DNA from: Polyangiaceae bacterium | Lineage (GTDB): Bacteria > Myxococcota_A > Polyangia > Polyangiales > Polyangiaceae | Direction of reading: 5' to 3' | Assembly: GCA_009780955.1 (NCBI GenBank) | Contig: WQZB01000003.1 | Location: 1 to 64,000 of the forward strand | Length of the DNA stretch: 64,000 nt | Translations under genes and position numbers: made by a program | The notes under the pieces: model-generated | Seen by the model: only the letters and a program-made list of their open reading frames with translations | Told to the model about the DNA's origin: nothing | The model's database searches: none | In this document: positions 1-64,000 of the stretch, piece by piece | How the letters are laid out: each line of letters opens with the position of its first letter | How positions within the stretch are numbered: position 1 is the stretch's first letter

Positions 1-96
1 CGTCCAGGGGCAGCCACCCGCCGCCGTAATCGAAGATCCGGTTTACATCTCGCCCTGCCGCATGTTGCCGTGACCGGGTTAGCAGGATTCCCCAGC

Positions 97-143
97 TTTC
101 TCCGAGTGTGCCTGGTGGGCATACTCGAGGAATCTCGGAGAAA
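97..143. repeat. Nested inverted repeat upstream of the first small gene
   Basis: TTTCTCCGAG (97-106) is repeated as its exact reverse complement CTCGGAGAAA (134-143). Inside it, CGAGTGTGCC (103-112) can pair with GGCATACTCG (118-127) with one G-T wobble. The two pairings overlap and are mutually exclusive, so the site could be a protein operator or a 5' leader switch for the gene starting at 181. No function is known. Confidence 0.45.
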
Positions 144-180
144 CTCGGCGAACGCGACACACCGTGCAGGAGAAAACCCT

Positions 181-417
181 ATGTTCAAGGCCATTGAGGA
201 GCCACGCGCATATCCGCGCGGGTACTTTGCCAGCAAGCTTCGCCCCGCGCGTGAGGTGCGCCTCATCCAGGTCACCGATGAAGTGTGGGACGCATTCGGC
301 GGCGACATGACCGCTATCGAGAAGGCGTTGGCGTCGCTCGCACAGCTCGTCGCGAGTGCGAAAAGCTTGCCGCCGAAGAAGGCGAAGCCGAAAACGAAGA
401 AGCGCTCCGCAGCGTAA
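181..417 (+). CDS. Small basic hypothetical protein of the integrative element
   Basis: A 78-residue protein that I do not recognise. The start at 181 is chosen because AGGAGAAA lies five bases upstream of the ATG; a longer reading from 70 has no such site and would cross the inverted repeat at 97-143. The body carries a short acidic-to-hydrophobic stretch around residues 25-55. The last 20 residues are rich in lysine (PPKKAKPKTKKRSAA), typical of nucleic-acid-associated or disordered tails. It is the first of three co-directional genes leading to the recombinase, so an accessory role in the mobile element is likely but not shown. Confidence 0.6.
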   Translation: MFKAIEEPRAYPRGYFASKLRPAREVRLIQVTDEVWDAFGGDMTAIEKALASLAQLVASAKSLPPKKAKPKTKKRSAA

Positions 418-441
418 TCCGTGTTTGTTCGCAGCGGCGCC

Positions 442-478
442 TTGAACGTGTGTAATTCATGCGTACAATGACACACGT
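442..478 (+). promoter_or_regulatory. Sigma70-like promoter overlapped by a palindromic operator
   Basis: TTGAAC (442-447) and TACAAT (464-469), separated by 16 bases, form a near-consensus -35/-10 pair. An 8-bp perfect inverted repeat, ACGTGTGT (446-453) and ACACACGT (471-478), brackets the -10 box, with its centre near 462. Transcription would be expected to begin around 475-477, only a few bases before the ATG at 481. This is a typical layout for autorepression by the ribbon-helix-helix protein encoded immediately downstream; that link is inferred. Confidence 0.5.
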
Positions 479-480
479 CA

Positions 481-660
481 ATGTCGCCGCTGATTGATAG
501 GACTGAGCGCTTTGGTATTCGCGCATCGACCGAGGAGATTGCGATGCTTCAGGCTCTGGCGGACGATGCCGGACTGTCTTCGTCCGATATCGTTCGCCAA
601 CTCATTCGAGCGGCATACAAAGACAAGTTCGGCGACAAGAAGCCGAAGCTCAAAGGATGA
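481..660 (+). CDS. Ribbon-helix-helix (CopG/Arc-type) DNA-binding protein, 59 aa
   Basis: A 59-residue protein running from ATG at 481 to TGA at 658-660. The N-terminal part reads ERFGIRAS, a beta-strand that would pair in the dimer and contact the DNA groove. It is followed by helix one (TEEIAMLQALADDAG) and, after the turn LSSSD, helix two (IVRQLIRAAYKDKF). This order and spacing match the RHH fold; residues 51-59 are a lysine-rich tail. There is no Shine-Dalgarno site and the promoter at 442-469 would give a nearly leaderless mRNA. Position just before the recombinase suggests control of element excision or autorepression. The DNA target and partner are unknown. Confidence 0.7.
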   Translation: MSPLIDRTERFGIRASTEEIAMLQALADDAGLSSSDIVRQLIRAAYKDKFGDKKPKLKG

Positions 661-727
661 AGAGCATACGGCACTAACGACAGCAGTCGTGCGGGGCACG
701 CGGACCGCGTTGGCGATCTTGCTCGAG

Positions 728-1828
728 ATGGCGGCCAAGGCACGCGCCGGCCGCCCGTGGGACGCCGTCGTCGCTGCCGTCGAGACGCTATGTGCGGGCG
801 CTGTTACGTCTGCACAGGAGGCGCCCACTTTGCCGACGTTCCTCCAACATCTCGAGGATTGGACGAGCGGCGAGCTCGCGAAGAAATACCCTCACCACAT
901 CAAGGTGAAGAAGAGCGCCGACGGGGACGAGACGCGCATCCGCAAGCACATCGCGCCGGTGCTCGAGAGCGTCCTCGTCGACGAAGTCACGCTCGACCAC
1001 TGCGAACTGGTGATGGCCGGCATCCCTGCCGAGCGATCGGACGGGACGCGGCGCCAAGTGGCGCAGGTTCTCCGACGAGGACTTGCGCTCGCCGTGTACC
1101 CGTGCCGCTACCGCAAGGACCAGCCAATCCCGCAAGGCTGGCTCCCGAAGGTGAAGAGCAACAAGGCGAAGGAGTGCCTCTACCCCGACGAGGATCGAGC
1201 GCTCCTTGCGTGCGCTCCGACGGACAGTCACCCCGGCGTGCCGCTTCTTCGCCGCCTTGCTTACGGCTTGCTCGCCCGTGAGGGTATGCGCGCCGACGAG
1301 CTCGCCCGTATCGAATGGCGAGACGTCGATCTGGAACGCGGGCGCATCGACTTGGACGTCAACAAGACAAGCGATCCACGAGCTTGGGCGCTCGGGGATG
1401 GCTCGCTCGCCGCCCTCCGGATCTGGAAGGAGAACTTCTGCAAAGGAGCGACGCCGAAGGATCGCGTGCTGCAACAAGACGGCGTGCCGCTCGACATGTC
1501 GCGTCTCGCCGAGCAGCTCCGAGACGATCTCCACGCTGCTGGCGTCAACCGCGAAAAGCTCTTCGAACGGAGCGCCACCCGCTTGCCTATCCGAGCCCAC
1601 GACCTCCGCGCCACGTTCGTGACCGTCGCCCTCGCCACCGGCAAGACGGAGGCATGGGTGGCCGATCGAACGGGGCACCGCTCCTCGCAGATGATCAACC
1701 GATACCGGCGCCGAGCGCGAACGTGGACGGAGCAAAAAACTCGGCGAGCTGATCGCGCTTCACAAGGCGCTGCCGGACCTCTCTGCCCCATGTACCGCCC
1801 CATTTTCAGTGGGCCAACCGGGACTTGA
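728..1828 (+). CDS. Tyrosine recombinase/integrase, 3' end probably frameshifted
   Basis: Site-specific recombinase that would integrate and excise the element at the adjacent tRNA. Counting from the ATG at 728, the catalytic set is visible: Arg188 (REGMRADEL), Lys213, His291 and Arg294 (HDLRATF), His317 (TGHRSS) and the nucleophile Tyr326 (INRYRR). A core-binding domain occupies roughly residues 30-150. The start is uncertain: no clear ribosome site precedes 728 or the in-frame GTG at 689, and reading upstream to 494 overlaps the RHH gene. After Tyr326 an A6 run (1734-1739) appears to hold one base too many. In the neighbouring frame the sequence continues as KLGELIALHKALPDL, a much more family-like C-terminus, ending at 1871 inside the tRNA. 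All catalytic residues precede the shift, so activity may be retained. Confidence 0.85.
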   Translation: MAAKARAGRPWDAVVAAVETLCAGAVTSAQEAPTLPTFLQHLEDWTSGELAKKYPHHIKVKKSADGDETRIRKHIAPVLESVLVDEVTLDHCELVMAGIPAERSDGTRRQVAQVLRRGLALAVYPCRYRKDQPIPQGWLPKVKSNKAKECLYPDEDRALLACAPTDSHPGVPLLRRLAYGLLAREGMRADELARIEWRDVDLERGRIDLDVNKTSDPRAWALGDGSLAALRIWKENFCKGATPKDRVLQQDGVPLDMSRLAEQLRDDLHAAGVNREKLFERSATRLPIRAHDLRATFVTVALATGKTEAWVADRTGHRSSQMINRYRRRARTWTEQKTRRADRASQGAAGPLCPMYRPIFSGPTGT

Positions 1829-1882
1829 ACCCGAAACCAATGGATTAAGAGTCCACTGCTCTACCAATTGAGCTATTGGCCC
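1810..1882 (-). tRNA. tRNA-Lys (anticodon CTT)
   Basis: The minus strand reads as a complete 73-nt tRNA. The acceptor stem GGGCCAA pairs with TTGGCCC, followed by discriminator A at 1810. The D arm contains AGCTCAATTGGTAGAGC. The anticodon loop is CTCTTAA with CTT as anticodon, flanked by a GTGGA/TCCAT stem. The T arm contains the invariant GGTTCAAGTCC. The 3' CCA is not encoded (CTG follows the discriminator). Its 3' half is the likely attachment site for the recombinase on the opposite strand. Confidence 0.95.
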
Positions 1883-2018
1883 GCGAGAACGTGCCCAATA
1901 CCTTTTCGTGCGGCTTCATGTCAAGCGTCACATTGTAGCTGCTAGTAAGGCTCGAATATTCTCATGCGCCTTGCCGCTAAGACTAAGCTAGTGCTCTGAC
2001 AGGATTCGGAGAGACCCT

Positions 2019-3002
2019 ATGAAGGCACTCGTAACGGGGGGCGCGGGCTACATTGGCTCGCACATGGTTCGCACGCTGCTCGATGTGGGCCATGAAGTGA
2101 TGGTTTTCGACGATTTGTCGACAGGGCATCGCGACAGCGTGCCGGATTCCGTGGCGTTCATCGAGGGCAACATCGCCGACGCGTCGCAAATGCAAGTCGT
2201 TCTTGCCAACGCACGCGTCGACGCCGTTTTTCACTTCGCCGCGAAGATTTGCGTCGAAGAATCGGTGCGTTCTCCGCGTCAATATTACCAGGGTAATCTT
2301 GTTGCATCTCTCCGTTTGCTCGATGCCGTGCTCGACGCCAAGGTGCCGTATTTCGTGCTGTCGTCCACGGCAGCCGTGTATGGAACCCCCGACGAAGTCC
2401 CAATCCCCGAAGATCATCCCAAGCGTCCTCTCAATCCGTATGGCGAAACGAAACTCGCTGTGGAGCGCGCGCTTTGCGGCTATGGGCGTGCGTACGGTCT
2501 GAAGTGGGCTGCACTCCGGTACTTCAACGCGGCCGGTGCATACCCCGCGGCGGGGCTCGGTGAACGGCACGATCCGGAAACCCACCTTTTGCCAATCGTT
2601 CTTGACGTTGCGCGCGGCAAGCGCCCGTCGATTTCGGTCTACGGAACCAACTGGCCCACGGCCGATGGCACTTGCGTTCGCGACTACATTCACGTGCGCG
2701 ATCTCTGCGAGGCGCACCTTGCTGCTGCGTCGTACCTCGCCAGCGGCGGCGAAAGCGGCTCATTCAACCTTGGTACAGGGCAAGGCCACTCGGTGCATGA
2801 AGTCATTGAAACGGCCAGGCGAGTCACCGGCCGAACGATCGCCGTCACCGTGGCAGAACCTCGCTCGGGCGACCCTGCCGTTCTTGTTGCAAATGTTGAA
2901 CGTGCCAAAAAAGTGTTCGGCTGGCAGCCGAAACGCACCGATTTAGGTGGCATCGTGGCCGACGCTTGGGCATTCATGCAAAGTACGCAACGTCGCGAAT
3001 GA
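2019..3002 (+). CDS. galE: UDP-glucose 4-epimerase
   Basis: Interconverts UDP-glucose and UDP-galactose in the cytoplasm, supplying galactosyl donors for exopolysaccharide or LPS. The 327-residue length fits bacterial GalE (about 338). The NAD-binding glycine motif GGAGYIGSH is at residues 7-15, the catalytic serine/threonine region SSTAAVYG at 115-122, and the YxxxK pair is Tyr141/Lys145 (YGETK). The substrate-domain signature RYFNAAGA follows. GGAGAG lies a few bases before the ATG. Its TGA (3000-3002) overlaps an ATG (2999-3001), and the next membrane-protein gene begins inside its 3' end, suggesting an operon for surface glycan synthesis. Confidence in function is high; related hexose epimerases cannot be wholly excluded. 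Confidence 0.93.
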   Translation: MKALVTGGAGYIGSHMVRTLLDVGHEVMVFDDLSTGHRDSVPDSVAFIEGNIADASQMQVVLANARVDAVFHFAAKICVEESVRSPRQYYQGNLVASLRLLDAVLDAKVPYFVLSSTAAVYGTPDEVPIPEDHPKRPLNPYGETKLAVERALCGYGRAYGLKWAALRYFNAAGAYPAAGLGERHDPETHLLPIVLDVARGKRPSISVYGTNWPTADGTCVRDYIHVRDLCEAHLAAASYLASGGESGSFNLGTGQGHSVHEVIETARRVTGRTIAVTVAEPRSGDPAVLVANVERAKKVFGWQPKRTDLGGIVADAWAFMQSTQRRE

Positions 3003-4908
3003 AGCCAATGCAGCAAATCAAAAACGACGCAAAACAGGCAAGGCAAGCCAAACAAGCAAAGCAAACGAGACAGGACGGCACGCCGCGCACGCTGCGAAGG
3101 CTTTTTTTTTGTTCGTTTTCGCGGCATTTTTCACGGTTTTTCCGTACCTACGCGCGGTCAACAACCCAAACGAATTCGGCCGCGTTTTCACTTCCATAGC
3201 CATTGTCGAACACCACACGTTCGCAATCGACCAGCCCGTGGCGCTCTGGGGCTGGGTCAACGACATGGCGATCGTCCCATCGAAAACAGACGGCACCTCA
3301 CACTACTTCACGGTGAAGGGGCCCGCGCTCGTCTACGCGAGCGTGCCAGCGTATTTCCTATTTTCAAAAGTCGTTGCGCCGGCCTTGGGTCACCATTACC
3401 CAACGGCGCAATCTTCCCAAGAAGACAAGCTTTGGTGGCTTCGCAACAGCACTTGGGCACTTCGCATCGCGATCATCCAAATTCCGTGTTTCTTCTTCCT
3501 TCTTTGGTTCGAGAAGTACTTGCGTGATTTCACGTGGGATCCGCTTCTGCGCTACGCCGTAGTGGCCGCGTGCGGACTCGGCACTAATTTTCTTGCGTAT
3601 ACGCACATGTTCGCGAGTCACTCGCCGTATGCGGCCTCGGCTTTCGTCGCGTTTGCGTTGACCGAACGCGAAAGGCGGCAGTCGTACGGCGAAGTGGCGA
3701 AGCGGCGCTGGACAATCGCCATGCTCGTTGGATTTTTCACGAGTCTGTGCGTCTCCTTCGAATATCAATCGCTTTTCGTTGCCATCATTTTATCGATTTA
3801 TGGCATTTTTACATTTTGGGGGAAAAAGCAATTTCTTGCTTTTGCGCTCGGCGGTCTCATCAACATTCCGCCTGTTATGTATTTCCAATGGAAGGCATTT
3901 GGAACCCCGCTTACGCCCGGTCACCAAATGCTTCAAACCGCGCAGTTTGCCGCCATCCACAAGCACGGGCTTTGGGGCATCATGTGGCCTCAGTGGAATG
4001 CCATCAAAGAGCTCGCCATCGATCCGGGCTCGGGCTTTTTTGGAATGAGCCCGTTCATGTGGCTTGGCCTCTTGGCCATACCGCTGCTTTTGCTGTCGCC
4101 AGGTGGCAAAGGCGATGGCTTGCGGCGCTCGGAAATGCGCGTTGCAACAGCCGTTTGGGCGCTCGCGTGCGCGGCGCTCGTCGGCGTCAATGCGGGATTC
4201 ATCGAGTGGCGCGGGGGTTGGACCATCGGGCCGCGCTACCTCGTTCCGGCGGCGCCCTTCTTCGCCTTTGGCGCCGCGTGCGCGCTCGAGCGTTTTTCCG
4301 GTGCGAGCGTCGCACGTCGAGCCATCGCGCGTGGCACCGCCGGCGGCCTTGCCCTCGCAAGCGTTCTTGCCATTGGCACCGTGGGCATCTTCGTCGACAC
4401 GTTGCCCGAAGAAACCGCGCGACCCTTCGCGCAATTCGTCATTCCGCTCGCCTTTGCCGGCTTCGTTCCCCATCACGTGGCCGAGTGGTTCGGCTGGACA
4501 ACGACGACCTTTTGGTACGTGGTCTGTGGGGCCATGCTGCTCGCCCCTACCCTTGCCGGGCTTTGGCGAGCGCACGACACGGGGCGCATCTACGGGCTGC
4601 GAGTGGTGTCGTTCGTGCTCGCGCTGGGCGTGGGCATGGTTCCGGCGCTGAGCCCACCCAAAGACGGAAGCGCGCTTTTCGTTCTAAGCCCAGGAGCCCG
4701 CACATTCCCATTCACGCGGTCCTGGGAGCCGCCAGGGCGCGATCGCATCACGCGTTTGCGGCAGAACGCGGAGCACGACGGGCAGGACCAACCGTGTGTA
4801 TGGCACAAACTAGCCGGTCTCGAGCGTGTCCTTGGCAACGACGCGCAAGCGGCACGCGACGAAGCCCGCGCAGCAGCAGCAGGCGCCGCACGCGATCAGT
4901 GTAAGTAG
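2947..4908 (+). CDS. Polytopic membrane protein, possible GT-C glycosyltransferase
   Basis: A 653-residue integral membrane protein with about ten to twelve hydrophobic segments from residue 52 onward, separated by short loops, ending in a soluble tail rich in Ala, Arg and Asp. The overall build resembles GT-C/PMT-type glycosyltransferases that use lipid-linked sugars, but no diagnostic catalytic motif was certain. The start is unusual: ATG 2947 lies within galE in another frame, giving a basic, low-complexity N-terminus (TGKASQTSKANETG). An alternative is the ATG at 2999, which overlaps the galE stop and would need a one-base shift in the T9 run at 3102-3110. Placement after galE suggests a role in polysaccharide assembly. 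Confidence 0.7.
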   Translation: MASWPTLGHSCKVRNVANEANAANQKRRKTGKASQTSKANETGRHAAHAAKAFFLFVFAAFFTVFPYLRAVNNPNEFGRVFTSIAIVEHHTFAIDQPVALWGWVNDMAIVPSKTDGTSHYFTVKGPALVYASVPAYFLFSKVVAPALGHHYPTAQSSQEDKLWWLRNSTWALRIAIIQIPCFFFLLWFEKYLRDFTWDPLLRYAVVAACGLGTNFLAYTHMFASHSPYAASAFVAFALTERERRQSYGEVAKRRWTIAMLVGFFTSLCVSFEYQSLFVAIILSIYGIFTFWGKKQFLAFALGGLINIPPVMYFQWKAFGTPLTPGHQMLQTAQFAAIHKHGLWGIMWPQWNAIKELAIDPGSGFFGMSPFMWLGLLAIPLLLLSPGGKGDGLRRSEMRVATAVWALACAALVGVNAGFIEWRGGWTIGPRYLVPAAPFFAFGAACALERFSGASVARRAIARGTAGGLALASVLAIGTVGIFVDTLPEETARPFAQFVIPLAFAGFVPHHVAEWFGWTTTTFWYVVCGAMLLAPTLAGLWRAHDTGRIYGLRVVSFVLALGVGMVPALSPPKDGSALFVLSPGARTFPFTRSWEPPGRDRITRLRQNAEHDGQDQPCVWHKLAGLERVLGNDAQAARDEARAAAAGAARDQCK

Positions 4909-4962
4909 CCAACCCGTCGCACGGCGGACCTGCGTGGCGAGCCCCTTGCTCGAGCGCGCACC

Positions 4963-6972
4963 ATGGAGTCGGGGGAGTCGGGACTTGCGATGGAACGCGA
5001 CGTGCGCGAACGCGTGGAGCACACTTGTGCTCGCCTCACGCTGCTCTGTTCCATTTTCGCATCCCTGCTCGCCGTCGTCGCGTTCATCGGATGGGCAAGC
5101 GGAAAGCTATGGCTGACCGGTGCAGGCATTGGCTTTCCGCTCATGACGCCGAACGCCGTGGCCTCGGTGCTCTTCGCCGCGGCGGGTGTGGCATTGCTTG
5201 GTCACGAGCGACCATCGAGAGCCGCACGTGTGGCGGGGCGAATCGCAACGGTCGCATCCGGCCTCGTTGGCGTGGCCATGCTTGCAGAATATGTCATGCG
5301 CGCCGATCTCGCCTTTGATCGCCCTCGCTTCATGCCAACCGCATGCGGTAGCGGCGTGGCGTCGTGCGTACACCCCTCGGTCAACTCGGCGCTCGCCCTG
5401 CTGCTTCTCGCTTTCTCCGCGCTTACCATCGATGCTTCGAACCGCTTCGTGCGAACGCTGTCGCCCTTGCTCGCCTGCGTCGTTGCGTTCAACGCTGTCA
5501 CGGGACTGGCCGGCTATGTCTATGGCGTTGCCCCTCCCTTTGGTACGCCGAAGTACCTCCCCCACACGGGACTGTCGATTCACTCGGCGCTCGCCTACGT
5601 GGCTCTTTCCGTCGGCATTTTGTGCGCGCGGCCGCGGGCTGGTCCCATCGCCATCATCACGAGCGCGCGGGGCGGCGGCATCGTGGCACGCAGGTTTCTG
5701 CTTGCCATCGTTCTCTCGCCGCTGGTCGGCCTTGTGTTCATGCTCGTCCATCGCGCTGGGCTTTACCCAACGGAAGTGTCGGCTGCATTGAGCTCGGTCA
5801 CGGTGATGGTGATCGCCGTTGGGCTTATCATGCATAGTGCACGGACTCTCGACGAAGTCGAGCACAAGCTCGAAATGGCGCGCGCACACCTGCAGGCCCT
5901 TGTTGATCAGATGCCCGCCGGCGTTGTCTTCGTCAACGCGGCTGGAGTCGTGACGAACCACAACAGGTTCATGGAGGCCCTTTCGCCCACCGGAGCAATC
6001 GAGCTTCGCACACCACAAAACAAGCCTATTGATGCTTCACGGCTGCCCACCGAACAAGCACTTCGAACGGGCGAAGTCGTAACCGAAGAATTGCTCGTCA
6101 AAGATCCACACGACAAGCTCGTACCTGTCATTGCGTCTGCGGCGCCGGTGCGCGACGCGCGCGGCGTCACCTTCGGCGCCGTTGGTACTTTCCAAGACAT
6201 CACGGCGCTCAAGGGACTCGAACGCATGCGCGAAGAATGGATGAGCGTCGTGGCGCACGATCTCCGCCAGCCGCTCGGATCGCTCTCGCTCTCGGCACAA
6301 ATGCTCTCCGAGATGTCGCTACCCGAGAAAGCCGCTCGCGCGATTGCGCGAATTACCCGCGCAACCTCGCGGCTCGAGCGAATGATCGGCGATCTGTCCG
6401 ATCTGTCGCGAATCGAAGCGCGTAGGCTCGTGCTCGACAGGCGCCCGCTCGATCTTGGCTTGCTCGTGAAAGAAGCGAGCGACTCGTTTGCGGCACGAGA
6501 CACCTCGCGCCCAGTGCGTGTGACCGAACACGGCACGTCCGCGCGGGTTATCGCCGACGACGCGCGCGTGGATCAGATCCTCGGAAACCTTCTTTCGAAC
6601 GCCGTGAAATACGGCGCACCACAAACGCCCATCGACGTTGATATCGACTGGCGTGAAAGTGAGGTCGAAGTATCGGTGAGCAACAAAGGCGCGGGGCTGC
6701 CGCCAGAAGACGCCGAACGGATCTTCCAACGCTTCGAGCGCGGATCGGCCAAAAACCGAAGCCGTGTTGCCGGCCTCGGCCTTGGCCTGTACATCTGCCG
6801 CGGCCTCGTCGAAGCCCATGGAGGCAAAATCGGCGTTCAAAGCGTTGTCGATGACCACACCGTGTTTCGCTTCACGCTTCCTCTTGCGCCGAATCTCGCC
6901 GAGCAAGACATGGGCGACGCCGCCAAAGCCGGGGCTCGCCAGCGGGCACCAACGAGCCGCCCTACGCCTTAA
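4963..6972 (+). CDS. Membrane-bound sensor histidine kinase with PAS domain
   Basis: A 669-residue two-component sensor. Residues 25-300 contain about eight hydrophobic segments forming an integral-membrane sensing module. A PAS-like domain (about 310-420, 'MPAGVVFVNAAGVV') follows, then the phospho-acceptor H-box VVAHDLRQPLGSL near residue 430, the N-box NLLSNAVKYG, G1 NKGAGLPPEDAERIF and G2 GLGLGLYI of the ATPase domain. The extreme C-terminus is a short basic tail. No response regulator is adjacent, so the partner must be encoded elsewhere. The start could instead be the ATG at 4990. The signal is unknown; the many-TM input module suggests a membrane or lipid cue. Confidence 0.9.
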   Translation: MESGESGLAMERDVRERVEHTCARLTLLCSIFASLLAVVAFIGWASGKLWLTGAGIGFPLMTPNAVASVLFAAAGVALLGHERPSRAARVAGRIATVASGLVGVAMLAEYVMRADLAFDRPRFMPTACGSGVASCVHPSVNSALALLLLAFSALTIDASNRFVRTLSPLLACVVAFNAVTGLAGYVYGVAPPFGTPKYLPHTGLSIHSALAYVALSVGILCARPRAGPIAIITSARGGGIVARRFLLAIVLSPLVGLVFMLVHRAGLYPTEVSAALSSVTVMVIAVGLIMHSARTLDEVEHKLEMARAHLQALVDQMPAGVVFVNAAGVVTNHNRFMEALSPTGAIELRTPQNKPIDASRLPTEQALRTGEVVTEELLVKDPHDKLVPVIASAAPVRDARGVTFGAVGTFQDITALKGLERMREEWMSVVAHDLRQPLGSLSLSAQMLSEMSLPEKAARAIARITRATSRLERMIGDLSDLSRIEARRLVLDRRPLDLGLLVKEASDSFAARDTSRPVRVTEHGTSARVIADDARVDQILGNLLSNAVKYGAPQTPIDVDIDWRESEVEVSVSNKGAGLPPEDAERIFQRFERGSAKNRSRVAGLGLGLYICRGLVEAHGGKIGVQSVVDDHTVFRFTLPLAPNLAEQDMGDAAKAGARQRAPTSRPTP

Positions 6973-7004
6973 CTAGACCGCACGGGCGGCCACCGTCGTG
7001 CCCT

Positions 7005-7877
7005 TTATTGGATCTTGGCGCTGGCGTCGTACATCGTCTTGACGATAACATCGACTTTGTTGTTACCGGCCGATACCTGCGTAGCGGTCGTCGAGCTCGC
7101 TTCGAAAGAGATAGCCCCACTCCCGAGATCCGCGAGCTGGGCCGCTGGGATGGTTCCAGCCCCTGCACTAGAATCGAACACGCAGGTCACCGACACCACG
7201 GAATCCATGTTCGAAAAGTCGGCGTTCGACATCACAACCACAATCTGTTCCGAAGCAGCCCCATTGTCCCAGGTTAATGTGTAGTCGGAATTTTGCTGCA
7301 TAGCGGTCAAGTCAGACGTAAAAATCGGCATATGAGGGGCTTTTAGACTTGCGGAGAACGCGGGAAACGTGGCTCCCTTGGCTACCACCGAGACATCGTC
7401 GCCACTGGTGATCCAGTTATTGCTGCCGATGTCGAAGGTGTAGGACGGGTTGGCGTACCAACCCGACGAGTCGTCCCATGTGAGCGTTGCAGATTTATCT
7501 CCGACGTTGATGGTGATGTCTCCGGCGCTGACCTCCGGTCCTGTGTATATCGTTGCCGGTGTATGGCTTGTCTTGCAGCCGAGCGGCAGGTTACCAGTGA
7601 TATTGCTAGCTTGCGGATCGACATAGAACTGGGCCAAGGTGGAAGACTTCAGCGTTACGTCGTCTACCATCCGGAACTCGGTCAGGCCCTCAATCGAAAC
7701 CATGCCGTTCGAGTTTGCGGTGCCTTGGCCTCCCCCACCTGTCTGCGTGTTGTTCCCGGTGTTGCCCGAAGAGTTATCGTTGTTGCTACTGCTGCTGCAC
7801 GCGACGAACGCGATGGTACCGCCTGCGATGAGCAGCGTAGTGGCGAGCGAAGCGAATGTTGTCTGTCGAAAGTTCAT
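7005..7877 (-). CDS. Secreted lipoprotein, paralogue of the one at 10707-11633
   Basis: A 290-residue predicted lipoprotein. The signal peptide MNFRQTTFASLATTLL... ends in the lipobox FVACSS, with Cys24 or so as the lipidated residue, followed by a Ser/Asn/Gly-rich linker. The start at 7877 is preceded by AAGAGGAG; an upstream ATG at 7925 would spoil the signal peptide. The mature part is beta-rich with repeated Asp-Gly-Thr motifs such as ITINVGDKSATLTWDD and LTWDNGAASEQI. The gene at 10707-11633 shares the signal peptide almost exactly and much of the body, so the two arose by duplication. No family or function is recognised; a cell-surface role is inferred. Confidence 0.75.
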   Translation of the reverse strand: MNFRQTTFASLATTLLIAGGTIAFVACSSSSNNDNSSGNTGNNTQTGGGGQGTANSNGMVSIEGLTEFRMVDDVTLKSSTLAQFYVDPQASNITGNLPLGCKTSHTPATIYTGPEVSAGDITINVGDKSATLTWDDSSGWYANPSYTFDIGSNNWITSGDDVSVVAKGATFPAFSASLKAPHMPIFTSDLTAMQQNSDYTLTWDNGAASEQIVVVMSNADFSNMDSVVSVTCVFDSSAGAGTIPAAQLADLGSGAISFEASSTTATQVSAGNNKVDVIVKTMYDASAKIQ

Positions 7878-8106
7878 GACTCCTCTTAAACTCAACAATG
7901 AAATGGGTATGTATGATTTGCGCATAACCCCCCATTCGTCCTTTTTTCCCTCCGGTTGCTTCGATGACGAAAAAATCGACTGCGGAATTATGTCGCGAAT
8001 ACAGCACAGGCGAGCGCAGTTGCAGCTGTCCGCGTAGCGCAGCGATGTCCACGCTGTTCGAGTTCCCTATCGAGCTCGCCGAGCACGATAGGCACGAGAC
8101 CTGGCC

Positions 8107-8943
8107 CTACCACTTTGTCGAATTCGTTGCTTTGGCAAGTTGCGCTTTAAGCTCCGCAACGAGCGCCAACGCTTCTTTTTCGGATTTTTGGGCGGCTTCC
8201 TTGGCTTTCCGCTCCGCCATTTTTTCGGCTCGCTCGATCGCATCAGATTCCAAGGAGACTTCGCCGCTGGTGGGCCACCATTGAAAACCGGCTTCATCGT
8301 TGGAAATACGCAATTTGCAGCCTTCGTCGACCGCAATGAAATACCCATTGAGCGTGGGCGAGTACACCGGGCCTTCCCCAGCATAAACTCGCCTGAACTG
8401 CCCGCGTTCATCGTGCCGCCATAGCTGCAAGAGATGCGCTCCGTGTTCGTCAGGAGTGGAGCCAGTGCGAAGGCGAGTGCGGCGAGGCCTGATAAGAGGA
8501 TCGAAAATGCACAACTCCGAAATTCCGGCACTCTCGCACTTTCTTGGCACAACCTCGTAATCTTTGCGCGAATTCGTTCTGCTCACCACTTCAATGGCCA
8601 ATATCGGTACCGTGTACCCCGGTTCCCACGTGTGTATGCTGGACTCCTTATGCGAGCTGTCCGGCAAGGCCGGACGAAACACGGATACATCCGGATCGAG
8701 GCCAACACTGGGCCAATCTTTCATCCAGCGAATGCCTATGTTGTGTTCCACCTGGGTACAGGGCTGCGAGCGCGCCCACCAGGCGAGAATGGCTTCTATC
8801 AGGTTGATGGCTTTGGCGTGATCGGGAGACTCCGGCATGGTTTCCTCGGACAGCTCCCAATCTCGCCAATCACGCGGCAGCTTATAATCACGATGATGAT
8901 GCAACTCGCGCGCGCCATGATGCATGATTGAGGAGTTTAGCAT
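8107..8943 (-). CDS. Uma2-family (DUF820) putative PD-(D/E)XK nuclease
   Basis: The central part matches the Uma2 fold: a WELSEETMPESPDHA segment, then LDPDVSVF with the active-site Asp, then AIEVVSRTNSRKDYE with the Glu and downstream Lys of the restriction-endonuclease-like core. The C-terminal 60 residues are a charged Ala/Lys/Glu helix likely to form a coiled coil. The family is widespread and expanded in cyanobacteria and myxobacteria; its biological role is unsettled. The start at 8943 is preferred over 9030 because the longer version enters the palindromic repeat region; the ATG at 8925 is also possible. Confidence 0.75.
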   Translation of the reverse strand: MLNSSIMHHGARELHHHRDYKLPRDWRDWELSEETMPESPDHAKAINLIEAILAWWARSQPCTQVEHNIGIRWMKDWPSVGLDPDVSVFRPALPDSSHKESSIHTWEPGYTVPILAIEVVSRTNSRKDYEVVPRKCESAGISELCIFDPLIRPRRTRLRTGSTPDEHGAHLLQLWRHDERGQFRRVYAGEGPVYSPTLNGYFIAVDEGCKLRISNDEAGFQWWPTSGEVSLESDAIERAEKMAERKAKEAAQKSEKEALALVAELKAQLAKATNSTKW

Positions 8944-9025
8944 GTGTTTGCCTATGCCCTGAGCACATCGCACGCCAATTGCCACATGCCATAATTTGCT
9001 GAAAAAATGGTGGAATGCGCGGTGT

Positions 9026-9069
9026 CCCACCTGTCGCGGACAAAATTTTGGGTGTCCGCGACAGATGGG
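9026..9069. repeat. REP-like hairpin
   Basis: CTGTCGCGGACA (9031-9042) and its exact reverse complement TGTCCGCGACAG (9053-9064) flank a 10-base loop. CCCA (9026-9029) and TGGG (9066-9069) extend the stem across one mismatch. No U-tract follows on either strand, so it is more like a repetitive extragenic palindrome than an intrinsic terminator. Confidence 0.6.
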
Positions 9070-9106
9070 GGCGAGGCAGGCACGAGGCCGCCCCTACCAA
9101 TGCTTC

Positions 9107-9390
9107 TCAAAACTCGTGCATGTCTTCCGCGATGCCCGGGTCCGATGCTGGAAGAATCCAAGTCACGTCTTGGAACGTGTTCGAATCCTTATCAGCGCCG
9201 GCGCCAGGCGTGCCAGCTTTCGGTCTGGCAGCGTTGATAAAATTGGGAATGCCACCCGTGTAAGCAACGCCAATGCTTGGGCCACCCGCACCACTTCCGG
9301 CGATGCCTGGTCGGCCTCCGCGCCCACCAGGATACGTACGGCCCGCAATCCCCGGGGCTAAATCACCCGCAGCACCGCCGGCCGCGGACA
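9107..9390 (-). pseudogene. Fragment of a Gly-rich surface-protein C-terminus
   Basis: The minus-strand reading contains a Gly/Ala-rich run followed by GGPSIGVAYTGG and a short tail with AGTPGAGADKDSNTF. This resembles the glycine-rich C-terminal modules of large secreted proteins in Polyangia. No corresponding upstream body is present; the 5' side runs into a palindromic repeat at 9394-9463. I read it as a gene remnant between the beta-propeller lipoprotein and the Uma2 gene. A spurious reading frame in GC-rich DNA remains possible. Confidence 0.3.
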
Positions 9391-9393
9391 CCG

Positions 9394-9463
9394 TAGGGGC
9401 GCGATTCATCGCGCCCTCGGGATTGGCCAACCGCGGTTGGGCGCCATGAATGGCGCCCCTACG
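9394..9463. repeat. Double palindromic repeat (GTAGGGGCGC family)
   Basis: Two head-to-head palindromes. The left is GTAGGGGCGCGATTCATCGC with its closing GCCC; the right is GGGCGCCATGAATGGCGCCC followed by CTAC. The outer GTAGGGGCGC and GCGCCCCTAC are themselves inverted, and the 20-base core TTGGCCAACCGCGGTTGGGC is nearly palindromic. Similar 'GTAGGGGCG' palindromes are common dispersed repeats in several phyla. It abuts the stop codon of the gene at 9466-10512 and may protect its 3' end. Confidence 0.6.
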
Positions 9464-9465
9464 AA

Positions 9466-10512
9466 TCAAGGCAAATTGAACGCTCTTACCTCATTGCCCG
9501 TGAAAATAGGAATGAGCACGCGATTTCGCTTCGTGTCAAAGCCAATGTCGGCAGGCGATTTGACATTCTCGATAATTACTTTGAACTCAGAACCTGGCGT
9601 GCCGCGATAAAGTGCGGCGGCGTCCCAGCTCGAGATCACGAGATCGCCGTTCGGCGCCAGAATGATGCCATCGAGCGACGCCTTTGGAAGCTTTTGCGCG
9701 TCGGCCTTTTTGCCCTGATCGTCGATCGAATACAGATCACCACCGAATGTGACGACCCAAGTTTTGCGGCCTTGACGTAAAACGCCATTTGGCGCGGCCA
9801 AGTCTGTGCTTTTCGCAATGGTTGTAAGCTTCTTGTTCTTGTCGACAAGGTAAATGGCGTCGGTTCCTGTTGATTCGAAACCTTTTGCGCCGGCTTTCTT
9901 GCCAGAATCGGAAACGATAACGCCGTTGTCGGTTGCCGTAATATCGTTGAGGAACGTTGCGCCCGGCACCTTCACCTCGCCAGCGGGCGCGCCTGTTTTG
10001 CGATCGAAAATGCGCACGGTATCGATGTCGGCAACGTAAAGCTTGTCACCAAAGAAAGCGGAGCCCTTCGGCGCGTTGAGTGTGACCTTATTTTTTCCGC
10101 CTTCAATCCACTTCAGTGTTTCGACCGTGCCATCGGGCGTAAGGCGCGAGATGAACCCGTTGTTGTCGCGATCCGTTGGGCCGCCGTTGACGTTCGACAC
10201 GAGGTACAGATCCTTCGCATCGTCGTAAAGAACCGACTCCGGTGTCATGAGCCCCACGTTTTTCCATGTGGCCACCGGTTCTTGCGCTGCGCTTGCATCG
10301 GGCGCGGCAGGCGCAGGCGGAACCACGGGCGCTGTTGACAGATTCGGCGCTGGTGCGGTCGATTCACCGACCGCTGGTTGCGGCTCGGACGTAGCCGAGG
10401 CAGCGGGTGTCGACGAATCCGTTTTCGCGCACCCAGCCAAGCCAGCGAACATGGCAAACATCGAGGTCGCAACAGCAGCAACGGCGCCAACGGGAAAAGT
10501 GGGACGAGTCAT
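9466..10512 (-). CDS. Beta-propeller lipoprotein (SMP-30/NHL-like)
   Basis: A 348-residue exported protein. The signal peptide ends in the lipobox LAGCAK; a Pro/Ala/Thr-rich linker spans roughly residues 35-80. The remainder is a repeated beta-propeller: PESVLYDDAKDLYLVSNVN, GSAFFGDKLYVADIDTVRIF, NGVIVSDSG and NGDLVISSWD mark successive blades, resembling SMP-30/gluconolactonase-like repeats. The start at 10512 has GGAGG seven bases upstream; an earlier start at 10533 lacks one. Substrate is unknown. Outer-membrane or periplasmic location is predicted from the lipobox. Confidence 0.8.
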   Translation of the reverse strand: MTRPTFPVGAVAAVATSMFAMFAGLAGCAKTDSSTPAASATSEPQPAVGESTAPAPNLSTAPVVPPAPAAPDASAAQEPVATWKNVGLMTPESVLYDDAKDLYLVSNVNGGPTDRDNNGFISRLTPDGTVETLKWIEGGKNKVTLNAPKGSAFFGDKLYVADIDTVRIFDRKTGAPAGEVKVPGATFLNDITATDNGVIVSDSGKKAGAKGFESTGTDAIYLVDKNKKLTTIAKSTDLAAPNGVLRQGRKTWVVTFGGDLYSIDDQGKKADAQKLPKASLDGIILAPNGDLVISSWDAAALYRGTPGSEFKVIIENVKSPADIGFDTKRNRVLIPIFTGNEVRAFNLP

Positions 10513-10623
10513 CAGAGGCCTCCAGACGGTCATTCGGGTGAAAGGGCTTCCCTACACCCAAATGCATGTGATCTGCAATAACCTCGGCCCTGACATTTCT
10601 GCAATGCCGCAACGCAATCGTAT

Positions 10624-10658
10624 CGGAAGCCTCCGACATTCGAAATCGGAGGCTTCCG
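10624..10658. repeat. 13-bp hairpin between two lipoprotein genes
   Basis: CGGAAGCCTCCGA (10624-10636) pairs perfectly with TCGGAGGCTTCCG (10646-10658) around a nine-base loop. It lies 49 bases beyond the stop of the lipoprotein gene at 10707-11633 and upstream of the beta-propeller gene. There is no T-run, so it is either a stabiliser of the upstream transcript or a repeat element. Confidence 0.5.
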
Positions 10659-10706
10659 TACTGGCACATACGTGCGCTACGCAATGAGCGCCAGTTATCG
10701 TGCCCT

Positions 10707-11633
10707 TTATTCTTGGGGCAGCGGCGCTATCGCGGCGGTGTCGTTGTACGTCGTCTTGACGCTAACATCGACTTTGTTGTCACCGGCCGGTGCCCGCGTC
10801 GCGGTCGTTGACGTTGCTATGAAAGTGACAGCATCACCCGCGCCGAGATCTGTGAGTTGGGCCTTTGGAATGATTCCGCTTCCGTCAATGGAATTGAACA
10901 CGCAGGACACCGTCGTTGTGGTTCCCCCGGATGTGTTCAACAACATGACCTGAATCTGTTCCGAGGCAGCCCCGTTGTCCCACGTTAGCGTGTAGTCGGC
11001 ACCTTGCGCCATGGTGGTCAAGTCAGACGTGAAGGTCGGCATATGAGGCGCATTGAGGTTTGCGGTGAACGCGGGGACCGTGTCTCCTCCCGCTGCTGCC
11101 ACCACCGACACATCGTCGCCACCGGTAATCCAGTTATTTTCGGCGTCTAAACTTCTGGAATACGAATTCGACGCATCGTCCCACGAGAGCGTTCCAGAAT
11201 TATCTCCGATGTTGATGGTGATGTCTCCGGCGCTGACCTGCGCGGGCAGCGGCCCTGTGTTCCCTGTACCATCCGGCGCTTCATCTGTCTTGCAGCCAAG
11301 CGGCAGGTTACCAGTGGACGGACCAGCTACCGGATCGGCGTAGAACGTGATCGAGGCGTTAGTCATGCCCGTTTCGGTCGCCTTCGTGGTCGAGCCCGTG
11401 ATCATAACCGTGCCGATCGAGTCTGCGGTGGCCTCTTGCCCTCCCGAATCCGTCGTCTCTGACGGGTTACCCGAATCGGTCTCTGGGTTACCACCCGCAT
11501 CCTGCTGAGTGTTGCTCCCGTTGTTGTTCGAGGAGTTATCGTCGTCGCTACTGCACGCGACGAATGCGATGGTACCGCCTGCGATAAGCAGCATAGTTGC
11601 GAGGGAAGCGAGTGTTGTCTGTCGAAAGTTCAT
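10707..11633 (-). CDS. Secreted lipoprotein, paralogue of the one at 7005-7877
   Basis: A 308-residue lipoprotein with signal peptide MNFRQTTLASLATMLL... and lipobox FVACSS, nearly identical to that of its paralogue 3 kb away. A longer Asn/Asp/Ser/Thr-rich linker (about residues 25-65) follows. The mature domain shares segments such as SAGDITINIGDNSGTLSWDD, APHMPTFTSDLT and DYTLTWDNGAASEQI with its partner. AAGAGG precedes the chosen ATG at 11633. Divergence is higher in the linker than in the signal peptide, suggesting an old duplication with constraint on export. Function unknown; the beta-sandwich-like pattern suggests a surface structural or binding protein. Confidence 0.75.
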   Translation of the reverse strand: MNFRQTTLASLATMLLIAGGTIAFVACSSDDDNSSNNNGSNTQQDAGGNPETDSGNPSETTDSGGQEATADSIGTVMITGSTTKATETGMTNASITFYADPVAGPSTGNLPLGCKTDEAPDGTGNTGPLPAQVSAGDITINIGDNSGTLSWDDASNSYSRSLDAENNWITGGDDVSVVAAAGGDTVPAFTANLNAPHMPTFTSDLTTMAQGADYTLTWDNGAASEQIQVMLLNTSGGTTTTVSCVFNSIDGSGIIPKAQLTDLGAGDAVTFIATSTTATRAPAGDNKVDVSVKTTYNDTAAIAPLPQE

Positions 11634-11734
11634 GAGACCTCTTTTTTCCATTTGCGTAAAACTTCCGCAACGGTTTGCGCAGCTATACCATCAGAGCCGG
11701 CAGCATCAACATACTCGTCGAATGCACAGCGCGC

Positions 11735-12517
11735 TCATCGCTGCTTGTGGCCGATGACCCAATAGCTCAATCCCGGAACGACAAGCCCAACACGCGACGC
11801 CGCGCGTGACAAAGCATTGTCGATGCGAAACGCGCCGTCGACAACAGTAGTTACCGCTGCGGCATTGGACCACGCTGTGCTCGATGATTCGAGCGGCGGC
11901 AAAGGCCGGTGGACAAGACTTGCAGCATGTTCGCCAAGCACCGCGATCGCGCGGGGCACAAGCAGACTGTGAAAAAGGCCCCCGCGCTTGTCGATATGAA
12001 TGCCGGCGGCTTCGATCACTCTGTCGCAGATTTTGGGTTTATAGCGACGATGGTGCAAAAGCCGCGTGTCGTGTCGGCTGAAAAGCGATTGCCACGCAGG
12101 CACGCTAACAAGGAGTAGTCCGCCAGGTTCGAGGCAATTTTCAACCACGTTGCGCACGAAGCCGATGTCGTCTTCCACGTGCTCGATGACGTCGAGCATG
12201 ATGGCCGCGCCGAATACTTTTTTTGGCATCTCGCGCGTGAAACTCAAACGCGGATATTGGTGGCCGAGCTCGGTTATCGTTTCATCACGATAGTTCGCAT
12301 CCCAGCACGTGACGCCCCGAACGCGACCGCCAAACCCGGCCAGCAAGTGCGCCGCAAAGTAGGCGTCGCCTGCACCGCAATCGAGAACCGATACCGGATC
12401 GTACGAATCGCGCGATCCGCGTTCATGAAGCGCTCGATCAAAAATCGAGCGGAAGAACGCCGCGCGGCTTTTTTCCCAGGGATGGCGAGGTCCAGAATTC
12501 TTTTCGATCAGATCCAT
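11735..12517 (-). CDS. Class I SAM-dependent methyltransferase
   Basis: A 260-residue cytoplasmic methyltransferase. The SAM-binding motif I appears as VLDCGAGDAYF (about residues 44-54); the acidic residue of motif II is in VTCWDANY, and motif IV is AAIMLDVIEHVEDD. GLLLVSVPAW matches the post-motif strand. The pattern 'DVIEHVEDD...LEPGG' is typical of Methyltransf_11/23 enzymes that modify lipids, quinones or sugars. It is divergently arranged with the GT2 gene at 12784, with a large hairpin array between. By context it may act on a lipid-linked or glycan substrate; this is inference. Confidence 0.8.
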   Translation of the reverse strand: MDLIEKNSGPRHPWEKSRAAFFRSIFDRALHERGSRDSYDPVSVLDCGAGDAYFAAHLLAGFGGRVRGVTCWDANYRDETITELGHQYPRLSFTREMPKKVFGAAIMLDVIEHVEDDIGFVRNVVENCLEPGGLLLVSVPAWQSLFSRHDTRLLHHRRYKPKICDRVIEAAGIHIDKRGGLFHSLLVPRAIAVLGEHAASLVHRPLPPLESSSTAWSNAAAVTTVVDGAFRIDNALSRAASRVGLVVPGLSYWVIGHKQR

Positions 12518-12536
12518 GGAATTGGCGATTCGTGAT

Positions 12537-12557
12537 GCTTTCCAATCGAAAGCGGTC
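12537..12557. repeat. Minimal copy of the ACCGCTTTC palindromic element
   Basis: GCTTTC and GAAAGC are separated by only CAATC-type bases, and GCGGTC completes the 3' end. This is the terminal palindrome of the dispersed element found in full at 26462, 52627 and 54659, with the interior missing. It lies just upstream of the methyltransferase start. Confidence 0.5.
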
Positions 12558-12581
12558 TTCGTGTTGGCCCCATAACATGCG

Positions 12582-12734
12582 TGCTAACATTACTGCCGGG
12601 ACTTCGTCCCGCGCTACGCGTTTCCGCTTCGCGGAAAGCAGTCATGTTAGACTTGTCTTCAAGGGGGCGCGGCGCCCCCTCTTGCCCGCAAAGCGGGCAA
12701 TTCACCCCTCCGCGAAGTCGCTCCCGCGACTTCG
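12582..12734. repeat. Array of consecutive hairpins
   Basis: Five short perfect or near-perfect hairpins follow one another: GGGAC/GTCCC (12598-12610), TTTCCGC/GCGGAAA (12621-12637), AGGGGGCGC/GCGCCCCCT (12662-12680), TTGCCCGC/GCGGGCAA (12682-12700) and CGAAGTCGC/GCGACTTCG (12713-12734). An outer pair CTAACAT (12584-12590)/ATGTTAG (12644-12650) encloses the first two. A sixth hairpin at 12735-12772 ends the array. Loops are often TTC or AAA. No reading frame spans it. It resembles a mosaic of palindromic repeats (BIME-like) or a structured RNA. Confidence 0.6.
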
Positions 12735-12772
12735 TTAGCACTACTGCCGAGGAATCCCGGCAGTAGTGCTAA
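12735..12772. repeat. TTAGC-CTACTGCCG palindrome, copy 1
   Basis: TTAGCACTACTGCCG (12735-12749) and its exact reverse complement (12758-12772) form a 15-bp stem with an eight-base loop. A second member with the same core but GCG in place of GCA, changed on both arms, lies at 30800-30838. It ends 12 bases before the start codon of the GT2 gene. Confidence 0.7.
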
Positions 12773-12783
12773 AAGCAAGGGTA

Positions 12784-13536
12784 ATGCCTTTATGTGCGCT
12801 CGTCATTCCTTGTTACAACGAAGAACGCCGTCTCGATGTGGGCGAGGTGCTGCGGCTTTGCTCGAGCCCTGGGGTCCGCGTTTACCTCGTTGACGATGGC
12901 TCGCGTGACCGAACGCGCGCGCTCATCGAAAGCGTCGCGGCGCAGAGCAGCGGGCGCGCAGTCGCTCTCGCTCTGTCAAAAAACGGCGGCAAAGGCGAGG
13001 CTGTGCGTTTCGGCATGCGCGATGGAGTCGAGGCAGGGGCGGACTTCTGCGGCTACCTCGACGCCGACTTCGCCACGTCGGTCGACGAGATCCTCCGGCT
13101 CAAACAATTGGCCGAAGCAGGCACCGCCGACGTTGTCATGGGCTCACGAATTTCCATGGCTGGCACGGCCATTCGCCGCAAAGCCACACGTCATTACCTT
13201 GGTCGCGTCTTTTCTACGGCCGCGTCGACTGTACTTCGTGCCCCTTTTTACGACACACAATGCGGCGCAAAGCTTTTTCGCAACACGCCGATTTTTCGTG
13301 CGTCGATCGAGCAGCCATTCCGATCGCGGTGGATTTTCGACGTCGAGATCCTCGCTCGCTTGCTCGGCGGCTTCGGCGGCGTGCAGGGCGTTGCGTTCTC
13401 GAAGTTTCGCGAGGTGCCGCTGAATGCCTGGGTCGACGTTGTCGGCTCGCGCGTGCGCATGCGCGAGCTCACTACCGTTGGTCAAGAATTGCTTCGCATC
13501 GCGTGGGACCTGCATTGTCGGCGCAGAAATATGTAA
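12784..13536 (+). CDS. Family 2 glycosyltransferase (dolichyl/polyprenyl-P-glucose synthase-like)
   Basis: A 250-residue GT-A enzyme. The nucleotide-sugar region is ALVIPCYNEERRL (residues 5-17) and VYLVDDGSRDRT; the metal-binding DxD-like motif is LDADFATS (about residue 100). KNGGKGEAVRFGM and the later CGAKLFR are signatures shared with ALG5/DPM-type synthases that move a sugar from UDP/GDP onto a polyprenyl phosphate at the cytoplasmic membrane face. The start at 12784 has AAGGG just upstream; an earlier GTG lies inside a palindromic repeat. The next gene is a YfhO-like membrane protein 9 bases downstream, a common partnership for glycan tailoring. Confidence 0.85.
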   Translation: MPLCALVIPCYNEERRLDVGEVLRLCSSPGVRVYLVDDGSRDRTRALIESVAAQSSGRAVALALSKNGGKGEAVRFGMRDGVEAGADFCGYLDADFATSVDEILRLKQLAEAGTADVVMGSRISMAGTAIRRKATRHYLGRVFSTAASTVLRAPFYDTQCGAKLFRNTPIFRASIEQPFRSRWIFDVEILARLLGGFGGVQGVAFSKFREVPLNAWVDVVGSRVRMRELTTVGQELLRIAWDLHCRRRNM

Positions 13537-13545
13537 AATACAAAC

Positions 13546-15324
13546 ATGATTTCCTTTGCCCGCGAGCGCCCGCTTTCGCCGAGTTGGCTCCGGCTCGCAT
13601 GCATTTCAGCGCTTGGCCTCGTGCTCACCATGGCACTTTGGCCTGTTCTTTTTCGGCATTATCCGGGTTCGGGTGGGGGCGACGGCGTCTTTTTTTTTCG
13701 CATGATCGAGGCAGGCAAAGTGAGCCTGCTCCGATGGCACGAGCTGCCGCTCTGGAATCCCTACGAGTGCGGCGGCGTACCGTTGTGGGATAACCCGCAG
13801 TCCATCGCTGCGTCGCCACTCGTGCTCCTTCTTACGTCAGCAAGCACCGCAGCAACCATCGGGGCGTGGATCATCCTGCACGTTACCGCCGGTTTCGTGG
13901 GGCTTTGGCTCTTGTCTCGCAGCGAGCTCGGGTTGTCTCGCGGCGCAGCCTTCGTTGCCTCGTGTCTGTTTGCATTCGGGCTGCCAATCTCGAACCATCT
14001 TGGCGGCGGGCACACGGCCTTTGCCGGCTTTGTCTACTCGCCTCTCGCCCTGCTTTTCTGGCGCCGCGCCGAAGTCGATGTGCGCTACGCCGTGGGTCTC
14101 GGCCTGCTCGTTGCGCTCATGTTTTACGAAGGCGGCGTGTACGCGCCGGCACTCATCGCACTGATGCTCGCGGCCGAAACACTAACGCGTTTGTCGTCCG
14201 TCCGGCGCGCGCTGCATGTGTTTCGCGCTGGGGTCGTCGTCGTCGTCGTGGCGGGGTGCGTAGCCGCCGCGCGCCTCCTGCCGGTGATCGATCAAATTGC
14301 ACATTACAAGCGCCAGCTCGATGCGGAAACGGATTTCGTCGACTGGCAGATGCTCAAAGACATGTACCTCGACAGGTGGCACGCGTTGCATACGCCGCCC
14401 CATGCTTACGTGTGGGGCGAGTACGTCGCGTACATTGGCGTCATCGTGCTGGTGTTCGCCATGGCGGGCCTGCTCCTATCCATCACCAGGGAAACATGGT
14501 TTTTCGTGACCGCGCTCATTGTGTTCGCGCTCATGCTCGGCAACTTCGCACACCTGGCGCCGTGGACACTTCTGCGCACGTACGTGCCGCCGTTTCCGTC
14601 GCTGCGCGTGCCTTCGCGCTTCCGGCTTCTTTTCGTGATGTTCATCGCAGGCTATGCGGGCATCGCCGTGGACAGGCTGCCAATTTTCTTGGTGCGTATC
14701 TTTGGCTCGAGGCCACTCACCCGCGCCGCGGGCGTCGCCATTGCCTGCGTTGCGCTCTTTGGCGCCGGTGATGTGGCAAGCCATGCGGTCGACGTAATCA
14801 ACACCCAGTGGGATGGCCCGCTGCCCGGAGCCGTCACGCCGTCGGCGCAGTTGTTTCTCGGCGGCCCTGGCATCGCGCAATTCATTGACCAACCGCGCCA
14901 GAACCGCGGCCGGCTCGAGTGCTGGGAAGAATGGGCCCCGCATGCGGGCGCCCCCCTCTGGACCGGAAACGTGCCGCAAGCGCGCTCGGAAGGTGACAAA
15001 GCCCATATCGAGAACGTGTCACGCACGCAGAACTCTTTCACCATTGAGGTTCGTGCCGACGAACCTACAACGATTCTTTTGAACACGTCGTTTGCGCGCG
15101 GCTGGCGCACGAGCGTAGGCCGTACAAGAGCGCAAAACCACGAACTTGTCGTCGATGTTCCTGCCGGGCATCATACCGTGCGCGTTTGGTACTGGCCCGT
15201 CGGGCTCACCGCGGGCTTTTGGGTGACGGGGGTTAGCCTCGCTTTGTCGCTCATCGCGCTTATCGCACTCGCGCGTTTACCGCAGGGCCCAACGCAGGTA
15301 TCGCGGCGCGTAGCAGACTGGTAA
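13546..15324 (+). CDS. YfhO-family integral membrane protein
   Basis: A 592-residue polytopic protein with roughly twelve hydrophobic segments, then a soluble beta-rich domain (about residues 450-545, including TTILLNTSFARGWRTSVG and PAGHHTVRVWYWP), and a last membrane helix. This order matches YfhO-like proteins, GT-C-type enzymes thought to use polyprenyl-phosphate sugars made by the partner GT2. In the N-terminal loop, acidic residues (GGGDGVFFFR) and the WNPYECGG segment are where GT-C catalytic residues are expected. It lies directly downstream of the GT2 gene, supporting a two-gene glycosylation unit. Confidence 0.75.
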   Translation: MISFARERPLSPSWLRLACISALGLVLTMALWPVLFRHYPGSGGGDGVFFFRMIEAGKVSLLRWHELPLWNPYECGGVPLWDNPQSIAASPLVLLLTSASTAATIGAWIILHVTAGFVGLWLLSRSELGLSRGAAFVASCLFAFGLPISNHLGGGHTAFAGFVYSPLALLFWRRAEVDVRYAVGLGLLVALMFYEGGVYAPALIALMLAAETLTRLSSVRRALHVFRAGVVVVVVAGCVAAARLLPVIDQIAHYKRQLDAETDFVDWQMLKDMYLDRWHALHTPPHAYVWGEYVAYIGVIVLVFAMAGLLLSITRETWFFVTALIVFALMLGNFAHLAPWTLLRTYVPPFPSLRVPSRFRLLFVMFIAGYAGIAVDRLPIFLVRIFGSRPLTRAAGVAIACVALFGAGDVASHAVDVINTQWDGPLPGAVTPSAQLFLGGPGIAQFIDQPRQNRGRLECWEEWAPHAGAPLWTGNVPQARSEGDKAHIENVSRTQNSFTIEVRADEPTTILLNTSFARGWRTSVGRTRAQNHELVVDVPAGHHTVRVWYWPVGLTAGFWVTGVSLALSLIALIALARLPQGPTQVSRRVADW

Positions 15325-15337
15325 ACATGCTCTAACG

Positions 15338-16501
15338 ATGCAGGCGAACCGATACTACGCCCCCGCGTGGGTGCGCACCTGGCTTTGGCTTCTGGTGGGG
15401 ATTGTCATTGTCATGGTTGCTCTTGGCGGCGCAACCCGCCTGACCGGATCAGGACTATCCATCACCGAGTGGAAACCCGTGACCGGCGCCATTCCGCCGA
15501 TGTCGCATGCCGCCTGGCTCAGCGAATTCGAAAAATACCGGCAAAGCCCACAATATGAATTGCTCAACCCGTGGATGTCGCTTTCCGATTTCAAATCTAT
15601 CTATTGGTGGGAATGGAGCCACCGCCAATTCGGTCGTGCCATTGGATTCGTGTTTTTCGTACCATTTTTGATTCTCGTGCGGGGTTATATCCGACGCGAG
15701 GCCTCCGGCAAGCTCATCGCCGGGCTTGGCGGCTTGTGCGTTCTTGGCGCTCTGCAGGCAGCCATGGGCTGGATCATGGTGGCTTCAGGCCTGCAGCCCG
15801 GAATGATCGCGGTAGCGCCGGTCAAATTGATGCTCCATCTCGTGGTGGCAGCATGCATTCTCGCGGTTTTGGTGCACTTCGCCGTGAAGTTATCTCCAGC
15901 AAGCCCAAGCCGTATTGACTCGAAAATTTCTGTTTGGGCGAAGGCGTTGCCCTTCCTTATTTTGCTGCAAATTGCGCTCGGCGGGCTTGTGGCTGGATCA
16001 AAAGCTGGTTTTGCTTACAGCACTTGGCCGCTCATGAATGGCCGACTCATTCCGCCGGTCAACGACCTTTTTGCCAAATCGCCATTTTACGAAAACTTTT
16101 TTGACAACATCACACTCGTGCAATTTCAGCACCGAATGGTGGCTTATGTCGTAACCGCGGTTGCCATTGCTTACGTAATAGATGCGCGCGGTGTGGGGCG
16201 CCATAACCCGCGCACGCATGCAGCCCGCCATGCCTTTTTTCTCTTGGGGCTTGTTGGTCTGCAATCGCTCCTTGGCATTGTGACTTTGCTTTTCTGGGTG
16301 CCTTTGTGGGCGGCTCTTGCACACCAAATCGTGGCGATGGTGATTTTCGTCGTTGCCTGCCACGGGGCCTTTTCGGCTATTCGCCACCAAGAGGAGTCAG
16401 AATCGCCTGCGCCCCGTCGAGCAGGCGCGCCGGCAGCTCGTGAGCCATGCGCGCACGCTTCGTTTCAAGGTACCGACGAGAAAATGGGTTCGGCGGAATG
16501 A
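15338..16501 (+). CDS. ctaA: Heme A synthase (COX15/CtaA family)
   Basis: Oxidises the C8 methyl of heme O to give heme A for aa3-type cytochrome oxidase, in the cytoplasmic membrane. Eight hydrophobic segments are visible. Family landmarks include GGATRLTGSGLSITEWKP near the N-terminus, EWSHRQFGRAIGF, the heme-ligand histidine segments MLHLVVAA and QFQHRMVAYVV, and ALAHQIVAM. The last 40 residues, after VACHGAFSAIRHQ, are Pro/Ala-rich and lie antisense to the end of ribA; they are probably a non-conserved extension. The spacing to the upstream gene is 13 bases. No ctaB or oxidase genes are in the window. Confidence 0.92.
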   Translation: MQANRYYAPAWVRTWLWLLVGIVIVMVALGGATRLTGSGLSITEWKPVTGAIPPMSHAAWLSEFEKYRQSPQYELLNPWMSLSDFKSIYWWEWSHRQFGRAIGFVFFVPFLILVRGYIRREASGKLIAGLGGLCVLGALQAAMGWIMVASGLQPGMIAVAPVKLMLHLVVAACILAVLVHFAVKLSPASPSRIDSKISVWAKALPFLILLQIALGGLVAGSKAGFAYSTWPLMNGRLIPPVNDLFAKSPFYENFFDNITLVQFQHRMVAYVVTAVAIAYVIDARGVGRHNPRTHAARHAFFLLGLVGLQSLLGIVTLLFWVPLWAALAHQIVAMVIFVVACHGAFSAIRHQEESESPAPRRAGAPAAREPCAHASFQGTDEKMGSAE

Positions 16502-17063
16502 TCACCGGCATGCGGCCGACGACTTCGATGCCCAGCGCGTGCAGCCCTTGCACCTTGGCCGGATTATTGGTCATCAAAACCACGCTTTTTACCTCGAAGT
16601 ACTGAAGCATGTCGGCGGCTGCGTGGTATTCGCGCGCATCGTCGGGCAAGCCGAGAAGACGGTTGGCGTCCACCGTGTCGGCGCCGTGGGATTGCAGATC
16701 ATATGCACGAATTTTGTTCGCCAGGCCGATTCCACGGCCTTCCTGGCGGAGGTAAAGAACGGCACCGGCGCCACGGCGAACAACTTCGGCCAGCGCTACA
16801 TCGAGCTGTTCTTTGCAATCGCACTTGAGCGAGCCAAAAACTTCGCTCGTCATACACTCAGAGTGGATGCGCACCAAGACGGAAGAGCCGCCGGTAATGT
16901 TGCCGTGAACGAGCGCAACGTGCTCTTGCACCAAAGCACTGCCGGCATCGGTGGCCTCGTGCGTTGTCCGGAACACATGGGTTTTGTAAAAACCGAAACG
17001 CGTTGGCAGGTCGGCCGACGCGATCCATTCAGTGTGAGGCCGGATCACCCTGGGGACGTGCAT
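16377..17063 (-). CDS. ribA: GTP cyclohydrolase II
   Basis: Catalyses the first step of riboflavin synthesis, GTP to 2,5-diamino-6-ribosylamino-4-pyrimidinone 5'-phosphate, using zinc. The three zinc cysteines are in SECMTSEVFGSLKCDC; the catalytic and GTP-binding motif is LYLRQEGRGIGL, followed by YDLQSHGADTVDAN and NNPAKVQGL. Length is 228 residues, a stand-alone RibA without a fused RibB domain. The start at 17063 is chosen for AGGAG upstream. Its 3' end overlaps that of ctaA by 125 bases on opposite strands. ribF, three genes on, belongs to the same pathway. Confidence 0.94.
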   Translation of the reverse strand: MHVPRVIRPHTEWIASADLPTRFGFYKTHVFRTTHEATDAGSALVQEHVALVHGNITGGSSVLVRIHSECMTSEVFGSLKCDCKEQLDVALAEVVRRGAGAVLYLRQEGRGIGLANKIRAYDLQSHGADTVDANRLLGLPDDAREYHAAADMLQYFEVKSVVLMTNNPAKVQGLHALGIEVVGRMPVIIPPNPFSRRYLETKRARMAHELPARLLDGAQAILTPLGGE

Positions 17064-17166
17064 CTCATCTTCTCCTGACGATCCGTGAACTTCCTTGGGC
17101 TGTCCGAGCAAGAAGGGTACTCGTTACAAAAGTCTAATGCCGACGAGACTTTCTGTCATCCATGGG

Positions 17167-18204
17167 CTAGGTATGCAAGCGGCAGAGGTGAGTGAACATC
17201 TCTTCCAGGATCGCTTCGGCAGGACGGCGCGAGCTTTTGAGCGCGAGATCGGCCTGTTCGAGCACGGTAAGCCAGCGTTCGAGTTCACGCGGCCGAAACG
17301 ACCGAAGTTTGCTTGCAAGCTCGCGCGCACGAAACGCCGGAACGATTCCCGCGCGCACAGCGGCCTCGTCGAGGCTCATGCCTTGCCCAAGAGCCTCCCT
17401 TAGCTTGATGAGCTGGCGCAGCGACCACGCCACGGCGCCCACAAGAGGCAAGCCGCGATCACGCGGATCGTAGACATCGCCAAAGAGCAAAAAAATAACC
17501 TTCAAATCTTTTCGGCTTACGGCATCGACGAGTTTCCACGTGTCGGCAAGGCGTACACGCGTGACAATCGCGGCGGTGGCTCCTTCGGTGATGGGCGCGT
17601 TCGGTCCGACATAGAGCGAGAGGCGCTCGAGCACATCGTCGAGGCATGACAAATCGGGTCCGGCGATTTCCGCGATGAGCTCGGCGACGTCGCGGTTTAT
17701 CGTGTGACCTTTGGAAAGTGCGCGCTGGGTGATCCACCCTGGAAGCTTTCGATTGTCGACCGCGGCGCAGTCGACGAGAAAGCCACTCTTCTTCGCGAGC
17801 GCTACAAGTTTGCGGCGGCCGTCGAGCTCGTCGCCAACGAGAACGAGGCACGTCGAATCACAAGGAGCTTTGGCGTAACCTGCAATCATATCGAGCGGCG
17901 CGATCGACTGCGAGGCAGACGATGATGCATTGGCCGCGCGGTCCCAGCGCTCGAGACCGCGCACGATAACAACCCGCTTTTTTGCCATCATGGGCATGGT
18001 GCGCATTGCCGCGAGCACCTTGTCGACATCGGCCTCGCCCGCGGTGAACTTGTCGACGTTGAAGTCGGCAAGCCCTCCAGACAAAGCGCTTTTCACAATG
18101 ACACCGAGCGCTTCTTCGCGCAGATAGCGCTCTTGCCCAACCAGCAACCAGACGGGCAAGACTTCGCCACGGGTGGCGCGGTTGATAGCTTCGTCAGGCG
18201 TCAT
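17167..18204 (-). CDS. holA: DNA polymerase III delta subunit
   Basis: The clamp-loader subunit that opens the beta sliding clamp. The 345-residue protein starts with VLPVWLLVGQERYLREEAL, matching the HolA N-terminal clamp-binding region (PVYLLxGxExxL). It continues with a long helical collar domain containing LRQLIKLREALGQG and FRARELASKLRSF near the C-terminus. Its ATG (18202-18204) overlaps the stop of the preceding gene in an ATGA arrangement, indicating translational coupling. This is a single-copy housekeeping gene and supports the chromosomal nature of the region. Confidence 0.9.
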   Translation of the reverse strand: MTPDEAINRATRGEVLPVWLLVGQERYLREEALGVIVKSALSGGLADFNVDKFTAGEADVDKVLAAMRTMPMMAKKRVVIVRGLERWDRAANASSSASQSIAPLDMIAGYAKAPCDSTCLVLVGDELDGRRKLVALAKKSGFLVDCAAVDNRKLPGWITQRALSKGHTINRDVAELIAEIAGPDLSCLDDVLERLSLYVGPNAPITEGATAAIVTRVRLADTWKLVDAVSRKDLKVIFLLFGDVYDPRDRGLPLVGAVAWSLRQLIKLREALGQGMSLDEAAVRAGIVPAFRARELASKLRSFRPRELERWLTVLEQADLALKSSRRPAEAILEEMFTHLCRLHT

Positions 18205-19046
18205 GCACCGCGACGACTAACGCGGCGAGCGCGGCGAACGCAAAAGAGAGCGATGCCAATGCCAGCAAAAGAAGTAAGCCAAAACCCCAGTCGATTGGGC
18301 AGGCCGTCGTTATAGCCCGGAACCGAACAGCCGCAGCCAGACGGACGCGTTTTGATTTCTTCCTCGGTTGTTCTCTGGAAGCCTTCCTTTGGAATGAAAG
18401 GCTGCGCGCTGCCAGTAGGCGTAACTTCGCCATTGCCGCCTGCCGACGCCGGAAGTGGATTGTTGCTGCTTGCCGGTGCACCAGCGTCGTAGGCGTTGAC
18501 CTTCCTGATTGACTTGTCTTTCGCGCTAAATTGCATTGTGCGAAAGTCTTCGACTTCGTTGTCACCTTTGAGCGCGAGGAATTGTGGGCCGCCAACGACG
18601 GAGCCATCGGCCGTTCTCAAGTCGACCCTGTACTCGCCAGCTTCGAACCCACTTGGGCGCGTGAGGCTGAAGTCGAAGCGCGTGATTTTGAAGATCTTGC
18701 CGGTAAGATCCGCGAAGTCGACGTCGAAGCTTTCGACCACGGGCGACTGGTTCGAAAGCACTTCGCGAGTGTTGACCGGGCCATCGTGACCGTCGACGAG
18801 CATGCGCTTGTAGGCAACGGTTTTCGTGAAAATAAACTTCATCGGTTGATGGGCAATGGGTGGCACCGTTGGCAGCTCGATGGTGACGAAAAGGTGCCAT
18901 CCACCGGCCACCTCGTCGACCGAGGTTGTTTTCAGCTTGAAGGAGCCTGCGGCGCTCGCATTGCGTGCGAAGGTCACCGCGAACGCGAGCATGGCCAATA
19001 CAAACCCAGCAAACCTGACAATCCTGGAAGGGCGCATCGCGTGCAT
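18201..19046 (-). CDS. Exported protein with MYXO-CTERM-like anchor
   Basis: A 281-residue protein with an N-terminal signal peptide (IVRFAGFVLAMLAFAVTFA, cleavage near ASAA). The mature domain (about 35-175) is beta-rich, with GGWHLFVTIELP and FEAGEYRVDLRTADGSVVGG suggesting an Ig- or DOMON-like sandwich. The C-terminus has GCGC, a short linker, a hydrophobic helix (LGFWLTSFAGIGIALF) and a terminal RRARR. This tripartite end matches the MYXO-CTERM sorting signal, which directs surface attachment after cleavage at the Cys-rich motif. The start may instead be the ATG at 19037. Function unknown. Confidence 0.75.
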   Translation of the reverse strand: MHAMRPSRIVRFAGFVLAMLAFAVTFARNASAAGSFKLKTTSVDEVAGGWHLFVTIELPTVPPIAHQPMKFIFTKTVAYKRMLVDGHDGPVNTREVLSNQSPVVESFDVDFADLTGKIFKITRFDFSLTRPSGFEAGEYRVDLRTADGSVVGGPQFLALKGDNEVEDFRTMQFSAKDKSIRKVNAYDAGAPASSNNPLPASAGGNGEVTPTGSAQPFIPKEGFQRTTEEEIKTRPSGCGCSVPGYNDGLPNRLGFWLTSFAGIGIALFCVRRARRVSRRGA

Positions 19047-19142
19047 CACGTTACAGCGCAACTCGTTTGCGCTGAAATTAAAAGGGCGTTGCGATCTTCT
19101 TTCCTGGTTGCCCGCGGTGTGCTCGAAACGGCTTCGATCCTG

Positions 19143-20051
19143 ATGATCCGCGAACTTCAAGCCACCACCATCGCCATTGGCAACTTCGACGGCGTTCACC
19201 GCGGGCACCAGTCGATCATCCGCCAGGCACGCGCGATCGCTGATGCGCACGGCCTTGCTTGCGTGGCGCTGACGTTCGATCCGCATCCAAGCGAGGTGCT
19301 TGGGCGCGGCGCGCCTGCACGTCTCACAACGCTTCCGTCGCGTATCGAGCTTCTCGTTGCAAGCGGCGCCCATCGGGCCATAGTTCTGCCATTCACAAAA
19401 GAGCTCGCGAGCTTTACACCAGAGAAATTCGCGCACGACTTGTTGCATGAGCGCCTCTTGGCCCGCATCGTCGTGGTTGGCGAAAACTTTCGCTTCGGTT
19501 GCAACCGAGCAGGCAACTTCGACTCGCTACGCACGCTCGGCGCCAAGCTTGGTTTTTCTGCCATGGCCGCTGACATTGCCGGCGATGAGAGCGGGCGGTT
19601 TTCAAGCTCGCGGGTACGCAGCGCAATTGCCGCAGGCGACATCCCCGCGGCAAACACGGTGCTCGGTCGCATGCACGCAGTCACTGGCGTTGTAGAACAA
19701 GGCGACATGCTTGGTCGTACGATCGGCTTTCGAACGGCAAACCTGGGCGGCATCGTTGAAATGCTGCCGCCGCACGGCGTGTACGCGGTTTGGGTAACGA
19801 ATCTCGCCACGCCCGAGACGACCAGCGTGCCAGGCGTCATGAACATTGGTGTGCGGCCAACTGTCGACGGAACCAAACTTCGCGTCGAGGTCCACCTGCT
19901 CGAGGGCGCGCCAGATCTCTATGGTGTACCACTCAGGGCGTATTTCGTTGAGCGGCTGCGCGGCGAAGTCAAGCTCGGTGGGCTTCACGCTCTCAAAACG
20001 CAGATCGAAAAAGACATCGTGCGCGCACGCTCGGTGCTCCGCATAACCTAG
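19143..20051 (+). CDS. ribF: Bifunctional riboflavin kinase/FAD synthetase
   Basis: Phosphorylates riboflavin to FMN and adenylates FMN to FAD. The N-terminal nucleotidyltransferase motif IGNFDGVHRGH is at residues 12-22. FSSSRVRSAIAAGD marks the end of the adenylyltransferase domain, and the C-terminal kinase domain shows GRTIGFRTANL, the metal/nucleotide-binding GVMNIGVRPT and EVHLLEGAPDLYG. Length (302) is typical. The start at 19143 gives a family-like N-terminus; extending upstream would read antisense through the preceding gene. It is divergent from the MYXO-CTERM gene across 96 bases. With ribA it forms a loose riboflavin/flavin cluster. Confidence 0.93.
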   Translation: MIRELQATTIAIGNFDGVHRGHQSIIRQARAIADAHGLACVALTFDPHPSEVLGRGAPARLTTLPSRIELLVASGAHRAIVLPFTKELASFTPEKFAHDLLHERLLARIVVVGENFRFGCNRAGNFDSLRTLGAKLGFSAMAADIAGDESGRFSSSRVRSAIAAGDIPAANTVLGRMHAVTGVVEQGDMLGRTIGFRTANLGGIVEMLPPHGVYAVWVTNLATPETTSVPGVMNIGVRPTVDGTKLRVEVHLLEGAPDLYGVPLRAYFVERLRGEVKLGGLHALKTQIEKDIVRARSVLRIT

Positions 20052-20090
20052 ACTGGCTGGGTTTGGTGATTTGGTGTTAAGAAGGCAAAA

Positions 20091-21047
20091 ATGGATCGAA
20101 GCGAGCTTGATATCCTCGACCGCGAAAGCCTCGTGCAGCGCGCCGAGGCCGCGGGAGTTCAGCACGCGCGCATCCTCACGCGCCCCGAGCTCATCGACGA
20201 GCTCATTCGGCACGACAAGCAACTCGACGAAACACAGCTCAAAAAGTCACGAGGGTTCTTTGGCATTGCGCGTGATCTGCTGGCGCGTGTCGTCGAACGA
20301 GGGTTACACCTGCCCGACGCAGCCGATCGCCTCTTCGGCAGTGGTCCCTTTCCTCCCTCAGCACACGCGCCGCCACAAGCCGTGCCCACGCTCACACTCG
20401 CGGAAATCTACGCGGCTCAAGGGCACAAAAAGCGTGCGGTCGACACCCTCCGTGGCGTGCTCGACGACGAGCCCGATCACATTGCCGCGCGCACGCTGCT
20501 CGGCCAGCTCGAAGATGTGCGGTACGTTGCGCCAGAGCCGCCAATGCCGCCCGAGCCGGAGATCGAAATACCGAAAAGCGAAGACACCGAGACCGCTTTC
20601 AAACAGTCTGATGTGTGCATCGCGCTGCCGCTCCCCTCTGGTGCAACGTATGTGTGGTGGCGCGTGTCAAGCAAGACGAGAGAGGAGAGCGCACAGGCAG
20701 GCGATTCGTTTGTTGTGCGCGCCATCGCGGTCGTGCCCTCGTGGGAGGGTCCCACCATTTCCGAACATGATTGCGAGGTCGATCCGCTCTCGGGTCAAAT
20801 CGTGCTGAACGATCTGCCGGCGGGCGCGGTGGTTCGCGTTGCCATTGGTGTGCGCACGGAGCAAAAATTCACCCCGGTGGCTCACTCGCCGGCGCTCGAG
20901 ATGGAAGCTGATGGCGCTGGCGAGCGGCTCGTTCTCTGGACCCTCGATGGCGTCGTGGCTGTGCCCGAGAGCGATCCTCATCTCGTCACGGCCCTTGCCA
21001 ATTATTCGTCAATGCGTGATTCGATGGGTTCGACGCGCGACAATTGA
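20091..21047 (+). CDS. Hypothetical protein with SAP-like and TPR-like parts
   Basis: A 318-residue cytoplasmic protein. Residues 10-50 (LVQRAEAAGV...TRPELIDELIRHD) resemble a SAP/Rho-N-type helix-extension-helix that often binds nucleic acid. Residues 105-140 (LAEIYAAQGHKKRAVDTLRGVLDD) match one TPR unit. A Pro/Glu-rich linker (about 145-165) leads to a beta-rich C-terminal domain with VWWRVSS, resembling DUF4912 fibronectin-like domains. AAGAAGG precedes the ATG at a good distance. It starts 39 bases after ribF. Its 3' end overlaps the flippase gene by 39 bases on the other strand. Function unknown. Confidence 0.7.
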   Translation: MDRSELDILDRESLVQRAEAAGVQHARILTRPELIDELIRHDKQLDETQLKKSRGFFGIARDLLARVVERGLHLPDAADRLFGSGPFPPSAHAPPQAVPTLTLAEIYAAQGHKKRAVDTLRGVLDDEPDHIAARTLLGQLEDVRYVAPEPPMPPEPEIEIPKSEDTETAFKQSDVCIALPLPSGATYVWWRVSSKTREESAQAGDSFVVRAIAVVPSWEGPTISEHDCEVDPLSGQIVLNDLPAGAVVRVAIGVRTEQKFTPVAHSPALEMEADGAGERLVLWTLDGVVAVPESDPHLVTALANYSSMRDSMGSTRDN

Positions 21048-22664
21048 CCGGACCATGGCAATATCGTTTTTGCCAATCTCGCCGGTGATGAGAAGTGCGC
21101 CGAAATAGGCAATTACGATAGCCACGGCCACCAAGGGTGTCAGCCACCGTGGGAACGCGGGCATGTAGAAACCGACAGCCCATGCCGCTCCAATGCATGC
21201 GCCCACGCGCAGCGCAGTTCTCGCCGGAACGAAGGCACCAACGGCACGTCGAAGCAGGTAGGTCGCAAGGGCGAGCCCGATGCCAAGAGCCACCGTGGTT
21301 GCGCAGGCTGCGGCAACGAGCTGCGATGCGCCGAAGGCCGCGCCCGGAATGACGAGCGCGCACGCGCTGGCAAGCACGGCAAGGACAAGAGCCGTCATGG
21401 CCATGGCCGCACGCTCGCGGCCAAGACTCACGAGCACGGTGGCGGCAAGGCCGAACATCGCGAAGGCGGCCTGCCCAAGCGCGAGATAATGAAGCGCGGG
21501 CGCGCCTTGCTTGGCCATCGCAGCACCATAAGCAAAACGAATGAGCGCCTCGGGCATCGCGAGTACAACGACGACGAGCATTCCGCAAACGATGGCGCCA
21601 ATTCGGCAACCGCGGTGCACGAGCTCGGCGACGCGGGCCTTGCCTTCCGACACACGCGCGCGGGCGAGCATGGGAAAGAGGATTTGGGTGACACTAAAAA
21701 GCATTTGATAAGGAAGAAACGCAAAGAGCTGCGCGGAGCGATATGCAGCCAGCCATTCGTTGGCAGCGGCCGAGGGATTGGCCAGGTTCATGTTCTCGGC
21801 GCCAAGCGACAGATAACGCCCGACAATGAGGATATCGGCCTGCATGAGGCCATTGGTGAAAAGCTGCGCGACCATTACTGGCACGATGAGCGCGAGGTAA
21901 GCGCGCGCGGTGGGAACGCTGTGCGGCCGCGGCCCTTCGAGCGCGCGGCCGATTTTCGTCCAGCCAAGCGCGATGGTGAACACACCGGCGGCGGCAAGCG
22001 TGGCGCCAATGGTTGCTCCGAGCACGGCAGGTGAAGTGCCGAACCGCGTTGCAACCGCGCCGCCGTACTTCACAAAGGCGTAGCCCATGCCGATGAGGCC
22101 GAGCGTGCGCAACGTGGCAGCCATCATGTCGAGCGCCGCCTGGCGTGAAAAAGCGCCGCGGCCATTGAGGTAGCCAACGAGCGGCGCGTATACGCCGTAA
22201 ATTCCAAGCACGAAGCTCATGACGACGAGCGGTGCCGTGAGTTGTTTATCGTGCTGGAAATAGGCTAAAAATGGCGAGATTATGGCAAGAAGTGCCGCAA
22301 AGAAAAGGGCGATAGCCACGTGCACCCGCAGCGTCGCGCGCAAAGCCTGCTGCTCGCGATCGCCAGCGGCAGCTACAACGCGGCTGACGCCCTGTGTGGA
22401 GCTCGAGACAATCACGTTGTTCAAGACATTCGATATGGCAAGCACGCGAGACAGCGCGCCGTAGGCAGCCTGCGAAGTGACGAGCGGGAAGAGGGCCTGC
22501 TGCACAAGACCCGTCGCAAGGAAAAACGCCTTGGCCGTGAACACCGCAAGGCCTCCGCGGCCAGCGTGGCTTGCTTGGCCAGTTTGGCCAGCATGCATAG
22601 CGTCCGCGCTTGCCTCCCCGGCATTCGCATTGCCGAAGGCGTCGTTGACGGCTTCAGTAGTCAT
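21009..22664 (-). CDS. MOP-superfamily lipid/polysaccharide flippase (MurJ/Wzx-like)
   Basis: A 551-residue polytopic protein with about fourteen hydrophobic segments, the number expected for MOP flippases. FTAKAFFLATGLVQQALFP at the start, RATLRVHVAIALFFAALLAI and the mid-protein LRTLGLIGMGYAF are compatible with the polysaccharide-synthase fold; charged residues within helices, as in MurJ, could line a substrate path. The ATG at 22664 is chosen; the longer frame back to 22847 has a basic, non-hydrophobic leader lacking a start signal. Substrate (lipid II or an O-unit) cannot be told from sequence alone. Confidence 0.75.
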   Translation of the reverse strand: MTTEAVNDAFGNANAGEASADAMHAGQTGQASHAGRGGLAVFTAKAFFLATGLVQQALFPLVTSQAAYGALSRVLAISNVLNNVIVSSSTQGVSRVVAAAGDREQQALRATLRVHVAIALFFAALLAIISPFLAYFQHDKQLTAPLVVMSFVLGIYGVYAPLVGYLNGRGAFSRQAALDMMAATLRTLGLIGMGYAFVKYGGAVATRFGTSPAVLGATIGATLAAAGVFTIALGWTKIGRALEGPRPHSVPTARAYLALIVPVMVAQLFTNGLMQADILIVGRYLSLGAENMNLANPSAAANEWLAAYRSAQLFAFLPYQMLFSVTQILFPMLARARVSEGKARVAELVHRGCRIGAIVCGMLVVVVLAMPEALIRFAYGAAMAKQGAPALHYLALGQAAFAMFGLAATVLVSLGRERAAMAMTALVLAVLASACALVIPGAAFGASQLVAAACATTVALGIGLALATYLLRRAVGAFVPARTALRVGACIGAAWAVGFYMPAFPRWLTPLVAVAIVIAYFGALLITGEIGKNDIAMVRSIVARRTHRITH

Positions 22665-23015
22665 GGCTGCCTGGGCCAAGCGAGTTTTGGCGCAAGGGAA
22701 ATCGCGGCAGTCATTGCATGCGCTCCGTAGCAGGCCCACGTCGCAGCGGCGAGAGTGGAAAGCCTTGCGCCGTTTTCTTCGCCGCGTCGAATTGTGAGTG
22801 TGCTGTCGGGGCGGTCTCGTCATGCCCGGATCGCCGAGGCTTGCCAACCGCGATGCGCCCCTTCAAGCAAGTTTGTCGTTCTTGCACGCCGTGGCCGAGC
22901 CCTTGCACAGCGTGGTGTGCGCGGCCGTTTCAATGACCGCGGAAGGGCAATTCGTCTCTGTCATGTTCCGTTCTAAAGCCGAATCCCGCTGGGTGCGGTT
23001 TTGGTCACGGCGGCA
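22665..23015. other. Intergenic stretch without recognised gene
   Basis: About 350 bases between the flippase and the short frame at 23016. I see no convincing reading frame, RNA gene or palindrome. It must hold the promoters of the divergently transcribed neighbours. Confidence 0.5.
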
Positions 23016-23156
23016 ATGGGCGCATCGACCGCGCATGCTGCCGATCGTTACATTGCAACGATTGAAAATTGCATCATCTGCGAAGACGCCCGACCTGGCA
23101 ACGACGCCGGCGCAATCGCATTGCCAATCTCATTGCTTAGGTTGCCACATTCATAA
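23016..23156 (+). pseudogene. Short frame sharing a motif with the downstream Cys-rich protein
   Basis: A 46-residue reading from ATG 23016. The start resembles the end of a signal peptide (GASTAHAADRY). It continues with NCIICEDARPGNDAGA, which matches CVICEDAGPGNDAGA near the C-terminus of the following gene at both protein and DNA level. After that the similarity stops and the frame ends. This could be a truncated duplicate of the neighbour's tail, or a small exported peptide. No upstream in-frame start with a good ribosome site was found. Low confidence. Confidence 0.35.
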
Positions 23157-23204
23157 CTCAATAGACAAGTGCGGCCCATCGTTGTCGCAGAAGGAATCAA
23201 AATC

Positions 23205-25037
23205 ATGCATTCGTCATTTCGAATTCGAACACTCCTCTCTCGAAGTTCGCTTGCGACCATTCTGGTCGCAAGCGGTGTCATTGCCGCGTGCTCGTCGTCG
23301 CCGTCTGCATCGAATGATGAAAAGACGGCAACAACGTCCGCTGCGATCACCATCACGGGGTTGTTTCCGACTGGCGTGAATGATCTGGGCGTGCCTCTTG
23401 CGAACGGAGCCGTCGATCCTCACTACACACTGTCAAGCCCCGATCCTACGTGCGCCGGCCCAAACGCGGTTGTCGTCAATTTGAGCACGGTCTCGGTCGC
23501 CTGGGTCGCAAACACGGCCTCGTCGAAGTGGATCAGTTGCAGGACCAACGGCACCGGCCTGGACAACACGAACTATACGTACACGACGTCGTTCACACTG
23601 CCTGTCGGCGTGCCGCCGTCCACCGTGACTTTGAGTGGTCGCTGGGCGTGCGACGATTACTGTTCCATCGTCGTGAACGGCCAGAACACGGGGGTTGTGA
23701 GCCAGAATCCAAACTTCAGGGCTTCAAACCCTACAGCCCCTTCCAACTTCGTGGTTCCCGCGGGCACGGCGTTTTTCCAAGCGGGAATCAACACAATCCA
23801 ATTTGTCGTTAGTAATCTACCTGGCGATCAAGGGCTCCAAATTGTGTCGATCAATGCAACCGCGGGCTGCGCGGTCGACAGCGATTGCGGCACGGGCACC
23901 TTCTGCAACACTCAATCGCAGGTGTGCGTGGCACAACTCGACAACGGTGTACCTATCCCCATCATCCCAGGGCATGACCCTGAGCTCGATGGGACGTGCA
24001 CGCCCGAAGCGGGGGAGGTGGTCTGTACGAGCGGCGTTTGCGACACTGCCGACGACTTGTGCGGATACGATATTGGCCACGCGTGCACTGCAAATCCGGA
24101 ATGCCGCTCCAACGAGTGTGATGCAAATACAAATGTATGTGTTCCTGCCTGCGCGCTCGACAGCGATTGCGAAGCAGGCAACTTCTGCAATACCGACTTG
24201 CAGCAGTGCACACCACAACTTGGCAACGGTGCGGCGATCCCCACCATTCCTGGGCATGATCCCCCTCTCGATGGGACGTGCACGCCCGAAGCAGGAGAGG
24301 TGGTCTGTACGAGCGGCGTTTGCGACACTGCCGACGACTTGTGCGGATACGATGTTGGTCACGCATGCACAGCAGATCCGGAATGTCGCTCCCATGAGTG
24401 CGATCCAAACACGCATGTGTGCGTCGGCTGCGCCGTCGATAGCGACTGCGAAGCTGGCAATTTCTGCGATACCTCGTTGTTTATGTGCACACCTCAACTC
24501 AGTAACGGGAAGCCAATTCCCACCATCCCGGGACATACGCCTCCTCTCGATGGGACATGCACACCCGAAGCAGGGGCGGTGGTTTGTATAAGCAGCGTCT
24601 GCGACACGAGCGATGACCTCTGCGGGTTCGCCTTCGGCCATCCATGCACCGCAAGTCCGGAATGCCGCTCCAACAACTGCAACATGGACACGGGACTGTG
24701 TGACCTGCCATGCTGCGGCAACACCTACGGGGGTGGCGACTGCGTCATCTGCGAAGACGCTGGACCGGGCAACGACGCCGGCGCAGATGCAAGCGGCGAC
24801 GCGTCCGATGCTTCGAGCGACGCCGCGACCGTGAACACTCCGACCGAAGGCACGCCGCAAGAACCTGGCAACGCGGGTAACGGCAGTCCGGCACAACCCA
24901 GTGGCAACGGCAATTCATCGAGCGGTGGTGGCTGCCAGATGGGTGGCGGAGCTGCGAATGCGGACCTTGCCACGCTTGCAGGCATGCTTGCCATGACGGT
25001 CGGTGCATTGCGCCGTCGCCGAACGGCACGCAGCTGA
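23205..25037 (+). CDS. Cys-rich repeat lipoprotein with MYXO-CTERM-like anchor
   Basis: A 610-residue exported protein. The signal peptide ends in lipobox VIAACSS. Residues about 45-220 form a beta-rich domain (FSLPVGVPPSTVTLSGRWACD-like, carbohydrate-binding in appearance). Three tandem Cys-rich units of 93-94 residues follow (23868-24713), each with a 'DSDC' motif, a IPGHxPxLDGTC segment and VCDTxDDLCG. Then comes an Asp/Ala/Ser-rich linker, and a terminus with GGCQMGGGA, a hydrophobic helix and RRRR, the MYXO-CTERM pattern. AAGGA sits ten bases before the ATG at 23205. A protein with both a lipobox and MYXO-CTERM is odd; one may be decisive. Likely surface protein, perhaps an adhesin. Confidence 0.8.
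   Translation: MHSSFRIRTLLSRSSLATILVASGVIAACSSSPSASNDEKTATTSAAITITGLFPTGVNDLGVPLANGAVDPHYTLSSPDPTCAGPNAVVVNLSTVSVAWVANTASSKWISCRTNGTGLDNTNYTYTTSFTLPVGVPPSTVTLSGRWACDDYCSIVVNGQNTGVVSQNPNFRASNPTAPSNFVVPAGTAFFQAGINTIQFVVSNLPGDQGLQIVSINATAGCAVDSDCGTGTFCNTQSQVCVAQLDNGVPIPIIPGHDPELDGTCTPEAGEVVCTSGVCDTADDLCGYDIGHACTANPECRSNECDANTNVCVPACALDSDCEAGNFCNTDLQQCTPQLGNGAAIPTIPGHDPPLDGTCTPEAGEVVCTSGVCDTADDLCGYDVGHACTADPECRSHECDPNTHVCVGCAVDSDCEAGNFCDTSLFMCTPQLSNGKPIPTIPGHTPPLDGTCTPEAGAVVCISSVCDTSDDLCGFAFGHPCTASPECRSNNCNMDTGLCDLPCCGNTYGGGDCVICEDAGPGNDAGADASGDASDASSDAATVNTPTEGTPQEPGNAGNGSPAQPSGNGNSSSGGGCQMGGGAANADLATLAGMLAMTVGALRRRRTARS
23868..24713 (+). repeat. Three tandem in-frame repeats of about 280 bp
   Basis: Units begin at 23868, 24150 and 24429, with periods of 282 and 279 bases. 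Units one and two are nearly identical over an 80-base stretch (from 23988 and 24270); unit three is more diverged. The period is a multiple of three, so copy number can vary without breaking the frame. Confidence 0.85.
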
Positions 25038-25107
25038 CAAATCGCTGAGAAGATTGCGGGGCGGTGGCGCGCGCATGAGCGATGGCGCCGCCGCCCCGTT
25101 TGCATTC

Positions 25108-25629
25108 TTATGCTGGCTTTCTAGCAAGCCGCCGCTTGATGGAAACAAGAGCGTACGTAACAAGACCACCAGCAACTGCCAAACCAGCGGCCAAAAGAAG
25201 AGTCCCGACAAGGATCTCAACAACCACACTGCGAATCGCAATATTCTTCGCTTCGTCTGGGGTGAGCGCGAGCCATGTACCATGCAACACGCGCGAGCCC
25301 ATTTCGAGCTCGGCGAATGTGACGAACGGCGCGACGAGCGGCAAGGACACATTCGCCGCGAGATAGGCAACGCGAGCATCGAGACGAAGCGGCACGCACA
25401 CCGCAACGACAAGCAGCCAGTGCAGACCCCACAGCGGCGTGACACCAATCGCCAACCCAATAGCAACGCTGAGAGCTGCACGCCTGGGCGTAAGCGCTCC
25501 ACCTTTGAGCCTGCGCCACGCCGCGCGTGCTACGCGACGAAGCTCCTCGCGCCGCGACGGCAAACCTGCTGCGCGCTCCGATCTCGTGTCGCTCGCGACG
25601 GTTTGCAGCCGCGTCCTAAATTTTTTCAC
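25108..25629 (-). CDS. DUF2062 membrane protein
   Basis: A 173-residue protein. After a basic N-terminus (LPSRREELRRVARAAWRRLKGG) comes the DUF2062 signature region ALSVAIGLAIGVTPLWGLHW, with further membrane helices VVAVCVPLRLDARVAYLAANVSLPL and ILVGTLLLAAGLAVAGG. The family is of unknown function and is often near glycosyltransferases. The GTG at 25629 is preferred since it lies within the end of the upstream TPR gene, overlapping by 14 bases; ATG-initiated frames further upstream read antisense-free but through that gene. The two genes probably share a transcript. Confidence 0.7.
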   Translation of the reverse strand: MKKFRTRLQTVASDTRSERAAGLPSRREELRRVARAAWRRLKGGALTPRRAALSVAIGLAIGVTPLWGLHWLLVVAVCVPLRLDARVAYLAANVSLPLVAPFVTFAELEMGSRVLHGTWLALTPDEAKNIAIRSVVVEILVGTLLLAAGLAVAGGLVTYALVSIKRRLARKPA

Positions 25630-26344
25630 TTCGATTTCGCTCGAGCCCCCGCAGGTACATCTTTGCCTGGGAGTTGTCGGGCTCGACTTCGATGACTTTC
25701 TTCCACTGCTCTTCCGCAGCGGCCGCGTCTCCGAGAGCAAGCAACGTCAACCCAAGCTTCAGGCGCGCCGGAACATATGCCGACTTCGCCTCGAGCGCCG
25801 CTTCGTAATGCGCACGCGCATTGGGCAAATCATTGACTTCGCGTAGCAACGTGCCCACCGCGACGTGCAAATCGGCAAACTGCGGGCAAAGTTCGGTTGC
25901 TTTTTCGTACTCGGCGATGGCTTCGCGTGTGAGCCCCACATCGTGGTACGCGCGCCCAAGACTGGCGTGCATGTTGGCGATCTTGCCGCGCGCAAAGGGA
26001 TCGATGCCACGCGGCGCATCGGTGTGATGCTTGGTGACGAGGAAGCTGACTCGATGATAAACGGCACGCGCTTTGTCGTACTTGCCGCTATCGTTGCACG
26101 TGACCGCGAGGTTTAGCGCGGCCTCGGTGTAAGCTGGGTTGATTTCGAGCGCGCGCTCGAAGTGGCGCTCAGCGACCGAAAAGTTTCCACGCGCATGCGC
26201 AATGATGCCAAGCATGTCATGCACGTCCGCGCAGTGCTCTTCTTCTTCGAGGACCGTGCGGAGTATCGGCTCGGCCCTGTCGAACTCGCGCCTTACATAA
26301 TGCTCGCGACCGAGGACGAGGAGATGTTTCACGCGCTCGTTCAT
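25616..26344 (-). CDS. Tetratricopeptide repeat protein
   Basis: A 242-residue protein made of about five to six TPR units. Clear ones are VLGREHYVRREFDRAEPILRT, MLGIIAHARGNFSVAERHFERALEINP, AALNLAVTCNDSGKYDKARAVY, LGRAYHDVGLTREAIAEYEKATELCP and KLGLTLLALGDAAAAEEQWKKVIEVEP. Such superhelical scaffolds mediate protein-protein contacts. The start at 26344 has AGGA eight bases upstream, and the longer frame to 26554 would read through a palindromic repeat. It likely forms a two-gene unit with the DUF2062 protein. Partner unknown. Confidence 0.85.
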   Translation of the reverse strand: MNERVKHLLVLGREHYVRREFDRAEPILRTVLEEEEHCADVHDMLGIIAHARGNFSVAERHFERALEINPAYTEAALNLAVTCNDSGKYDKARAVYHRVSFLVTKHHTDAPRGIDPFARGKIANMHASLGRAYHDVGLTREAIAEYEKATELCPQFADLHVAVGTLLREVNDLPNARAHYEAALEAKSAYVPARLKLGLTLLALGDAAAAEEQWKKVIEVEPDNSQAKMYLRGLERNRSEKI

Positions 26345-26461
26345 CGTCGCGTCCTTTCCGCGCCGCCAAGCCAAGCCAAGCCAACAACCTTTATCATCGG
26401 AGCATACTTTACCGGCGATCGGTCTCCTCGGGGAGAGACTTTGAAGCAACCACAAGGACGA

Positions 26462-26584
26462 GACCGCTTTCAAGTTGTCGCGAGGTTGAGGCGGCGGCGA
26501 GGAGCGGACCGGAACAGCCTCCTTGCGCTTTGAGGACCGCACCGGAGCCGCCAACGAAGAGATCGCGGCAAATCGAAAGCGGTC
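26462..26584. repeat. Full copy A of the ACCGCTTTC palindromic element
   Basis: A 123-base long inverted repeat. It starts GACCGCTTTCAAGTTG and ends CAAATCGAAAGCGGTC, so its ends pair. Deeper pairs include TCGCG with CGCGG and GGCGGC with GCCGCC, around a core GAGCGGACCGGAACAGCC that recurs in all full copies. It lies in the 317-base gap between the TPR and M23 genes, which holds nothing else that I recognise. Confidence 0.8.
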
Positions 26585-26661
26585 ATGCGCAGGTGGTCAC
26601 ATATTAGAGGAGCACTCGTTACCTTGTCGCAGCGCTCCGTCGAGGCTATGTCCGAAACACC

Positions 26662-28317
26662 GTGAGCGACGAGATCGACCCAACGCCGCCCCCCGTCGGA
26701 TCGACGCCGAACCATCGCCTCGATCGAGGCCAGCGCATCGCAATCGGAATCATGGGTGGCCTGGTCGCGCTCGGCGGGCTCGCCGTCATTCTTTCTCCAC
26801 GTCATCCAAGCCCTCCAACCACCGACCGAGCTGCTACTGCAACGAACGTGGTGTTGACTGCATCATCCGCCACGCCGGAGCCGAAAGAGGCGGAAAGTGC
26901 CGTTCTGCCCACTGTCGTCATTCCCGTTGCTCCCGCTCCTCCCGACGGCGCCGCTGCTCCTGTCACCGCTGCCACCGCAACCGCTACCGAAAGCGCGGAA
27001 CCGCGCTTGCCCAAAGCCTGGCGCGTCGCAAGCATGAAGGGCGAAGCTGGCATTGATATCATCGAGGGCACATTAGGCAACCGCACATTGTCGGCAGCCC
27101 TCACGCAAGTAGGGATCTCAAAGGCGGAAATCAAACGAATTTTGCACGCATTCAAAGGGGTTCACCGCATCGAGCGCATCGAACACGTCGAGCACACCAA
27201 GCGCCCTAAGCGAGATGCATCGCCAAAACCAATCGCTCCGCCGAAGCAAGATCACGCACCGAAAGAATCCTTCGCTCTTGCACGCGACAGGTCAAATGGC
27301 ACCGTCGTTGCGTTCGAGTTCATCGCCTCGCCCACCGACATTTGGCAGGCGAAAGCCCCAGAGACTGCCAAAACGGGCAAGTACCTTGTCGCAAGCAAGC
27401 TCGATTTGCATGTCGAGCACCGAAAAATCAGTTCGGTGCTAACCCTCAGCGCCGATCTTGGCAAGGCCGTTACTGCAGCGGGCTTGCACCAAGGGTCCAT
27501 CGAGGCCATCGACGATGCACTGGAAGGCTTCGTCGATCCAACCGCGCTCAAGCCGGGCGTCCGCATTCGCGTGGCCGGCGCGGAAGATTGGGTCGATGGC
27601 ACATTTGCGCGCTACCGCGTTGACGCGCTCGAGTTTGTGCCAAGGTCGGGCACACCGCTTCGCATTTACGGCTACGAGAATGAGCGAAGCCAATCCCATC
27701 GTTCTCACTTAGCCTTCTACGATGCCAGAGGCCACGAGCCTTACCGCGGCACGTTCCGCTCCCCGCTTCCCTTTACCCGCATCACTTCGCGCTACAACCC
27801 AAAGCGCATGCATCCTGTTTTGCACACGATTTTGCCGCACAACGGCGTCGACTTTCGCGCGCCAACGGGCACCCCCGTGTACGCGGCCGGCGCCGGTACC
27901 GTGGCAAGCGTGGGCGACGGCGGTCGATGTGGAAACATGATTCAAATCGATCACGCAAATGGCATGACAACCGGCTACTGCCACTTGTCACGCTTCGCAG
28001 CCGGCCTTCGTGCCGGCCAGCACGTCGAGTCGCGACAGCTCATTGGTTACGTCGGTAAAACGGGCAGTGCAACAGGCCCGCACCTTCATTTTTCGGTAAA
28101 GCGAGGCGGCGTGTTCATCGATCCTCTTGCGCTCAAAATGGACGGCGTGCGCGTGCTGCCACCGCGTGATCGCGACGCGTTTGCCATCGCGCGCGCCGAT
28201 CTCGACAAAGCCCTCGACGCCATCGCATTACCCAACGCTGCGCCCGACCTACCGGATGACGACCATGATGATCACGACGACCATGATGATCACGACGAGC
28301 TCGCCGGCGAAGAGTAG
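26662..28317 (+). CDS. M23-family metallopeptidase, membrane anchored
   Basis: Probable peptidoglycan endopeptidase. A single membrane helix (IAIGIMGGLVALGGLAVIL, about 27-45) anchors it, followed by a Pro/Ala/Thr-rich linker. Residues about 125-290 hold LysM/OapA-like modules as in MepM proteins. The M23 domain has HNGVDFRAPTGTPVYAAG with the first His and Asp zinc ligands and GPHLHFSVKRGG with the HxH motif. The C-terminus is an acidic/histidine run (DDDHDDHDDHDDHDE) that could bind metal. Translation begins with GTG. If one base were missing near 28310, the frame would continue into a Lys-rich tail of about 38 residues. Confidence 0.85.
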   Translation: MSDEIDPTPPPVGSTPNHRLDRGQRIAIGIMGGLVALGGLAVILSPRHPSPPTTDRAATATNVVLTASSATPEPKEAESAVLPTVVIPVAPAPPDGAAAPVTAATATATESAEPRLPKAWRVASMKGEAGIDIIEGTLGNRTLSAALTQVGISKAEIKRILHAFKGVHRIERIEHVEHTKRPKRDASPKPIAPPKQDHAPKESFALARDRSNGTVVAFEFIASPTDIWQAKAPETAKTGKYLVASKLDLHVEHRKISSVLTLSADLGKAVTAAGLHQGSIEAIDDALEGFVDPTALKPGVRIRVAGAEDWVDGTFARYRVDALEFVPRSGTPLRIYGYENERSQSHRSHLAFYDARGHEPYRGTFRSPLPFTRITSRYNPKRMHPVLHTILPHNGVDFRAPTGTPVYAAGAGTVASVGDGGRCGNMIQIDHANGMTTGYCHLSRFAAGLRAGQHVESRQLIGYVGKTGSATGPHLHFSVKRGGVFIDPLALKMDGVRVLPPRDRDAFAIARADLDKALDAIALPNAAPDLPDDDHDDHDDHDDHDELAGEE

Positions 28318-28419
28318 ACCGCAAAGCCAAAAAAGCTGCCAAAAGCGCGTCCCCAAAAAAAGTGAAGGCAAAGTCCCCGTGGACGCAACTTCAAGGCAAA
28401 CCGGTCGACTTAACCCGCC

Positions 28420-29592
28420 ATGGGTAACAACAGCATTCAAACCTCATGGCCACGACAAACCCCTAACCTCAACAACTCAACCGATCCCTCACCACAAGCT
28501 GCGAACACGTCTGCGGCCGCCGCGGGAGCGTCTCAGCCACCGCCACAGCTTCCTTCTTCCTCTTCCGATGCGAAGATGGAAAACTACTATGCCCAGTTGA
28601 AAGACTGGGGGCCGCCGGTCTCTTTCGCAGACACCAAACCCCTGGTAGCGACGGAGGACGTCAAACGCGCCGCCTCGGCAAAACGTACGGCCAACGCACA
28701 AGCGAAGCTCGACGCTGTGCAAAAAAGATTTTCAGGACCTTACCAAGTCGAAATCAACGGCAAACGCGTCCCGGTACAAGCCAGCCCGCAGTTCAGAATA
28801 AATGGGCCGACCGACAAAACCACTACGGACGAGCTCGTGAAGATCTGCACAAAAGCCGGGATTCCCAAAAGCACTATAAACCATGCATGCATCGGGCGCC
28901 CTACACCCCAAGAGCTCGTGAAGGTTACCCAGGCTCTTATCGACGCCGGAAAGCTGCCACCCGAGTCTTTGTCTGGCGACACCATAGATAAGCGCATTCG
29001 TCAAATGCAGTACCAATGGGGCATTGGTGTCGACTGCGCCGGATACGTCAGGGAAGCTGCCGTTGCCGTGCACGGTAAAGGCGCGCAATCTCTGGTCAAC
29101 GGCGCGAATCGTTACGGCGCCATTCACCGCTTATTACAAACCCCCGCGTTTAAAAAAGTCGCGTTTAAAAAAGACGACGATCCTAAAGTTCACAACATTC
29201 GTGATATTCGCGCAGGTGATATCATCCATCTCGACTCTCCGGGTAGAGATGTCGGTCATAACGTCATCGTCCACAGCCACGAAATCGCTACCGATGCAAC
29301 GCGCAAGGAGCTTTCCGCACGCAACGTAAGCCCCCATGATGAGTTCCAAAGCTTCCTCAACCGCAAGGGGCCCATTCATGTGCTGAACGTCGATTCGTCG
29401 TGGGGCGTGGACAAAGGCGGAGTGGACCACGCCGGTTGTCGGTGCGACACGTGGTTCTACGATGAGAGCTCGGGGGAGTGGGGAAGTATCATCCCGAGCT
29501 CTTCTTCGGACACACCGACATTCTCTCAAAGCAAATATGGTCCATATGAGCACGTCTTCAAGGATGTGTTTCGCCCAGCGAGCGCAAAATGA
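28420..29592 (+). CDS. Putative NlpC/P60-like secreted enzyme (candidate effector)
   Basis: A 390-residue protein without a signal peptide. The first 70 residues are Pro/Ser/Ala-rich and disordered. A helical middle part follows. The C-terminal domain shows IGVDCAGYVREAA, with a Cys in the position of the NlpC/P60 nucleophile, then DIRAGDIIHLDSPG and GHNVIVHSHE, with the His. This order (D-C, then GD, then GHxxI) is the NlpC/P60 or CHAP-like cysteine peptidase/amidase pattern. It overlaps the next lipoprotein gene by four bases. The arrangement fits a peptidoglycan-cleaving effector with a periplasmic immunity protein, but no secretion marker is seen and identification is tentative. Confidence 0.6.
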   Translation: MGNNSIQTSWPRQTPNLNNSTDPSPQAANTSAAAAGASQPPPQLPSSSSDAKMENYYAQLKDWGPPVSFADTKPLVATEDVKRAASAKRTANAQAKLDAVQKRFSGPYQVEINGKRVPVQASPQFRINGPTDKTTTDELVKICTKAGIPKSTINHACIGRPTPQELVKVTQALIDAGKLPPESLSGDTIDKRIRQMQYQWGIGVDCAGYVREAAVAVHGKGAQSLVNGANRYGAIHRLLQTPAFKKVAFKKDDDPKVHNIRDIRAGDIIHLDSPGRDVGHNVIVHSHEIATDATRKELSARNVSPHDEFQSFLNRKGPIHVLNVDSSWGVDKGGVDHAGCRCDTWFYDESSGEWGSIIPSSSSDTPTFSQSKYGPYEHVFKDVFRPASAK

Positions 29593-30803
29593 AAAATTAT
29601 TTCGTTATCATTTATCTCGTTACCACAGCAATCACGCTCGCTGCATGCTCGCATCGTGCCGAATCGACCTCCACGATCGCAAAGTCACCTCCGCTTCCCG
29701 CCGCTGCTGCGCCCATATCACCATCGCCTTTGGCCGAGCCGCTGGCGGCCGTGAGCACTCAGGCACAACAAGCCATCGAAATGCCACCTTTCCACGCGCC
29801 GCCCGGCACTTCGCTCGTCACTTCGAACTTATGCATCTCTCACGTCAACGCCGCGCCTGGAAAATCAGCATCTCCGTTGCTTCCGGCAGGCTCGGTCTAC
29901 ATCGGGTGCGCCACAACCCGTCTGTCGAACGACCGCCAAGAGAAGCACATACCCACAATCATCGAATGGGATGTCGCGGGAGGTCGCGTTTTGCGATCCA
30001 TAGACCTGCCTGTGGCAACGCACTACGAGCTGAGCATCGCAACGTTTCACGATAACGTGTATGTTGCATTAATGATGGAGGCGAGGGATGAAACGCTGTT
30101 ATTCGCACTTGATGCCAATCTGCGGCCTCGCGAAGCGCGCTCGATCGGCATCAGCAGCCGCGGGATCTCGCTCAAGGTAAGCGAGAAATATCTCGCTGTC
30201 TCCTTCAGGCCCGTTATTGATGATACCCGGCGAAACCCGCTCAAAGTCGAGCTTTTCGACGCGAACCATCTCGCCCCCATAGCGACAACGTCCGTTGGCA
30301 CGGCCGAGTTGGCCGCGGACTCTGGGTACGCGCTCGAGTTCTTTGGCGATCGGCTTTATGTTGCTGGTGTTTCGGGTTTCACGACCGCCCGTGACAAATA
30401 CATACCTGCTAATGAGCCATCCCTTGGCGTGTTTGCGATGAGCCTTCCTTCGCTCGAGATCGTTCGCACCCGAAAAAGCGCGCAAACGTCAGATTACTAT
30501 ACGACACTGCAATCTGCAGCAGGGCATATCATGCTCACAGGGGGGGGAGGCTATGAAGAGCTCACGGCAGATCTCAAGCCAATCCGCAATCATAAAGGGG
30601 GCTACGCCACGGCGTTCGATCCAAATACAGGCCGAGCCTTATCGTGCCGCGGCCGCAAAGTAATAGGTAGTGAATGCTGTTGCGGCGTAATCTGCTCTTG
30701 CCATGCCTTTTGGACTGGGCTCGAGGCAGCCATCGTGGCCGACATTAAGGGGCATATCGTCTTCGGCCGGTTGAAAGACTTGCCACGCGGCAAGCGGGAT
30801 TAG
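29589..30803 (+). CDS. Lipoprotein coupled to the NlpC/P60-like gene (candidate immunity)
   Basis: A 404-residue lipoprotein; signal peptide MKNYFVIIYLVTTAITLAAC with the lipidated Cys at residue 20. A Pro/Ala/Ser linker precedes repeated beta-strand blocks (GSVYIGCATTRLS, YELSIATFHDNVYVALMM, SGYALEFFGDRLYVAGVSG), suggesting a beta-propeller. A late cluster ECCCGVICSC is unusual for an exported protein and could be disulphide-bonded or metal-binding. The start overlaps the upstream stop in ATGA, so the two are translated together. The end coincides with a 17-bp palindrome. An immunity role is inferred only from coupling and predicted location. Confidence 0.65.
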   Translation: MKNYFVIIYLVTTAITLAACSHRAESTSTIAKSPPLPAAAAPISPSPLAEPLAAVSTQAQQAIEMPPFHAPPGTSLVTSNLCISHVNAAPGKSASPLLPAGSVYIGCATTRLSNDRQEKHIPTIIEWDVAGGRVLRSIDLPVATHYELSIATFHDNVYVALMMEARDETLLFALDANLRPREARSIGISSRGISLKVSEKYLAVSFRPVIDDTRRNPLKVELFDANHLAPIATTSVGTAELAADSGYALEFFGDRLYVAGVSGFTTARDKYIPANEPSLGVFAMSLPSLEIVRTRKSAQTSDYYTTLQSAAGHIMLTGGGGYEELTADLKPIRNHKGGYATAFDPNTGRALSCRGRKVIGSECCCGVICSCHAFWTGLEAAIVADIKGHIVFGRLKDLPRGKRD

Positions 30804-30838
30804 CGCTACTGCCGGGAATTGCCCGGCAGTAGCGCTAA
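30800..30838. repeat. TTAGC-CTACTGCCG palindrome, copy 2
   Basis: TTAGCGCTACTGCCGGG (30800-30816) and its exact reverse complement (30822-30838) form a 17-bp stem with a five-base loop AATTG. It is related to the element at 12735-12772; the A-to-G difference is matched on the opposite arm. It overlaps the stop codon of the lipoprotein gene and sits six bases from the stop of the convergent SPFH gene, as expected of a 3'-end protecting palindrome. Confidence 0.75.
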
Positions 30839-30844
30839 AATGCG

Positions 30845-31750
30845 TTAACCCCGTGGAGGCTCCTTGTCATTGCGCGCCGCCATCAACGTGGCGAGGCCTA
30901 ACCCCTCTGGCGGAAGAAGCGTGACTTCCGCCGGCGACTGCAGAAGCTGCTGCGTTTCGAGCACGTCGAACGTGGCGTTCGCAACGCGTGGGTTCGAGAG
31001 CATTTCGCGAAGCGTGGCTCCGAGAAGTTGAGGCCGCAGCGTGGCGGCTTTGGCAAACTCGACGGCGGCCTCGCGTTCCGCGGCTCCGCGAATCAGGCTC
31101 ACTTGATTGATGCCGTCTTGCCGAATCGCACTGGTGACTTGGCGAAGGCGATTCGTAACCTTTTCCTCGATTTGGGCAACCATCTGCGCGTCACGGAAAT
31201 GCACTTTGCGAATGTAAACGCTTCCGAGTTTGTATCCCCATTCGTGGGCTTTTTGGGATACTTCGTTGCGTACGAGCAGGCTCATGGTATGGCGTGTTTC
31301 GAGCATGTCCTCGAGGCGCATGTTCGACAGCGCCCGCACCGTGGTCGAGCCCACGTTGGCGCGCAGCGATCCGCGTGGATCCGTGTTTCGGAAAAGATAC
31401 GCGGCGGGATCGCTAATGAACATTTCGTACCAAATTCCAATTCCCATGGGCGCGCCTTCCTCCGAATTCACGGGTTGGCTGCGCAAGTATTCCTGATCGA
31501 CACGCATATCGAGCACGTATCGCTTTCCAAAAAAGCGCACGAGCATGGCGCGAGGCCCCAATTCACCAAGAATGAAATGAAGTCCCGGCTCCGTGATGAC
31601 ACCCAACACTTGCCCAAAAAGAACATAAACATGGCATGTTCGTTCACGAATGACATCGTAAACACCGAACGCCCGGAGAATGGCAAAGAAGAGCGGCACA
31701 CCGAAAACCAACGCGACGAATGTGACCGCAGCAACACTCAGCAAGATCAT
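30845..31750 (-). CDS. SPFH/Band 7 protein (HflC/stomatin-like)
   Basis: A 301-residue membrane-anchored protein. The first helix is LLSVAAVTFVALVFGVPLFFAIL. The SPFH domain (about 45-220) includes ERTCHVYVLFGQVLGV, the DMRVDQEYLRSQPVNSEEG segment and RNTDPRGSLRANVGSTTVRALSNM. A Glu/Ala-rich helix (EEKVTNRLRQVTSAIRQ...EREAAVEFAKA) would form the coiled coil that assembles such proteins into ring-like microdomains. Its ATG overlaps the stop of the companion SPFH gene by four bases. Together they may act like HflK/HflC or a slipin pair, organising membrane proteases or lipids. Confidence 0.8.
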   Translation of the reverse strand: MILLSVAAVTFVALVFGVPLFFAILRAFGVYDVIRERTCHVYVLFGQVLGVITEPGLHFILGELGPRAMLVRFFGKRYVLDMRVDQEYLRSQPVNSEEGAPMGIGIWYEMFISDPAAYLFRNTDPRGSLRANVGSTTVRALSNMRLEDMLETRHTMSLLVRNEVSQKAHEWGYKLGSVYIRKVHFRDAQMVAQIEEKVTNRLRQVTSAIRQDGINQVSLIRGAAEREAAVEFAKAATLRPQLLGATLREMLSNPRVANATFDVLETQQLLQSPAEVTLLPPEGLGLATLMAARNDKEPPRG

Positions 31751-32976
31751 CGGACTCCTCCTGCCGGTCCTCGGCCGGTCGGTGACAATGGTGGCGGACC
31801 CCCAGGCTCCAACACGGGGGCTCGCGTCACGGCACTTGCTGCACCTGCTGACTGTAACCCAATCGAAGGCGGAAGGAACACGCGCTTGGCACGACCAAAA
31901 AGCCCGAGGCGAAGATTTCGCACATACGAATCGAGCGCCCCCGGGCCTGTGTCGAGCGTTGCGAGCTCACGCGAGAGCGCTCGCAATGGCTCGGTTTCCG
32001 CCTGCACGCGGAGGGTTTCGATTTCGACCGCACGACGAGACTGCACGATGCGCTGATCGGCGGCCGCTTGCGCGAGGCTGATTTCGGAAGAAACATGGTT
32101 GTAAGCCGTATTGATCGCCGCCAAGGCCGACTCCACTTCGTCGGGCGGATCGATTTCCGTAATGAGACACGCCTCGAGCGTAATGCCATAACGCGACGCA
32201 CTCGATAGGCAATCAGCCTCCATGTGATCATTCAAATCGCGAAGGTTCTTGCGAAGATCGTTGATGGACACGCCCCGTTGCGCCGCAAGGCCATCGCCCG
32301 CTGCTGTGCCGGACACGCCGGCAGCAGGCGCAGCAAGCGCATTCGGAGCTTGCCCCGTGCCCGCGACGAGCGCGAGATGATCTTGCTTGCCGCGCGGCGC
32401 TTCGAAACTCGCAATCCGCTGACGAAGCACGGACACGAAATAGCCAAGCACGTGTGCGATTGGATTTTTTATGGCGAAAAGCACGGCATAAAGATTCTGC
32501 TCCGAAACACGAAAACGAATTTGCCCGCTGATTTTCGTGTTGAGATGATCTTTGGTGACCGCCTCGAGACGACGCCCCCCTTCGTTTGCCTCGGGCGACA
32601 CGGGATCGTAGGCAAGGTTTGTTGTGACCGTTGCGATGTTGATCTTGTGAATCTCTTCCCACGGCCACTTGAAGTACGGCCCACCGGGTGGAATCACGAC
32701 CACTTGCGGATACGCGTAGCGTTCGCGCTCGTCGGGACGAAGCGTTTGCGCAATGGGCAACGCAAGCGTGGTTTCACCCGAGCGCATGCGCTCGGCACGA
32801 CCAAAGATCGTTTTTACAGCACGCTCGTTTGGCCCAACGGTGAAGACGCCACGCACAACGACGCGCATCACCATGTACGCAAGAACGCCAAGAACGAATC
32901 CAACAAAAGCCTCTGCGTACGTTGCCGTGCCAATGGACGAAACCACGTCGACCGGAGAGGGATCCTGCCATCGCAT
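31747..32976 (-). CDS. SPFH/Band 7 protein (HflK-like partner)
   Basis: A protein of about 409 residues and the upstream member of a coupled pair. An N-terminal membrane helix (AEAFVGFVLGVLAYMVMRVVV) precedes RGVFTVGPNERAVKTIFG, a typical HflK/SPFH opening. The region PPGGPYFKWPWEEIHKI and ISGQIRFRVSEQNLYAVLF is the SPFH core. A Gly/Ala-rich insertion (about residues 210-240) separates it from the coiled-coil segment (DPPDEVESALAAINTAYN...QSRRAVEIETLRVQ). The C-terminus is Pro/Gly-rich. The start could be GTG 32994; ATG 32976 is given. Both lack a clear ribosome site. Confidence 0.8.
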   Translation of the reverse strand: MRWQDPSPVDVVSSIGTATYAEAFVGFVLGVLAYMVMRVVVRGVFTVGPNERAVKTIFGRAERMRSGETTLALPIAQTLRPDERERYAYPQVVVIPPGGPYFKWPWEEIHKINIATVTTNLAYDPVSPEANEGGRRLEAVTKDHLNTKISGQIRFRVSEQNLYAVLFAIKNPIAHVLGYFVSVLRQRIASFEAPRGKQDHLALVAGTGQAPNALAAPAAGVSGTAAGDGLAAQRGVSINDLRKNLRDLNDHMEADCLSSASRYGITLEACLITEIDPPDEVESALAAINTAYNHVSSEISLAQAAADQRIVQSRRAVEIETLRVQAETEPLRALSRELATLDTGPGALDSYVRNLRLGLFGRAKRVFLPPSIGLQSAGAASAVTRAPVLEPGGPPPLSPTGRGPAGGVR

Positions 32977-33039
32977 AACGTCAAATTTTATCACACCGCA
33001 GCATGCCTGCTATCACCAGAGCTGCCGATCTTGCTGATC

Positions 33040-33372
33040 TCACTTGCGTGCCTCAAGCTCCGCGAGCGCTACATGAAGACGCGCGCGGCACTCGTCGAGC
33101 GCGCGTTCGAGCGCCACGACCCGCGCAGTTTGCACATGCTCGTCCACCCCAATCGATCGCTCATTGGGCCACGCCTGCAAAGCTCGATAAGCCCCGCCAC
33201 CTTGTGCTGCGATGGCTTCGTCGGATATCCTGGTAACATGCGCAACACGCGCAAGAAACTCGAGCGAGAGAATGGCAAGCTCGTGAGCATCGACCACGCT
33301 TGGCGATGGGCTCGCAAGGCACCTTTCGGCGCGCAAGCGAAGGTCTTCCGCTAAGGCTTCTGTAACGCGCAT
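33040..33372 (-). CDS. Small hypothetical protein, coiled-coil C-terminus
   Basis: A 110-residue reading whose composition (Ala, Arg, Glu, Leu) and helical periodicity look protein-like. Residues 10-50 contain LRLRAERCLASP and LAILSLEFLARVAHV. The last 30 (VVALERALDECRARLHVALAELEARK) form a good heptad pattern. It lies upstream of, and in the same direction as, the SPFH pair with a gap of 63 bases, so it may be transcribed with them. I do not recognise a family. A spurious frame cannot be excluded. Confidence 0.5.
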   Translation of the reverse strand: MRVTEALAEDLRLRAERCLASPSPSVVDAHELAILSLEFLARVAHVTRISDEAIAAQGGGAYRALQAWPNERSIGVDEHVQTARVVALERALDECRARLHVALAELEARK

Positions 33373-33630
33373 CAACGAGTTTGTAGCATTTTATTAGCTT
33401 TTCTTGCGCATACTCGTTGGATCGGAGGATAGGGTTCGCCCTCCGAATCACGCTGACGCGTGCTGTCACTATCAACAATGCACATAGCCCAAAGCTCCGC
33501 CGCACGGCGTCAAATGCATTGCATGCGAAAGGTTGCAGCTACCCGCGGCAATGGAAGGCCGAACGGTTATGTAAATCAAGGCCCAATATTAGGGAACGTT
33601 GGCTCAACTCGGGTTACACTGAATGGTGCC

Positions 33631-33996
33631 ATGTCGCGTGTCGACAATCTAAACCGTATCCTGCGCCGCCTTCTTACAGGCTCGCCAGACGTCGAAGCAA
33701 GTGCGCTCATCTCCGAAGACGGCTTGATGATTGCCAGCGCACTGCCTGCCCAGGTTGACGATGCGCGCGTTGCAGGCATCACCGCAACGCTCGCAAGCCT
33801 TGGCATGCGCGCGACGAGCGAGCTCGAACGCGGCACCATGGGAGAATTGCTCGTTGGCGGAGATCGCGGCTACGCCGTGATGCTCGCTACGGGTTCGGGC
33901 ACGCTGCTGCTTGCACTCACGAGCAAGCAAGCCAAGCTGGGCCTCCTGTTTCTCGACATGCGCCGCGCGGCCGACGAAATCAGGAAGGTGCTCTGA
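33631..33996 (+). CDS. Roadblock/LC7-domain protein
   Basis: A 121-residue protein consisting of one Roadblock/LC7 domain: NLNRILRRLLTGSPDVEASALISEDGLMIASALP opens the fold, MGELLVGGDRGYAVMLATGSGTLLLALTS forms the central sheet, and LGLLFLDMRRAADEIRKVL is the last helix. Homologues such as MglB act as GTPase-activating or scaffolding partners of small Ras-like GTPases. The start at 33631 is preferred over 33460, whose extra residues are not family-like. Its TGA shares a base with the ATG of the protoglobin gene. It opens a five-gene operon. No GTPase gene is in the window. Confidence 0.88.
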   Translation: MSRVDNLNRILRRLLTGSPDVEASALISEDGLMIASALPAQVDDARVAGITATLASLGMRATSELERGTMGELLVGGDRGYAVMLATGSGTLLLALTSKQAKLGLLFLDMRRAADEIRKVL

Positions 33997-34541
33997 TGGA
34001 TCCGGCAACTGTCGCGATTTTTGAGCGGCTCAAGGTCTTTCTCGAATTTTCGCAAGCTGATGCCGACCGGCTCGTCGCGTTGCAGCCAGCCATGGCCAAG
34101 CATGGGCCAAGCATCACCACCGAATTTTACAAACGGCTCGGCGAGGTTCCGGAAACCGCAAAATTCATCAAAGGTCGTGTCGAGGAGTTGCGCGTCACGC
34201 ACCTTGCATGGCTCCGTTCTCTGGTTGGCGGTGTGTACGACGAAAGCTACCTCGCCTCACGCTGGAAGATTGGCCTCACCCACGTGCGCATTGGGCTCGA
34301 TCCATATTGGGTTGAAGCCGTCATGAGCTTCATCCGCACAGCAGGCGTTGAGGCCATCATCGCCGAGCTACGCGACAGCGCGACCGCCGGACGCCACGCC
34401 TCGAGCTTCCTCAAAGTGTGCGATCTCGATATGCTAATCATCAACCTTTCCTACGCGGAAGACCGGCTCGATCGCCTCGCTTCGTTCACTGGAATAAAAC
34501 GCAGTCTCTTCGAGACCATCATCCGAATCCCGAAGAAGTAG
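33996..34541 (+). CDS. Protoglobin / globin-coupled-sensor domain protein
   Basis: A 181-residue heme-binding sensor domain. The key segment RWKIGLTHVRIGLDPYW places the proximal heme histidine at residue 96, in the IGxxHxxIGLxPxW context of globin-coupled sensors and protoglobins. KFIKGRVEELRVTHLAWLRSL gives the preceding helices. Length is typical of a stand-alone domain, without a fused cyclase, kinase or methyl-acceptor output. Such proteins bind O2, CO or NO. GGAAGG precedes the ATG, and it overlaps the Roadblock gene by one base. Output is therefore expected through protein contacts within this operon. Confidence 0.88.
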   Translation: MDPATVAIFERLKVFLEFSQADADRLVALQPAMAKHGPSITTEFYKRLGEVPETAKFIKGRVEELRVTHLAWLRSLVGGVYDESYLASRWKIGLTHVRIGLDPYWVEAVMSFIRTAGVEAIIAELRDSATAGRHASSFLKVCDLDMLIINLSYAEDRLDRLASFTGIKRSLFETIIRIPKK

Positions 34542-34548
34542 TACAAAG

Positions 34549-35385
34549 ATGAATCGCCCTATCGTACCTGACGAGACCCTATCGGCCAAAAGTGACGAAG
34601 AAACTGCGTCGCCTTTCGCAGTGGCCGACTACGTGCAGCTTGCAGGCATGTCGGGGCGCTCGATCGTTCTTGAAATTCGCGGGCTGGTGGCCGGGCGGGG
34701 GACGATCGTCATTCGCTCTGGAATGCTTTGGTCCGCGCGCGACGAGCGAGGCACGGGGTTTGACGCGTTTCGGCGCCTCACCTTCTTGAGTGACGCCGCC
34801 GTACACTGCAGCACACTCGATGAGGGCTACGTTGCCGAGCCATGCATGTTCAACGTGTCATGCGAAAAGGCGCTGCTCGACGCTGCACGCATCAACGACG
34901 AAATGCGGGAGGGACTCCGAACGGCTTCGTCCGACATCGACGGCGCATGGGACCACCTTGGCACGGTTCGGGCGCCAACCGAGTCCGCGGTGAAAGCAAA
35001 ACTGTCGGCAGTGCCACCTCCGGCCGAATCGTCCGCAGGGCCCTTGTCGTCCTCGCCGTCGGCGTCGAGACGTGGCATGCCGCGCGAGACGCAAAAGCCG
35101 CAAGGCTTAATTCGCGAGACTCGCGAAACTCGCGAAACTCCACTGCCAAAAACATTCGAAGAGATCTACGACGAGGGCACACCACCCTCGACCGCATTCG
35201 ACGATGCCGACACACCGCGCGTAAAAACGTTCGACGAGCTGTACGACGAAGGCGTCGAGGCGCTCTTGCACAAGCGTTTTGATGACGCCTACAAAGCATT
35301 CAGCGCGGCCAATCTCGTTCAGCCTGGCGATTCGCGTGTGCGCACGAATCTCGAGCGGCTGGCGCAAATGGGATACGCGTCGTGA
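34549..35385 (+). CDS. DUF4388-like protein with C-terminal TPR
   Basis: A 278-residue cytoplasmic protein. Residues 25-125 (YVQLAGMSGRSIVLEIRGLVAGRGTIVIRSG) match the DUF4388/PATAN pattern found in myxobacterial and cyanobacterial signalling proteins. A Ser/Pro/Glu/Thr-rich linker follows (about 130-205), including repeated RETRET. The C-terminus repeats KTFEEIYDEG / KTFDELYDEG, then a TPR-like unit (ALLHKRFDDAYKAFSAANLVQPGD). It starts seven bases after the protoglobin stop, and its TGA overlaps the GTG of the OmpA-like gene. Probable adaptor linking the sensor to the envelope proteins; inferred from context. Confidence 0.75.
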   Translation: MNRPIVPDETLSAKSDEETASPFAVADYVQLAGMSGRSIVLEIRGLVAGRGTIVIRSGMLWSARDERGTGFDAFRRLTFLSDAAVHCSTLDEGYVAEPCMFNVSCEKALLDAARINDEMREGLRTASSDIDGAWDHLGTVRAPTESAVKAKLSAVPPPAESSAGPLSSSPSASRRGMPRETQKPQGLIRETRETRETPLPKTFEEIYDEGTPPSTAFDDADTPRVKTFDELYDEGVEALLHKRFDDAYKAFSAANLVQPGDSRVRTNLERLAQMGYAS

Positions 35386-35996
35386 ACCTTGCTGGTCCCT
35401 CACTTGGAATCGCAGGACTCACTGCTGCGGCCGCATCGGTAATGTTCGCGCTGGACACGTTCAACCCCCAAGTTTTGCAGCTTCCCGTCCACGAGGAGCC
35501 CGCCATCGCCGAGCCCAAGGCAAGTGCTCCTGCACGACCAGACGCAGCCGACAAGAGCGAACCTGTTGAACCGGCCCCAAATACTGAACCGGCTACTGAA
35601 CCGACCCTGCCGGCTAATTTTTCGTGCCCACCTGTCGAAGTCGTCTTCGGGCCATCTTCCACAGGCCTCGGCAACGCCGCTCAAGTCACGTTAGAACCCC
35701 TCGCACGTTGGATAGCAGCCCATGCAAGCGCCGAGGTCGTTGTTGAAGGGCATGCGGATCGTCGCGGCCCCGAAGACGCAAATCTTTGGGTGAGCCACGA
35801 GCGCGCACGCATTGTCGCCATGACACTTACAAAATACGGCGTCGCCGAAGAGCGCTTGGTGCACCGAGGCGTTGGCGCCAAGCCAACCGACGGCTCAGAA
35901 AGTAGCGATGCTCGACGGCGGCGAGTCGTCATTTCTGTAAAAGACTCCTCGGGCGAATGTCCCCCACTCGTGGTGGCTGCGGGAGGCACGCTTTGA
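35382..35996 (+). CDS. OmpA-family peptidoglycan-binding protein
   Basis: A 204-residue protein starting at GTG. A weakly hydrophobic N-terminus (GIAGLTAAAASVMFAL) is followed by a Pro/Ala/Glu linker. The OmpA-like domain is evident: VEVVFGPSSTGL, LEPLARWIAAHASAEVVVEGHADRRG with the Asp that contacts diaminopimelate, and LWVSHERARIVAMTLTKYGV with the conserved Arg. It ends in a Cys-containing tail. In the operon it would supply a link to the cell wall. Overlap with the upstream stop indicates coupling. Confidence 0.85.
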   Translation: MNLAGPSLGIAGLTAAAASVMFALDTFNPQVLQLPVHEEPAIAEPKASAPARPDAADKSEPVEPAPNTEPATEPTLPANFSCPPVEVVFGPSSTGLGNAAQVTLEPLARWIAAHASAEVVVEGHADRRGPEDANLWVSHERARIVAMTLTKYGVAEERLVHRGVGAKPTDGSESSDARRRRVVISVKDSSGECPPLVVAAGGTL

Positions 35997-36658
35997 TCGC
36001 CACAACCATTGTTTTCGCTGTTATGGCAGCCGTGCTGCTTTTCCTGTCGGGATGGGTCATCGCGTCGAGCAAAGCCCAAAGTGCACGCCTGGCACTTGAA
36101 GCGCAAACCTCTCAAGCCGCGCTGCGCACGAACGCGCCGGAAGCCGAGCTCGAAAGCAGCAAGCAATTGCACACCATGCTTGCGCCAGTGGTCGAGCGCG
36201 AGAAGCTCACGCTCAATCTGCTCAATCTTGCGGATGATCCCACCCATCGCGACTTGCCCCAGCTTCTCGATGCCATTGCCGAAGCAGGTCACTTCTCAAC
36301 GGTCATGCTGAGCGACGACGCTGGCTTGCCCGTTGCCACCAGTACCAACATCGCTGCATCGCCCGACAGCATCGAGCGTCTCGTTGCAGCTACATCGCTC
36401 ATGCTCATCGTCGCCGACCGTGCCGACACGAACGGCGAGCCTCGTCCCTTGGGCTTCGTGGTGCACGACGAAAGCAACCGCATGGCGTGCTACCGCATCT
36501 TCGAAGTCGACGGCGCCCGTTTCATTCTCACGGTGACCGCGCGCGCTCGCCAGCTAGTTCCGAGCTCGCTCGATCCCATTGTCGGCCAGCTCGAGGCAAC
36601 CCTTGCCCGTCCTATGGAAGATCGAGTTTCGTCCTTGCCGCCTGCCAAAAAGGAATGA
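35993..36658 (+). CDS. Membrane-anchored Roadblock-like protein
   Basis: A 221-residue protein. An N-terminal membrane helix (IATTIVFAVMAAVLLFLSGWVI) leads to a helical, Ala/Glu-rich segment (about 25-75), then a Roadblock/LC7-like domain: LLDAIAEAGHFSTVMLSDDAGLPVATS, LMLIVADRAD and ARFILTVTARAR correspond to its strands. I chose TTG 35993 because GGGAGG lies six to seven bases upstream; ATG 35957 has no such site. The TTG overlaps the OmpA stop (TTGA). It ends the five-gene operon and stops three bases before the convergent RND stop. It may recruit a small GTPase to the membrane. Confidence 0.7.
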   Translation: MIATTIVFAVMAAVLLFLSGWVIASSKAQSARLALEAQTSQAALRTNAPEAELESSKQLHTMLAPVVEREKLTLNLLNLADDPTHRDLPQLLDAIAEAGHFSTVMLSDDAGLPVATSTNIAASPDSIERLVAATSLMLIVADRADTNGEPRPLGFVVHDESNRMACYRIFEVDGARFILTVTARARQLVPSSLDPIVGQLEATLARPMEDRVSSLPPAKKE

Positions 36659-36661
36659 TTC

Positions 36662-39600
36662 TTAGCCCGCTTTCAATTCGTCGTCGGCGCGGGTGAGTGG
36701 AACCTTCGCGAGAAGAACGAACATCACCGGCACGAGGAAAAGCGACAGCGTCGTCGACGATGTCAAACCGCCAACGACCGAGAGCGCAAGCGGTTGATTC
36801 GCCTCGGAACCATGCTCGAGCCCCATGGCCGTTGGGATGAGGCCGATGATGGTTGCAAGGCTTGTCATCATGATGGGCACGAATCGCGAGCGAGCTGCCA
36901 GAAGGATGGCTTCCACTTTGTCCGTACCTTCGGAACCTTCGGAAATGCGACGGTTGGCGTCGTCGACGAGCAAGATCCCGTTGGACACGGCAATGCCGAT
37001 GACCATGAGAATTCCCATCAGGGCAGTGATTGAGAATCCCTGACCGGCTGCCATCAACGCGAGCACGATACCAACGAGCGATACCGGAATCGTAAAAAGC
37101 ATGACGAACGGCAGGCGCATCGACTTGAATTGCGATGCCATAATCATAAAAACAACCATCACGGCAAGACCGAGCGCAAGCCCAAGTCCCGAAAAGGTCG
37201 TTCGCATGAGCTCCACTTGACCAACAAAGTTGAATCGAATGCCGTGGGTGCGTGAGTCGTTCAAAACGGCGCGCTCGAGATCTTCCGAGATCGATCCAAT
37301 GTCTCGACGCTCGGCCTGCATGAGCACGTGCGCGGCTCGCTGGAGCTGGTTTCTCTCGACCGCGATCGGTCCAACCGACCGCCGGATCTTTCCGTAGGCG
37401 CCAAGCAGCACGGCCTGGCCTTGCTCACTCACGCGCACCGGCAGCTGCGCAAGGTCGCGCGTATCGACAACACGCTTTGGATCGTACGAGGTGACAACGT
37501 AATACGATTGGCCGTTGTCCGAGTCGATCCACACGCTCGGCGTGTTGATGTTGCCAACCGTGGCTTCAAGCGTGGTTTGCGCGGCCTTGCGAAGCGACAC
37601 GCCAACGAGGCCGGCCTTCGCGCGATCGGTTTCAACGCGAATTTCGGGATAGTCGACTTGCAGCGATACACGCACATCACGCACGCCAGGCACCGTGCGC
37701 GCGACTTCGGCGATGGCATTGGCTTGCGACGCCAGCTCTTCGAGCTTTTCGCCGCGCACCTCGATCACGATGGGCGCGATGTAGCCATTCGCGAAAACGC
37801 TTGCCACGAGCCCACCGGGGTATTGCAACGTTTCCACGCCAGGAAATTCGCGTGTGAGGATATCGCGTGCGCGAATGGCAATGTCGGACTGCGATAGAGA
37901 TCGATTGTCGGGATCAGAAAACGCGAGACGCAAAAAACCGGTGTGTGGCCCAACGTTCGGACTCACGATGGCGCTGCGCGCATTTTGCGGCGTGCCAACG
38001 TTCGCGACAACCATTTCGACCGAACCTTTGGGCAGCTCGTTCGACAGCGCCTTGCCCATTGCGTGGATCTTGGCGGAGGCATCGGTGAGCGACACGCCCG
38101 GCGAGAAGCGCACGTAGATCTGATCCATCGACTCGTCGATTTCCGGAAAGAAGGTCGATGGCAGACGACTTGCCGCCCACCCGCTCGCGCCCACCAGAAT
38201 GGCCGAGGCCGCCAAAACCGTGCGCCGATAGGGCAACAGATGTCGCAACGTTGCCGTGTAGCTGTCGGCCACGCGATCGATGAACGATTCGACTTTTTTG
38301 CCAATCCGGCCATGCTCGGCGTGCCCGAGAAAGTAGCGGCACGCCACGGGTGTCACCGCCATGCTCACGAAGTACGACGCAATCATGGCAACCGCGACGG
38401 TCAATGCGAGCGGCGCGAAGAGCTTCTTCGCCAGCCCTGCGAGCAAAAGCACGGGCAGGAGCACCGCCATGGTCGTCAGGGTGGAGGCGAGCACGGGCAG
38501 CGCCACGGCATTGGTTCCACGAAGGGCTGCTTCGCGTGTTGAAAGGCCCATGCGCTGGTGACGGTGGATGGATTCGAGAACCACGACGGCATCGTCGACG
38601 AGCCGCCCCATCGCGAGCGTCAAGCCGCCAAGGGTAAAAGCGTTTAGTGTTTGGCCTGATGCGTAAAGAACGATGAGCGTAATTGCAAAAGAAAGCGGAA
38701 TGGCAAACGAGACAATCACCGTGCCTCGCACACTTTGCAAGAAAAGCAGAATCACGAGCCCGATCAGGCCCAAGGCCTGGACGATTTCGCGCTGCAACCC
38801 ATGGTACGTCGTGCGCACGAACGTGGATTGATCGAAGTAGGGCTTGACCTCGAGGCCGGGCGGAAGATCTTTGAGCTCGGCGACGGCTTTCTTCACCGCA
38901 TCGACGATTTGAATCGTGTTGCCGCCCGGAATGCGTAGCACGTTGAGGTACACGGCATCTTGACCGTTGACCGCCACCGACTGGGTGGGCGGCGTGCCGC
39001 TGTCTTCGACGCTGGCAACGTCTTTGATGAAAACGGGGCTGCGACCTTCCACTTTGATGGGAGCAGATCCTATCGTGGCCACGTTTTGGGCAATCGCGTT
39101 GGTGTAAACGTTCGCGTCAAATTTTTCGGAGATGAATTCGCCCGACGGCAAGAGCGCGTTCGACTCTGCCACGGCAGCGGCAACGTCGGCCGAGGTGACG
39201 TTTCGCGCCTGCGCCTTGACCGGATCGACCACCACGTTGATCTGCCGCTGACGCCCGCCGTCGGGCGCTGCGCTGGCCACGCCGGGGATCCCTTCGAGCA
39301 GCGGCTCGATGTTGTTGAACGCGTAGTCGTAAAGCTGCGGCCCCGTGTAGCCGGCGCCGCTCACGACCACCTGCACGACCGGTGCGTTCGATGGATCGTA
39401 TTGGAGCACGAACGGAGGCAACACGCCGAGCGACTTTGGCACCGCGGCCATCGCAAACGCCGACTGCTGCTGCACGAGCGTTTGAGCCGCGTTCAAGTCG
39501 GTACCCCACTTGAGCCACACGAAAATGATCGACAGGTTGTTTCGCGACACGCTCTCGACGTGATCGACACCTGGCGTGGCACTCACATATTTCTCGAGGC

Positions 39601-39790
39601 GCCATGTCAAAGTTTTTTCGACGTCTTTCGGGCCAAGACCCGGCGCAAGCGTGCCGATCACGAGCACCGGAGGCGTAAGCTCGGGGAATGTGTCGACTGT
39701 CATGCGCGGCGTGACCACGACGGAAAAAACGACGAGCGCGATGCACGCCATCAACACGGCAATGGGGTTGCGAAGTGCCAGCCCCGTCAT
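36662..39790 (-). CDS. RND-family efflux transporter, inner-membrane pump
   Basis: A 1042-residue proton-driven pump of the AcrB/HAE1/CusA superfamily. It has the expected pattern: helix 1 (PIAVLMACIALVVFSVVV), a large periplasmic loop, helices 2-6, a second loop and helices 7-12. The conserved proton-relay aspartates are in GRLVDDAVVVLESI on the fourth helix. PELTPPVLVIGTLAPGLGPKDVEKTLT is the porter-domain start. Upstream genes encode its adaptor and TolC partner, with four-base overlaps. Substrate (drug or metal) is undetermined; no Met-rich metal path was evident. Confidence 0.92.
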   Translation of the reverse strand: MTGLALRNPIAVLMACIALVVFSVVVTPRMTVDTFPELTPPVLVIGTLAPGLGPKDVEKTLTWRLEKYVSATPGVDHVESVSRNNLSIIFVWLKWGTDLNAAQTLVQQQSAFAMAAVPKSLGVLPPFVLQYDPSNAPVVQVVVSGAGYTGPQLYDYAFNNIEPLLEGIPGVASAAPDGGRQRQINVVVDPVKAQARNVTSADVAAAVAESNALLPSGEFISEKFDANVYTNAIAQNVATIGSAPIKVEGRSPVFIKDVASVEDSGTPPTQSVAVNGQDAVYLNVLRIPGGNTIQIVDAVKKAVAELKDLPPGLEVKPYFDQSTFVRTTYHGLQREIVQALGLIGLVILLFLQSVRGTVIVSFAIPLSFAITLIVLYASGQTLNAFTLGGLTLAMGRLVDDAVVVLESIHRHQRMGLSTREAALRGTNAVALPVLASTLTTMAVLLPVLLLAGLAKKLFAPLALTVAVAMIASYFVSMAVTPVACRYFLGHAEHGRIGKKVESFIDRVADSYTATLRHLLPYRRTVLAASAILVGASGWAASRLPSTFFPEIDESMDQIYVRFSPGVSLTDASAKIHAMGKALSNELPKGSVEMVVANVGTPQNARSAIVSPNVGPHTGFLRLAFSDPDNRSLSQSDIAIRARDILTREFPGVETLQYPGGLVASVFANGYIAPIVIEVRGEKLEELASQANAIAEVARTVPGVRDVRVSLQVDYPEIRVETDRAKAGLVGVSLRKAAQTTLEATVGNINTPSVWIDSDNGQSYYVVTSYDPKRVVDTRDLAQLPVRVSEQGQAVLLGAYGKIRRSVGPIAVERNQLQRAAHVLMQAERRDIGSISEDLERAVLNDSRTHGIRFNFVGQVELMRTTFSGLGLALGLAVMVVFMIMASQFKSMRLPFVMLFTIPVSLVGIVLALMAAGQGFSITALMGILMVIGIAVSNGILLVDDANRRISEGSEGTDKVEAILLAARSRFVPIMMTSLATIIGLIPTAMGLEHGSEANQPLALSVVGGLTSSTTLSLFLVPVMFVLLAKVPLTRADDELKAG

Positions 39791-40950
39791 GGCTGCTTGC
39801 CCGGCAGAGCCGGCTCACCGCCAGCAAGTACCTTCGATGCAACGCGATCACCGTCGTTGAGCAATGCGCGGCCCTCGACAACGACCAGAGAGCCGCCGCG
39901 CAAACTTGGGTCAAGGAAAAGCCGACCACCAAAGTCGCCTTTGGCACTAACCACCTTGGAGCGCGCAACGTCGCCTTCGACGAGATACACCGTTGCGCGA
40001 TCGCCACGCACCGTTGCCGCGGAAAGCGGAACTTCGGTGGCGGGTTCGGGTTCGCCCACATCGATGCGAACCTCACCGGTCGTGCCAACGGGGATCTCGC
40101 GCTTTGGATCGGGCACGTCGATTTCGAAGTGCACCGTGCGCGTTGCAAGATCGGCCGCAGGTGCGCGGCGCGCGATGGTTGCAGGAATGTCTCGGTTCGT
40201 TGCAAACAGGTGCAAGCTGACGCTGGTGCCAGGCTGGGCCACGTCGAAGTCGACCTCGGGTGCGTCGGCCGTCACGCGTACGATGCTGCGATCGACCACG
40301 TTGACGATCGCAACTCCCGGGCGCACGAACGCTCCTGGGTCGATCGATCGCTTCGAGATTTCGCCATCGAACGGGGCCCGCAGAACGCAGTCGCTTACTT
40401 CGAGCGCGCTCGACGCAAGCTTCGCCTGCGTGGCTTGCAGTTGGGCGAGTTCGGCGGCGCTCTCGGCGATTTTCTTTTCGGCCTCGTTGGGAGACACGAA
40501 CCCGCCATCGAGCAAGCCCTCGGTGCGCGCAGCTTCGTGAGAGATCGCACGCTGCCTGGCGTCGCTGGCACGCGCCTGGCTTTGCGCGGCTCGTTGTGCT
40601 GCGTTCGCGTTGCGGCAATCGAGCGTTGCGAGCACTTCACCGCGAGAAACCTTTGCACCGGGTCGCACGAGCACGGTGTCGACGTACGCGGAGACGAACT
40701 GCGGCCCAACGCTCGCCTGAACCCATGGCTCGAGCGTTCCTACGTACGTTCGCGACGGACGGTACGATGTGCTTTTGGCAGCAACGACCGTGACCGGCTT
40801 GGGCGCCCCTGCGAGCGCCACCTTGTTCGTTCGGGCGTGGGCTCGCCACATCATCAGGCCGCCTGTCGACAGAACCAGGGCAACGCCCGCACCGATGACG
40901 AACGGGATGATGCCAAGCCGGCGAACGACTTCGGCTAACTTCACTCTCAC
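39787..40950 (-). CDS. RND periplasmic adaptor (membrane fusion protein)
   Basis: A 387-residue adaptor. A membrane helix near residue 15-30 (IIPFVIGAGVALVLSTGG) anchors it. VTVVAAKSTSYRPSRTYVGTL and VLRAPFDGEISKRSIDPGAFV are the two halves of the lipoyl domain, with a coiled-coil hairpin between. The beta-barrel and membrane-proximal regions follow. Its stop overlaps the ATG of the pump gene and its start overlaps the TolC gene stop, so the three are one transcript. It bridges pump and outer-membrane channel. Confidence 0.9.
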   Translation of the reverse strand: MRVKLAEVVRRLGIIPFVIGAGVALVLSTGGLMMWRAHARTNKVALAGAPKPVTVVAAKSTSYRPSRTYVGTLEPWVQASVGPQFVSAYVDTVLVRPGAKVSRGEVLATLDCRNANAAQRAAQSQARASDARQRAISHEAARTEGLLDGGFVSPNEAEKKIAESAAELAQLQATQAKLASSALEVSDCVLRAPFDGEISKRSIDPGAFVRPGVAIVNVVDRSIVRVTADAPEVDFDVAQPGTSVSLHLFATNRDIPATIARRAPAADLATRTVHFEIDVPDPKREIPVGTTGEVRIDVGEPEPATEVPLSAATVRGDRATVYLVEGDVARSKVVSAKGDFGGRLFLDPSLRGGSLVVVEGRALLNDGDRVASKVLAGGEPALPGKQP

Positions 40951-42428
40951 AATCCTTCCGCGATGGCACGACCAAAGGCCGCGCGTGCCTTCGCGAGCTC
41001 GAAGGTGCCAATGGCCAGATCAATCTCCGCGCTCGCTCGCAGCGCTTCGGCATCGGCGAGCTCGACGCTCGTACCAAGTCCAGCCCGAAAGCGGGCATCC
41101 GCTTGCGTGTAGTTTGCCATTGCCGCATCGAGCGCGTGCACGAGGCTTGGCAATGCCGCGCGTATGACTTCCACGGCCACGTAGGCCTGCTCAATCCTTG
41201 CCACGAGCAGCTGCCGGGCAATGTCAATCTCGTCTTTTCGCACGTCTTCGAGCGCGCGCGATGCCTTCTGGCGCGCGATCGTCGTGCCATCGAAAATTGG
41301 CCACGACAAAACGAGCCCGACGTCCCAATTCGGCACCGTGGGCAGCCACCCCGCGTAGTCGGCGCGATCGCCGCTCGACGGAGACGCGCCGCCCGCGCGT
41401 GCGGAAATCGTCGCGGTGGCCGACAGATTGGGCCGCAATTCGGCGCCAATGGCGCGCGATCGTTCTTCCTGCGCTTTGAGTTGCGCGAGCGCCATGCGCA
41501 AATGCGGATCGCGCTCGCTCGCTCGACGGATCGCCGTTGCCAGGGCGGGCATGTCCGCCGGGCTCTTGACCGAATCGGCGGCGTCGACCGCTGGGTCGTT
41601 CGACCCAATCGCTGTTGCAAGCACGTTTTGCGCAATCGAAACGCCTCCTCGTGCACGCGTACGCCCCGTGTCGAACCTTTGCAGATCGGCCTCGGCGCGA
41701 GTGAGCTCGATGGGCGGACGCAGCCCGGACTTGACGCCAGCCTGGGCAAGATCGCGATGAGCGCGCGCTCGCTCGAAAGCGCCCTCGGCCGCAGCAAGCA
41801 CGCCCTTGGCCGCTTGAACCGCGAAGAAAGATTCTTCCACGTTGAACTCGATGTCGAGCCGCTCGGCATCGGCGTCGTGCTTGCGAACTTCGACGAGCGC
41901 ATCGGCGGCAGCCGTTTGGGCCGCGATGCGCCCGAAGTCGAAGACTTCTTGTGTGACGCCGAGTCCTGCGAAGGTCGATGCATACGGCGTAAGGGTTGCA
42001 CTGCCAGCCGAGACGGCGCGCGTGCCACCAATGCGCGGAATGTCGATGGCCGAGAATGCGGCGTAACCTGCCGTTGTGTTGTTTGCGGTTGCCCCAAAGA
42101 TTTGCGCGGTGACACCCACGGTGGGAAGCCACGGCCCGCTAGCCACATCTGCCTGCACGCGCTCGGCCGACACGCGGGCCAGCGCTGCACGGATGCGAGG
42201 CTGGTGCTCATGCGCGTACGCAAGCGCTTCGGGAAGTGTCATCGCGCGAGGCGCGCCAATCGCTCCAACGGGCCGCGCTGCGTCGGGGGCTGGTTCGGCG
42301 AGTGCGGAGCGCGCGCTGGCGTTCGTGCAAACGAGCGCAATCGCGAACACGAAGACAAAACGACGAGAAACAAAAGCATACGCAGTCATCCGCAAAGCCG
42401 CCGCGACGATGGCATTCATACCACCCAT
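40947..42428 (-). CDS. TolC-family outer-membrane efflux protein
   Basis: A protein of about 493 residues with a signal peptide (AFVSRRFVFVFAIALVCTNASA). The TolC duplicated fold is visible: MTLPEALAYAHEHQPRIRAALARVSAER in the first repeat, and IARQLLVARIEQAYVAVEVI plus ADARFRAGLGTSVELADAEALRAS in the second. The last residues form the closing helix. It is the first gene of the efflux operon. ATGs at 42419 and 42389 are alternative starts; the latter gives the most typical signal peptide. Confidence 0.88.
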   Translation of the reverse strand: MGGMNAIVAAALRMTAYAFVSRRFVFVFAIALVCTNASARSALAEPAPDAARPVGAIGAPRAMTLPEALAYAHEHQPRIRAALARVSAERVQADVASGPWLPTVGVTAQIFGATANNTTAGYAAFSAIDIPRIGGTRAVSAGSATLTPYASTFAGLGVTQEVFDFGRIAAQTAAADALVEVRKHDADAERLDIEFNVEESFFAVQAAKGVLAAAEGAFERARAHRDLAQAGVKSGLRPPIELTRAEADLQRFDTGRTRARGGVSIAQNVLATAIGSNDPAVDAADSVKSPADMPALATAIRRASERDPHLRMALAQLKAQEERSRAIGAELRPNLSATATISARAGGASPSSGDRADYAGWLPTVPNWDVGLVLSWPIFDGTTIARQKASRALEDVRKDEIDIARQLLVARIEQAYVAVEVIRAALPSLVHALDAAMANYTQADARFRAGLGTSVELADAEALRASAEIDLAIGTFELAKARAAFGRAIAEGL

Positions 42429-42483
42429 CGCCCTATAAGAGCGCCTTCACTCGCCTCCTCCACGTCTCGTGCGGCTGCACGTC

Positions 42484-43746
42484 ATGAAAGATACGTTTTC
42501 CCGCTATCAGATCTTTGTTGTCGCTCTTCTCGCGTTCCTTCAGTTCACGGTGGTTCTCGACTTCATGATTCTTTCGCCCCTCGGGGTGATGCTGCACGGC
42601 GCGCTTCACATTACGCCCAAGCAGTTTGGGCTCGTCGTGTCTGCTTATGCGTTCAGCGCGGCCGCATCGGGCTTCGTCGCCGCAGGCTTTGCCGATCGCT
42701 TCGATCGGCGAAAATTCTTGCTCTTTTTCTATGGCGGGTTCGTTGTCGGCACGCTCCTCTGCGCGACGGCCGATACGTACGAGGCTTTGCTCGGCGCGCG
42801 CATCATCACGGGCCTTTTTGGCGGTGTCATCGGATCGATCAGTTTGGCCATCGTTGCCGATCTGTTCCCCATGTCGATGCGCGGCCGCGTCATGGGCCTG
42901 GTGCAAACAGCCTTTTCGGCAAGCCAAGTTCTCGGCATTCCCTTTGGCCTGGTGCTGGCAACCCACTTTGGCTGGCATACGCCTTTTCTCATGATTGCCT
43001 TTGCCGCGCTGCTCGTGGGCGTCACGATTTTCACGCGATTGCGCCCCATCCGCAGCCACCTCGATGGACAGAGAGCGACGTCGAATGTCTTCGAGCATCT
43101 CACAAAGGCCTTCATGCATCTCGCAAAAACCGCAACATACCCGCGCTACATCGCGGGCTTTGCCGCAACGATGCTCTTGACGACAGGCGGTTTCATGCTG
43201 GCGCCGTTTGGAAGCAACTATCTCGTGTACAATCTCCATGTCCCGATCGAAAAGGTACCCATCGTGTTCGCAGCATCGGGTGCCGCGACCATGATTTCAG
43301 GGCCGCTCTTCGGCCAATTCGCCGATGCGTTCGGTAAGTACCTCACCTTTGCCGCTGGAAGCGTGCTCACCGCGTCCGTCGTTCTTTATTACACGTCGCT
43401 GACCTCGGCCCCGTTCGGCTTCATCGTCATGCTCAACATCGCGTTATTTGTCGGGATCTCGGCTCGCATGGGATCGTCGTTCGCGATGATCTCGGGCCTG
43501 CCGAACTTGCGTGACCGAGGCGCGTACATGTCCATCAGTGCGTCGATTCAGCAGCTGTCCGGCGGCACTGCGGCGGCGTGTGCAGGGCTCATCGTCCACC
43601 AAAAAACGCCCGCTTCGGCGCTCGAAAACTACCCACGCCTTGGCTGGGTGGTCGCAACAACGGTAGCGATCACCCTGGTGCTCATGTTCAACGTGCATCG
43701 CCTCGTCACCAAGCAACGTGCTCAAGCAATCTCACCGAAGGTATGA
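42484..43746 (+). CDS. MFS transporter (drug efflux-like)
   Basis: A 420-residue carrier with twelve hydrophobic segments. The motif-A region between helices 2 and 3 reads FADRFDRRKFLLFFYGG, and helix 1 has FTVVLDFMILSPLGV, the LDxxIxxxAxP-like pattern of DHA1 drug/H+ antiporters. It is divergent from the RND operon across 55 bases, so shared control is likely. Its 3' end overlaps the convergent hypothetical gene by 15 bases. The ATG at 42484 is preferred over GTG 42469. Substrate unknown. Confidence 0.88.
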   Translation: MKDTFSRYQIFVVALLAFLQFTVVLDFMILSPLGVMLHGALHITPKQFGLVVSAYAFSAAASGFVAAGFADRFDRRKFLLFFYGGFVVGTLLCATADTYEALLGARIITGLFGGVIGSISLAIVADLFPMSMRGRVMGLVQTAFSASQVLGIPFGLVLATHFGWHTPFLMIAFAALLVGVTIFTRLRPIRSHLDGQRATSNVFEHLTKAFMHLAKTATYPRYIAGFAATMLLTTGGFMLAPFGSNYLVYNLHVPIEKVPIVFAASGAATMISGPLFGQFADAFGKYLTFAAGSVLTASVVLYYTSLTSAPFGFIVMLNIALFVGISARMGSSFAMISGLPNLRDRGAYMSISASIQQLSGGTAAACAGLIVHQKTPASALENYPRLGWVVATTVAITLVLMFNVHRLVTKQRAQAISPKV

Positions 43747-44565
43747 TGCCTGCAGCGAGGGCGACAGGTGCGTGAGGACATGAGGGCGCGCGCTGGTGGT
43801 TCGATCGCTAGGGCCACCGCGATCGGCAGAGAGCGAGGGAATGATCGTATCGACATCGCCCTCGAGCCAGCGAAGGTAGGTTGCGGCGCGACGAGCCGAG
43901 TCGTAGGCCTTCGCGAGCGCGGTGAAGGCGCGTCGGCGATCGTCGGCGACAATGGAGATCTTGCTGCGCTGCTGGTTTCGCGCGTCAACGGCGCTCGTGA
44001 GAGCTTCGCAAAGCTTTTCAGCGGCATCGAGCTCGGAGGTCGTTGCCGCGGTTTTGTGCTCGATGTCGACCCACGACTCGCGAAGCATGCGAGCCAGCAC
44101 GCCGACATCGGAAGCCACGTTGAGGTAGCCAACGGTGCCCTTCAGATCGCAGAGCCGAGCGCCATCGACCAACCCCCGCTTCGCGAGGGCGGCTACGTCG
44201 GACAGGAGAAGCTCGCGAATCTTTATCGCACGTTCGTAGAGCTCGGACAGGTGCTCGGGCGGCAGCGAGACAGCAAGGTACACGGAGTGTGTGTAGGCGA
44301 GCGCGCGAGCAAGCCCCTCGATCTTGTCGAACGCTACGAGGTCGAATGTTGGTAGATGTTGGGCGATGCTACGGCGTAGCGCAGCCAACTTTGGCACTAC
44401 CCCGAGCGCCGTGTTGACTGCATGCTTGATGTCGAGGTTCTGCGTCGGAAGTTCGTCGGGCGAAAGGACCGCACGATCGCCCGCGGTTGCGTCGTACGCC
44501 GCACGAAAAAGTTGGTCGCATTCAAGTGGCGCGGCGGACGCGAATGGCTTGGGTTTATTCATCAT
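43732..44565 (-). CDS. Hypothetical helical protein
   Basis: A 277-residue protein without signal peptide or membrane helix. It is almost entirely alpha-helical, with Ala/Leu-rich heptads such as KLAALRRSIAQHLPTFDLVAF, ERAIKIRELLLSDVAALAKRG and AKAYDSARRAATYLRWLEGD. The C-terminal 35 residues are Ser/Pro/Thr-rich. I do not recognise a domain, and no catalytic motif is apparent. It lies tail to tail with the MFS gene. GGGATGGG upstream may serve as the ribosome site. Confidence 0.65.
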   Translation of the reverse strand: MMNKPKPFASAAPLECDQLFRAAYDATAGDRAVLSPDELPTQNLDIKHAVNTALGVVPKLAALRRSIAQHLPTFDLVAFDKIEGLARALAYTHSVYLAVSLPPEHLSELYERAIKIRELLLSDVAALAKRGLVDGARLCDLKGTVGYLNVASDVGVLARMLRESWVDIEHKTAATTSELDAAEKLCEALTSAVDARNQQRSKISIVADDRRRAFTALAKAYDSARRAATYLRWLEGDVDTIIPSLSADRGGPSDRTTSARPHVLTHLSPSLQASYLR

Positions 44566-44689
44566 AAGCCCATCCCCAGTTTGATGTTGCTTGGTAAGTT
44601 GGCGTATAGATCATTGGTTGTTTAACCTTTCGACCTCAGGGCGCCAAAGTTGCGCGAATTCTTACAAGGTGCGCCGCGGGGGCACGCAG

Positions 44690-45877
44690 TCAAGCCGGAC
44701 CAGTCGTGTCAAGCTGGTGCGGGGGCCCCCCAGCCAATAGATATTCCATCAGCTCTCGTACCGAGCGAGACTCCGTGCCAAACGGCAATTTGCCTTTGCC
44801 GCGAAAGAAAAGACCTCGAGAAACGTCACCTTTGACTGCATAAGCGAGCTGGCTGTCGATGCAGAATTGACCATACTTGGCAACCTTGTCACGCAAACCG
44901 CACTGAACCAGGCAATCCCAATTCAACGTGCAGCGTCGGCAAATGCCTTCACGCTCGACCGCAGCCAGAAGATGATTTTCACGTTTGAGATAATTGGCTA
45001 GCCAACGCGTGCGAACGGCACGCGCGGGCAAGCCGGCTACGCTTATGAATTCGACAATGTCGTTGTCGCCGGCTTCCATGAGAATGCGTTTGAATTCGGG
45101 CGAAGCATCCCCTTCTTTCGTGACCGCAAAGGGGGTGCCGACCTGAACTGCCGAAGCGCCCCAATCCATCACTTCCCGAATCTTGGCCTGACTGTTGATT
45201 CCGCCGGCAGGAATCAATGGTATCTTCTCACGTTCAATACCGAGTTTCTTGAGCACCTCGAGAGACTCCGGAATCACCCTCTGGAAATCGAACTTCGGGT
45301 CCGAGGTGTCCGCCACGCTGGCAGCGCCCAAATGGCCGCCGGCCCAGCCCGGATGCTCGAGCACAATGGCGTCGGGCAGACGCTTCTTTTTCATCCAGCG
45401 CCTGAGAACGACGGCTACGCCGCGAGCTTCCGACAAGATCGGAATGAGGGCGACATCGGGATATTCTGCAGTGAGATCAGGCAAATCGAGAGGCAAACCG
45501 GCACCCATGACAATGGCGTCGGCCCCACTTTTGCAGGATTGCTTCACGTAGTCGGCGTACTGGCTCACCGCGCGCATGACATTGACCGCAATGGCACCCA
45601 CGCCCTTGGCAAGCCGGCGAGCCGCGGTGATTTCGCGGTCGAGCGCCACAACGTTGGCCTTTTCGATTGCGCCGCGATCACGGCTTTTCGCGGAAACATC
45701 TTCGAGATCGGGGTGCAGGCGGCGCAGATCGATGCTCGCAATCGTGCCGACCCCTCCCAACGAGGCCACCGTGCCGGCAAGCTTGTGTGCAGAAATCCCC
45801 ACCCCCATACCGCCTTGCACGAGGGGAAGGAGCTCTTTGCCACGTAGGCGCAAGGGTGAAAACGGGTGTTTTATCAT
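44690..45877 (-). CDS. Nitronate monooxygenase-type flavoprotein
   Basis: An FMN-dependent TIM-barrel oxidoreductase of 395 residues. LVQGGMGVGISAHKLAGTVASLGGVGTIAS is the family N-terminus; DAIVLEHPGWAGGHLG contains the catalytic His region, and IPAGGINSQAKIREVMDWGASAVQVGTPF is the FMN phosphate-binding part. The C-terminus has a Cys cluster (ICRRCTLNWDCLVQCGLRD) seen in a subset of these enzymes and possibly metal-binding. The start at 45877 is chosen since the extra 81 residues of the longer frame are not family-like. It is divergent from an Old Yellow Enzyme gene, suggesting joint detoxification of nitro or enone compounds. Confidence 0.85.
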   Translation of the reverse strand: MIKHPFSPLRLRGKELLPLVQGGMGVGISAHKLAGTVASLGGVGTIASIDLRRLHPDLEDVSAKSRDRGAIEKANVVALDREITAARRLAKGVGAIAVNVMRAVSQYADYVKQSCKSGADAIVMGAGLPLDLPDLTAEYPDVALIPILSEARGVAVVLRRWMKKKRLPDAIVLEHPGWAGGHLGAASVADTSDPKFDFQRVIPESLEVLKKLGIEREKIPLIPAGGINSQAKIREVMDWGASAVQVGTPFAVTKEGDASPEFKRILMEAGDNDIVEFISVAGLPARAVRTRWLANYLKRENHLLAAVEREGICRRCTLNWDCLVQCGLRDKVAKYGQFCIDSQLAYAVKGDVSRGLFFRGKGKLPFGTESRSVRELMEYLLAGGPPHQLDTTGPA

Positions 45878-46026
45878 ACGATTTTTGGCTCCATGACAGT
45901 CTCGAGGCTCTCGAGGCAAGCGCTCGAAGGATCGCAAACTTGGAAGATTTATGCGTGTCACTATTAGGCAATATTTTCGGTAGAATTCCGTCGCCTGCCG
46001 GTATGAGGTAACGTCTCGCGACAACC

Positions 46027-50864
<4,838 letters not shown>

Positions 50865-50960
50865 ACTAAGCACGGCATTCGTCCGGTTGCGTCAAGAATG
50901 ATTCGAGACGCGGATGAGCCGGATCCTTTCGTTGTCTTCTGTCATCTGTAGATAGAATCA

Positions 50961-52415
50961 ATGGCCACATTGCTCATCATCGGCGCAGGGGTTGCGGGGC
51001 ACACCGCTGCCCTCCATGCAAAGCGCGAGCTTGGTTCACGACACGAGGTCGTCGTTGTATCGCCGAACACTCGCTGGAACTGGATTCCATCCAACATTTG
51101 GGTCGGCGTGGGAAAAATGACCAAGGAGCAGGTCACCTTTCCCCTCGAGCCCCTTTACCGCCGCAAAGGGATCACCTTCCATCAGGCGCTCGCCACTGCC
51201 ATCCATCCCGACGGTGGCAACGGACATGATCGGGGCTACGTGGTTGCACGTTCCACTCGTCCCGGTTCTGAGGGCCAGGAAATCGCCATCGAGTACGATT
51301 ACCTTATCAATTGCACCGGTCCGAAACTAAACTTTGCCGCGACCGAGGGGCTCGGCCCTGACGGTCATTCGTTATCCGTCTGCACCGCAGGCCACGCTAC
51401 CGAAGCTGCCAAGCAGCTAACGGCAGCCATTGGCCGGCTCAAAGCTGGGGAAAACTTACGCTTCGTCATCGGTGTTGGCCACGGCACCTGCACCTGCGAG
51501 GGTGCCGCCTTCGAATACATCTTCAACGTAGACCACGTGTTGCGCGAAAACGGAGTCAGGGATCGTGCCGAGATTTTCTACCTGACCAACGAGGCCCAAC
51601 TCGGCGACTTCGGCGTTGGCGGCCTTACCTTCACCCAGCAAGGCTACCAAACCACGTCAAAGCTGTGGACGGAGTCGTTCTACCGCGAGAGGAACATTCA
51701 CCCGATCCTTGGGGCGCATTGCAAGAAGATCGAGCCCGGACGCATCACCTACGAGCAACTCGACGGAACGATCCATCAGCTTCATTTCGACTTTGCCATG
51801 CTTCTTCCTCCATTCCGAGGAGCCGATCTCAAGGCGTACGACCGAGAAGGCAACGACATCTCCGACAAGATGTTCAACCCAGCCGGATTCATGAAGGTCG
51901 ACGCCAATTACGCAGCGGGCAGCTACGAGAATTGGTCGGCCTCCGACTGGCCGCAAACCTATCAGTCACCTTTGTATGACAACGTTTTTGCGGCCGGCAT
52001 TGCCTTCGCGCCGCCGCACCCAATTTCGCAACCGCGAACTAGCCCAAACGGAACGCTCATCGCGCCGGCACCGCCGCGCACCGGCATGCCGTCGGGCATG
52101 ATCGCCAAAGCGGTGGTTCTTACCATCGTCGACCGTATTCGTGGCAAAAGTAAACCTGCCCGTCACGCGATCATGACCAAAATGGGTGCCGCGTGCGTTG
52201 CCTCCGCCGGCATGGGTTTATTCAGTGGATCGGCGGCATCGATGACGATGCACCCGATTGTGCCCGACTGGCAGGCTTATCCTGACACCGGACGCGATCT
52301 GCGGGGCACCTCAGGAGAGATCGGCCTGGCAGGTCATTGGATGAAGCACATTCTGCACTTCCTGTTCCTCTACAAGGCCAAGGGGCATCCATTTTGGTGG
52401 CTCATTCCCGAATGA
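50961..52415 (+). CDS. FAD-dependent oxidoreductase, sulfide:quinone reductase-like
   Basis: A 484-residue flavoprotein. The FAD-binding Rossmann motif LLIIGAGVAGHTAALHA is at the start. Family landmarks include SPNTRWNWIPSNIWVGVG, INCTGPKLNF and FAAGIAFAPPHPISQPR, together with VGHGTCTCEGAAFEY, where cysteines expected for sulfide oxidation lie. The C-terminal region (HWMKHILHFLFLYKAKGHPFWWLIPE) is amphipathic and would attach to the membrane. It probably passes electrons to quinone; sulfide as the substrate is inferred. A 55-residue basic protein gene follows 40 bases downstream. Confidence 0.8.
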   Translation: MATLLIIGAGVAGHTAALHAKRELGSRHEVVVVSPNTRWNWIPSNIWVGVGKMTKEQVTFPLEPLYRRKGITFHQALATAIHPDGGNGHDRGYVVARSTRPGSEGQEIAIEYDYLINCTGPKLNFAATEGLGPDGHSLSVCTAGHATEAAKQLTAAIGRLKAGENLRFVIGVGHGTCTCEGAAFEYIFNVDHVLRENGVRDRAEIFYLTNEAQLGDFGVGGLTFTQQGYQTTSKLWTESFYRERNIHPILGAHCKKIEPGRITYEQLDGTIHQLHFDFAMLLPPFRGADLKAYDREGNDISDKMFNPAGFMKVDANYAAGSYENWSASDWPQTYQSPLYDNVFAAGIAFAPPHPISQPRTSPNGTLIAPAPPRTGMPSGMIAKAVVLTIVDRIRGKSKPARHAIMTKMGAACVASAGMGLFSGSAASMTMHPIVPDWQAYPDTGRDLRGTSGEIGLAGHWMKHILHFLFLYKAKGHPFWWLIPE

Positions 52416-52455
52416 ACCATTCGACCACGTTATTTTTCACGACCTGAGAAAAGCA

Positions 52456-52623
52456 ATGAGCATGAATGATTATGATTCCCAGGCCGAATTGGCCCTCAAG
52501 GCTGCGCCTCTGCCGACCCGCAAAATGTTGAAGCGTCGCCGCAACGTGTTCATCCAGCTCCTGCGACTCATTGCAATCAACATCAAAATGATTCGAGTGA
52601 TTTGGGCTTCCCACCACCATTAG
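52456..52623 (+). CDS. Small basic conserved-looking protein, 55 aa
   Basis: A 55-residue reading from ATG 52456 to TAG 52621-52623. It starts MSMNDYDSQAE, has LPTRKMLKRRRN in the middle, then an amphipathic/hydrophobic helix (VFIQLLRLIAINIKMIRVIW) and ends in HHH. A basic stretch followed by a helix suggests a membrane-associated small protein. GAGAAA lies just upstream. It follows the SQR-like gene by 40 bases in the same direction, and could be an accessory subunit. The stop is four bases before palindromic element copy B. I recall similar small proteins beside flavoprotein genes but cannot confirm it. Confidence 0.6.
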   Translation: MSMNDYDSQAELALKAAPLPTRKMLKRRRNVFIQLLRLIAINIKMIRVIWASHHH

Positions 52624-52626
52624 ATA

Positions 52627-52750
52627 GACCGCTTTCAAGTTGACGCGAGTTCGAGGCGGTCGGCGAGGAGCGGACCGGAACAGCCTGCTTCGGCTTTGAG
52701 GACCGCACCGCAGCCGCCAACGATGAAATCGCGTCAAATCGAACGCGGTC
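52627..52750. repeat. Full copy B of the ACCGCTTTC palindromic element
   Basis: A 124-base long inverted repeat with ends GACCGCTTTCAAGTTG and CAAATCGAACGCGGTC. Stem pairs TTGACGCG/CGCGTCAA and GGCGG/CCGCC are present; the central GAGCGGACCGGAACAGCC core is identical to copies A and C. It sits between the 55-residue gene and the GH15 stop, four bases from the latter. Confidence 0.8.
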
Positions 52751-52754
52751 TAAA

Positions 52755-54593
52755 TCATCCGTGGAACTGCGCCAAGGCCGGATGCGCAATCGACCTTCCT
52801 GCTCGTTTTTCTTCGATGAGATAGGCGGTGTTGATGAGCCCGACGTGCGAGAAGGCCTGGGGGAAATTGCCGAGCTGGCGATGCAACCCCGGGTGGTACT
52901 CCTCGGCCAGAAGGCCCAGGCTGCTGGAGAAAGAGACAATGCGCTTGAGAAGTGCCTCGGCCTCATCGAGACGACCGACCATCGCGTAGTTGTCAGCGAG
53001 CCAGAAGCTACAAATAAGGAATGTTGCTTCGTGGCCAGGCAACCCGTCCACGCCGGTCTCGGTCGAATAGCGAAGAAGGAGCCCATCCCACATGAGACCT
53101 TTCTCAATCGCGGCAACCGTGGAGAGCATCCGAGGATCGTCGGCCGGCAAGAATCCCATGTGCGGGATCAACAAAACGCTCGCGTCGAGGGCCTCCGAAC
53201 CGTACGACTGCGTGAAGGCACCCACGCGTTCGTTGAATCCTCGCTGGAGCAGATTGGCGCGAATCTGCTCGCGAAGTGCGCGCCAGCGGTGCAGGCGCTT
53301 CTCGAGTCGATGTCGTCCTCCGACGCCGAAGTCCTCGATCATCCTGACGGCCCTGTCGACCGCCACCCAGGCCATCAACTTCGAGTGCGTGAAATGGCGA
53401 TGGCCTTCGCCGCGGACCTCCCAAATCCCCTCGTCTTTGCGTTGCCAAACCTGCTCCACGAAGTCGACGATGGCAAGAATGGGCCCCCAGGTGTCAGGCA
53501 AATCTGGAATGTTGTGAACGTGTGCATCATACAACGTGTTGAGCACCTCGCCGTAGACGTCGAGTTGAAACTGGTCGTACGCACCGTTGCCGATGCGGAC
53601 CGGTCGGGAGTCCTCATAGCCAGGAAGCCACGGAAGCTCGATTTCGTGGAGGCGATGCTCACCCGCCACGCCGTACATGATCTGGAGCTGGGCCGGGGCA
53701 CCCGCGACCGCACGCATCAACCAGTCACGCCATGCCTTTGCTTCGTCGAGGTAACCGCATCGCATGAGTGCGTCGAGCGTAAGGGTTGCATCGCGCAGCC
53801 AGCAGTAGCGATAGTCCCAGTTGCGAACGCCGCCGAGCTCCTCGGGAAGCGACGTCGTCGGCGCGGCGACGATGCCGCCGGTCGGTTCGTGCGTGAGTGC
53901 CTTGAGCGTGAGGAGCGACCGCACGACGGCATCGCGGAAGGGGCCTCGATAGCAGCACCGGCTCGCCCAATCACGCCAGTGGCGCTCGGTCCGTTCGATC
54001 TCCTGGTCTGCGTTGACCGGATACGGGGGAGGAGGCTCGTGCGATGGGTAGAACGTGAGCGCGAACGCGAGGCGCTCGCCCGCGCGGACGATGAAGTTTG
54101 CCTCGATTCGCGCGGCGTCCCAGTCTGGTTCTAGCGGTACCGGGCTGATGTACAAGAGCGCGTTCGGGCCTGATGTCAGCGTGGATCGATTTCCATCGAC
54201 CTTGATCCACGGGATATGGGCACCGTAGCCGAAGCGCGCCTTCAGATCGGCGTGCATCGGGACTTCCCCTTCGATCCCCTCCACAATCCGGATGATGTCG
54301 TGCCCCGCCTTGCCAGGAGGCATGAAGTCGATGAGGCGAGCTTTTCCCCCGTTGGCCACAATCTCGCTCTCGAGAATCAGGGTGTCCTGTCGATAGCGTC
54401 GCTCGATGCTCCGGATCACGGCTGCGGGCCGTATCGCCCAGTACCCGTGCTGGTCGTTGCCGAGCAGCTTTGCGCAGCACGCATCCGAGTCGATCCGCGG
54501 TAGACAAAGCCAATCTATCGAACCGTGGTGCGAGACCAGGCCGACAGTCGTGGCGTCGCCGATGAGTCCGTAGTCTTCAATGGAGGCTGCCAT
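52755..54593 (-). CDS. Glycoside hydrolase family 15 (glucoamylase/trehalase-like)
   Basis: A 612-residue enzyme that would release glucose from alpha-glucans or trehalose. The N-terminal beta domain starts SIEDYGLIGDATTVGLVSHHGSIDWLCLPR, the hallmark of bacterial GH15 proteins. The (alpha/alpha)6 barrel includes GGVRNWDYRYCWLRDATLTLDALMRCGY, the general-acid Glu region EGIWEVRGEG and the second catalytic Glu in LLAEEYHPG. No signal peptide is seen, so it acts on intracellular substrate. The ATG at 54593 is given; 54617 is possible. It is divergent from the glucose dehydrogenase gene, and the glucose it forms would feed that enzyme. Confidence 0.9.
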   Translation of the reverse strand: MAASIEDYGLIGDATTVGLVSHHGSIDWLCLPRIDSDACCAKLLGNDQHGYWAIRPAAVIRSIERRYRQDTLILESEIVANGGKARLIDFMPPGKAGHDIIRIVEGIEGEVPMHADLKARFGYGAHIPWIKVDGNRSTLTSGPNALLYISPVPLEPDWDAARIEANFIVRAGERLAFALTFYPSHEPPPPYPVNADQEIERTERHWRDWASRCCYRGPFRDAVVRSLLTLKALTHEPTGGIVAAPTTSLPEELGGVRNWDYRYCWLRDATLTLDALMRCGYLDEAKAWRDWLMRAVAGAPAQLQIMYGVAGEHRLHEIELPWLPGYEDSRPVRIGNGAYDQFQLDVYGEVLNTLYDAHVHNIPDLPDTWGPILAIVDFVEQVWQRKDEGIWEVRGEGHRHFTHSKLMAWVAVDRAVRMIEDFGVGGRHRLEKRLHRWRALREQIRANLLQRGFNERVGAFTQSYGSEALDASVLLIPHMGFLPADDPRMLSTVAAIEKGLMWDGLLLRYSTETGVDGLPGHEATFLICSFWLADNYAMVGRLDEAEALLKRIVSFSSSLGLLAEEYHPGLHRQLGNFPQAFSHVGLINTAYLIEEKRAGRSIAHPALAQFHG

Positions 54594-54658
54594 GAGAAGC
54601 CGATCATGGGCACCCATTCCTAGAGCCACAATGCGGCAGCATTGCGAATAGACTGCTA

Positions 54659-54829
54659 GACCGCTTTCAAGTTGACGCGAGATCGAGGCGGGGCCGAGGT
54701 GCGTGTGCTGGATAGCACACGCACACGCCGTCGCACGGCTCCGTCAGGAGCGGACCGGAACAGCCTCTTTTGGCTTTGAGGACCGCACCGCAGGCCCCAA
54801 CGAAGAGATCGCGTCAAATCGAAAGCGAT
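54659..54829. repeat. Full copy C of the ACCGCTTTC palindromic element, with insertion
   Basis: A 171-base copy. Ends are GACCGCTTTCAAGTTG and CAAATCGAAAGCG. Compared with copies A and B, the inner stem is GGGGCC/GGCCCC in place of GGCGGC/GCCGCC, a matched change on both arms. About 47 extra bases, themselves a hairpin (GTGCGTGTGCTGG.../GCACACGCACACGCC), are inserted on the 5' side before the shared core. It lies between GH15 and glucose dehydrogenase, in their common promoter region. Confidence 0.8.
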
Positions 54830-54856
54830 GAGCGGCATGCTCGATGCTTCGCGCCT

Positions 54857-55948
54857 ATGACCATGCGAGCGCTGGCATTCTTCCCCCATCGACGTGAGCT
54901 GAAGATCATCGATGTCCCATCGCCCATCCGACAAGGAGATCGCGACGTGATGGTACGGATCCGCGAAGTCGGTGTCTGCGGCACCGACCGAGAGATCAGC
55001 GAGGGCCACCACGGAATGCCCACAGCCGGAAGCGAACAGCTCGTTCTTGGCCACGAAGCGCTGGGCGAAGTCGTCGAGGTGGGCCCTCGGGTCCGCACAC
55101 TCGCGCCGGGCGATCTCGTTGCGCTGACGGTTCGTCGGCCATGCGACGTGAAGGAGTGTGTGGCTTGCCGAGCGGGTCGTCAGGATTTTTGCATCACTGG
55201 GAAATTCACCGAGCGAGGGATTCACGGCGCCGATGGCTTTCTGACCGAGCTCGTCGTCGAACACGAACGCTACCTCGTTCGTGTGCCGCGGGTGCTCGCC
55301 GATGTCGGGGTCCTTGTCGAGCCGCTTACCATTGCCGCCAAAGCAGCTGTCGATCTCGACACGATCCTGCGGCGCTATCCTTGGGAGCCTGTGGGTCTGC
55401 GGGCGCTCGTCTTGGGCGGCGGCCCCATTGGCTTGCTTGCCGGAATGACACTCGTGGCGCGAAACATCACGACATTCGTGTACTCGCTCCAGCCTGCCAA
55501 CAGCGATCGCGCCGAACTCACCCGCTCGATCGGCGCCGAGTACATTTCTGCCCGCGACACGCCGCTCGCAGAGATTTCTTCACGCATCGGCACGGTGGAC
55601 GTCATCTTCGAGGCAGTGGGGCCGGCCAAAGTCGCATTCGGCGCCATGTCGAGCCTGGCACCGAACGGCGTGTTCATCTTGAGTGGCGTCCCCGCTGGCG
55701 GAAAATCCATCGAGATCGATCTCGACGGCATCATGCGAGACATCGTACTGAAAAATCAGGTGCTCTTCGGGACGGTGAACGCATCCCGCTCTGCATTCGA
55801 AGCGGCGATCCAAAAGCTCGAACAATTCATGGGGCTGTTCCCTGCCGCCGTACGAGGTCTGATCACACATCGCGTGAAGCTGGAAGAGGCCCCTGATCTC
55901 TTGCGTCACCCGAACGGTATCAAACAGGTCGTAGTGCTTGCGACATGA
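54857..55948 (+). CDS. gdh: Zinc-dependent glucose 1-dehydrogenase
   Basis: A 363-residue medium-chain dehydrogenase that would oxidise glucose to gluconolactone with NAD(P). VCGTDREISEGHHG contains the catalytic zinc Cys; LVLGHEALGEVVEVGPRV has the His and Glu ligands; a structural-zinc-like set is in CDVKECVACRAGRQDFC. The nucleotide motif is LVLGGGPIGLLAGM. Its family resembles the glucose dehydrogenases of Sulfolobus and haloarchaea. It precedes cyclase, dehydratase, aldolase and kinase genes that complete the pathway. The longer frame starting at 54770 lies within palindromic copy C and is rejected. Confidence 0.87.
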   Translation: MTMRALAFFPHRRELKIIDVPSPIRQGDRDVMVRIREVGVCGTDREISEGHHGMPTAGSEQLVLGHEALGEVVEVGPRVRTLAPGDLVALTVRRPCDVKECVACRAGRQDFCITGKFTERGIHGADGFLTELVVEHERYLVRVPRVLADVGVLVEPLTIAAKAAVDLDTILRRYPWEPVGLRALVLGGGPIGLLAGMTLVARNITTFVYSLQPANSDRAELTRSIGAEYISARDTPLAEISSRIGTVDVIFEAVGPAKVAFGAMSSLAPNGVFILSGVPAGGKSIEIDLDGIMRDIVLKNQVLFGTVNASRSAFEAAIQKLEQFMGLFPAAVRGLITHRVKLEEAPDLLRHPNGIKQVVVLAT

Positions 55949-55961
55949 CGGCCATAAGCAA

Positions 55962-55983
55962 ACCGCTTTCAAATCGAAAGCGG
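55962..55983. repeat. Minimal copy D of the ACCGCTTTC palindromic element
   Basis: ACCGCTTTCAAATCGAAAGC followed by GG: the two ends of the element are joined directly, without the interior. It lies 13 bases after the glucose dehydrogenase stop. It supports the idea that the ends are the minimal conserved unit. Confidence 0.6.
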
Positions 55984-56029
55984 CCAGGCGTGCGAGATGC
56001 ATTCACGAGCTACATCCAGAGGAGGTGCC

Positions 56030-56719
56030 GTGGAGACCTTTGCGTTGAACCCTACGAACGACTCATGGATTGACGTCACAGTGCCAATTCGCAACGGGAT
56101 GCTGCACTGGCCGGGCAATCCTGCGATTGCCATCAGCCAACCCCAGCACCTCGAGCGCGGCGACGATGCGACGGTCTCACTACTCTCGCTGGGAGTACAT
56201 ACTGGAACACACGTGGACGCGCCCGTTCATTTCCTCGTCAATGGCGCGGGCGTAGACAGTATCGGATTCGATCGTTTGATCGGACCGGCTCGAGTTCTCG
56301 ACGTGGGCGATGCCCTTCGGATCAAGCCGAGCGACATCGCGTCGGAAGACATCCGCGCAAACGAACGCATCCTGTTCAAAACCCGCAATTCGCGCCACTG
56401 GGGCGAAAAGGACTTTCGTCCCGACTACACCTGCTTGTCCACGGAGGCGGCTCGCTTCTTGGTTGAGCGGGGCGTGTGGACGATCGGGATCGACTACTTG
56501 TCGATGGGATGCATGGACACGGGGGTGGAGACGCACCGTGTTCTCCTTGGTGCTGATGTCTGCATCATCGAGGGACTGGATCTGTCGCGCGTCGAAAGCG
56601 GCCTCTACGATCTCATTTGCATGCCGCTGCGTCTGGAAGGTCTTGACGGAGCGCCTGCCCGCGTCGTTCTTCGCCGCCGCGCGGCTCACGCAATGAATGC
56701 AGAGAGGGGGAGCAGATGA
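56030..56719 (+). CDS. Cyclase-family metal hydrolase (possible lactonase)
   Basis: A 229-residue enzyme of the cyclase/kynurenine-formamidase family. The metal-binding signature is VHTGTHVDAPVHF (HxGTHxDxPxHF). WPGNPAIAISQ at the start and IGIDYLSMG later are also typical. Members hydrolyse cyclic or amide bonds using a divalent metal. Its place between glucose dehydrogenase and the gluconate-type dehydratase makes hydrolysis of gluconolactone a reasonable guess; no conventional lactonase is present. AGGAGG lies six bases before the chosen GTG. The TGA overlaps the ATG of the next gene. The exact reaction is not known. Confidence 0.75.
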   Translation: METFALNPTNDSWIDVTVPIRNGMLHWPGNPAIAISQPQHLERGDDATVSLLSLGVHTGTHVDAPVHFLVNGAGVDSIGFDRLIGPARVLDVGDALRIKPSDIASEDIRANERILFKTRNSRHWGEKDFRPDYTCLSTEAARFLVERGVWTIGIDYLSMGCMDTGVETHRVLLGADVCIIEGLDLSRVESGLYDLICMPLRLEGLDGAPARVVLRRRAAHAMNAERGSR

Positions 56720-59691
56720 CCTGCGAGAACTGCGATTGCGATCAGGGGAAGCTCAAAAGTCAGCAACTACGGTGCGTCAACTTCCAAGGCGACGCGCTCC
56801 GAATGGGAATGAACTGGACCGAGGAAGATCTCGGCAAGCCGCAGATCCTCGTCGACAGCGCATACGGCATGGGGCATCCTGGGACGTTTCATTTCAGGCC
56901 GCTCATCGAAGAGATCTCCAATGGCGTCTTCGAAGCCGGAGGAAAGCCGGGCGTATTCACCGTCAGCGACATCTGCGACGGAGTCGTCCAAGCAACGAGC
57001 GGAATGAGCTACTCGCTCGTGAGTCGCGATGTCATGGCTGCGATGGTCGAGATCCACGCGCTCGGGCACCCCCACGATGGCATGGTGCTCCTCTCGGGTA
57101 ACGACAAGTCGGTCCCTGCACACCTCGTTGCGATAGCGCGTTGCAATCTGCCGGCGATCCACGTGCCAGGAGGCACGCAGCTCAACGCCCCCAACTACTT
57201 CACTTCGAACAAACTCTGGCCGCTCGGAATGCACGTGCAGCAAAACGAAGCCACGAAAGAGGAGCTGTTCGAGAAGCAGAAGAACGCTTGCCCCACCTGC
57301 GGGGCCTGCCAGTTCATGGGGTCAGCCTCCACGGGCCAGGTCCTCGCCGAGGCGCTCGGGCTTGCGCTGCCAGGCTCCGCGCTGATCCCAGCGCCGCTCA
57401 CGATGCTCCTGCGCTACGCGCGCGCTGCCGGCAAACAGATTATCAAGCTTGTGCAGCAGAACCTTCGACCACGCGACATCCTGACACGCAAGGCGTTCGA
57501 GAACGCGGTTACGGTCCACGCTGCGGTGGGCGGCTCGACGAACGCGATCCTTCACTTGCCGGCTGTTGCCCACGAACTCGGGATCGACCTCGGTGTCGAT
57601 GACTTCGATCGGATTCACCGACGCGTGCCCATCGTGGCGAATGTGAAATCCACGGGCAAGTATCCTGTCGAATACTTCTACTACGCAGGCGGAGTCCCGA
57701 AGGTCATGCTCGAGATCCGCGATCTGTTGCACCTCGACTGCATCACCGTGACTGGAAAAACGCTGGGAGAGAATCTCGACGCGATCGCGATGTCGAGTTT
57801 CTTCGAAGAGCGTCTCGGCTACCTCCACAACTACGGCATTGCAGCAACGGACGTCATCGGGCGACGTAGCGAGCCCTTCTTCGCGGAGGGCGGCCTGTGC
57901 ATCTTGCGAGGCAACATTGCGCCAGAGGGAGCCATGATCAAGGCGTTCACGGTACCGAAGGAGATGCATGTTCACATCGGTCCCGCGCGTGTCTTCGATA
58001 AAGAAACGGCGTGCCTCGACGCACTGAAGCGACACGAAATTGCGCCGGGCGACGTGATGGTGATCCGGTACGAGGGCCCGCGCGCGAACGGCATGCCGGA
58101 GATGTACTTTGCATCCGCGGTTCTCGACGCAGATCCCGTACTCGGTCAGTCCACCGCGCTCATCACCGACGGGCGTTACTCGGGCGCGATGAAGGGGCCC
58201 TCGATCGGTCACGTTTCGCCTGAGGCGGCCGACGGAGGACCAATCGGCCTCGTGGAAGAGGGAGATCTCATCGAGATCAACATCCCGGAGCGCAAGCTCG
58301 CGATCGTCGGGCTTCATGGACACAAGTCTACGGAAGCAGAGATCGCACGCGCACTCGGAGAGCGGCGTGCGCGTTGGACGCCTCCGCCTCCGCGTCACAC
58401 ATCGGGAATTCTTGGACTTTACTCGCGTGTCGCGACCACGGCCTCTTCTGGTGGCTCGCTGACCCCCCCCTCCATGGGCGGGAATGACGAGAAATCTACG
58501 CGCTCTACGCACCTACAGCCGCCAGTCGCACAGGTCGCACCGCGACAGAACACCGGCTCTCCGTCTAGTTCGAATGGTTCGCTGTCTGGTTCGAACGGCG
58601 CCGCAAACGGAAAGCCAGGTGATCGCGAGCGCGAACCCGCAGCGCCAGTCGCGCGGTCGAAGTCTACCCCGCCGCAGGGCCACCGCGCGGAGCACGTCAA
58701 GGTGGTCGTTCTCGACTACGACTTCGGGGACGTAGACATCGAACGATCCATCATCGAAGGTGCTGGTTTCGAGCTCGTCGCGGCGCAGTGCAAGAGCGAG
58801 GACGAGGTCATCGACGTCGCGCACGACGCGTATGGGGTGTTTTGCCAGTACGTGCGTGTGGGCGCCCGCGCGGTTGCAGCAATGCCTCATTGTTGTGTCA
58901 TCGCCCGCTACGGTACCGGGGTTGACATCGTCGATGTGGAAGCTGCCACCAAGCATCGCATTCAGGTCACCAATGCGCCGAATAGCTGGTGTTCCGACGA
59001 AGTCGCCGATCACGCCGTGACGATGTGGCTGGCAGCTGCGCGGAAGATTCCGAAGTATGACGCGGCGACACGGCGTGGCGAGTGGCACTGGCAGACCGGC
59101 AAGCCGATCCATCGATTGCGCGGCAGCGTGTTCGGGCTGCTTTCCTTCGGTGCGATCGCTCGCTCGATCGCCGATCGCGTGCGTCCCTTCGGGGTCGAGC
59201 TCTGGGCACACGACCCATTTGTCGACCCCAATGAGATCCGCGAGCGAGGCGTTCAGCCAGTCTCTTTCGAAGAGCTCGTTGAGGGCTCCGACCACCTCAT
59301 CATTCAGTCGCCCCTCACCAAAGGGACGCGTGGTCTTTTCAACGAAGACGTACTCCGTCGCATGAAGAGGAGCGCGATCCTCGTCAACACCGCGCGCGGA
59401 CCCATTGTCCCTGATCAGGCGCTCTACCGCGCCCTCAAGGAGGGCTGGATCGCCGGAGCCGCACTCGATGATCTCGAAGAAGAGCCCGCGAAGCGACGCG
59501 ACTGGAAGCCAGACAATCCGCTCTTGCGGCTCGACAACGTGATCGTGACGCCGCACGCAGCCTATTACTCCGAGGAGTCGATTCACGCGGTGCGAACCAT
59601 CGCTGCCAGCGAGGTAGCGCGCGTGCTGACCGGACAGCGTCCGCACTTTCCGGTAAACGTCGTGGAGGACGTCGAAAGGGACAGTGCATGA
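56716..59691 (+). CDS. IlvD/Edd-type dehydratase fused to 2-hydroxyacid dehydrogenase
   Basis: A 991-residue two-domain protein. Residues about 40-575 match the IlvD/Edd family, which dehydrates aldonic acids such as gluconate to 2-keto-3-deoxy acids: VFEAGGKPGVFTVSDICDG, SGNDKSVPAH with the catalytic Lys131, CPTCGACQFMGSASTGQ and DGRYSGAMKGPSIGHVSPEA with the catalytic Ser. Where classical enzymes have CN and CDK cysteines this one has Gly and Asn, so two Fe-S ligands are missing; Cys3, Cys6 and Cys8 form a CxxCxC motif at the N-terminus. A Ser/Pro/Gly linker (about 575-660) leads to a D-isomer 2-hydroxyacid dehydrogenase domain with VNTARGPIV, DDLEEEP and TPHAAYYS. The dinucleotide motif SFGAIA departs from GxGxxG. 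Coupled at both ends. Confidence 0.8.
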   Translation: MTCENCDCDQGKLKSQQLRCVNFQGDALRMGMNWTEEDLGKPQILVDSAYGMGHPGTFHFRPLIEEISNGVFEAGGKPGVFTVSDICDGVVQATSGMSYSLVSRDVMAAMVEIHALGHPHDGMVLLSGNDKSVPAHLVAIARCNLPAIHVPGGTQLNAPNYFTSNKLWPLGMHVQQNEATKEELFEKQKNACPTCGACQFMGSASTGQVLAEALGLALPGSALIPAPLTMLLRYARAAGKQIIKLVQQNLRPRDILTRKAFENAVTVHAAVGGSTNAILHLPAVAHELGIDLGVDDFDRIHRRVPIVANVKSTGKYPVEYFYYAGGVPKVMLEIRDLLHLDCITVTGKTLGENLDAIAMSSFFEERLGYLHNYGIAATDVIGRRSEPFFAEGGLCILRGNIAPEGAMIKAFTVPKEMHVHIGPARVFDKETACLDALKRHEIAPGDVMVIRYEGPRANGMPEMYFASAVLDADPVLGQSTALITDGRYSGAMKGPSIGHVSPEAADGGPIGLVEEGDLIEINIPERKLAIVGLHGHKSTEAEIARALGERRARWTPPPPRHTSGILGLYSRVATTASSGGSLTPPSMGGNDEKSTRSTHLQPPVAQVAPRQNTGSPSSSNGSLSGSNGAANGKPGDREREPAAPVARSKSTPPQGHRAEHVKVVVLDYDFGDVDIERSIIEGAGFELVAAQCKSEDEVIDVAHDAYGVFCQYVRVGARAVAAMPHCCVIARYGTGVDIVDVEAATKHRIQVTNAPNSWCSDEVADHAVTMWLAAARKIPKYDAATRRGEWHWQTGKPIHRLRGSVFGLLSFGAIARSIADRVRPFGVELWAHDPFVDPNEIRERGVQPVSFEELVEGSDHLIIQSPLTKGTRGLFNEDVLRRMKRSAILVNTARGPIVPDQALYRALKEGWIAGAALDDLEEEPAKRRDWKPDNPLLRLDNVIVTPHAAYYSEESIHAVRTIAASEVARVLTGQRPHFPVNVVEDVERDSA

Positions 59692-60362
59692 AGCTCTCTT
59701 CGCGGACGGGCACGCTCCAAGCGATCGAAAAACAGCGTGCGATTGCCGTTGTCCGTTTGGACGATGCGACACGCCTCGTGCCGGTGATCGAGGCGCTCGG
59801 CGCGGGCGATGTCTGCATCGTGGAAGTCACCGTGACGATCCCTGGTGCGCTCGAAGCGATGGCGAACTCCAAGCTCGACTCGCAGATCCTGATCGGCGCG
59901 GGCAGCGTGCTCGATCCCGAGACAGCGCGCCTCGCCATTCTCGCGGGCGCACGATTCGTGGTCGGGCCAACGGTCTCTCCGGCCGTCATTTCGCTATGTC
60001 ACCGCTACGATGTTGTCGCCATTGCTGGGGCCTACACGCCAACGGAGATTGTAACGGCGTGCGAGGCAGGAGCCGATCTGGTCAAGGTGTTCCCGGCCCG
60101 CAGCCTCGGCCCGGGTTATCTGAAAGATCTCCATGGACCGTTGCCCCAAGTACGACTCGTACCAACAGGAGGAGTGACCGTGGAGAACGCCACCGCGTTT
60201 CTTGAGGCCGGGGCATTCGCGGTCGGGGTAGGAGGGAATCTCGCCCCTCGCGATGCCGTGGCGAGGGGTGACTACGCACGCATCACCGACCAGGCTCGCC
60301 GTCTCGTACGTGCGATCCGCGAGCCACGCGAATCAGAGGAGGGGTCGCGATGCCATCAATGA
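59688..60362 (+). CDS. eda: KDPG/KDG aldolase
   Basis: A 224-residue class I aldolase that splits 2-keto-3-deoxy-6-phosphogluconate to pyruvate and glyceraldehyde-3-phosphate. VCIVEVTVTIPGALEAM contains the catalytic Glu, LIGAGSVLDPETA and FVVGPTVSP are family motifs, and ADLVKVFPARSLGPGY has the Schiff-base lysine. VPTGGVTVENA binds phosphate. The ATG overlaps the upstream stop (ATGA). With the kinase that follows it completes the lower part of the Entner-Doudoroff route. It may also accept the unphosphorylated substrate. Confidence 0.93.
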   Translation: MKLSSRTGTLQAIEKQRAIAVVRLDDATRLVPVIEALGAGDVCIVEVTVTIPGALEAMANSKLDSQILIGAGSVLDPETARLAILAGARFVVGPTVSPAVISLCHRYDVVAIAGAYTPTEIVTACEAGADLVKVFPARSLGPGYLKDLHGPLPQVRLVPTGGVTVENATAFLEAGAFAVGVGGNLAPRDAVARGDYARITDQARRLVRAIREPRESEEGSRCHQ

Positions 60363-61411
60363 AAGGGAAACCGAAGGTCGTCACGTTCGGCGAGCTTCTG
60401 CTCCGACTGAGCCCGCCCGGACACGAGCGATTCATGCAGTCGCCTACGCTGCAGGCGAGCTTCGGCGGCGCGGAAGCGAACGTCGCCGTCAGCCTGGCGC
60501 AGTTTGGTTTGGACAGCCATTTCGTTACCCGGTTACCAAAGAACGCGATCGGCGACGCGGCGGTGCGGGCGCTCCGAGCCGAGGCCGTCAACGTGGACTC
60601 CATACGACGCAGAGGCGAACGCATCGGCATCTACTTCGCCGAGAGCGGCGCGAGCCAGCGTCCGTCGTTCGTAGTCTACGATCGCGCCCATTCGGCTTTG
60701 AGCGAGCTCGAACTAAGCAGCATACCCTTGGATGTCGCCTGGGAGGACGAACTCCGCGGAGCAAGCTGGTTTCACACCTCGGGCATCACCCCAGCTCTGA
60801 GCAAGGACCTGGCGGACTTCACGAAGATCGCGCTCGCGACGGCGCGTAGGAGCGGCGCCCGAGTGAGCTTTGACATCAATTACCGCAGCAAGCTGTGGTC
60901 CGAAGAAGCAGAGGCACGTTCGGTTCTGCAGCCGCTGCTGCAATACGTGAACGTCTTGATCGCGAACGAGGAGCACCTGCTCACCATGCTCGGCATGCCG
61001 ATCGAACGCTCGCGTGAACCCACTTCACACGTGTCCGAGGACGTGCTCCTCGACGCAGCGGGACGCGTCGTTGCCGAATACGGCATCGAGCAGGTAGCGA
61101 TCACCTTGCGCGAAAGTTTGTCGGCGAGCGAGAACGGATGGAGCGCGCTGCTCTACGATGCAAAGACCAAGACCCTGCATCGAGGCCCCAGGTACGTCGT
61201 CACACTCGTCGATCGAATCGGTGGCGGTGACGCATTCGCTGCCGGGCTCATCTTCTCGATCCTCGACGGCCGGTCGCCCGAAGATGCCCTTGGGTTCGCG
61301 ATCGCAGCCGGAGCACTCAAGCTGACCATCGTTGGCGACTTCAATCACGTGCCAGTCGAGGAGGTCGAACGCGTGGCTTCTGGCGAAGCAACCGGCCACG
61401 TAAGACGGTAG
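60350..61411 (+). CDS. kdgK: 2-keto-3-deoxygluconate kinase (PfkB family)
   Basis: A 353-residue sugar kinase. KVVTFGELLLRLSPPGHERF and FGGAEANVAVSLAQFG are the N-terminal PfkB/KdgK motifs; VSFDINYRSKLWS is typical of KDG kinases, and the second PfkB signature DRIGGGDAFAAGL has the catalytic Asp. It would phosphorylate KDG to KDPG, making the pathway semi-phosphorylative. GAGGAGGGG precedes the start, which lies within the end of the aldolase gene (13-base overlap). It ends the sugar operon. Confidence 0.92.
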   Translation: MPSMKGKPKVVTFGELLLRLSPPGHERFMQSPTLQASFGGAEANVAVSLAQFGLDSHFVTRLPKNAIGDAAVRALRAEAVNVDSIRRRGERIGIYFAESGASQRPSFVVYDRAHSALSELELSSIPLDVAWEDELRGASWFHTSGITPALSKDLADFTKIALATARRSGARVSFDINYRSKLWSEEAEARSVLQPLLQYVNVLIANEEHLLTMLGMPIERSREPTSHVSEDVLLDAAGRVVAEYGIEQVAITLRESLSASENGWSALLYDAKTKTLHRGPRYVVTLVDRIGGGDAFAAGLIFSILDGRSPEDALGFAIAAGALKLTIVGDFNHVPVEEVERVASGEATGHVRR

Positions 61412-61475
61412 AGACGATCAGAAGACGGAAATAACGGCGTCATTCTGCGCCTTCTTTTATAGTACGCCTGAGCGC

Positions 61476-64000
61476 GTGAAGTTCCTCGCCGATCTCCACA
61501 TCCATTCCTACCTCTCGCGCGCCACGAGTCGCAACCTTACCCTCGAGCACATTCATCGATCGGCGCAGCGCAAAGGGATCACCGTGGTCGCAACCGGCGA
61601 CTTCACCCACCCGCGCTGGTTCGCCGAGCTGCGCGAGAAGCTGGTGCCGACGGATAGTGGCCTCTTCGCGCTGCGCGAGGATCTCGCGCGCGCGATGAGC
61701 GACGGCATTCCTCCAGCCTGCCACGCGCCTGTGCACTTTGCCCTCTCGGTCGAAGTGAGCAGCATCTACAAGCGCGATGGCAAGGTGCGCAAAGTCCACA
61801 ACCTTGCCTATGCACCCGACTTCGACACTGCCGCTCGGATCTCTACGCGCCTGGCGCGGATCGGCAACATTGCTTCGGACGGACGACCAATCCTCGGCCT
61901 CGACTCGCGCGACTTGCTGGAAATCGTCCGCGAGTCGTCGCCTGACGCTTTCCTCGTGCCGGCTCATATCTGGACGCCGTGGTTTTCCGCGCTCGGCGAA
62001 AAAGGAGGCTTCGACGCGATCTCGGACTGCTTTGCTGATCTCGCCGGAGAGATCTTCGCCGTGGAAACCGGGCTCTCGTCCGATCCGGCGATGAACTGGC
62101 GCATCTCGGCACTCGATCGCTTTGCCCTTGTTTCGAACTCGGACGCGCACTCGCCCGACAAGCTCGGACGCGAGGCCAACCTTTTCGACTGCGAGCTGTC
62201 GTACTTTGCGATTCGAGACGCGCTCCGCAACCAACGGGAAGGGCTGCTCGGCACGGTGGAATTCTTCCCCGAGGAAGGCAAGTACCACTTCGACGGCCAC
62301 CGCGGATGTGGAGTTTCGCTGACACCAGCCGAGGCGCGCCGCGCGGGTGGGCTCTGCCCGAGCTGCGGCAAGCGACTGACTCCGGGAGTCCTGGGCCGGG
62401 TAGAGGCGCTTGCGGATCGGCCCGAGGGCGTGCGACCCGAAGGGGCCAAGCCGTTTCGGTGCTTCGTCCCGCTCGCGGAGCTGCTCGGCGAGTTGATGGA
62501 CGTCGGCGCTGGCAGCGCACGCGTTGGCCGTGAACAAGAACGGCTACTAAGCCGTGTGGGACCCGAGCTCGCACTGCTGGGCGATCTGCCGCTCGAGGAA
62601 CTTGGCCGCGATGGCCCGCCACTTCTCGGCGAGGCGATCGAGCGGATGCGCGCGGGTCGAGTCCATCTGAAGCCGGGTTACGACGGCGAGTACGGGGTCG
62701 TGAAAGTCTTTGATCCTGACGAGCGCCGGCGCCTCCTGACCCAGCGCAGCTTCGGTTTCGCTTTGCAGCGCGATCCCGAAAAGCCGCTGCCTTCTTCTCC
62801 AACAGTGCCAGCGCCCTTGCAGAGGCCAGCCGCCGTGGCCTTGCCTGCCAACGCTCCTTTGCCTGAACTGCCCGAGCTCAACGCCGAGCAGGCGTGCGCC
62901 GTTCTTCACCCCGGCGGCCCGCTCCTCGTTCTCGCCGGGCCCGGCACTGGAAAGACCCGGGTGCTCACCCGCCGCATCGCGCGGCTCGTGCAGCAGGGCG
63001 TTGACGCGCGTTCCATCTGCGCGATCACCTTCACACGCCGCGCGGCCGGCGAGCTTCGCGATCGGCTCGCCGATCTCCTTGGGCCCGGCGCAGCGCCGAT
63101 CGAAGCGTGCACTTTCCATGCACTTGGTCTCGCGCTCTTGCGCGAGTTCCACGAGCCCGCGGGCCTTGCGCCCGACTTCGAGATCCTGGACGAGCAGACG
63201 CGCATGGAGGCGATCGAAGCAGCCGCCAAAGAGGCCGGCGCTACTCGCTCCGGCAAGCTCGCCGCTGCAATCGGACTGGCCAAAGCGAAGCTGCTCGGCC
63301 CTGAGCACTGCGCGCCCGAAATCGCGCCAGCGTACGCTGCCTACCAGCGCGCGCTCGAAGCGCGCAACGCACTCGACTTCGACGATTTGGTGCTGCGGGC
63401 CGTTCGGCTCCTCGAGCGCAGCGACGAAACACTCGCCTTGGCCCGGGAGCGTTGCCGCTATCTCCTTGTCGACGAATACCAAGATGTCAACCCAGCCCAA
63501 GAGCAGATGGTGCTCTTGCTCGCGCCTCCAGGGCCAGAGACCCAGATCTGCGTTGTCGGAGATCCCGATCAGGCGATTTACGGATTCCGCGGATCGGATC
63601 CAACCTGCATCGAGCGCTTCGTCTCGCACTATCGGGACGCCGCGGTGGTGGCGCTGCGGGTGAACTACCGCTCGCCCGCAGCGATCGTCCACGCTGCAAC
63701 GCGCGTCATCGAGGGCACCCGAGGGCGCGCGCCTCGACCGATCGAGCCGATCGCCTCTGCGTCACTGCCCATCGAACGCATCGAACGCGTCAGAGCTGCG
63801 GGCGAAGCGGAGGAGGCCCACTTCATAGCGTGCGAGATCGAGCGGGCGCTCGGCGGAACGAGCCTCGCCTCCATCGACGCCGGCCAAGCCAATGGCCAGA
63901 ACGACGCGCACCTGGCCTTCCACGACATCGCGGTGCTCTTCCGCACCTCGGCGCAGGCCAACGCCATTGGCGTTGCTCTCGACCGCCTCGGGATCCCTTA
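61476..64000 (+). CDS. EndoQ-like PHP nuclease fused to UvrD-type helicase (partial)
   Basis: An open frame from GTG 61476 that runs off the window. Residues 1-270 are a PHP-type domain: KFLADLHIHSYLSRATS and the metal-ligand segments VVATGDFTHPRW and VSNSDAHSPDKLGRE. KYHFDGHRGCGVSLTPAE followed by GLCPSCGKRLTPGVL is the EndoQ zinc-finger hallmark; EndoQ nicks DNA at deaminated bases. A linker leads to a UvrD/Rep helicase from about residue 470: Walker A AGPGTGKT, Walker B LLVDEYQDVN, DPDQAIYGFRGSD and VNYRSP. The fusion suggests that incision at uracil or hypoxanthine is followed by strand unwinding. No ribosome site is obvious. Confidence 0.85.
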   Translation, partial: MKFLADLHIHSYLSRATSRNLTLEHIHRSAQRKGITVVATGDFTHPRWFAELREKLVPTDSGLFALREDLARAMSDGIPPACHAPVHFALSVEVSSIYKRDGKVRKVHNLAYAPDFDTAARISTRLARIGNIASDGRPILGLDSRDLLEIVRESSPDAFLVPAHIWTPWFSALGEKGGFDAISDCFADLAGEIFAVETGLSSDPAMNWRISALDRFALVSNSDAHSPDKLGREANLFDCELSYFAIRDALRNQREGLLGTVEFFPEEGKYHFDGHRGCGVSLTPAEARRAGGLCPSCGKRLTPGVLGRVEALADRPEGVRPEGAKPFRCFVPLAELLGELMDVGAGSARVGREQERLLSRVGPELALLGDLPLEELGRDGPPLLGEAIERMRAGRVHLKPGYDGEYGVVKVFDPDERRRLLTQRSFGFALQRDPEKPLPSSPTVPAPLQRPAAVALPANAPLPELPELNAEQACAVLHPGGPLLVLAGPGTGKTRVLTRRIARLVQQGVDARSICAITFTRRAAGELRDRLADLLGPGAAPIEACTFHALGLALLREFHEPAGLAPDFEILDEQTRMEAIEAAAKEAGATRSGKLAAAIGLAKAKLLGPEHCAPEIAPAYAAYQRALEARNALDFDDLVLRAVRLLERSDETLALARERCRYLLVDEYQDVNPAQEQMVLLLAPPGPETQICVVGDPDQAIYGFRGSDPTCIERFVSHYRDAAVVALRVNYRSPAAIVHAATRVIEGTRGRAPRPIEPIASASLPIERIERVRAAGEAEEAHFIACEIERALGGTSLASIDAGQANGQNDAHLAFHDIAVLFRTSAQANAIGVALDRLGIP

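Follow-up and report, generated by a model that had tools for sequence, protein, structure and literature searches.

What does a protoglobin that lacks an output domain do in a tightly packed gene run with two Roadblock proteins? Roadblock proteins are known chiefly for regulating small GTPases and motors and, to our knowledge, stand-alone protoglobins have long been without a clear job. The run in question occupies positions 33631-36658, on the plus strand, of the window, that is, the whole 64,000-nucleotide stretch of DNA analysed here (Polyangiaceae bacterium, assembly GCA_009780955.1, contig WQZB01000003.1). It consists of five intact open reading frames, all on the plus strand and in the order given by the first-pass annotation:

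33631..33996, plus strand: RoadA, a 121-residue Roadblock/LC7 protein (Robl_LC7, E-value 4e-13) and the most conserved member of the set (75-83% identity to the window protein among congeners)
33996..34541, plus strand: PGb, a 181-residue stand-alone protoglobin without an output domain (Protoglobin, 5e-28)
34128..34130, plus strand: codon for Tyr45 of PGb, which aligns with the distal Tyr45 of AfGcHK
34281..34283, plus strand: codon for His96 of PGb, which aligns with the proximal His99 of AfGcHK
34549..35385, plus strand: PATAN (DUF4388) protein with a C-terminal TPR-like hairpin (DUF4388, 0.0012; structure model)
35382..35996, plus strand: OmpA-like protein (OmpA, 9e-13)
35993..36658, plus strand: RoadM, a membrane Roadblock protein (alignment, structure model, best match MglB 6hjm)

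The genes had been described as overlapping or nearly touching, and the coordinates agree: the RoadA stop and PGb start codons share the TGATG at 33994-33998, the PATAN and OmpA genes overlap by GTGA, and the OmpA and RoadM genes by TTGA (overlaps of 1-4 bp at three of the four junctions). The sole non-overlapping junction, between the PGb and PATAN genes, is a gap of 7 bp. A promoter scan of the locus revealed no sigma-70-type site, a negative result of little weight in this phylum. Two sets of flanking genes were excluded from the module: downstream, the RND genes run convergently and hold a position that is common only to one congener (G010); upstream, the Band 7 genes are without a match in the three congener loci. 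G010 is the closest relative of the window's genome.

The protoglobin domain spans PGb, with PF11563 matching at 5.4e-28 over residues 9-156 of 181; against solved structures, it scores 4e-19 with 2w31 and 1e-18 with AfGcHK. Both His96 and Tyr45 are invariant in an alignment of 16 relatives. The chain ends at 34541, where there is no C-terminal output domain, only a short conserved extension (INLxYxExRxxRxxxFTGMxRxLIE) that is specific to the RoadA-linked PGb subfamily. Pfam coverage, the alignment of His96 and the length of the protein thus uphold the original description of a stand-alone protoglobin with its proximal His in place and no output domain. From its sequence, PGb is likely to bind heme and O2, and possibly NO or CO. 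A wide gap in profile scores separates the subfamily from all other protoglobins (E-values of 1e-70 or better, then 6e-35). One other group of Myxococcota protoglobins (L034-L040; match residues 12-178) has kinase, anti-sigma-type and STAS-like genes as its neighbours, and was set aside because it resembles, by eye, the stressosome globin-STAS proteins; most of the remaining protoglobin matches in the phylum are in long frames, like globin-coupled sensors.

The nearest solved relative of RoadA is 7f8m (5e-34), with CvnB5 at 1e-11 and the MglB structures at 0.002; judged by similarity, it is not an ortholog of MglB. The window's genome encodes two Pfam Roadblock proteins, namely, RoadA and one on contig C54. 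The PATAN protein matches DUF4388 with an E-value of 0.0012 and its ortholog at another locus (L033) does so with 4e-5, both just under the 25-bit cut-off, and 22 relatives align with it at invariant positions. The structure model has a confident N-terminal domain, the PATAN domain falling at about residues 22-130, and a TPR-like hairpin at residues 228-273, which superposes on TPR motifs to about 1 Å over 47 residues (the matches are short, with E-values above 0.01). The ortholog score and the model, with its N-terminal domain and single hairpin, are in keeping with the DUF4388-TPR protein that had been proposed. The receiver domain carried by relatives (at L033 and further loci) is absent from the window's protein.

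The two remaining proteins would place the system at the cell envelope. The OmpA-like protein combines a hydrophobic N-terminal segment, presumably an inner-membrane anchor, with a C-terminal peptidoglycan-binding domain (Pfam OmpA, 9e-13), as first read, that should be periplasmic; it is Pal/YiaD-like, and under all NCBIfam cut-offs. For RoadM, the most likely start is the TTG at 35993, because three orthologs begin at homologous MI.. residues; the alternative, the listed ATG at 35957, would add 12 residues. At the sequence level, RoadM has no Pfam Roadblock match. In an AlphaFold model that draws on 16 relatives (mean pLDDT 86), a long helix at the N terminus is followed by a coiled coil and then by a Roadblock fold, whose best Foldseek matches in the PDB are to Myxococcus xanthus MglB (6hjm; E-value 5e-6, TM about 0.7 by target length). 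This predicted fold, together with the N-terminal membrane helix, is in keeping with the second, membrane-anchored Roadblock protein of the first-pass annotation. Its Roadblock domain is predicted to face the cytoplasm, because the residues after the helix are positively charged in relatives. The anchors of both proteins fit the suggested connection to the envelope.

A lack of conserved gene order in relatives had been set beforehand as a refutation test, and its outcome does not refute the proposal: conservation is well beyond chance, the order being kept in congeners and recognisable across the phylum. All five genes are present in order in 4 of the 12 genomes of the genus (the window's genome and three congeners), and it is to these same four that the PGb and RoadA orthologs are restricted. 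After RoadA, identity to the window proteins among congeners is 59-76% for PGb, 53-59% for the PATAN protein, 43-61% for RoadM and 35-41% for OmpA. In one congener (G011), an extra gene separates PGb from PATAN; this locus has a PAS-HisKA-HATPase kinase on its upstream side, an ODP-type protein following PGb (its frame broken, in a draft genome) and a receiver domain ahead of the PATAN domain. G010 and G003, the latter an 11.9 Mb genome, retain the same reduced form as the window, intact.

Across the Myxococcota, a RoadA profile has hits in 48 of 379 sampled genomes at an E-value of 1e-20 or better. We extracted 40 RoadA neighbourhoods and mapped their genes with profiles, and 46 RoadA loci were examined; at 41 of these, a gene for ODP and/or PGb lies on the same strand no more than 4.5 kb away (26 ODP, 12 PGb and 3 both). 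ODP (PF19583, 7.6e-68), a family of di-iron O2 sensors, is related to the flavodiiron enzymes, and two of its metal-site motifs, SHQDPD and PQHG, are unbroken in all 31 copies, although the window's operon itself has no ODP. In its fuller form, the gene run starts with a PAS histidine kinase and continues with RoadA, ODP and/or PGb, receiver-PATAN-TPR, OmpA and RoadM, and in the order that recurs the gene after RoadA is ODP; PGb occupies the ODP slot in the window and three other loci (L031, L032 and L084), and both sensors are found at L033, L048 and L086. Among the remaining five loci, a V4R protein (6e-12) adjoins RoadA at L115, and L116 has a protein that resembles it. Kinase and receiver-PATAN genes share one gene run in about 20 loci, and this two-component pairing is a commoner linked partner than a GTPase. 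In the main clade, a ParA/MinD-type ATPase and an additional soluble Roadblock protein are frequent neighbours; those in the deep clade are proteins with PATAN alone, a different Roadblock-like protein and a GTPase of the MglA family. The envelope part is optional, since OmpA and RoadM are missing beside RoadA at several ODP/PGb loci (L088, L090-L092 and L094-L097). The window holds a reduced form of this module, without a kinase, a receiver domain or ODP at the locus. Searches of the window's genome found no dedicated partner kinase (the best kinase matches are about 1e-27) and no stand-alone ODP, the one ODP-like stretch being fused to a Ser/Thr kinase.

The association extends to whole genomes. 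The PGb subfamily is present in 14 genomes from eight families, all 14 of which encode RoadA (Fisher p = 4e-14, with kinship ignored), and close ODP relatives are present in 31 genomes, 27 of them with RoadA (p = 4e-24, again ignoring kinship); for the other protoglobins, most of which lie in long frames resembling globin-coupled sensors, there is no such link (2 of 16, p = 1). The PGb profile derives from proteins linked to RoadA; PGb members that it had not seen (in G345, a second copy in G255, and two in G217) also come from genomes with RoadA. When mapped on the tree of RoadA, the presence of PGb needs eight changes, at least five of which are forced by well-supported branches, and the type of sensor changes repeatedly. 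Distances among PGb proteins track those among RoadA proteins (r = 0.70, matched in 0 of 10,000 permutations), and each tree divides a main from a deep group, a split that is not simply that of the species tree, because one family (f16) holds members of both.

Judged by protein family, RoadA is consistently encoded with a protein of O2-binding type, either ODP or PGb, and the use of two unrelated O2-binding folds in one slot argues for O2, or a related gas, as the input of the module. Gas sensing, as initially suggested, is supported by the ODP-family di-iron protein that replaces or joins the protoglobin in most relatives. On balance, and with somewhat better than an even chance of being right, we favour the view that the operon represents a pared-down version of an O2-signalling module that occurs across the myxobacterial phylum and has a dedicated Roadblock protein as its base. 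Two observations count against this view: no kinase or GTPase is linked to the locus in the window lineage, which hides its output path, and the envelope genes are missing from several ODP and PGb loci. Ligand binding by PGb would be passed to RoadA and/or the PATAN protein, probably via the conserved C-terminal extension. Whereas in most relatives the O2 signal would tune the kinase/receiver pair, protein contact is the likely route in the window lineage, because its locus has no phosphotransfer parts; here, the globin may act directly by capturing or releasing the PATAN-TPR adaptor. RoadM, with its cytoplasmic Roadblock domain and membrane helix, and the wall-bound periplasmic OmpA protein would fix the complex on the inner membrane. 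The least certain step is the output, which is probably a surface or polarity machine (the MglA pathway or type IV pili) rather than transcription, given that the core module is without a DNA-binding domain; the choice of polarity or type IV pili follows PATAN precedents. A PilB profile gave a split match, below cut-off, in the window's genome.

Alternatively, RoadA and RoadM might themselves be GAP/GEF-like regulators of an MglA-type GTPase, such that O2 on PGb or ODP alters the GTPase cycle and hence polarity or pilus activity. An MglA-family GTPase (9e-53 to MglA structures) is indeed encoded between RoadA and PGb at L110, and such GTPases are also found in the neighbourhoods L109, L111 and L112; moreover, the best fold match of RoadM is MglB, one MglA is retained in the window's genome, and MglB homologs have been noted near PATAN proteins (PMC4316618). 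However, there is no GTPase in the window's operon or in the main-clade loci. In addition, RoadA is distant from MglB in sequence, and the genome's single MglA, on contig C54, lies about 340 bp from the separate Roadblock protein, its likely partner. We consider this alternative unlikely. The small-GTPase coupling originally proposed finds partial support, and survives as a hypothesis because an MglA-family GTPase adjoins RoadA and PGb in the deeper clade.

A less probable reading still is that PGb is an enzyme or scavenger whose reactions with O2, NO or peroxynitrite shield the complex, a role that has been proposed for protoglobins of archaea, and that ODP is its di-iron counterpart with reductase activity. 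Gas chemistry is known from members of both folds: activities of protoglobins have been reported (PMC4020757), and ODP is kin to the flavodiiron enzymes. The tight linkage with Roadblock, PAS kinase and receiver-PATAN genes speaks against this reading, as do the specificity and conservation of the C-terminal extension in the RoadA-linked subfamily and the lack of a recurring reductase partner gene among the RoadA neighbourhoods. That the five genes are a decaying remnant, no longer one working system after a reduced genome (4.2 Mb, against 6.6-12 Mb in most congeners) lost the signalling core of kinase, receiver and ODP, is the most improbable explanation, given the intact and tightly overlapping frames, the conservation of RoadA among congeners, the retention of the heme residues and extension of PGb, and the intact reduced form in G010 and the far larger G003.

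The favoured O2-signalling module has parallels in several known systems and coincides with none of them. Conservons, the actinobacterial G-protein systems (CvnA-D with accessory CvnF), likewise unite a histidine kinase and a Roadblock protein in an operon, in some cases with a separate accessory sensor acting on the kinase, as when CvnF8 stimulates its partner (PMC13343842). By contrast, most loci here have receiver-PATAN proteins and no GTPase, their sensors are ODP or protoglobin, and the OmpA protein and membrane Roadblock have no conservon counterpart. Of the conservon set (histidine kinase, Roadblock, DUF742 and GTPase), the window has the Roadblock alone, with a kinase in relatives, and no DUF742-like recurrent neighbour was seen in the RoadA neighbourhoods. 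The MglA/MglB/RomR system of Myxococcus also arranges Roadblock and receiver proteins around a small GTPase, and RoadM shares the MglB-like fold, as the deep clade does an MglA neighbour; it differs in that RoadA is not close to MglB, a separate mglA-Roadblock pair exists in the genome, and an O2 sensor is not part of that system. In Synechocystis, stand-alone PixD, a sensor without an output domain, binds to PixE, a PATAN protein that in turn acts on PilB1 (PMC7690835), but PixD is a blue-light BLUF sensor, PixE keeps its receiver domain and no Roadblock is involved. The ODP family of the relatives includes the O2 sensor of Treponema denticola chemotaxis (PMC7666581), likewise stand-alone on a signalling complex, and has been recruited to various signalling operons (PMC7319448); the Treponema protein acts on a chemoreceptor and CheA, whereas the window's operon has no ODP. 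Globin-coupled sensors (AfGcHK and NmpU) share the protoglobin sensor domain and the aligned Tyr45 and His99, and the kinase NmpU senses O2 in myxobacteria (PMC11841059), yet PGb has no fused output domain and belongs to a discrete, RoadA-tied subfamily. Finally, Group 1 Rup GTPase loci encode a membrane protein with a C-terminal OmpA domain beside signalling genes (PMC4316618), but no Rup GTPase was found here, and our OmpA protein lacks a large cytoplasmic domain.

In a literature search whose scope left out most subscription journals, the combination of protoglobin and Roadblock was not found, nor was anything relevant on Roadblock together with PATAN receivers and oxygen, or together with metallo-beta-lactamase in myxobacteria. 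The module looks like an undescribed Roadblock-containing signalling operon, and not a conservon, an MglA/MglB module or a globin-coupled sensor. More broadly, and with a likelihood that we put a little short of even, the dedicated Roadblock protein may be a hub at which structurally unrelated gas sensors (di-iron ODP, heme protoglobin and perhaps V4R) dock and can replace one another; the state of O2 would be relayed to an adaptor of the PATAN-TPR type and to a membrane Roadblock anchored to the wall, whether or not phosphotransfer or an MglA-type GTPase takes part. This would be an undescribed class of module. Overall, one subfamily of stand-alone protoglobins gains a genetic partner of its own and a role that can be tested, two unrelated O2-binding folds are seen to exchange naturally in one signalling slot, and O2 sensing is linked to Roadblock proteins. 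If the output is polarity or pili, oxygen would be tied to the way in which myxobacteria of soil and gut move over surfaces.

The di-iron O2-sensor family ODP is associated with Hanks-type kinases in two ways: as a fusion, found both in the window's genome (L121) and in its congener G010 (L122), in which a Ser/Thr protein kinase is followed C-terminally by an ODP-like di-iron domain, and, in genomes of the myxobacterial family f27, as kinase genes that immediately neighbour RoadA-ODP pairs. The fusion is possibly an O2-regulated kinase.

L121:394-2481 (contig C7, around 27518-28141), 695-aa kinase-ODP-like fusion (ODP match E 2.5e-18)
L101:4465-6090, Ser/Thr protein kinase
L103:4769-6850, Ser/Thr protein kinase (locus reversed)

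At two further loci, where ODP and PGb are both absent, a V4R-domain protein (L115) or a distant relative of it (L116) adjoins RoadA, perhaps as a third sensor kind for their slot. In the draft genome of the congener G011, a frame change interrupts the ODP gene; given that the copies in its relatives are intact, this may be a sequencing error or real loss.

L115:7320-7796, V4R-domain protein (V4R match 6e-12)
L116:6305-6772, distant relative of the L115 protein
L033:10649-11400, interrupted ODP gene

Upstream of the operon, and divergent to it, lie two adjoining Band 7/SPFH genes. The deep clade carries an MglA-family GTPase gene between or near RoadA and PGb; its neighbours there code for PATAN-only, Roadblock-like, helix-hairpin-helix and HU-like proteins. 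Elsewhere, a ParA/MinD-type ATPase gene lies 3' of a receiver-PATAN gene.

Window 30845-32994, - strand, Band 7/SPFH pair, 301 aa and 415 aa long
L110:7052-7663 (also L109, L111 and L112), MglA-family GTPase
L097:9460-10437 (also L095, L096, L048, L049, L106 and L107), ParA/MinD-type ATPase

At these last loci, the ATPase's usual companion is a second soluble Roadblock protein, a combination that suggests intracellular positioning.
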